The translations under genes were made by a program, and so were the position numbers. Below are positions 1 through 23,376 of a stretch of DNA of 23,376 nucleotides, in pieces (within the stretch, counting starts at the first letter, position 1; the number at the start of each line of letters is the position of its first letter). Source of the DNA: a virus. Under the pieces are notes generated by a model. It had not been told where the DNA came from, did not search any database, and worked only from the letters and a program-made list of their open reading frames with translations. The DNA lies in IMG/VR virus record IMGVR_UViG_3300031851_000195, positions 1-23,376 of that record, one strand, 5' to 3'.

Positions 1-24
1 TCCTAATTGATCAAACTCACCCAT
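1..24 (-). CDS. Start of an unidentified gene, cut by the window edge
   Basis: Only the first eight codons (MGEFDQLG) lie inside the window. An ATG at 24-22 is preceded by a strong Shine-Dalgarno sequence, TAGGAG, about 6 nt upstream, which overlaps the stop codon of the preceding gene (TAG at 36-34). The tight spacing says it is the next member of the same operon as the lysis-type genes upstream. Too little is visible to assign a product. Confidence 0.6.
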
Positions 25-33
25 TTTTATCTC

Positions 34-324
34 CTACCTAGTATGTGTCTTAGTTTCTAGTTTCTTGATACGCTTTTCTAATTCGTCCATCTTTTTAGTA
101 ACGTGAGGATACTTTTTACGCCAAGCATCTTCTGGTTGTTGTAACCATGTCCAACCCCAACGCTCAACTAAAAAGTCAACAATTAGATCAAACTTGGCAT
201 ACATCCAAAGTCCAATTCGTGTACCTTTAAAATAAGTTGAAAAAGCTAATCCAAATAGTGAACCTACTAATGCTGTGTAGATCCAGAGTCTATCAGATGC
301 CATTCTTTCTATCATTTCCCACAT
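34..324 (-). CDS. Small membrane protein downstream of lysis genes (holin candidate)
   Basis: This encodes a 96-residue protein. I chose the ATG at 324 because GGAAG lies about 8 nt upstream; a longer in-frame start would run into the previous gene. Residues about 13-32 (from WIYTALVGSLFG) form one hydrophobic segment. The middle is rich in Trp and aromatic residues, and the C-terminus (from about 75) is a charged Lys/Glu heptad-like helix. It is the last complete gene of a cluster with an endolysin and a spanin-like pair, so a role in lysis such as a holin or antiholin is possible. That rests on context only; one membrane span and an amphipathic tail are not diagnostic. Confidence 0.7.
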   Translation of the reverse strand: MWEMIERMASDRLWIYTALVGSLFGLAFSTYFKGTRIGLWMYAKFDLIVDFLVERWGWTWLQQPEDAWRKKYPHVTKKMDELEKRIKKLETKTHTR

Positions 325-343
325 AAGTCTACTTCCTTTACTA

Positions 344-1003
344 CTATTTAGTAAAAAAGTCCTTTGGTAATGAGTTAAGAATTGCTGGAACAAAAAGGCT
401 AGAACCTTCTATATCAGTAAATACATCAGGCCCAGCTGTGGGTGGGAAATCAGAATAAGGGGTGTTTGATAGTCTTGATAGCCACATATTCATTGGAGAA
501 AGGCCTTGATTGCTATTGTTAGGGCCAACTGTATTTGGGTCTACATCTGCTACAAAATCTACACTTTTATAGTCATCTAAAGTCTTACGGAACATACAAT
601 GATACCCGTCTTTATGATTCCAAATTTGATCTTGAAACACATAAAAATAAGCATCTTTATCTTTACCATACTGTTCTAATGCTTTGACTACTAAAGAAGA
701 AACAAATTGTATTCTGTCTAAGTTATTATGTACACCGGGGTCGATTGCTGTTAAGTGTACAACCCTATCAATGTCAGGCTTATTTGGGTTAACTTCTTTA
801 AAAGAAGTATCTCGTTCAGCTGAAGGCATAAGGCCAATAACTTTATCGCCTGGTTTATAATCAATATTATAAACAGCATCAAGCCAGTATAAAGGAGAAC
901 AGCTAATACCAGCCATAACAAAATTTAATTCTAAGTTTTGTTTCTCTGCTAGTTCTGTTGGCCAGTTATAATATTGATCTGCTATAACGTGAAGTTTGCT
1001 CAC
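344..1003 (-). CDS. Unidentified protein in the lysis cluster
   Basis: This is a 219-residue soluble-looking protein that I do not recognise. It begins with GTG at 1003, which overlaps by one base the TAG stop of the Rz1-like lipoprotein gene; AGGTGA just upstream can serve as ribosome binding site. Visible features are a short hydrophobic N-terminal strand (LHVIADQYY), a stretch KVIGLMPSAERDTSF near residues 54-68 and a proline-rich C-terminus. There is no signal peptide or membrane segment. The N-terminal strand followed by a later D/S-containing motif is faintly like SGNH-type hydrolases, but the catalytic blocks are not clear enough to claim it. Its position between spanin-like and membrane genes suggests co-expression late in infection. 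Confidence 0.75.
   Translation of the reverse strand: MSKLHVIADQYYNWPTELAEKQNLELNFVMAGISCSPLYWLDAVYNIDYKPGDKVIGLMPSAERDTSFKEVNPNKPDIDRVVHLTAIDPGVHNNLDRIQFVSSLVVKALEQYGKDKDAYFYVFQDQIWNHKDGYHCMFRKTLDDYKSVDFVADVDPNTVGPNNSNQGLSPMNMWLSRLSNTPYSDFPPTAGPDVFTDIEGSSLFVPAILNSLPKDFFTK
345..352 (-). promoter_or_regulatory. Late-type promoter motif ACTAAATA before the small membrane gene
   Basis: On the minus strand ACTAAATA overlaps the TAG stop of the upstream gene and lies about 20 nt before the ATG at 324. It resembles the T4 late promoter octamer TATAAATA and matches the same motif before fibre genes in this window. Confidence 0.4.
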
Positions 1004-1452
1004 TAGTCACCTAACGGGTTAACTTTATCCCATAGGCTCTTGTTAGCTTCTTTCTCGAGATCTTTTCTAACTTTATCATTTTCTTCTTGAGCATTGTCTA
1101 AAGCATTCTCGGCGTCTTCATAATAGTTTTTGTAAGCTATTATGATTGCCTGTTGCTGTTGAATATGTGACATTAAATCTGACAAGTTTAAAGCAAGTGT
1201 TTCGTAACCGTCATCAGTCAGTCCAAAGAGGACTATATCTTTTTTATCATCTGATAAACGTTTCCATACTTCTTGTACATTATCTTCATTAATAACAACC
1301 CATTCAACTTTTTTTAAGTTTAGTACACTAGCATCAGGTACTACTAATTTTGGTTTCTCGATAGGTTTAGCACTAACCTCAATTTTTTGAGCTGTTGTAC
1401 TACAGCCTGCTAAAATTACAACACAAAATAAAGCTAATATTATTTTCTTCAT
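1003..1452 (-). CDS. Lipoprotein, Rz1-like outer-membrane spanin candidate
   Basis: This is a 149-residue protein with a lipoprotein signal: positive MKK, a hydrophobic core and a lipobox LAGC, so Cys17 would be the lipidated residue after cleavage. The C-terminal part (about residues 85-140) is a charged, Glu/Lys-rich helix with coiled-coil character. I chose the ATG at 1452 because it forms an ATGA overlap with the stop of the upstream gene and gives an ideal signal peptide; an in-frame ATG six codons upstream would spoil it. The upstream neighbour is a membrane-anchored coiled-coil protein, and the endolysin precedes both, which is the classical Rz/Rz1 arrangement. At about 130 mature residues it is longer than most Rz1 proteins. 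The spanin role is an inference from architecture. Confidence 0.8.
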   Translation of the reverse strand: MKKIILALFCVVILAGCSTTAQKIEVSAKPIEKPKLVVPDASVLNLKKVEWVVINEDNVQEVWKRLSDDKKDIVLFGLTDDGYETLALNLSDLMSHIQQQQAIIIAYKNYYEDAENALDNAQEENDKVRKDLEKEANKSLWDKVNPLGD

Positions 1453-1946
1453 AAGTTTTTCTTTTTCCATGCTTCTGATTGAATTGAAGGATCAAAGTTA
1501 GGATTAGCTTCTTCCCAACACTCTGGATTAATTTCGCTAGGCTTTGTTGCTGATAGTTCTTTTTCTGTTAAGGGCGAACCTGAAATAATTTCAAAACATC
1601 TAAGAGCATTTTGAGTTCCGCCATTTAAAATGTTCTCAGTGGGTCCTGGTTTAACTTTGCCTAAGTTACCAATGTCGTGTCTACTTAACTTATTCTCGAG
1701 TCGTTTGTTTCTTGATTCAATTTCAGTAAAAGCTTCTTGTAGCTTTTTGTTTTCTACTACCATTGCTTCAAACGATTTTCTTTGAGCTTCTAGGGCCGCC
1801 TCGTTAGTTGCTACTGCTGTTTCAAGTTTGGCGTTATTCTCATTTAAGATTGCCATCCTCTCTTGTGTGTCATTGTAATACCAATAGGCACCACCGCCCA
1901 TGGCACACATTATTACAAACATAATCAAAGATAACTTGAGACCCAT
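1449..1946 (-). CDS. Membrane-anchored coiled-coil protein, Rz-like inner spanin candidate
   Basis: This encodes 165 residues. Residues about 3-24 (LKLSLIMFVIMCAMGGGAYWYY) are one N-terminal membrane segment, followed by a long coiled coil (about 28-92) and a C-terminal globular part with two cysteines (in LRCFEI and PECWEE). An N-in, C-out protein with a periplasmic coiled coil matches the plan of phage inner-membrane spanins. It sits 4 nt after the endolysin gene, with AGGAT as ribosome binding site inside the end of that gene, and its TGA overlaps the ATG of the lipoprotein gene. Such overlapping pairs are the usual sign of spanins. No sequence family is recognised, so function is inferred. 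Confidence 0.8.
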   Translation of the reverse strand: MGLKLSLIMFVIMCAMGGGAYWYYNDTQERMAILNENNAKLETAVATNEAALEAQRKSFEAMVVENKKLQEAFTEIESRNKRLENKLSRHDIGNLGKVKPGPTENILNGGTQNALRCFEIISGSPLTEKELSATKPSEINPECWEEANPNFDPSIQSEAWKKKNL

Positions 1947-1950
1947 AATT

Positions 1951-2796
1951 TTATCCTAATAATTTTCCTAATGATTTAGGACCCATAATGCCGTCCGGTG
2001 TTAAACCATTGCTTTGTTGCCAACGTTTAACATGAAGTTCAGTACCAGGCCCATAGTCACCATCTGCTGGTGTAATGTTTAATGCCTTCTGTACTTTTAC
2101 AACCGTAGGACCTTTGGATCCTCTTCTAACAGTTTCTAATGGAGCTTCAACCTTGGAGGGATCATAATGTTCGCCAAATACTTCTAAAGCATGAGCATAA
2201 TGTTTCTTACGATCTTCTAGCCCTATTGTTCCACCGTTAATTCTTTTTGTCATGCCAACTATATCTTGAGCGTCAGCATATCTATTTAATCCATTTGTAC
2301 TCCAAAACCAACAAGCACTTTCTAAAGCACCTTGTTTAGTTTCTAAGTATTCTACTACTTGTTCTGGTGACTTACTAATTGACTTACCAAAGTTAGTGTA
2401 GTTTGCTCTACCTGTCAATTGTATAACACCTCTACCTCTAAATCTATATCCATCTCCTGATGCTGTGTCACCATTGTCCATTCTGTTGGCATAGATAACG
2501 TTAGCAATTTTCTCAGGCTGTCTGTGATATTCAGTAGCATCTCTACCAGCACGTTCAAAGTATTTTGGAAATACTCTGTTTAAAGCATCTGAACTATAAT
2601 TTAGGTTTTCTTTTAATACTGTAAACTCTAAACTTTCGTGTCCACATTGTGCTAAAAAGCCAGCTACTCGACTTTCTGTATTAATATCGTATTTAGGTAG
2701 CATTGTATTCATAAGCGAATACCATTCTGCTACTTCTTTATTTTTAGATAATATGTTCGCCAGTTTATCTTGTGTAAATTCAAACTTAAAGCTCAT
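1951..2796 (-). CDS. GH19 endolysin with C-terminal peptidoglycan-binding domain
   Basis: This 281-residue protein is a peptidoglycan hydrolase of the glycoside hydrolase family 19 (chitinase/lysozyme-like) type and should cleave the glycan backbone during host lysis. The catalytic domain covers about residues 5-208. A GHESLEF block places the likely catalytic acid at Glu54; NVIYANRMDNGD (99-110) and YRFRGRGVIQLTGRANY (117-133) are typical GH19 blocks, followed by NGG (187-189). Residues about 222-281 form a PG_binding_1 domain with the DGDYGPGT and PDGIMGPKS repeats. No signal peptide is seen, so export would need a holin. The ATG is preceded by GAAGGA. It begins a run of lysis-type genes. 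Confidence 0.93.
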   Translation of the reverse strand: MSFKFEFTQDKLANILSKNKEVAEWYSLMNTMLPKYDINTESRVAGFLAQCGHESLEFTVLKENLNYSSDALNRVFPKYFERAGRDATEYHRQPEKIANVIYANRMDNGDTASGDGYRFRGRGVIQLTGRANYTNFGKSISKSPEQVVEYLETKQGALESACWFWSTNGLNRYADAQDIVGMTKRINGGTIGLEDRKKHYAHALEVFGEHYDPSKVEAPLETVRRGSKGPTVVKVQKALNITPADGDYGPGTELHVKRWQQSNGLTPDGIMGPKSLGKLLG

Positions 2797-2812
2797 GTTT
2801 TGATCCTTCTAA

Positions 2813-2832
2813 TTTGGTATATTGCTACCAAA
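2813..2832. other. Hairpin in the endolysin leader
   Basis: TTTGGTA and TACCAAA form a perfect 7-bp inverted repeat around a 6-nt loop. On the minus strand it lies between the late-type motif and the ribosome binding site of the endolysin gene. No T-run follows it in either direction, so it is more likely a leader structure stabilising or tuning the mRNA than a terminator. Confidence 0.45.
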
Positions 2833-2840
2833 TACTTATA
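2833..2840 (-). promoter_or_regulatory. Late-type promoter motif TATAAGTA before the endolysin
   Basis: On the minus strand TATAAGTA is one base away from the T4 late consensus TATAAATA. It lies in the short gap between the upstream gene and the endolysin, about 36 nt before the start codon. Confidence 0.45.
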
Positions 2841-2844
2841 GCGA

Positions 2845-3306
2845 TCAGTTTACGTTAATCGCTCTTTTGATATTGTCTATTACTTTAGAATCAGCTAAAA
2901 AAGAGGTATAGCTTTCTTTGGAGTTAGGTATTTGTGATAAAGTTTCTTCTGAAACTTCTTTGCTAACTGTACTTTTTCCGTATCTCATAAACCAGTTTTC
3001 AGTTTCAGATACTTTGCTTACTTCTTTAAGCATATAGCCAACGTTGTCGTATAAGTCTTGGTCACGCTCTACTTCTACGAAAACCATGTGTTTGCCGTGT
3101 TTGTTTGTTCCTGGAGATATTGCGGCATCAAGTATCCATTCATAACCTGTTTCTAAAAAGTCAACTAGGTCCTGTCCAGCTTCTTTGTTTTCAACAGCAA
3201 AATTAATAACACAGACATCTTCATCAGTTCCCATTTTTGCTTTATAACGATCTACGTCAATATGGTCGCTGATTGTCATTCTAAGGTCTCCGTGATTAAG
3301 TCCCAT
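2845..3306 (-). CDS. Unidentified protein
   Basis: This encodes 153 residues with a mixed alpha/beta, acidic composition and no membrane segment or signal peptide. I do not recognise the family. The first 10 codons overlap the end of the upstream gene by 11 nt (ATGGGACTTAA), so the two are probably translationally coupled, and GTAAC just before the ATG gives no strong ribosome binding site. A ferredoxin-like or other small alpha/beta fold would suit the pattern of a strand (VCVINFAV), a helix (AGQDLVDFLE) and a strand (KHMVFVEV), but this is only a reading of the pattern. The late-type promoter before the pair suggests a virion or late function. Confidence 0.75.
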   Translation of the reverse strand: MGLNHGDLRMTISDHIDVDRYKAKMGTDEDVCVINFAVENKEAGQDLVDFLETGYEWILDAAISPGTNKHGKHMVFVEVERDQDLYDNVGYMLKEVSKVSETENWFMRYGKSTVSKEVSEETLSQIPNSKESYTSFLADSKVIDNIKRAINVN

Positions 3307-3811
3307 CAGTTACTCCTGTGTCTTGTACTGTTTCTTCTTGTGCTGTACTGATATCTTGAACATCAAAACTGTCGCCTTCGATTTCAATACTGCCTCTGTA
3401 AATTTCAGACATTAATGTTTTTGGCATTGTAATTTCTACAACCCAAACTTTGTCTTTTAACATCTTAGGATAGCGTCCGCCCTCTTCCATGTTGTCCATA
3501 TCAGTTTGAGGATCACCTGTCATTTTAGCAGGAGTTTCTAATGTATCTCTTCTAAATGAAACTTTGGCACCATAGTCTAATAATCTTCTAGCACCATCTG
3601 GATCAGGCATCTTCTTTTCAGGCCACATAAATGAAGCTGTTACCCAATGTCTTTCAGTAACAGGACCTAGCACTAACTCGCCTTCCTTCCAATTCTTATA
3701 ACCATAAATGTGTACAGCATCTAATACTCTTTCAAAGTCTACTAGTGTTTCTGTAAAGCTATCTGAATTGTATAGTGATTTAAGTGTCTCTGCTATGTCT
3801 AATGCTTTCAT
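3296..3811 (-). CDS. Unidentified protein, first gene of a late-type unit
   Basis: This is a 171-residue soluble protein with many charged residues and no recognised domain. The ATG at 3811 is preceded by TAGGAT and by a CATAAATA late-type motif about 27 nt upstream. Its 3' end overlaps the next gene by 11 nt. The middle is rich in Trp and Met, and the C-terminus (from about 145) is a polar, probably disordered tail. It starts the minus-strand unit that leads to the endolysin, and it is divergent from phoH. A structural or assembly role is possible from the promoter class alone. Confidence 0.75.
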   Translation of the reverse strand: MKALDIAETLKSLYNSDSFTETLVDFERVLDAVHIYGYKNWKEGELVLGPVTERHWVTASFMWPEKKMPDPDGARRLLDYGAKVSFRRDTLETPAKMTGDPQTDMDNMEEGGRYPKMLKDKVWVVEITMPKTLMSEIYRGSIEIEGDSFDVQDISTAQEETVQDTGVTDGT

Positions 3812-3837
3812 TTGTAATCCTAATTAAATGTATATTG

Positions 3838-3845
3838 TATTTATG
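3838..3845 (-). promoter_or_regulatory. Late-type promoter motif CATAAATA
   Basis: The minus strand reads CATAAATACAATATA, nearly identical over 14 bases to the motif before the fibre gene at 23258. It lies about 27 nt before the ATG at 3811 in the divergent gap with phoH. Confidence 0.55.
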
Positions 3846-3902
3846 TCTTAAAACCGGAATATTGTATATCCTGTATGTTTCTGTGTTACCTTCTTAAATA
3901 CT

Positions 3903-3955
3903 TATAGTGGAAACTGATTATCCGCTGAACAATTGGATAGTTATTTGCCACTATA
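3903..3955. other. Nested inverted repeat upstream of phoH
   Basis: TATAGTGG (3903-3910) and CCACTATA (3948-3955) are perfect 8-bp arms, and inside them TATCC and GGATA form a second pair. The structure fills the gap between the divergent genes, 27 nt before the phoH start. It could be an operator or a leader hairpin; no T-run follows it, so it is not an ordinary terminator. Confidence 0.45.
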
Positions 3956-3981
3956 TTTAGACATTGTTTATAGGAGGCACT

Positions 3982-4704
3982 ATGTCAAAGAAAAATCGAA
4001 AAAACAAGCATAACCTAGCTTATGCTGATAATACACTAAATTTCGAGAATATTCGGAATAAACCACCGCAGATAATCCCAAGGTCATTAGCACAAGAACA
4101 TTATGTTGATATTTTAACAGATATTGATTGTTCTATTGCTATAACTAGTGGGCCAGCTGGTACAGGTAAAACGTACTTGGCTATGTTGGCATCTATAAGA
4201 GCTTTGAGATTAGGACAAGTTGAGAAGATAGTCTTAACAAGACCAGCTGTGGGCGTTGATGACGAGAGGCATGGATTCTTACCAGGTGATTTAAACGCCA
4301 AAATGGAACCATGGACAAGACCCCTATTTGACGTGTTAAAAGAATACTACAGTCCTAAAGAAATAACCAGAATGTTAGAAGAAGAAATCATAGAGATTAG
4401 TCCCCTAGCATTCATGCGAGGAAGAACTTTTAAAAAATCGTGGATCATAGCAGATGAAATGCAAAATGCCACTCCAAGTCAGATGAAGATGTTACTTACC
4501 CGCTTAGGTGAAGATTCTAAAATAGTAGTAACTGGTGACGTCAAGCAGGCCGATAGGAAAGATGTTAATAATGGATTGTTAAATCTTACATCTTTAACAG
4601 AAGAAAAAGAGATGACATACATTAGATCCTGTCAGTTCACTAACAAAGATATAGAACGGCACCCGGCAGTAGCGGAGGTATTGACTTTATATGGCGAGAG
4701 TTAG
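3982..4704 (+). CDS. phoH: PhoH-like P-loop ATPase
   Basis: This 240-residue protein is a PhoH-family ATPase, a group common in marine phages and related to the N-terminal half of superfamily 1 helicases; its precise role in infection is not settled. The Walker A motif is GPAGTGKT (57-64), the Walker B-like motif is IIADEMQN (155-162), and TGDVKQADR (184-192) is the motif III-like sensor. These make the assignment firm. The start at ATG 3982 follows a perfect AGGAGG 4-9 nt upstream; a TTG further upstream in frame is not needed. It opens the plus-strand island, divergent from the gene at 3811. Downstream is a large inverted repeat. Confidence 0.95.
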   Translation: MSKKNRKNKHNLAYADNTLNFENIRNKPPQIIPRSLAQEHYVDILTDIDCSIAITSGPAGTGKTYLAMLASIRALRLGQVEKIVLTRPAVGVDDERHGFLPGDLNAKMEPWTRPLFDVLKEYYSPKEITRMLEEEIIEISPLAFMRGRTFKKSWIIADEMQNATPSQMKMLLTRLGEDSKIVVTGDVKQADRKDVNNGLLNLTSLTEEKEMTYIRSCQFTNKDIERHPAVAEVLTLYGES

Positions 4705-4718
4705 AGTTTAACACAAAA

Positions 4719-4764
4719 TGTGGGTTAACTGACCATATAACCTGTGGATAACAGTTAACCCACA
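4719..4764. repeat. 13-bp perfect inverted repeat with an embedded DnaA-box-like sequence
   Basis: TGTGGGTTAACTG (4719-4731) is repeated in perfect inverted form (4752-4764) around a 20-nt loop. The loop ends in TGTGGATAA (4743-4751), which is exactly the complement of the bacterial DnaA box TTATCCACA. It follows phoH by 14 nt. The plus strand continues with AAAATA rather than a T-run, so it is not a standard terminator for phoH, although it may protect the transcript's 3' end. It may be a protein-binding dyad. Confidence 0.6.
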
Positions 4765-4892
4765 AAAATATTACTTTCCAAACCACCGTTCTAGGTGGCA
4801 AAAACCATTTCAGATGTTATAACTATTGATTGGGTAACCTTTAAATAATTGTGCTGATTACTTTTATCAGTATTAAAAAAGGAGATCCAATT

Positions 4893-5126
4893 ATGGAAAT
4901 CATGGCAAAAATAAAAGGCTGGGCATCGACTCTAGCTGACACAGGCGTAAGCCTAATAGCTTTAGGCATCGTGCTTGAAGTACTTTTTAACGGCCAAGGC
5001 ATTCCGTTCTGGCCGAACATTAGTGTAATAGCTAACGTTCAAGGCATTCTAGGAGGCTTCTCAGATCAAGGGTTACTTGGTTTGGTTGCTGTATGGATTC
5101 TATATCACATTTATAAATCAAAATAA
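4893..5126 (+). CDS. Small membrane protein with two hydrophobic segments
   Basis: This encodes 77 residues from the ATG at 4893, which has AAGGAG 8-12 nt upstream; an in-frame GTG at 4851 is unsupported. Two hydrophobic stretches are visible, about residues 10-33 (TLADTGVSLIALGIVLEVLF) and 50-73 (the LGLVAVWILYHIY region), joined by a Gly/Pro-rich loop, with a Lys-rich C-terminus. Two membrane spans at this size would fit a class II holin, but the lysis-type cluster is on the other strand and transcribed separately, so this is only one possibility. I do not recognise the family. It is followed by an even smaller membrane protein under its own promoter. Confidence 0.75.
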   Translation: MEIMAKIKGWASTLADTGVSLIALGIVLEVLFNGQGIPFWPNISVIANVQGILGGFSDQGLLGLVAVWILYHIYKSK

Positions 5127-5147
5127 GATAGAACCAAATTATAAACC

Positions 5148-5176
5148 TTGACCTGGGTATGGGTTTTGATTATATT
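5148..5176 (+). promoter_or_regulatory. Sigma70-type promoter for the 37-aa membrane protein
   Basis: TTGACC (5148-5153) and TATATT (5171-5176) are separated by exactly 17 nt. The predicted start would be near 5183, giving an untranslated leader of about 60 nt before the ATG at 5244. Confidence 0.6.
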
Positions 5177-5213
5177 TCGTTTAGGCGAATAATATCATCA
5201 GACACCCTTACCC

Positions 5214-5240
5214 AATCTTCATTTATAGAGGAGGAAGATT
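5214..5240 (+). promoter_or_regulatory. Hairpin around the ribosome binding site of the 37-aa gene
   Basis: AATCTTC (5214-5220) pairs perfectly with GAAGATT (5234-5240). The 13-nt loop carries most of the Shine-Dalgarno sequence AGGAGG (5229-5234), whose last G is in the stem. Pairing of this kind could tune translation of the gene starting at 5244, four bases after the stem. Confidence 0.45.
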
Positions 5241-5243
5241 AAT

Positions 5244-5357
5244 ATGAATTTATTAAAAAACAAATGGATATGGGCAGGCATCGTTGTCGTGGCCGCTATA
5301 GTTTTATGGCAGTCAGGCTTGGTAGGCCCTACACCAGCTGAATTACCAGCAGGGTAA
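5244..5357 (+). CDS. 37-residue single-span membrane protein
   Basis: This very short gene has an ATG at 5244, a strong AGGAGG 9 nt upstream, its own sigma70-type promoter and a terminator 12 nt after its stop. The product is MNLLKNKWIW followed by a hydrophobic stretch (about residues 9-24) and a Pro/Gly-rich tail ending PAELPAG. One N-in membrane span is expected. Its small size would place it below most gene finders' limits, but the dedicated signals on both sides argue it is real. The function is unknown; small phage membrane proteins of this size often act on host membrane proteins or in lysis timing. Confidence 0.7.
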   Translation: MNLLKNKWIWAGIVVVAAIVLWQSGLVGPTPAELPAG

Positions 5358-5369
5358 GTATTCAAAAAG

Positions 5370-5404
5370 AAAGAGTGGGGCCTACCGAACCTCACTCTTT
5401 TTTT
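5370..5404. terminator. Bidirectional rho-independent terminator
   Basis: An 11-bp stem (5370-5380 with 5390-5400, one G-T wobble) encloses a 9-nt loop and is followed by a T-run on the plus strand. On the minus strand the A-rich left flank (5364-5368) provides a matching T-run. It separates the plus-strand small membrane genes from the convergent HAD gene and can end both transcripts. Confidence 0.85.
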
Positions 5405-5419
5405 ATGACTTAAAAATCT

Positions 5420-5995
5420 TTAAGCTGAAATTATTTTGTATACATCTTTCCAGGTTTTAGCTACTGGAAATTTATGTTTCTCGTTCATGTTAAACCCGTG
5501 TTCTATCACAATAGGTTTTAATCCTGCTTCGGCGCCAGCTTGAGCATTTTCTACTTTATCCTCAATCCACCACATTCCGCTATCTTTATATTTTGCTAGT
5601 GCCTCGTCTTTGTCAGCACCTGTGCCTAAACAATTAATTTCAGTAAACACACCTTCTCCAAATAGTTTGTCTAAGTTTTGCTTACGAAGTTTCTTAGCAT
5701 GATATTGAGTACTTAAACTAGTAATAGCATGAAACGTCCAACCATCATCTGCCATTTTAGTTACCCATTGTACAGCATCACGTAAAGGAGGAAGAAATCC
5801 TATTACAGCACTTTCGTTGAATATTTTGATTAGCTTCTTAGCTTGTTGTCTTTCGATACCGTATCGGTCACCCATGTTGTATACAAATTGCTCGCCATCT
5901 ACAGTCTTGAATCCTTGTTCGTTCATCCAAGTATCAAAGGCGTATTCCCAATTTAGTAAAACACCATCTACGTCTGTTAAAATTACTTTTTTCAA
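5420..5995 (-). CDS. HAD-superfamily phosphatase
   Basis: This 191-residue protein belongs to the haloacid dehalogenase superfamily, most of whose phage members remove phosphate from nucleotides or DNA ends. All four motifs are visible: DVDG (Asp8 nucleophile, Asp10 general acid), ITS with Thr92, Lys129 in ADKDEAL, and IEDKVEN with Asp146 and Glu149 for the metal. The helical cap lies between about residues 15 and 85. The start is TTG at 5995, with AAGGAG about 7 nt upstream, and a sigma70-type promoter stands just before it. It is the only minus-strand gene inside the plus-strand island. The substrate cannot be told from sequence. Confidence 0.88.
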   Translation of the reverse strand: MKKVILTDVDGVLLNWEYAFDTWMNEQGFKTVDGEQFVYNMGDRYGIERQQAKKLIKIFNESAVIGFLPPLRDAVQWVTKMADDGWTFHAITSLSTQYHAKKLRKQNLDKLFGEGVFTEINCLGTGADKDEALAKYKDSGMWWIEDKVENAQAGAEAGLKPIVIEHGFNMNEKHKFPVAKTWKDVYKIISA

Positions 5996-6022
5996 TCTTC
6001 GCTCCTTATTGTTTATGTTATT

Positions 6023-6051
6023 ATAATAACATCAAATGGGCTGTTTGTCAA
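6023..6051 (-). promoter_or_regulatory. Sigma70-type promoter for the HAD gene
   Basis: The minus strand has TTGACA (6051-6046), a 17-nt spacer and TATTAT (6028-6023), giving a leader of about 20 nt. The -35 box and the seven bases after it (TTGACAAACAGCC) are identical to the promoter at 13298-13327. Confidence 0.75.
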
Positions 6052-6095
6052 CCAATTTTTTATAATATGACCGTAAAATTTTTTACAGTTTGCCC

Positions 6096-6103
6096 ATTAA
6101 ATA
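6096..6103 (+). promoter_or_regulatory. Late-type promoter motif ATTAAATA
   Basis: ATTAAATAC on the plus strand lies 25 nt before the ATG at 6129 and matches the late-type motif seen on the other strand. A TATAAT at 6061-6066 lacks a convincing -35 partner. Confidence 0.4.
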
Positions 6104-6128
6104 CAGTAGTAATTTTAGGAGAAACTAC

Positions 6129-6581
6129 ATGAAAATACAACAGTGGCTTGGAGGAATAGCTCTAGTAATTCCGTTAATAGCAGGACTATATGGATCTTTA
6201 GTATACATTACTAAACTCCAAAATACTCTGGAGCAGAATACAATAGCCATACAAGCATTGTCAGGGCAAATCTCTAGCAATGACAGTAGTGTTCATCAAA
6301 AATTAGATAACGAAATAGAGAAATCAAAAATTGAGCTAGAAGCACTGAAAGGACTTTATACCCAAGGCAGAGAAGATATGGTTTTGGAGATGACTGAATT
6401 TGCTAAAAGAATTGCTCAAATAGAAGCTACCGTTAGGACTCTACAAGACGGAACATATAAATTAGCCAGTGAAGCTGAATTAAGAGCATTAGAACAAACG
6501 TATTACAGTTTAAGAGATTCAGTATCACAGTTAACATTTGATATGAAAGAACTTGGTAGAAAACTAGACGGGGGCTATTAA
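6129..6581 (+). CDS. Membrane-anchored coiled-coil protein
   Basis: This encodes 150 residues. I chose the ATG at 6129 because AGGAG lies 7 nt before it; an in-frame TTG at 6090 overlaps the likely promoter. Residues about 8-29 (GIALVIPLIAGLYGSLVYIT) form a membrane segment, and the rest is a long Glu/Lys/Gln-rich coiled coil to near the C-terminus. The architecture resembles inner-membrane spanins or other phage membrane tethers. The TAA stop overlaps the ATG of the next gene (TAATG), so the two products are coupled and may work together. I do not recognise a family. Confidence 0.8.
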   Translation: MKIQQWLGGIALVIPLIAGLYGSLVYITKLQNTLEQNTIAIQALSGQISSNDSSVHQKLDNEIEKSKIELEALKGLYTQGREDMVLEMTEFAKRIAQIEATVRTLQDGTYKLASEAELRALEQTYYSLRDSVSQLTFDMKELGRKLDGGY

Positions 6582-7054
6582 TGAAAAGTTGGATTGAGTG
6601 GTATAAAGATTTTAGAGAAACCCACCCTACAATGAGTTCTCTTATATCCTTTCTAAAAGGATTGTTAATAGGTTTAATTGTTACTTGGTTATTTTGTGCT
6701 TCAATGAGACCAGCACAGGCGGCCAACGAATACTTAAACAGCTACGGTCAACATTGTTCATCAGCTACACTAGAACCTTACATAGAATATAATGTAGACG
6801 AAAGTAGCAATAATGACAATTATAAAAGTGATACCAATAGAGGAACTGTAGGAATTAGATTATCTATACCACTAGGAACTACTTGTACAAAAGAGTATAA
6901 GGAAACTATAATAAAAAACGAGCTACTTAGACAGCAATTAGAAATGTTAAAAATGTGTGCCAGATATAAAGATTTAGATCTTGGACCAGAGTTTGCTGAA
7001 GTAAAAGAAATGTGTGCTGGTGTCAATAAAAAGAGAACTAAAGAAACAAACTAA
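6581..7054 (+). CDS. Secreted or membrane-anchored Cys-containing protein
   Basis: This 157-residue protein has a hydrophobic segment at about residues 19-40 followed by RPAQA-AN, which looks like a signal peptidase site after Ala47. The mature part contains four cysteines (59, 102, 126 and 145 by my count), a beta-rich stretch (GTVGIRLSIPLG, 88-99) and a C-terminal helix (about 105-128). The cysteines suggest disulfides in the periplasm. It overlaps the stop of the coiled-coil gene and ends tail-to-tail with the glycosyltransferase gene, sharing four bases. Together the pair could span the periplasm as spanins do, but this window already has a better spanin pair, so other envelope roles are open. 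Confidence 0.78.
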   Translation: MKSWIEWYKDFRETHPTMSSLISFLKGLLIGLIVTWLFCASMRPAQAANEYLNSYGQHCSSATLEPYIEYNVDESSNNDNYKSDTNRGTVGIRLSIPLGTTCTKEYKETIIKNELLRQQLEMLKMCARYKDLDLGPEFAEVKEMCAGVNKKRTKETN

Positions 7055-8025
7055 ACAGTCTTATATACTTCTTCCCATTTATTAGCTATAGCCTTAGGCG
7101 TGTATGTCCTATCAATAAATGCCTGTGCTTTTTTAATCTTTCTAAGTACTTCTTCTGGATTGTTTAACATTTCTTGATACTTTTTGCCTAAGTCACCAAT
7201 GTATAAAAACTTTTCTAAATCATGATAACTTGGTATACCAGGCGTTGTTAATACCATTCTGCCTTGTTGTAAAGCATCAATTGGTCTATTATTACCTTTA
7301 CAAGATGAATGCCTGTCACTAACAACAGGTAGTAAAACAAAGTCAGCTTCTTTTACTAGTTCGCCTTGTTTATTAAAGTCCCATGGTATTAATGATTTAT
7401 ATTCTTCTAGAATTTGTTTATCAAGAGTATCTCTTTCTTTTTTTGTCGTGTTAAAATAACCAGGAATCTTTTTGACAATTTTATGTAACTTAGGCATATC
7501 ACCTGTTATGTTTGTCATTATTTTTACATTAGTTTTTGAAATTTTGTTTAAATCATTTTTAATAACTATCCATCTTAGTTTAGCATGATTGGAATCAGAT
7601 CCATAATAAAAAGCATTCACATTTCCTTCTTTGGGATCGAACTTTGGTTTGCCTCTAGGTCTTTCTGTAGGGTCAGGTATAACAATTGAGTCAGTTTTAG
7701 TTTCTTGTTTTATTAAATCTTTAAGAGTGTAACAAGTTGTCGTAACGGCATTAGCATTTGGTATAGTAAAATACCAATGTTTAAAAGTTTTAAACTTATC
7801 GTCAGCAACATCTACAATATACTTGATGTTATTTGTTATACAATACTGAGCATCTTCTTTAGAATGCTTTTTACCTAATACTGCTACATCATCAGGTTTT
7901 AAAGATGTAATATCATCTGTGACTCTGCTGTCATTTATTTTACTTGAAGGTACTGTAGCTCTCGCTCTATAAGAATAAGGCGGTGGCCGATCACTTTCTA
8001 GTGTTGGTGTGACAAAAACTAGCAT
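7051..8025 (-). CDS. GT-B fold glycosyltransferase
   Basis: This 324-residue protein looks like a GT-B glycosyltransferase (GT4-like). The C-terminal half carries the telling features: FYYGSDSNHAKLRWI near 140-155 opening the donor domain, and ADFVLLPVVSD with RPIDALQQGRMVLTT near 228-262, the usual nucleotide-sugar binding region. The last 50 residues (LNNPEEVLRKIKKAQAFI) are the customary C-terminal helix. The EX7E motif of classical GT4 enzymes is not clear. It may modify phage DNA, virion proteins or host surface sugars. There is no Shine-Dalgarno sequence before ATG 8025; instead AGTAAATA lies five bases upstream, so a leaderless mRNA is suggested. Confidence 0.75.
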   Translation of the reverse strand: MLVFVTPTLESDRPPPYSYRARATVPSSKINDSRVTDDITSLKPDDVAVLGKKHSKEDAQYCITNNIKYIVDVADDKFKTFKHWYFTIPNANAVTTTCYTLKDLIKQETKTDSIVIPDPTERPRGKPKFDPKEGNVNAFYYGSDSNHAKLRWIVIKNDLNKISKTNVKIMTNITGDMPKLHKIVKKIPGYFNTTKKERDTLDKQILEEYKSLIPWDFNKQGELVKEADFVLLPVVSDRHSSCKGNNRPIDALQQGRMVLTTPGIPSYHDLEKFLYIGDLGKKYQEMLNNPEEVLRKIKKAQAFIDRTYTPKAIANKWEEVYKTV

Positions 8026-8030
8026 AACAG

Positions 8031-8038
8031 TATTTACT
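8031..8038 (-). promoter_or_regulatory. Late-type promoter motif AGTAAATA placed for a leaderless start
   Basis: The minus strand reads AGTAAATA-CTGTT-ATG. With T4 late promoter spacing (octamer at -13 to -6) the +1 base is the A of the glycosyltransferase ATG at 8025. The motif overlaps the TAG stop of the upstream gene. It matches TATAAATA at six of eight positions. Confidence 0.4.
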
Positions 8039-8345
8039 AAACTGTTTCTATTTCAGCGGTCGTAACTGATATAACATTAGCCCAAATAAAACTACGCCAA
8101 CCTTCAGCTTTAATATCCCAAACACTTTGGTTATTTGGATTAGTTGGTTTAGGTGTTTCACCCTCTTCCAACGGTTTAGGTCTTGCCTCTAATGGAATAG
8201 CACTAGTCATAAGTGTACAAGTCATTACACGTTGCTCACCATTCTTCTTTGTAAAAGTAACTTCCAATATCTTAGATTGTAAATCTTCTTTTACTTCTGC
8301 TTGGCGTGTTACATCATCAAAACCTACGTCTTCGAAAATGCTCAT
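8037..8345 (-). CDS. WYL_2 (DUF2693-type) small beta-barrel protein
   Basis: This encodes 102 residues from ATG 8345, which has AAGGAG 7 nt upstream; an in-frame ATG at 8402 has no ribosome binding site. The core resembles the WYL_2/DUF2693 family of Sm/SH3-like proteins common in T4-like cyanophages: VTFTKKNGEQRVMTCTL (about 29-45) followed after a proline-rich loop by VWDIKAEGWRSFIWANV (about 74-90). The family's role is unsettled; a ligand- or nucleic-acid-binding role is suspected from the fold. The 20-residue proline-rich insertion between the two blocks is its variable part. Confidence 0.75.
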   Translation of the reverse strand: MSIFEDVGFDDVTRQAEVKEDLQSKILEVTFTKKNGEQRVMTCTLMTSAIPLEARPKPLEEGETPKPTNPNNQSVWDIKAEGWRSFIWANVISVTTAEIETV

Positions 8346-8416
8346 TTTATTCTCCTTGTATAATAGATTGTTGAATTCGTTTTCACTTATTAGTTTATAC
8401 ATTATTTTATAGTCCG

Positions 8417-8749
8417 TTAAAAGTTATGTCCACATTCTGGACAAGTATGTTGTTGAGTGTGTTTCATTGCTTGTGGTGAATCTTTTGTAAACCACAATTC
8501 AAATAACGTTGCTACAGCAGGATCCTTAAACATATAACAATACTCGCCTGTAGTCTTATCAGCCGTAAAGTCGTAGTCTTTATATTTCTTTTGACCACAA
8601 CCTACTAAAAATTCTCTAGCATTAGGCAAAGGTCTTACCTTACTTCCCCATACCATTTGGCCTTGTTGATTTTTAAATGTAAAAGAATAAGTCATATCCT
8701 TTTTACTTTCTGCTTTAACTATTACGTCAGTCCATTTGTTTAGTTTCAT
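8417..8749 (-). CDS. Small protein with C-terminal CxxC zinc-knuckle-like end
   Basis: This is a 110-residue soluble protein I do not recognise. The body is a mixed beta/alpha domain with several aromatic residues. It ends HTCPECGHNF, one CxxC pair with flanking histidines, which could bind zinc as half of a ribbon or within a dimer. The ATG at 8749 overlaps the TAA of the upstream membrane protein gene (TAATG), and a strong GGAGG lies inside that gene's last codons. Its operon mates are small accessory proteins, which suggests an early, host-directed or replication-linked role, but nothing more specific. Confidence 0.75.
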   Translation of the reverse strand: MKLNKWTDVIVKAESKKDMTYSFTFKNQQGQMVWGSKVRPLPNAREFLVGCGQKKYKDYDFTADKTTGEYCYMFKDPAVATLFELWFTKDSPQAMKHTQQHTCPECGHNF

Positions 8750-9066
8750 TATATACCTCCGAAGTAGTATTTTAATAAACCCATAAAGATTAGTGTTACT
8801 AGAACACCGTTGAGCAATATCAATGCTCTATCATGCCATAGGTAACCTACCCAGAACCAACCTAGTGTTCCAAATAAACCAAACCATAAATCAATGTGTG
8901 GTAATGTTCCTGTAGCTCTAGCCGATGTGGCTACTAGAATTAATATAACAGATACCCACTTAACAAACCAAGACAGGTCATGTTTGGGTGTGATCTTTTT
9001 AAAAACTCTTGTTGAATCAAGAGCTTTAATTTTGTCATTAAGTTTTAATCTTTTATTCTCCGCCAT
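8749..9066 (-). CDS. Three-span small membrane protein
   Basis: This encodes 105 residues. A hydrophilic N-terminal 30 residues rich in Lys precedes three hydrophobic segments at about 33-49 (FVKWVSVILILVATSA), 58-75 and 82-100 (LILLNGVLVTLIFMGLL). The arrangement Lys-rich tail, W-S-V strand and a GWFWVGYLWHDR loop is reminiscent of small conserved membrane proteins found in marine phages and bacteria, but I cannot name a family with confidence. The gene overlaps the upstream gene by 14 nt and the downstream gene by one nt, so all three are translated from one message. Confidence 0.75.
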   Translation of the reverse strand: MAENKRLKLNDKIKALDSTRVFKKITPKHDLSWFVKWVSVILILVATSARATGTLPHIDLWFGLFGTLGWFWVGYLWHDRALILLNGVLVTLIFMGLLKYYFGGI

Positions 9067-9805
9067 CTACTGCCTTTACATAATTTAAACTTGTTTCCCA
9101 AGCACCTTGATAAATTTTACTCTTGCCTAAACGTTTAATCTTTCCTTTAATGTTTAAAACATTATCTTTTTCGCCTAAAGCATTTCCGTTCCAAAAGTTA
9201 ACAAGAAACTTGTCATTATAAATTCCTGTGTAAATGTAAGACTCATAGTTCTTAGAATAAAAAACATTTACTAATTTAACAGTACCTTCAATTTTATCTC
9301 CAACTGAACCTACATACTCATCATTACATTGAGAAGTAATAACTTCCTCAAGTTTTTCTTTAGCTAGATCTCTGTAATAAGCTGAAGGTGTACTAACTAA
9401 CAAACCTACTTCTTGAGCAGATACTTCTTCTTTATCTAGCACCTTCCAAATATTTTCTGTGTATTGATCTAACTGTCCGCCCATAGCACTAAACAGTTTA
9501 CCTTGATAGTGTCCGTGAATTTCGTTAACAATTTGCTTGTCGTCTTCTGTAATTGTCATATCTAAATTCTTAACAAATTTAGCATCTTTCTCATCACGAC
9601 AGTTGCCTAGCAAGTGAGCATAAACTATACTTTTGTTAGCAAGTTTAGTTACAATCCATTCTGTTGGTTGCTCACCTTCTTTGTGATATTTTGTTTTAGA
9701 TTCTTTTAGATATTCGCCATTGATACGTTGTGCCATAACAGATGCTTCAAGCACTTCTCTAGCATCATACATTTTTAATGGCTTTTGACTTCTTAGGTAC
9801 ATCAT
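9053..9805 (-). CDS. Unidentified protein with OB-like C-terminal domain
   Basis: This encodes 250 residues from ATG 9805, which forms an ATGA overlap with the preceding stop; AAGGATGG lies upstream. The N-terminal half is helical and charged. The C-terminal part from about residue 165 alternates short beta strands (GDKIEGTVKLVNVFYS, YIYTGIYNDKFLVNFW, LNIKGKIKRL), a pattern like an OB-fold and therefore possible single-stranded nucleic acid or tRNA binding. This is a pattern reading, not a family match. It is expressed with the gene before it from a sigma70-type promoter, which suggests early expression. Confidence 0.75.
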   Translation of the reverse strand: MMYLRSQKPLKMYDAREVLEASVMAQRINGEYLKESKTKYHKEGEQPTEWIVTKLANKSIVYAHLLGNCRDEKDAKFVKNLDMTITEDDKQIVNEIHGHYQGKLFSAMGGQLDQYTENIWKVLDKEEVSAQEVGLLVSTPSAYYRDLAKEKLEEVITSQCNDEYVGSVGDKIEGTVKLVNVFYSKNYESYIYTGIYNDKFLVNFWNGNALGEKDNVLNIKGKIKRLGKSKIYQGAWETSLNYVKAVDGGE

Positions 9806-10191
9806 GCCGCCATCCTTGCTTCTGCTATAGCATGAATACAAATTTTATAATTTTCTTGTGTAGGAGTCATACCGTTTTGTTTACACAATTTCTTTGCTTG
9901 AGGAGTCATAAAACCTTTTTCCTCTAACATACTTAAAGGTGACTTACCAGCTTTGTAGCCTTCAGCAAATTCTTCAACTGTAAAGTTTTTAACTAGGAAG
10001 TTCTTAAAAGCACCTTGAAAGAATACATACTTAAACCTAGCAATAAAAAGTTCTACTGGCATACCGTAACGTGAAGGATGAATACCTTTTCTACCATATA
10101 CTTCTTCATATGTAGGCTGACCTTCATATGTGCCATTATACATTAAATATCCACCGTGGTAACTAAACTTTGTTTTGTCAAACTGTGTCAT
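9802..10191 (-). CDS. Unidentified early protein
   Basis: This 129-residue soluble protein begins at ATG 10191 with AAGGAG about 8 nt upstream and a sigma70-type promoter just before. It is basic and aromatic in its first 60 residues and helical later; no motif I recognise is present. I considered the small clamp-loader subunit gp62 because of size and because the clamp loader lies upstream, but the sequence does not show the conserved N-terminal features I know for gp62. The last bases overlap the start of the OB-like gene. Confidence 0.75.
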   Translation of the reverse strand: MTQFDKTKFSYHGGYLMYNGTYEGQPTYEEVYGRKGIHPSRYGMPVELFIARFKYVFFQGAFKNFLVKNFTVEEFAEGYKAGKSPLSMLEEKGFMTPQAKKLCKQNGMTPTQENYKICIHAIAEARMAA

Positions 10192-10222
10192 TTTTTGCTC
10201 CTTTTTTATTAACTATACATAT

Positions 10223-10250
10223 AGTATAGCATCTTTGGAGGAAAAGTCAA
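10223..10250 (-). promoter_or_regulatory. Sigma70-type promoter for the 10191-7051 unit
   Basis: The minus strand has TTGACT (10250-10245), a 16-nt spacer and TATACT (10228-10223). The expected leader is about 25 nt and contains the ribosome binding site of the gene at 10191. The spacer contains TCCTCC, as does the mazG promoter spacer. Confidence 0.72.
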
Positions 10251-10284
10251 CCAGAAATGTGGTGTTTTTTAGATATTTTAGCGA

Positions 10285-10659
10285 TTATTCAGGTAAATCT
10301 GGTGTAAGTAGCTTCAAAGTGATGTGTTTTTCTACTTCTTGCTCGTATTTTTCAGCTATTTCTTTGATATGTGGGTATTCATTTTCTAATTCTTTATTTC
10401 TATCAAGTTTTGGAGGTATACCTAATGCTTTTTCAATGTTGTTTAGCCTTGCTCCAATATCATCAACTTTTTCATTTACTTCTGTAATTGACGTTGATGA
10501 AGTTGTTAGTGTGTCTGAATCGTAGCTAAATGAAACGTCTAATCCCGACGGGCTTGTTACTGTAGTAGAATAACCCGAACTGTCCTCCCAACTATCTAAT
10601 GTTGCTTTAACATCATCTAAGTCTAGCTCTAATTGATATTGATCGTCTTCAGGATTCAT
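10285..10659 (-). CDS. Unidentified acidic protein with coiled-coil segment
   Basis: This encodes 124 residues from ATG 10659, chosen because it overlaps the preceding stop as ATGA. The N-terminal third is acidic and Ser/Thr-rich (DLDDVKATLDSWEDSSGY); the centre carries a short coiled coil (about 57-80, VNEKVDDIGARLNNIEKAL), and the C-terminus is a charged helix. No domain family is recognised. It is the last gene of the unit that starts with the clamp loader, and the next promoter follows 35 nt after its stop. Confidence 0.72.
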   Translation of the reverse strand: MNPEDDQYQLELDLDDVKATLDSWEDSSGYSTTVTSPSGLDVSFSYDSDTLTTSSTSITEVNEKVDDIGARLNNIEKALGIPPKLDRNKELENEYPHIKEIAEKYEQEVEKHITLKLLTPDLPE

Positions 10660-10916
10660 AATGGGTGCCACTCTGATCCAAACTGTGATGAGACTTCATT
10701 TCGCCTAGCACTGGCTTCGATTGCTTTTTGTTGTAAAGTTTTTTGATCACCACTAGTATCTTTCTCCATTCTTTTTAACAACCTTAAAATTTGATGAGCA
10801 AACTCGGCTCTTCCTTCACAGATTTTTTCAGTTCCATCTGTAACAGGAGCGTCTGTTTCCCATATTTCTATTTCTTCTAAACAGGCTGTTTTAATTGCTT
10901 CAATTTTATCGGTCAT
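10656..10916 (-). CDS. Small helical protein of unknown function
   Basis: This 86-residue, mostly helical, charged protein starts at ATG 10916, overlapping the radical SAM stop as ATGA and using a GGAGGTG ribosome binding site within that gene. It has two cysteines and an Arg-rich helix (about 48-55, LLKRMEK). No family is recognised. Tight coupling to the radical SAM gene makes it worth considering as its partner or substrate, although this is only positional. Confidence 0.72.
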   Translation of the reverse strand: MTDKIEAIKTACLEEIEIWETDAPVTDGTEKICEGRAEFAHQILRLLKRMEKDTSGDQKTLQQKAIEASARRNEVSSQFGSEWHPL

Positions 10917-12211
10917 GTTGTAACACCTCCATCTAATGAAATTCTATCTTCTTTTTTATTTCTAAGTTCTTGTACAATACTACCACAGTTGTCTACACAG
11001 ATTTCCATTCTAGGTTTCTCTTTGTCATCAGTACGATTGTTCCAACTGTCTTGTAGGTCTGTTTGAAAAAACTTATGTCCTAGTACATCTTCTAACGTGT
11101 GATGACTAGTATAATTCCACTTGTCGTCATATTTAGAAACATAGTGATTATGATATGTATTGTTAGGTGTACCATCTGGATTTGCTACGTCTTTACGCCA
11201 TGCTCTAGCAAAGTATGATGTAAAGTGACAACAAACGTGTACACGACCATCCCATTCAATTTGTAACTTGCCTTCGTTACCCCATGAGCACCAAATATTA
11301 CAGTTGTTGGCATAGTCTTCCATACTGTTATCAAATTTTTCTACAACAAGTTTTTTAGCTTTCGCCTCCATAGACTTGTAATGATCTTCAGGTGGCTTAT
11401 GTGATTTGTTTTCAAACTTTTTCTTTTTAACTTTACTAAAGCCTTCATGATCAAAGTCTGTTTCTTTTTCTTTTACACTTACTACACCTGTTTCAATTGC
11501 TTTTTCTCTTAATTGGTTACTAATTCTTTCTGCCCATCTGCTACGTCTTACATCAATTCTAACAAAGCCTAACTCTTTTGCTAATCTTTTTGCTTCTTCT
11601 ATTTGATGTTTGTTATGATCAAATTCAATAATTTGCCATATAGCTTTACCACCGGCTTCCATAAAGTAACGAGCATTTTCTAAAACTTTTTCATATGAAC
11701 AACCTCTACGATACAATTGATGTGTTTTATCATCTGTACCATCTAAAGCAAATATTAATTCTGAATTATTAGGATTGTATCTTTGACTTGCTAAATGTCC
11801 TAAGTCAGTCCAAAACTCTTTGTTTCTCATAGCACCGTTAGTACTAACCCACAAATCAGTTCTACTGTTACGACCGTTCTTTAATCTCTGTGACTTTACA
11901 CTATCACTTACATCAGCAATATAATGAAGTATCTCAATCATGTCTGGATGATTAATAGCATCACCAAACGAACCATTTAGATCTAGTGTTTTAAGTCCTC
12001 CCATTACTGTTGGAGTAAAGATATTTTTAATAGTACTCATAGGCATATTACCAGCACTACCTACTTTAATAGCTGGGTTAGGGTCGCCTTCTTTTAGATT
12101 TAAATGAGGTATGTCGCCTGAGACTCTTCTCAAACATTGTGGACAGAAACTGTTACAGTTTGCCGTAATCTCTATTGTAATTCTTCTTAATAATTTGGGA
12201 TCTAAAAACAT
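10913..12211 (-). CDS. Radical SAM protein with SPASM/twitch-like C-terminus
   Basis: This 432-residue protein is a radical S-adenosylmethionine enzyme. The [4Fe-4S] motif CX3CX2C is C19-NSF-C23-PQ-C26 within ITANCNSFCPQC. Further cysteines sit at 304, 308, 327, 328, 405 and 409 by my count; the block NNCNIWCSW, the following GRVHVCCHF and the terminal CVDNCG suggest an auxiliary cluster like the SPASM or twitch domain. SPASM proteins usually modify peptides; the substrate here is unknown. The GSFGDAINHPD (80-90) and TNGAMRN (124-130) blocks fit the core barrel. It follows the clamp loader by 23 nt with its own late-type motif and no Shine-Dalgarno sequence. Confidence 0.9.
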   Translation of the reverse strand: MFLDPKLLRRITIEITANCNSFCPQCLRRVSGDIPHLNLKEGDPNPAIKVGSAGNMPMSTIKNIFTPTVMGGLKTLDLNGSFGDAINHPDMIEILHYIADVSDSVKSQRLKNGRNSRTDLWVSTNGAMRNKEFWTDLGHLASQRYNPNNSELIFALDGTDDKTHQLYRRGCSYEKVLENARYFMEAGGKAIWQIIEFDHNKHQIEEAKRLAKELGFVRIDVRRSRWAERISNQLREKAIETGVVSVKEKETDFDHEGFSKVKKKKFENKSHKPPEDHYKSMEAKAKKLVVEKFDNSMEDYANNCNIWCSWGNEGKLQIEWDGRVHVCCHFTSYFARAWRKDVANPDGTPNNTYHNHYVSKYDDKWNYTSHHTLEDVLGHKFFQTDLQDSWNNRTDDKEKPRMEICVDNCGSIVQELRNKKEDRISLDGGVTT

Positions 12212-12228
12212 GGTTAAGTACTTTTAAG

Positions 12229-12236
12229 TATTTATT
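12229..12236 (-). promoter_or_regulatory. Late-type promoter motif AATAAATA before the radical SAM gene
   Basis: The minus strand AATAAATA overlaps the TAA stop of the clamp loader gene. By T4 late spacing the +1 base would be near 12223, giving a leader of about 12 nt that has no Shine-Dalgarno sequence. The region is also an inverted repeat (GGTTAA/TTAACC outside, TACTT/AAGTA inside). Confidence 0.5.
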
Positions 12237-13155
12237 AACCTAGTTCAGCTAGTTCTACTAACGTTGCTGACAAGTTAATTTCTGGATCACTAACCATAGC
12301 ATGATTAACTAATCCTTTTCTAATTGTTAGAATTGCTTTGTCTTGACCCTCTACAGAATCACTCCACAATTCTAAGTTATCATACATCCAACGAAACACA
12401 TCTTCCATTTCATCTGGACGTACTTGGCTACACAATAACTGTCTAGCTTCTCTAATCTTACCAGCTTTAATCATGTCTACCATTTGTAGTTTATAATCTG
12501 CTGTAGCATTATCACTTTCTTGAGGATTTTGTAACACACCATCAACTGTATTCATTTGACATAAGTTTAAACATTTTCTCAAATCTGGATATGTTGCTTT
12601 AACGTAACTATCTAAAACATCTAAGTCAGGTGTGACTTCTTCGTCTAACATTACCTTAGCTACTCTAGTTGTAAATTCTGTTATGTCTAGTTTCTCAATA
12701 TGAAATCCTTGACATCTTGAATGTAATGCTGGAATAACTCTGTTAGGATAATTACAAGTTAAAATAAATCTTGCTGTGTTGGCATACATTTCCATAACAC
12801 CACGTAATGCCGCCTGTCCGTTTGGACTAATATAGTCTGCTTCATCTAGTAATACAACCTTAAAGTCACCAAATGGCATTGTTTGTACAAAGCCTGTAAT
12901 CTTATCTCTAATTGTATCTACAGAGTTTTCTCTACTAGCATTAATCTCTAGTATGTCATACTCATCTACTTCTAATACATTTAGTAAAACTTTTGCTAGT
13001 GTTGTTTTGCCTACACCTGGAGCACCACTAAACAATAAATGTGGAATACTCTTTTGATCAATCCATCCTTGAACTTGATTCTTTTGTGCTTCATCTCTAA
13101 ACACATAGTCGTTGATTGTCTTAGGTCTATACTTTTCAGTCCAAAGTTGTTTCAT
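12235..13155 (-). CDS. 44: Sliding-clamp loader ATPase large subunit (T4 gp44 type)
   Basis: This 306-residue AAA+ protein loads the sliding clamp onto primed DNA for the replicative polymerase. The motifs are SGAPGVGKTT (Walker A, 43-52), VVLLDEAD (Walker B, 100-107) and HSRC (145-148, the arginine finger of clamp loaders). The start WTEKYRP is typical of the RFC/gp44 group, as is the length. The ATG at 13155 has GGAG about 11 nt upstream. In T4 gene 62 follows gene 44, but here a radical SAM gene follows, and I see no recognisable gp62 nearby. A sigma70-type promoter at 13298-13327 serves this gene and the short ORF before it. Confidence 0.95.
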   Translation of the reverse strand: MKQLWTEKYRPKTINDYVFRDEAQKNQVQGWIDQKSIPHLLFSGAPGVGKTTLAKVLLNVLEVDEYDILEINASRENSVDTIRDKITGFVQTMPFGDFKVVLLDEADYISPNGQAALRGVMEMYANTARFILTCNYPNRVIPALHSRCQGFHIEKLDITEFTTRVAKVMLDEEVTPDLDVLDSYVKATYPDLRKCLNLCQMNTVDGVLQNPQESDNATADYKLQMVDMIKAGKIREARQLLCSQVRPDEMEDVFRWMYDNLELWSDSVEGQDKAILTIRKGLVNHAMVSDPEINLSATLVELAELG

Positions 13156-13291
13156 CTTGCTTTATGCTCCATTTTCTTGTAAAGAATCTAGTGTCGTATA
13201 TTATCCAACTCCACATTCCGATTTGAAATAGCAATCCTGTAATTAAACAGAAATACATTAAAAAGTTCCAGTCTTTAAAATACTCAAACAT
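13136..13291 (-). CDS. 51-residue membrane ORF ahead of the clamp loader
   Basis: An ATG at 13291 opens a 51-codon frame reaching 13136 and overlapping the clamp loader start by 20 nt in another frame. The product has a hydrophobic segment at about residues 9-34 (FLMYFCLITGLLFQIG then WSWIIY), followed by a basic TRFFTRKW stretch, so one membrane span is likely. There is no Shine-Dalgarno sequence; the promoter -10 box lies six bases before the ATG, so if used the mRNA would be leaderless. The alternative is that this stretch is only the leader of the clamp loader message. The membrane-protein-like composition favours a real gene. Confidence 0.5.
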   Translation of the reverse strand: MFEYFKDWNFLMYFCLITGLLFQIGMWSWIIYDTRFFTRKWSIKQDETTLD

Positions 13292-13297
13292 ACAAGT

Positions 13298-13327
13298 ATT
13301 ATACTATAAACACTGGCTGTTTGTCAA
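13298..13327 (-). promoter_or_regulatory. Sigma70-type promoter of the clamp loader unit
   Basis: The minus strand has TTGACA (13327-13322), an 18-nt spacer and TATAAT (13303-13298). Six bases after the -10 box comes the ATG at 13291. The sequence TTGACAAACAGCC is shared with the HAD gene promoter. Confidence 0.82.
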
Positions 13328-13540
13328 CTATTCTTTTGAAGATTTTTTGGAGAAATCAATGTCCAAGTCAATTAAGCCGTTGGCTATCTCTCTTGCTAAT
13401 GCTCTAATATCATCTAGCTGATATTGTACTTGAGTTTTGTCATAGGTTCCGACTTGTCGATATCTTTCCCTATGAATCATTAAACCTTTTGTGTGTAGTA
13501 CTTTAATTTTATCGTATAGTTGTTCAACACTATGTGACAT
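13328..13540 (-). CDS. Small basic helical protein of unknown function
   Basis: This encodes 70 residues: an amphipathic helix (about 3-18), a basic aromatic stretch (MIHRERYRQVGTYDK, 21-35) and a second helix ending in a Lys-rich tail. The ATG at 13540 has GAGG about 7 nt upstream and lies 13 nt after the GroES-like gene. Its stop lies against the -35 box of the next promoter. No family recognised; it reads like a small nucleic-acid-associated or adaptor protein, but this is not demonstrated. Confidence 0.75.
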   Translation of the reverse strand: MSHSVEQLYDKIKVLHTKGLMIHRERYRQVGTYDKTQVQYQLDDIRALAREIANGLIDLDIDFSKKSSKE

Positions 13541-13553
13541 ATTATTTCCTCAG

Positions 13554-13973
13554 TTAGTCCCCTACTGTCATTGGGTTTGCTGGCTCAAATGTAGATATAG
13601 AACCAAATACTTCTTCTGGGCATTCGTCTGATACTGCTAGAATATCTTTTGGATCAGCTCGTCTAAGTTTTCTAATTTCACCAGTATCAGAATCTTCAAA
13701 GTCAATTCCTCTACTCCAACGACCGTGGTCAATTAATATCCAATCGCCAACTTTGTAGTCGTCTTTGTTTGCTGGTCCTTTAGCATAGACTCTACCCCAA
13801 CGAGCTTTAATCCCTTCGTCTGTTCCATCATCTGATTGAATAATAATTCCACCTGATGTTGTTCTTTCTCCGAAGTTCATATCTTCGATAATAACATTAT
13901 CCTTTATAGGAATAAGTTTACCTTTGATGGCATTTAATTGTTGTACTTTGCCACCGATCTTACTAGTATCCAT
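13554..13973 (-). CDS. groES: GroES-like co-chaperonin
   Basis: This 139-residue protein resembles the GroES/Cpn10 co-chaperonin, the functional counterpart of T4 gp31, which works with host GroEL to fold the capsid protein. The core from about residue 18 shows KLIPIKDNVIIEDM, then the mobile-loop region ERTTSGGIIIQ, followed by a GRVYAKGP strand and YKVGDWILIDHGRW, all in the right order. The family usually has about 95-110 residues; this one has extra N-terminal (16) and C-terminal (about 25) extensions. The start overlaps the upstream stop as TAATG. Confidence 0.85.
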   Translation of the reverse strand: MDTSKIGGKVQQLNAIKGKLIPIKDNVIIEDMNFGERTTSGGIIIQSDDGTDEGIKARWGRVYAKGPANKDDYKVGDWILIDHGRWSRGIDFEDSDTGEIRKLRRADPKDILAVSDECPEEVFGSISTFEPANPMTVGD

Positions 13974-14641
13974 TATACTCTTTTTACTCCGGGCTTATCT
14001 TTTATTTGTTGTGATTCGGTCTTCTCTTTCACAACAGGTTTAGTAGTTTTAACTTTTGCTACCGCTGAAGCTAAACCTCCACGTGGTTGTTCTTTTGGCT
14101 CTTCGCTAACAGCCTGTTCCTCAACCTCGGGGGTACTTTTAACTTCACCTTTATTATAGTTTGATGTGTCATGTCCTAAATCATTTACAACCGATTCTGT
14201 TTGATTGTGATTATCTTCTTCAGGCATTGTCACAGTTGGTTTCTCTGTAGATTGTACTTCCTGGGCTGTTGAAGCCAATGCTGATGCTAGTTCATTACTT
14301 GAGATAAAATCATCTGGATTTTCATCATCTAGTTCTGAAAGAATAGGATCATTGCTTACTGCTGTTTTTACATCTACTGAATCTGCTTGAGGAACTTCGG
14401 GAGCCTGTTCTGGAACACCATCAGGTATTGGGCGATCTTCTGGAATAGTGCCATTGTGAATTCTGTAATAGTCTGCCATTACTTCTTCACGTGATTTAAC
14501 TACAGCGCCACCTTCACCTAATTTGTCTCCACGAGCATTTACACCCATGTTACCCACAGCAATTACCTCTTCGCCTTTAAGAGATAGAGTGTCAAAGTCA
14601 ATCCTTTTACCACTCGCTGTTTTGTATTCTCTTTTTGCCAT
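13973..14641 (-). CDS. Protein with ordered N-terminus and long disordered tail
   Basis: This 222-residue protein starts at ATG 14641 with AGGAG 7 nt upstream. The first 65 residues (including AVGNMGVNARGDKLGEGGAV) look ordered and are of a type I associate with conserved hypothetical proteins of T4-like marine phages. The remaining 150 are rich in Glu, Pro, Ser, Thr and Gln and must be largely disordered, ending in a basic patch (VKEKTESQQIKDKPGVKRV). Its placement directly before the GroES-like gene raises the possibility of a role in folding or capsid assembly, for example as a scaffold-like protein. I have no direct evidence. Confidence 0.78.
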   Translation of the reverse strand: MAKREYKTASGKRIDFDTLSLKGEEVIAVGNMGVNARGDKLGEGGAVVKSREEVMADYYRIHNGTIPEDRPIPDGVPEQAPEVPQADSVDVKTAVSNDPILSELDDENPDDFISSNELASALASTAQEVQSTEKPTVTMPEEDNHNQTESVVNDLGHDTSNYNKGEVKSTPEVEEQAVSEEPKEQPRGGLASAVAKVKTTKPVVKEKTESQQIKDKPGVKRV

Positions 14642-14669
14642 GTTTTTCTCCTAGTTATATATGTATATA

Positions 14670-15179
14670 TTATCTTAAGAATTCTGAGAAGTCTAAACTG
14701 TAATACATAGGATTAATTCTATTAATACCAATCTTATATAATACGAAACTACTTACACTAGATCCTCTGCCAACTCCCCAAACTACGTTATGTTTCTTCA
14801 TAATTTGAACAAGATAATACATAAAATTTAATAAAGGCATTAAGCCTCTGTCTTGATAAGCCATTAACTCTTTTCCAGCTCTTTGTAACTCAGCATCTTC
14901 ATTACATTGTTCTAATACCCATTTGGCTATGTCAAAGTCTATATATTCTTTAGGCATAAACCAATCTTGCTGTCTAGCTTTATCAAATTCTTCTATGCTT
15001 TCTTCTAAGTCAGTATACTGTTTTATATTTGGTAAGTCACTATATAAATCACTTACTGCTTTGTTAAATTTAGTAGGATCTTTTAACAATAGATCTTCTA
15101 GCGATACCTTTGGTTTCTTATACACCAAACGTACAGCTTCGTCTTCTGTAAAATATACTCTACCAAACTTGTCTTTCAT
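14670..15179 (-). CDS. Orphan DnaE-like fragment (C-family polymerase palm with GRGS motif)
   Basis: This 169-residue protein resembles the start of the palm of bacterial DNA polymerase III alpha (DnaE, C-family). Near the end GVGRGSSVSSFVLYKIG corresponds to DnaE's PGRGSGAGSLVAY motif, which binds the triphosphate; the preceding helix (LMPLLNFMYYLVQIMKKHNV) and following NPMYYSLDFSEFLR also align with DnaE's order of elements. It stops before the two aspartates (DFD) of the active site, so it cannot be a polymerase alone. I chose ATG 15179, immediately after a strong promoter, over GTG 15224, because the promoter lies within the longer frame. There is no ribosome binding site. Confidence 0.7.
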   Translation of the reverse strand: MKDKFGRVYFTEDEAVRLVYKKPKVSLEDLLLKDPTKFNKAVSDLYSDLPNIKQYTDLEESIEEFDKARQQDWFMPKEYIDFDIAKWVLEQCNEDAELQRAGKELMAYQDRGLMPLLNFMYYLVQIMKKHNVVWGVGRGSSVSSFVLYKIGINRINPMYYSLDFSEFLR

Positions 15180-15185
15180 GCTATT

Positions 15186-15214
15186 ATTATACTGTATTTC
15201 CACGTTAATGTCAA
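15186..15214 (-). promoter_or_regulatory. Sigma70-type promoter for the DnaE-like fragment
   Basis: The minus strand has consensus TTGACA (15214-15209), a 17-nt spacer and TATAAT (15191-15186), the best sigma70 match in the window. The ATG at 15179 follows the -10 box after six bases, so the expected +1 is its A. Confidence 0.85.
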
Positions 15215-15879
15215 TCTTTTCCACCCGGAATAACTTTTGGTTGCCATCTCCAAGGTCCTTTAATTACTTTTTTGGCTAACTTGGATACTTTTTCGTCTAT
15301 TGGGTTTTCTTTGGCTTCCCAACCTAATCCAATGTCATTCCAATTAAATGTTCCATCATACCATTCTACTTTTTGGTTTTCTTTATTCTTTGTTACTTTA
15401 TCGTATGTTGCTAAATCTGGTCTAAACCACCAAGGGTCTAAAAAATCATACTGCTTAAACCATTTAGATCTTTCAAACATTAACAACGGTTGGTCGTCTT
15501 CATACACATAAGAAACATGGTCGCCTACATCACTTGAAACTTCTATTGCTTTTATTTCAAAAATGCCTTCACATATTGATTCAAGTTTACAAAATAAAGC
15601 AATAGCTACAGCTTGATCAAACACATGAGTAGGAAGTTCTATTAAATTTAAAGCAGGAAATTGTTTCCTAATACTAGTTTTTCTTTTTGATTTATAATCT
15701 ATAAAAGCAGAATTATGTAATAAGAAATCAGTAAAGAATTTAACACGTTCAAAGGCTACGTTTTGTTTTAGTAAGTTATTAGATTTAATTAATATGTGTA
15801 ACCTAATATCATAATTATTAGGCAGTATAGTTTTATCACTGATTACAGTTGATGTAAATTCTCTTGTCCAGTTAATCAT
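15211..15879 (-). CDS. Unidentified protein
   Basis: This encodes about 222 residues if the ATG at 15879 is used; ATG 15894 is another option, and earlier in-frame codons overlap the preceding gene heavily. The start MINWTREF overlaps the previous stop by 8 nt. No family is recognised. The C-terminal 60 residues are rich in Trp and aromatic residues (WFKQYDFLDPWWFRPD; GTFNWNDIGLGWEA; GPWRWQPKVIPGG), unlike the rest. It lies in the mazG-rpiB operon, directly before the promoter of the DnaE-like fragment, whose -35 box overlaps its last codons. Confidence 0.75.
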   Translation of the reverse strand: MINWTREFTSTVISDKTILPNNYDIRLHILIKSNNLLKQNVAFERVKFFTDFLLHNSAFIDYKSKRKTSIRKQFPALNLIELPTHVFDQAVAIALFCKLESICEGIFEIKAIEVSSDVGDHVSYVYEDDQPLLMFERSKWFKQYDFLDPWWFRPDLATYDKVTKNKENQKVEWYDGTFNWNDIGLGWEAKENPIDEKVSKLAKKVIKGPWRWQPKVIPGGKD

Positions 15880-16141
15880 TTTCGCCAATGTCATAAGGGT
15901 CCATGTTTTCCGGATCTTTTCTACTTTTTGGCTTGTCTTTGTCGTCTGGTTTCTTTGTAAGATCCCGGCTTCTTTTAGATAGTTCTTCTGATGTTTCAAC
16001 TAGCATATTACGAACTTGGTCTATTACTTCTTGTCTACCAAACTGAGTCGCTTCAGCCAACCTAGCATGAAGTTTGCTCATACGTTTTGTTAAATCGTCT
16101 ATACTTAAATCTGTTAAGTTTGGTGATAAAGGGTTAAACAT
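15872..16141 (-). CDS. Small helical protein
   Basis: This is an 89-residue protein made of a helical N-terminal 60 residues (DDLTKRMSKLHARLAEATQF) and a very charged disordered tail (KPDDKDKPKSRKDPENMDPYD). The ATG at 16141 overlaps the kinase-like gene by 8 nt; AGGAAAAG serves as a ribosome binding site. No family can be named. Its pattern, a short coiled-coil-forming helix pair and acidic/basic tail, suits an oligomeric adaptor. Confidence 0.75.
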   Translation of the reverse strand: MFNPLSPNLTDLSIDDLTKRMSKLHARLAEATQFGRQEVIDQVRNMLVETSEELSKRSRDLTKKPDDKDKPKSRKDPENMDPYDIGEND

Positions 16142-16679
16142 TTACTTTTCCTATTTTATTAAAACCTATTTCTCTACATACATTATTTAAGCCTTGATCT
16201 AGTGTATCATAGCCATTAACGATATTCCAAGAATCAGGATCAATTATTTTAAAACTAAAATCTTCTAACACTAATACATTCCATGTTTCTAAATCACAAT
16301 GGCACCAAAACTGATTGTCTGGCAAACTTTTACTAAACTCTAATCCATCATTCCAACAAGTAGTTAATGTCTTTAACAAGTTTATTCCATGTTCTTTAGT
16401 AAATGGAACGTCTTGTAGTATTGTTTTATGATCGACCCATTGTGCTACTGTGCCATAGTTAGGTATGTATTCCATAGAATAATAATCATCACCTATCTCT
16501 TCTACTCTAAGGTATTTGTTATTTTGCTGTTGAAAACGTCTGTAACAATCGTACCATTCAAGTGATGGTTTACGTTGTAATAACTTCTTAACCATAACGT
16601 TTTTATTAGCATCATACCTTACTAGCGACACATTGTCGTTCTTAAATATTTCATCAGGCTGTGGCTTAACTATATCCAA
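16134..16679 (-). CDS. Small protein with protein-kinase/APH-like catalytic motifs
   Basis: This 181-residue protein shows the core of the kinase-like fold (aminoglycoside phosphotransferase and protein kinase group). HCDLETWNVL (127-136) matches the catalytic loop HxDxxxxN with Asp129 and Asn134; IIDPDSW (145-151) matches the metal-binding D of DFG/IDxD at Asp147; VMVKKLL (28-34) provides the N-lobe lysine; and MEYI (69-72) is a hinge-like strand. No glycine-rich loop is evident, and it is shorter than typical kinases. The start is TTG 16679, overlapping rpiB by 14 nt, so expression is coupled. The substrate is unknown: a small molecule, sugar, lipid or protein is possible. Confidence 0.72.
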   Translation of the reverse strand: MDIVKPQPDEIFKNDNVSLVRYDANKNVMVKKLLQRKPSLEWYDCYRRFQQQNNKYLRVEEIGDDYYSMEYIPNYGTVAQWVDHKTILQDVPFTKEHGINLLKTLTTCWNDGLEFSKSLPDNQFWCHCDLETWNVLVLEDFSFKIIDPDSWNIVNGYDTLDQGLNNVCREIGFNKIGKVNV

Positions 16680-17148
16680 ACTTCTTTAACCTTTTAGTAT
16701 GTCGCCCGCCTTCAAACTCAGTAGTTAGAAATGCTTCTACTATTTTGTTTACTTGTCTAGGACTTGTAAAGTCAGCACCTAAACAAAGAACATTAGCGTT
16801 GTTATGTAGCCTTGCCATCTTAGCTTCTTGTGGCGACCTTACTGTAACGGCTCTAACAAATGGATGTCTATTAGCGGCCATACATACACCAAAGCCCGAA
16901 CCACAAATTAAAATAGCTCTATTAAATGTGGCCCAACCTGCTGATTTTTTATCAGGTGTTTCTAATTCTTTAGTTATAGACTGAACTATGTCAGGATAGT
17001 CTACTTTTTGTTTATGATCATGTGGACCAGCATCTAAAAAAGTTGTGATATTAAATTTTACATCTTTGTCAATTGGTGTTAGATACTCTGTAATTTTATC
17101 TTTAAGTTCGTATCCTCTGTGATCAGAACCAATTATTAGGTCAATCAT
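16666..17148 (-). CDS. rpiB: Ribose-5-phosphate isomerase B
   Basis: This 160-residue protein belongs to the RpiB/LacAB family, which interconverts ribose 5-phosphate and ribulose 5-phosphate in the pentose phosphate pathway. The motifs are GSDHRGYELK (7-16), DYPD (50-53), the anion-hole region with the catalytic cysteine ICGSGFGVCMAANR (81-94, Cys82), and ARLHNNANVLCLG (112-124) with His115. All catalytic positions appear intact. Compared with bacterial enzymes there is an insertion of about 10-15 residues between 53 and 78. It would supply ribose for nucleotide synthesis. The ATG overlaps the mazG stop as ATGA, so the two are coupled. Confidence 0.92.
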   Translation of the reverse strand: MIDLIIGSDHRGYELKDKITEYLTPIDKDVKFNITTFLDAGPHDHKQKVDYPDIVQSITKELETPDKKSAGWATFNRAILICGSGFGVCMAANRHPFVRAVTVRSPQEAKMARLHNNANVLCLGADFTSPRQVNKIVEAFLTTEFEGGRHTKRLKKFGYS

Positions 17149-17549
17149 AAATCGCCTTGCTTTCTGTTCTCGCTATAATGAACATCAAACTCGCCACCGG
17201 GGTAGCGACTTTTTAATTTGTTTACATTCTCTTCTATTACTTCATTAGGGTCCAAGCCCAATGCCCTGCAAGAATTAATCCAATACCACATAATATCACC
17301 AAGTTCTCGTTTACAATGAAAGACAGTTTCATTATCCAATGGTTTACCTTGAAATACACATTTTTTAACAATTTCACTGAACTCTCCTCCTTCACTTGCT
17401 AATCCAATAGCACCTGTTAGAAGTAATGCCATATTGTTTCCGGTAGTAGCTTCTAAAACTTTTAGGTGTGTTGTTAAAGCGTTTGTGTTACCTGACTCTT
17501 TGCTAGTAACTTCTTTAACAAAATCTGAATAGTTGTTTAAAATAGTCAT
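17145..17549 (-). CDS. mazG: MazG-like nucleotide pyrophosphohydrolase
   Basis: This 134-residue protein resembles the MazG superfamily, whose members remove pyrophosphate from nucleoside triphosphates and, in phages, have been proposed to alter (p)ppGpp or recycle nucleotides. The metal-binding pattern EX2E...EX2D is visible as ASEGGEFSE (Glu53, Glu56) and KRELGDIMWYW (Glu82, Asp85). The single-domain length is typical of phage MazG. Translation starts at ATG 17549 with GGAGAG 6 nt upstream; a sigma70-type promoter precedes it. It is the first gene of the metabolic operon with rpiB. Confidence 0.9.
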   Translation of the reverse strand: MTILNNYSDFVKEVTSKESGNTNALTTHLKVLEATTGNNMALLLTGAIGLASEGGEFSEIVKKCVFQGKPLDNETVFHCKRELGDIMWYWINSCRALGLDPNEVIEENVNKLKSRYPGGEFDVHYSENRKQGDL

Positions 17550-17583
17550 TCATCTCTCCATGCTCTTTTATAATATAGTTTAT

Positions 17584-17613
17584 ATTATAACAGATTCGGA
17601 GGACCGAAGTCAA
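17584..17613 (-). promoter_or_regulatory. Sigma70-type promoter for the mazG-rpiB operon
   Basis: The minus strand has TTGACT (17613-17608), an 18-nt spacer and TATAAT (17589-17584), with a leader of about 28 nt to the ATG at 17549. The spacer contains TCCTCC, as in the promoter at 10223-10250. Confidence 0.8.
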
Positions 17614-17636
17614 GTAAAAATTTTCAATTAATTGGA

Positions 17637-18398
17637 TTAAGAACTTGCGGCTAGTGTGGCTTTTTTCCAAATGTTAGCCGAACCATCATAGTCGTTCGTA
17701 CATACATATATAGCATTGGCGTTAATGGCTATCATTCCAGCTTTGTCGCCTGCTGAACCTACGCCTGTTTTGGCAGAGGATGCCAAACCAATTTGGAAAG
17801 TATCACCGTGTACTTTATTTGGAGATCTATTTAAGTCTTCAATAGCAATACTTGTTCCGCTATCGTATGATGAAAACTTAAATCTATATTTGCCTGTTGT
17901 AGCAAATGAAATTTTTCTAGTTGAGCTGTTATAATCAGCTAGTTCACTAACGCCAATTGTACAAGTTGTAGGTAATTCTACTTTATGTCCTGTACTTGCT
18001 ACGTTAATTTCAACTGTAACGTGGCCTATTTTGCCACTTGCTGGAAAGTTAGAAAATGCTAAAGCAATATCGCCACTTGTTTGAACTGTTTGGAAGTGAC
18101 TAGCTGAGAAATCAATTGCTACTGATCCTGAATTAGTACCTTTGTCTACTTTAGTTTCGGAGATGTCTTTAAGTTCAAAATCTTCTAGTATAGCACCAGC
18201 ACCATCATTTGATAGTGTTGTACCAGTCAAAGCACTTTTAAATATGCCTTTTGCTTGTATATCTTCAATTTCTGTTTTAGCTGACGTTAAGTTCGTCTTG
18301 ATATTATTAAAATTATCTCTAAAGCCCTGTGAATCATTGTCTTGCCCAGCTACTGGGAAAGTTACGCTGATATTGTTTGGGTTAATACTACTTGCCAT
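17637..18398 (-). CDS. Tail-fibre-type structural protein
   Basis: This 253-residue protein is of phage fibre/adhesin type. The N-terminal region (INPNNISVTFPVAGQDNDSQ and GFRDNFNNIKTNL, about 5-37) is like virion-attachment ends of marine phage fibres. The middle (about 40-180) is beta-rich, Ser/Thr/Gly-rich repeats. The last 45 residues (DKAGMIAINANAIYVCTNDY and DGSANIWKKATL) match the C-terminus of the fibre at 20777-22576, so the two share a tip module. The ATG at 18398 has GGAG about 10 nt upstream, with a late-type motif before it. It would bind host surface or sit at the baseplate. Confidence 0.82.
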   Translation of the reverse strand: MASSINPNNISVTFPVAGQDNDSQGFRDNFNNIKTNLTSAKTEIEDIQAKGIFKSALTGTTLSNDGAGAILEDFELKDISETKVDKGTNSGSVAIDFSASHFQTVQTSGDIALAFSNFPASGKIGHVTVEINVASTGHKVELPTTCTIGVSELADYNSSTRKISFATTGKYRFKFSSYDSGTSIAIEDLNRSPNKVHGDTFQIGLASSAKTGVGSAGDKAGMIAINANAIYVCTNDYDGSANIWKKATLAASS

Positions 18399-18418
18399 TT
18401 TCTATTCTCCGTATACTG

Positions 18419-18426
18419 TATTTAGT
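18419..18426 (-). promoter_or_regulatory. Late-type promoter motif ACTAAATA for the 18398 fibre gene
   Basis: The minus strand ACTAAATACAGTATA lies just before GGAG. Its TAA is also the stop codon of the preceding large gene (18424-18422). Confidence 0.55.
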
Positions 18427-20743
18427 TCGGTGTGTCCATAATTGTTTCTCTCGGGAACTTCAAATATTGATCACCTTCGTTCCAAGATTGCTCACGTTTG
18501 TCAACATTACCAAAAAAGCTGGTATATGAGCCCTCAAATGTGGTAGAATCATTATCATATGTAGTTTCTGGTGTCTTATTCCACGTTTGAGTAGCCTTAT
18601 TAAAGTTTTTACTTCTACTGTTATCCCAAAGTAGCCTATCTACTGTAAATGTATTCTTTCTTAGATCAACTCTAGTATCATTGTCTAAATAATACTTAAT
18701 TTGTGCTGACTTTCCAGGTTTAGCATAACATAATACTACTGCTGGAACATAGCCTAAAACATCACCTTGTGTTTGAGCTGTTCTCATCCATAATGGCAAT
18801 ACCCTACTATCTAATTGTCCTACACCTGTTATAAAGGCTTGTCTCATAATTTCAAGCCCACTAGGATAAAGGTTAGTTTTGTTTTTAACATCACCTGTAA
18901 TTAAATTAGTGTTACCTTTAGTTATCTCATCAACTGTTAATGCTGAATTATAATTGGATATAGTTGTAGCTGAGTTGGCCTTAATTGCTACGTTGCCAGG
19001 AATCATTTTACCAGTTGTTGAACTGTATTCTGTATTCCTATCTACTATCTCAGAATATACTACTTCGTATACTACTTCGTTAGTATCTGGGTCTATAGCT
19101 TTGGCTGTCTTTAAAGGACCAAAGTTAAAATCTACTTTGTAAAAATTCTTCTGTAATACTTTCATATATTCAGCACTTACTTTTGGATTTAATCCATGTG
19201 CTAATAACATTTTTGGATCACGTTGTATTCCAAAGAAAGGATCGTTTGGTCTATAAACAAAATCATGAGGTATGTTATCAGAATTATTAACAATCTCTAA
19301 CCATTTAGCACGTTCTGTTTTGCTTGATTGGTTAACCAAGTAAATGTTTTCGTATGGTTTATAGTTTTCATTTCTAACTAATATTGTAAATTCTCTTTCA
19401 GCTCTAATACTACCCGCCGCGTTAATTGCCTGAATAGTTACCTTAAATCCTTTGTCCCAAGTTGTTGCTTTTTTATCGTATGTAGTTGAATTATTATCGT
19501 TTGAGAAACTAGCAAAACTAGGAACACCTGATATAGTTCCATCTGTTTCTAGTTGTAAGCCTTGAGGTAATCCACTGTTAACGCCTGACTTAATTTTGTA
19601 TGTAAATGATTCCAATTGATTACTAACTGCTTCAACATAAAGTCTACTAGCTTCACCACTTATAACTGTTCCTAACGTTGCTGGAGTAGTCCAAGTAGGT
19701 GTAATGTTACTGTCAATAACAAGATTAAGTGTAAATTCTTTTTCTGAAAAGTATTCTGGGAAACTTTGTTTTGTAACTCTTACTTTAAATTTATATGTCT
19801 TTTTAATATCAGTAATAGCAGGTAAGTTTCCTGTTATCCAACCTGATGTTGAATCTAATGACATACCTGGAGGTAATGCCCCGTCACTAATACTATAAGT
19901 TATAATACTGTCATCAAAATCAAAACCTTCTACTTTTAAGAACCATGAGTTACTGTGTATCACATTGTCAAATGTTAAAGTTTTGTTTTTTATAACAGGA
20001 GGATGTCTTTCTGCAGAGTCTGCCGTAAACAATGTACTAGAAGTTTTTATAGCGTCATATGAAGCTCTAAGGTTAGTTGTAGCTACCACATCAATAAAGA
20101 ATTTTCTAATTGCTGTGTCTTTGCTATCTGTTACTTCTACTGTAAATTCATATGCTTTACTAATAAAGTTGTTAGTAAAGTCCCAAGCATATTGATCATA
20201 AAATGTTTCATCGTAACCTGCTGTTGGTGACCCTGGAGTTTTATAAGGTGTAACAAACCCTGTAATTTTACCTGATGAATCCATTGATATACCAGGAGGT
20301 AGTTCACCACCTATTTGTTTAAAAGTGTATGTGTCATCTGGGTCTGGATCAAATGCTTGAAGCTGTAAGTTTACTTCACTACCGTCTATAACTGTTGCTA
20401 TCTTACCTGCTGAAGTTGTAAACACAGGAGCATCTTGTCCTGTTACTATCAACGTAAATGTTCTATCATTTACAATACCATCTGCTGTGGCTCTAATAGC
20501 AAACGTACTTAAAACATCTTGGCCTACTTCACTAGGAATACCTGCTACATCTACTTTAGTAGTTGGTTGTCCTTCTAGTACACCATCTCTTCTTATGATG
20601 ATTCCTTGTGGTAGTTTACCAGCAATAAGAGTGTATACGATATCAGAACCGCCTGCTGTTGCTACAACGGGTAGATTATAATATTCGTTTTCTTGGATTG
20701 TACCAAGACTTCCTGCGGGTGTTGTCCATACGGGTCTACTCAT
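18422..20743 (-). CDS. Large virion adhesin with four putative Ig-like repeats
   Basis: This 773-residue protein is a structural protein. Four copies of a He_PIG-like (putative immunoglobulin-like) module are seen, each with the signature LP-P/Q-G followed by a DG/SG-I-xG turn: GKLPQGIIIRRDGVLEGQPT, then ELPPGISMDSSGKITGFV, then ALPPGMSLDSTSGWITGNL, then GLPQGLQLETDGTISGVPS (roughly residues 42, 148, 293 and 395). The C-terminal 300 residues from about 470 form a different, aromatic- and Asn-rich domain with MLLAHGLNPKV and repeated TTYDNDSTTF/TTWD-type turns. The start at MSRPVWTTPAG is typical of this kind of marine phage protein. No Shine-Dalgarno sequence is present; GATAAATA lies five bases before ATG. 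Confidence 0.85.
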   Translation of the reverse strand: MSRPVWTTPAGSLGTIQENEYYNLPVVATAGGSDIVYTLIAGKLPQGIIIRRDGVLEGQPTTKVDVAGIPSEVGQDVLSTFAIRATADGIVNDRTFTLIVTGQDAPVFTTSAGKIATVIDGSEVNLQLQAFDPDPDDTYTFKQIGGELPPGISMDSSGKITGFVTPYKTPGSPTAGYDETFYDQYAWDFTNNFISKAYEFTVEVTDSKDTAIRKFFIDVVATTNLRASYDAIKTSSTLFTADSAERHPPVIKNKTLTFDNVIHSNSWFLKVEGFDFDDSIITYSISDGALPPGMSLDSTSGWITGNLPAITDIKKTYKFKVRVTKQSFPEYFSEKEFTLNLVIDSNITPTWTTPATLGTVISGEASRLYVEAVSNQLESFTYKIKSGVNSGLPQGLQLETDGTISGVPSFASFSNDNNSTTYDKKATTWDKGFKVTIQAINAAGSIRAEREFTILVRNENYKPYENIYLVNQSSKTERAKWLEIVNNSDNIPHDFVYRPNDPFFGIQRDPKMLLAHGLNPKVSAEYMKVLQKNFYKVDFNFGPLKTAKAIDPDTNEVVYEVVYSEIVDRNTEYSSTTGKMIPGNVAIKANSATTISNYNSALTVDEITKGNTNLITGDVKNKTNLYPSGLEIMRQAFITGVGQLDSRVLPLWMRTAQTQGDVLGYVPAVVLCYAKPGKSAQIKYYLDNDTRVDLRKNTFTVDRLLWDNSRSKNFNKATQTWNKTPETTYDNDSTTFEGSYTSFFGNVDKREQSWNEGDQYLKFPRETIMDTPN

Positions 20744-20748
20744 ACAAG

Positions 20749-20756
20749 TATTTATC
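20749..20756 (-). promoter_or_regulatory. Late-type promoter motif GATAAATA placed for a leaderless start
   Basis: The minus strand reads GATAAATA-CTTGT-ATG, so with T4 late spacing the +1 base is the A of ATG 20743. It lies in the 33-nt gap after the upstream fibre gene and matches seven of eight bases of TATAAATA. Confidence 0.55.
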
Positions 20757-20776
20757 TAGTTTAAGGGTTTGGATTA

Positions 20777-22576
20777 TTACCAAGTAGACAGAGCTGTACG
20801 TTTCCAAATGTTAGTAGAACCGTCATGATCTGCTGTACAGTAGTAAATGTAGTTAGAATCTACAGCTATATCGCCTGCTTTGTCACCACTGTCTCCTGTA
20901 GCATCAAATGGTGTATATGTTGTTGCTACACTAAATCTATCGCCAGTTAATTTAACAGTAGTACCTGTTATAGAATTATCAGACTTCACAGGGCCTTTAT
21001 TATATAAAGTATCGTCACCGTTATCAGCATAAAAAGAATATCTATTAGTTACAGGTGTTGATCCACCTTTATCTGTTTTGGCCTTAACTGCTATTAGGTT
21101 TGTAGTTGTACCTGTTCCATCAGCTGATGCCCAAGCTTCAACACCAATTATATTAGTAGCATTAATGGCTCCAGTTGTGCCAGGATCTATTTCACCTTTA
21201 GTATAAATTCCTGTTATACCATTAATTGTTACTGCTGACGATTGGTTGTTGTTAACAATAGTATAAGTGTAATCGCCAAAGTTTTTAGTTGAATCAGTAG
21301 GATTATCAGCACCGTGTGTATACCCTGCTAATTCTAAAGTGTTATCTTTAGCTTGACCTTGTTTTTTATTGTTAGCATCAATATTAGCTGTTAATGTTTG
21401 CTTGTTAGCAAATACACTTGAATAATGTCTTCCTGAGTTGTCAACACTCTTATCAAACTTTACACCCATGCCGTGAACTCTAGCACCTAGTCCACCTGTA
21501 ATAGCTTCACCAATTTGTATCTTGCCTGTGCTTGTTTGAATTATGTTGCCTTTTGTATCTAGGTTTCCGCCTAGCTCTGGTGATGTATCTTCAACTAGGT
21601 TTTGTAAACCACTGCTGTTAATTGTTAAAGTATCTCCAGCTAATGATGTAGTAACATTTGTACCACCAGCAATTTTTAAATCTTCGCCATTACTAATTGT
21701 TCCAGCATTTGAACCATCGTCAACTAATGTCCAACTAGTCATAGCACTTGTAATATAACCAGCATCATTAGTCCATTGACTGATGTTACCAGTTTTATTT
21801 GTAAATGCTGTTGTTGAACTTGCTGTAACTGTTCCTGGAGATGAGTTAGTAATAGTTAAAGTATCGCCACTCATTGATGTAGTAATACCTGTACCACCAG
21901 CAATTTTTAAGTCTTCTCCGTTGCTGATTGTTCCAGCATTAGAACCATCGTCAACTACGTTAAATGTAACAGCTTGTGGGTTACTTGTATTATTAATAGT
22001 TAAAGTGTCGCCACTTATTGATGTACTAATACCTGTTCCACCTACTACAGTTAATGTATCTGTTGTTGAATTAGTTGTAGTTGAGCCAGACTCAGCATTA
22101 AAAGTTGTCCACTTATTGTCAGAACCAACAGCAACCGTTTGAAAGTTTAACCAGCCACCATTAACACGACCAACAAATTTATCTGTTGATGTATTGTAAT
22201 ACAAGTAACCATCTGCTGGACTACTTGGATTTGATGTTAGTGGTTTTAAAGCTAAAGTGTCTGTTGTTAATAAGTCTGAATAGACATTTGTAAATTCTTT
22301 AGTAGCTGAACCTAATGAATACGTTGCTGTAGTGTCAGGTTCAATACTGCTTTTTACTACAATTTTACCAGTACCTGAAGGATCTAAAATTATATCTTCA
22401 TTAGTAACTGTACCTGCTATTGTTGATCCTGATATATCTAAATTAGAATCAACAGCACCAACTTGCCATAGGCTTTCAAAGTTAGTATTTGTTTTGATTA
22501 AAGCGTCACGTAAGTAATCACCAGATCCGTCGTCTGCTGTTATTCCTACGTTTATAATCTGTCTTGTATATGCCAT
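20777..22576 (-). CDS. Tail fibre with internal repeats and shared N- and C-terminal modules
   Basis: This 599-residue protein is a phage fibre. Its N-terminus (IINVGITADDGSGDYLRDAL with KTNTNFESLW) is the attachment module shared with the next upstream gene. Then come DPSGTGKIVVKS-type beta repeats, a YLYYNTSTDKFVGRVNGGW module (about 120-140), and a repeated unit with VDDGSNAGTISNGEDLKIAG and SGDTLTI (two full copies and a partial one, about 165-320), followed by VEDTSPELGGNLDTKG (about 327-342), common in phage tails. The C-terminal DKAGDIAVDSNYIYYCTADH with NIWKRTAL is the tip module also found in the gene at 17637-18398. The start follows the upstream stop by 13 nt. Confidence 0.87.
   Translation of the reverse strand: MAYTRQIINVGITADDGSGDYLRDALIKTNTNFESLWQVGAVDSNLDISGSTIAGTVTNEDIILDPSGTGKIVVKSSIEPDTTATYSLGSATKEFTNVYSDLLTTDTLALKPLTSNPSSPADGYLYYNTSTDKFVGRVNGGWLNFQTVAVGSDNKWTTFNAESGSTTTNSTTDTLTVVGGTGISTSISGDTLTINNTSNPQAVTFNVVDDGSNAGTISNGEDLKIAGGTGITTSMSGDTLTITNSSPGTVTASSTTAFTNKTGNISQWTNDAGYITSAMTSWTLVDDGSNAGTISNGEDLKIAGGTNVTTSLAGDTLTINSSGLQNLVEDTSPELGGNLDTKGNIIQTSTGKIQIGEAITGGLGARVHGMGVKFDKSVDNSGRHYSSVFANKQTLTANIDANNKKQGQAKDNTLELAGYTHGADNPTDSTKNFGDYTYTIVNNNQSSAVTINGITGIYTKGEIDPGTTGAINATNIIGVEAWASADGTGTTTNLIAVKAKTDKGGSTPVTNRYSFYADNGDDTLYNKGPVKSDNSITGTTVKLTGDRFSVATTYTPFDATGDSGDKAGDIAVDSNYIYYCTADHDGSTNIWKRTALSTW
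21615..22060. repeat. Coding repeats inside the fibre gene
   Basis: Two long, diverged direct copies (about 21617-21733 and 21846-21967) and one partial copy (about 21985-22050) encode the DDGSNAGTISNGEDLKIAG/SGDTLTI units. Most differences are synonymous or conservative, so the copies arose by duplication and are kept by selection. They could support recombination that alters fibre length. Confidence 0.8.
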
Positions 22577-22589
22577 TAAGTATTACCTA

Positions 22590-23273
<684 letters not shown>

Positions 23274-23283
23274 TTATATATTG

Positions 23284-23291
23284 TATTTAGT
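23284..23291 (-). promoter_or_regulatory. Late-type promoter motif ACTAAATA for the fibre block
   Basis: The minus strand reads ACTAAATACAATATA about 26 nt before the ATG at 23258. The 3' end of the preceding gene is 14 nt further upstream. The same 15-base sequence, with one change at the second position (CATAAATACAATATA), precedes the gene at 3811. Confidence 0.6.
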
Positions 23292-23304
23292 ATGATTAAA
23301 TATC

Positions 23305-23376
23305 TTAAACAGCGAACGATTCGCCACATCCACATGATGCTTTAGCTTGTGGATTCTTTACAGCTAGGTATGATCC
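23305..23376 (-). CDS. A-type Fe-S cluster carrier (IscA/ErpA/HesB family), 3' end
   Basis: Only the last 23 codons are in the window, ending at TAA 23307-23305. They encode LAVKNPQAKASCGCGESFAV, the diagnostic C-terminus of HesB/IscA-type iron-sulfur carriers: the CGCG pair supplies two of the three cysteines that hold the cluster, and NP and SF positions also match. These proteins pass Fe-S clusters to apo-enzymes. The gene runs out of the window upstream, so the first cysteine cannot be checked. The window also has a radical SAM gene that needs [4Fe-4S] clusters. Confidence 0.85.
   Translation of the reverse strand, partial: GSYLAVKNPQAKASCGCGESFAV

Follow-up and report, generated by a model that had tools for sequence, protein, structure and literature searches.

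A twitch-like radical SAM enzyme as probable accessory cargo among the replication genes of large T4-like viruses

Introduction

Among the 'auxiliary' genes that are common in aquatic viruses but lack an explanation are those for radical SAM enzymes, which automatic annotation sometimes names heme synthase. The window analysed here, the whole stretch of 23,376 nucleotides, places one such gene directly after a replication gene, and this raises the question of what the enzyme acts on and whether its position says anything about its substrate. An earlier note on this DNA had called the enzyme SPASM-like and had paired it with a small overlapping gene as a possible substrate. Our reading, which we hold at a probability of roughly 0.55, is that this is a working twitch-type radical SAM enzyme carried as accessory cargo in gaps between replication genes, with a substrate that is not encoded next door.

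The 23-kb window comes from a large T4-like virus known solely from environmental DNA. Its clamp loader, of the T4 gp44 type (12235..13155, minus strand; phrog_168, E 1.1e-78), shares 60% identity with those of the jumbo Pseudomonas phages PA5oct and Paride; elsewhere the window has matches to endolysin, spanin, baseplate and MazG families. The clamp loader is the upstream neighbour of the enzyme gene and marks the cargo slot. The replication neighbourhood that had been described is upheld, here in a T4-like virus. Two further stretches of the window, 7051-8025 and 9053-9841, encode conserved proteins of the lineage without known function, with 83% and 88% identity in the related contig L005.

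A radical SAM enzyme with a twitch-like C-terminal domain

The enzyme gene (10913..12211, minus strand) opens with ATG and encodes 432 amino acids; its assignment as a radical SAM enzyme with a twitch-like C-terminal domain draws on the ORF, Pfam, PHROGs and an AlphaFold model. The protein is full-length, as had been claimed, and carries the CX3CX2C motif as C19-X3-C23-X2-C26 (residues 19-26; 12134..12157, minus strand), whose cysteines are expected to bind the [4Fe-4S] cluster that cleaves SAM; 75 of the 76 non-redundant relatives retain the motif. Pfam Radical_SAM (PF04055) matches at E 1.4e-5 with 25.8 bits, just below the cut-off of 29.5, and PHROGs returns phrog_21308 'radical SAM' at 1.3e-16. 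None of the curated NCBIfam radical SAM families is matched at its cut-off, the best for the window protein being TIGR04317 (31.8 bits vs 380). The motif and the modelled partial TIM-barrel fold place the protein in the radical SAM superfamily, and cluster binding is predicted. The family also has a signature of its own, EFDHNKHQ (residues 196-203; 11603..11626, minus strand), in which F197 and N200 are conserved in all 76 non-redundant relatives, H199 and H202 in 74 and Q203 in 73. A Lys-rich insert (approximately residues 227-274; 11390..11533, minus strand) is specific to the window clade and missing from most relatives, and is predicted to be disordered, with pLDDT below 50 over most of its length.

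Beyond the barrel, the window enzyme has cysteines at positions 304, 308, 327, 328, 405 and 409. Four of these are found in 76/76 non-redundant relatives and form the invariant pattern C-X18-C-X77-C-X3-C: C308 (11288..11290), C327 (11231..11233), C405 (10997..10999) and C409 (10985..10987), all on the minus strand, and in that order the first to fourth putative ligands of an auxiliary cluster. C328 occurs in 67/76 and C304 in 7/76. The extra C-terminal cysteines noticed earlier are thus real and conserved, but the SPASM label given to them does not hold. The SPASM domain has a seven-Cys motif, with cysteines for two auxiliary clusters. A twitch domain, by definition, holds one (PMC9012708). 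Because four invariant cysteines would provide for one auxiliary cluster rather than SPASM's two, the C-terminal domain fits a twitch-like assignment. In line with this, the model places a beta-hairpin at 315-318/323-325, followed by a helix, alongside the four cysteines; the seven-Cys motif of SPASM is missing, and Pfam SPASM gives 17.2 bits against a cut-off of 21.5, a weak match aligned over 23 of 67 positions. The argument that SPASM enzymes modify small neighbouring peptides, and that a substrate might therefore lie next door, loses its basis once the domain is taken as twitch-like. Moreover, the relatives have 14-56 residues, usually 17-19, before the first cysteine, and in nearly all family members there is no space for an N-terminal RRE or other fused peptide-recognition domain.

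Structure, selection and distribution of the family

The AlphaFold model (mcff54ee905fa; pLDDT 82.7, pTM 0.84) was made from 74 sequences and used in place of an earlier one from 11 sequences, which was poor in the C-terminal domain. It matches 64 solved structures at E <= 0.001, and among the 50 matches listed all are radical SAM enzymes. The best solved fold matches are BlsE (Foldseek E 5.6e-9), then SuiB, anSME and SkfB (E about 1e-8 to 1e-6), with modest TM-scores of 0.38-0.43 of the query, and the profile matches are BlsE (E 3e-7), NifB, MoaA and BtrN. By model and profile, the best matches are auxiliary-cluster radical SAM enzymes. In the comparison with SPASM classes that had been proposed as a check, neither the features of SPASM itself nor the curated cut-offs were reached. 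BtrN, MoaA, BlsE, SuiB, anSME and SkfB have in common with the window enzyme the CX3CX2C motif, the partial TIM barrel and a C-terminal auxiliary-cluster domain. The window enzyme differs from these twitch and SPASM enzymes in its pairwise identity of about 11-18%, in having FGD where the usual motif is GGE, and in its signature E-F-x-H-N-x-H-Q.

In close pairs, purifying selection on the enzyme is very strong, its dN/dS of 0.03-0.06 lying below that of its own clamp loader: between the window and L005 or L003, dN/dS is 0.027 or 0.059 for the enzyme and 0.087 or 0.167 for the clamp loader. In the comparison with L004, which is more distant, the enzyme at 0.112 does not fall below the clamp loader at 0.098. 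Motifs conserved in 75-76 of 76 relatives, together with dN/dS of 0.027-0.112, put the observation of this enzyme beyond chance.

Members of the family are plentiful among large T4-like viruses that have not been cultivated, and very rare among phage isolates. A first scan of IMG/VR gave 14 loci at 24-99% identity. A profile from 11 sequences then found at least 565 related stretches in IMG/VR and 5 loci among 84,980 genomes of bacteria and archaea (GTDB), a contrast between viruses and cells that serves as an indication only, since the two search patterns differed. Among 50,697 phage records, matches came from three Campylobacter phage records alone, at 26% identity over 53%.

Gaps in the replication backbone

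The clamp loader offers an independent anchor for counting what occupies its downstream slot, within a reach of 2.5 kb. Among loci with sufficient sequence, a radical SAM gene lies within that distance downstream in 27/64 clamp-loader loci and upstream in 3/68; the 27 comprise 7 with the window-enzyme family, 18 with N-twitch radical SAM genes and 2 of another type. With loci merged at 95% clamp-loader identity, a radical SAM and/or 2OG-oxygenase gene follows the clamp loader in 23 of 38 groups and precedes it in 0 of 39. These counts were thinned by clamp-loader identity while ignoring phylogeny, and they come from IMG/VR contigs, which are fragments with near-relatives over-sampled. At four loci (L102, L103, L104 and L185), an AspH-like 2OG-oxygenase with weak Pfam support lies between clamp loader and enzyme.

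The small protein c3 served as a second anchor, with a similar outcome. At the 59 loci with both helicase and c3 in view, the slot between them is empty in 25, holds this C-twitch family alone in 5 and an N-twitch radical SAM gene in 17, and contains other genes in the rest. In a third setting, the enzyme gene lies between gp46 and a SegE-like GIY-YIG gene. The gp46-linked contig L071 (7685-8113) and its relatives have this SegE-like endonuclease directly downstream of the radical SAM gene, and a homing endonuclease in such a position could help this kind of cargo spread.

N-twitch and C-twitch types occupy the same genome slots and are mixed in arrays. N_Twi_rSAM (NCBIfam NF033640) is matched by 69/74 family members at E <= 0.01, but its twitch-like cysteines come before the barrel, whereas those of the window family come after it. 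On the tree, the window enzyme falls with array members and apart from the other clamp-linked or helicase-linked ones, and the clamp-linked label requires at least 2 changes on the starred branches. Radical SAM genes thus appear to shift from one slot to another.

We propose that the enzyme gene would be cargo in several gaps of this backbone, namely those between clamp loader and next gene, helicase and c3, primase and helicase, and gp46 and SegE, and that there the C-twitch gene may be exchanged for N-twitch radical SAM and 2OG-oxygenase genes. Given such interchangeability, the gene's position most likely reflects co-expression with the replication genes and not a part in replication itself. 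The 2OG-oxygenases were also considered as obligatory partners and set aside. They lie beside radical SAM genes in 7/68 family loci (odds ratio for adjacent vs non-adjacent 4.2, p 0.006), which makes them alternative or occasional cargo, and Asp_Arg_Hydrox was found in 3 of 105 neighbours.

Radical SAM arrays and viral iron-sulfur genes

Radical SAM genes number 7 in the 93-kb contig L003, 9 in the 82-kb L016 and 14-19 in some others; Paride has 0, and neither an A-type carrier nor a ferredoxin. An A-type Fe-S carrier (PF01521) and a [2Fe-2S] ferredoxin (PF00111) are both present in 5/5 window-clade sister contigs searched, and the A-type gene in 13/16 virus contigs examined. In L272, from a sister virus of L003, the two genes (3167-3911) pass their Pfam cut-offs and adjoin a gp10-like gene. 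In L003, the pair is flanked on one side by a second member of the family and on the other by the counterpart of the gp10-like baseplate gene at the window's edge (22590..23258, minus strand; phrog_677), and the A-type carrier of L005 is about 10.8 kb from the enzyme, matching the expected place just past that edge. On the basis of this synteny, we infer that the window virus carries the ferredoxin/A-type pair just beyond the window, at about 0.1 kb from its end. The sister viruses thus bring Fe-S delivery and a possible electron donor of their own. Radical SAM enzymes are oxygen-sensitive as a class, and so the presence of up to 19 of their genes in one virus implies a sizeable unknown chemistry during infection.

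In two sister contigs, L270 and L271, the arrays contain both twitch types and, set among them, several copies of a protein of 170-330 aa that bears the motif P-x-GAG-x-x-F-x-G-x-LQ and has no Pfam match; it is possibly a P-loop transferase. At the end of a viral radical SAM array, L017 has small genes (10689-11439) that read like those for NfuA and SufE Fe-S assembly. L006, a contig classed as viral and with radical SAM genes near, encodes a tryptophan 2,3-dioxygenase (8687-9247; Pfam E 1.4e-42) followed by genes that read like purC, purF, purD and guaA (9232-13107). A tandem array of at least 9 radical SAM genes was also found in a bacterial MAG (L093; GTDB Rickettsiales MAG MED657), which looks like a binned viral contig and has a c16-type gene 79-82% identical to the viral ones of L270 and L271.

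Comparison with known viral systems

Neither the enzyme class nor the occurrence of radical SAM genes in T4-like viruses is new. The Campylobacter phages CP220 and CPt10 have 11-12 radical SAM genes per genome and an interchangeable five-gene block (PMC2853527). They are T4-like, and their many radical SAM genes and swappable block resemble the arrays described here; however, theirs form a single array by the baseplate genes, together with amidinotransferase and sugar-transferase genes, and do not lie between replication genes. Campylobacter phages are the only named phages with detectable relatives of the window protein. A passage of PMC5332604 describes a marine 183-kb T4-like genome with 12 radical SAM genes and an A-type carrier, Fe-S genes that agree with the Fe-S support seen in the window clade, and a passage of PMC7029224 describes radical SAM cassettes of pelagimyophages. 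These passages contain no account of replication slots, of the twitch family or of neighbour turnover, and a literature search on phage radical SAM enzymes with clamp loader and oxygenase found none. New, as far as our searches show, are the definition of a C-twitch viral family, the radical SAM/2OG cargo slots in replication gaps, the finding that the small gene is not a partner, and the association with a viral ferredoxin and A-type carrier in the same clade.

Proposed activity and substrate

The enzyme is most likely active and C-H-modifying, and most likely acts on a small molecule, a glycan or a protein made elsewhere. If it works as other members of the superfamily do, the CX3CX2C cluster would cleave SAM reductively to give a 5'-deoxyadenosyl radical, which would abstract hydrogen from an unreactive C-H bond in the substrate, and the single auxiliary [4Fe-4S] cluster (C308, C327, C405, C409) would bind the substrate or accept an electron. 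The lineage's own ferredoxin and A-type carrier plausibly reduce and load such enzymes.

For the substrate itself, we lean, at slightly under even odds, towards a small molecule or a glycan or nucleotide-sugar precursor, because small-molecule enzymes top the profile matches, no recognition domain or precursor gene is present, and the neighbours in the arrays are tailoring-like. It is a lean only: the similarity to small-molecule enzymes is weak, the neighbours are mixed, and by fold the peptide- or protein-acting enzymes SuiB, anSME and SkfB match just as well. A protein or peptide encoded elsewhere is a serious candidate that we would nonetheless bet against, and a nucleic acid an improbable one.

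The strongest rival takes up the second of these substrates. The target might be a protein or peptide of virus or host whose gene lies elsewhere, and the enzyme might modify it as anaerobic sulfatase maturases or stand-alone RiPP maturases do, possibly jointly with viral 2OG (aspartyl/asparaginyl hydroxylase-like) oxygenases. The Foldseek matches to anSME, SuiB and SkfB are consistent with such an activity, as are the Asp/Arg-hydroxylase-like or other 2OG oxygenases that adjoin radical SAM genes at several loci. Yet no conserved peptide gene lies near, no recognition domain is fused, and the best sequence-profile matches are small-molecule enzymes, and we regard this reading as tentative and on the unlikely side. 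More doubtful is a wider system, in which C-twitch and N-twitch enzymes, 2OG-oxygenases and the ferredoxin/Fe-S carrier would together alter a viral target made during replication; the genome, a replisome protein or a virion glycan would be candidates, for example as a means to evade host defences.

Slightly less probable again is a step in viral DNA or nucleotide-pool hypermodification, which would explain the replication neighbourhood. Phage deazaguanine pathways do include radical SAM steps (QueE), the best profile match, BlsE, acts on a nucleoside, and the gene is located in the replication module in three settings. However, these slots are often empty or hold unrelated genes, other family members sit in multi-enzyme arrays away from replication genes, and no other hypermodification gene was recognised within the window. 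We give hardly any weight to an AhbD-like heme synthase, the name that virome studies sometimes assign automatically to such genes: 27/74 members match TIGR04545 (AhbD) below its cut-off, and 'ahbD' counts among the globally conserved viral genes of one survey (PMC7288430) and appears 261 times in Baltic viruses in another (PMC9301287), but fewer members match TIGR04545 than W_rSAM_matur or N_Twi_rSAM, TIGR04545 is not among the window protein's matches, and the family conserves cysteines for one auxiliary cluster, whereas AhbD, in a passage of PMC10452713, carries two. We suggest that the viral 'ahbD' annotations of virome surveys may partly reflect this C-twitch family.

The accessory-cargo reading leaves concrete proteins to purify, and a choice of substrates can be guided by comparing the occupants of the slots. 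The usual guess, a substrate next door, is wrong for the window enzyme, and the evidence for this lies in its small neighbours.

Small neighbours of the enzyme

As had been described, the enzyme gene sits between the clamp loader and an 86-aa ORF (10656..10916, minus strand) that overlaps it by the four bases ATGA. It is very improbable that the enzyme is a peptide maturase acting on this protein, an idea that the overlap in the window favours: the 86-aa gene is missing beside the enzyme in L003, L004/L016, L005, L102 and L104, its two relatives found in all lie 21 kb from the enzyme in the L016 virus (G003; 48% identity) or, with no enzyme in view, beside a gp32 gene and a 2OG-oxygenase (L268; 49-55%), and an equal 4-base overlap is formed in relatives with c25 (L003, L004, L102, L104) or with an unrelated 240-aa ORF (L005). 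The 86-aa gene therefore does not always accompany the enzyme; in each close relative, other genes take its place. Of the two refuting conditions set in the earlier note, a neighbour gene not conserved beside the enzyme was found, whereas the C-terminal cysteines proved conserved. Both the coupled partner of the earlier note and the 86-aa protein as a substrate were rejected. The 240-aa ORF (L005, 7296-8018) has no Pfam match, and the L005 enzyme beside it is 99% identical to that of the window. There is also no space for a precursor peptide gene in the window clade, where the gaps on either side of the enzyme measure -4 to 24 bases, and a conserved small peptide gene, as expected beside a RiPP maturase, was not found across the relatives.

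Other neighbours fared no better as partners. Scans of 105 neighbours with Pfam and PHROGs gave no single conserved neighbour family. The small protein c3, 82-104 aa long and found after the enzyme at many of the helicase-linked loci, comes directly after the helicase in 25/59 loci, and also occurs without the enzyme in Sinorhizobium phage Phosso, where the gene order is primase-helicase-96 aa-c3. The nearest neighbour kept in the window clade is c25, a 128-aa protein (10285..10671, minus strand) present with the enzyme in every window-clade contig that reaches it. The equivalence to gene 62 implied earlier is not supported, as neither the 86-aa protein nor c25 matched any clamp-loader family, and c25 was discarded as gp62. 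It was likewise discarded as an obligate partner, since L186, a stretch of 4.8 kb in which no enzyme is seen, encodes a relative of the C-terminal part of c25. The two proteins (window 10285-10671 and L186 435-812) share the C-terminal motif IEKALGIP...EEKHP..K..YxxYxxx..K..T, which suggests a family wider than the window clade.
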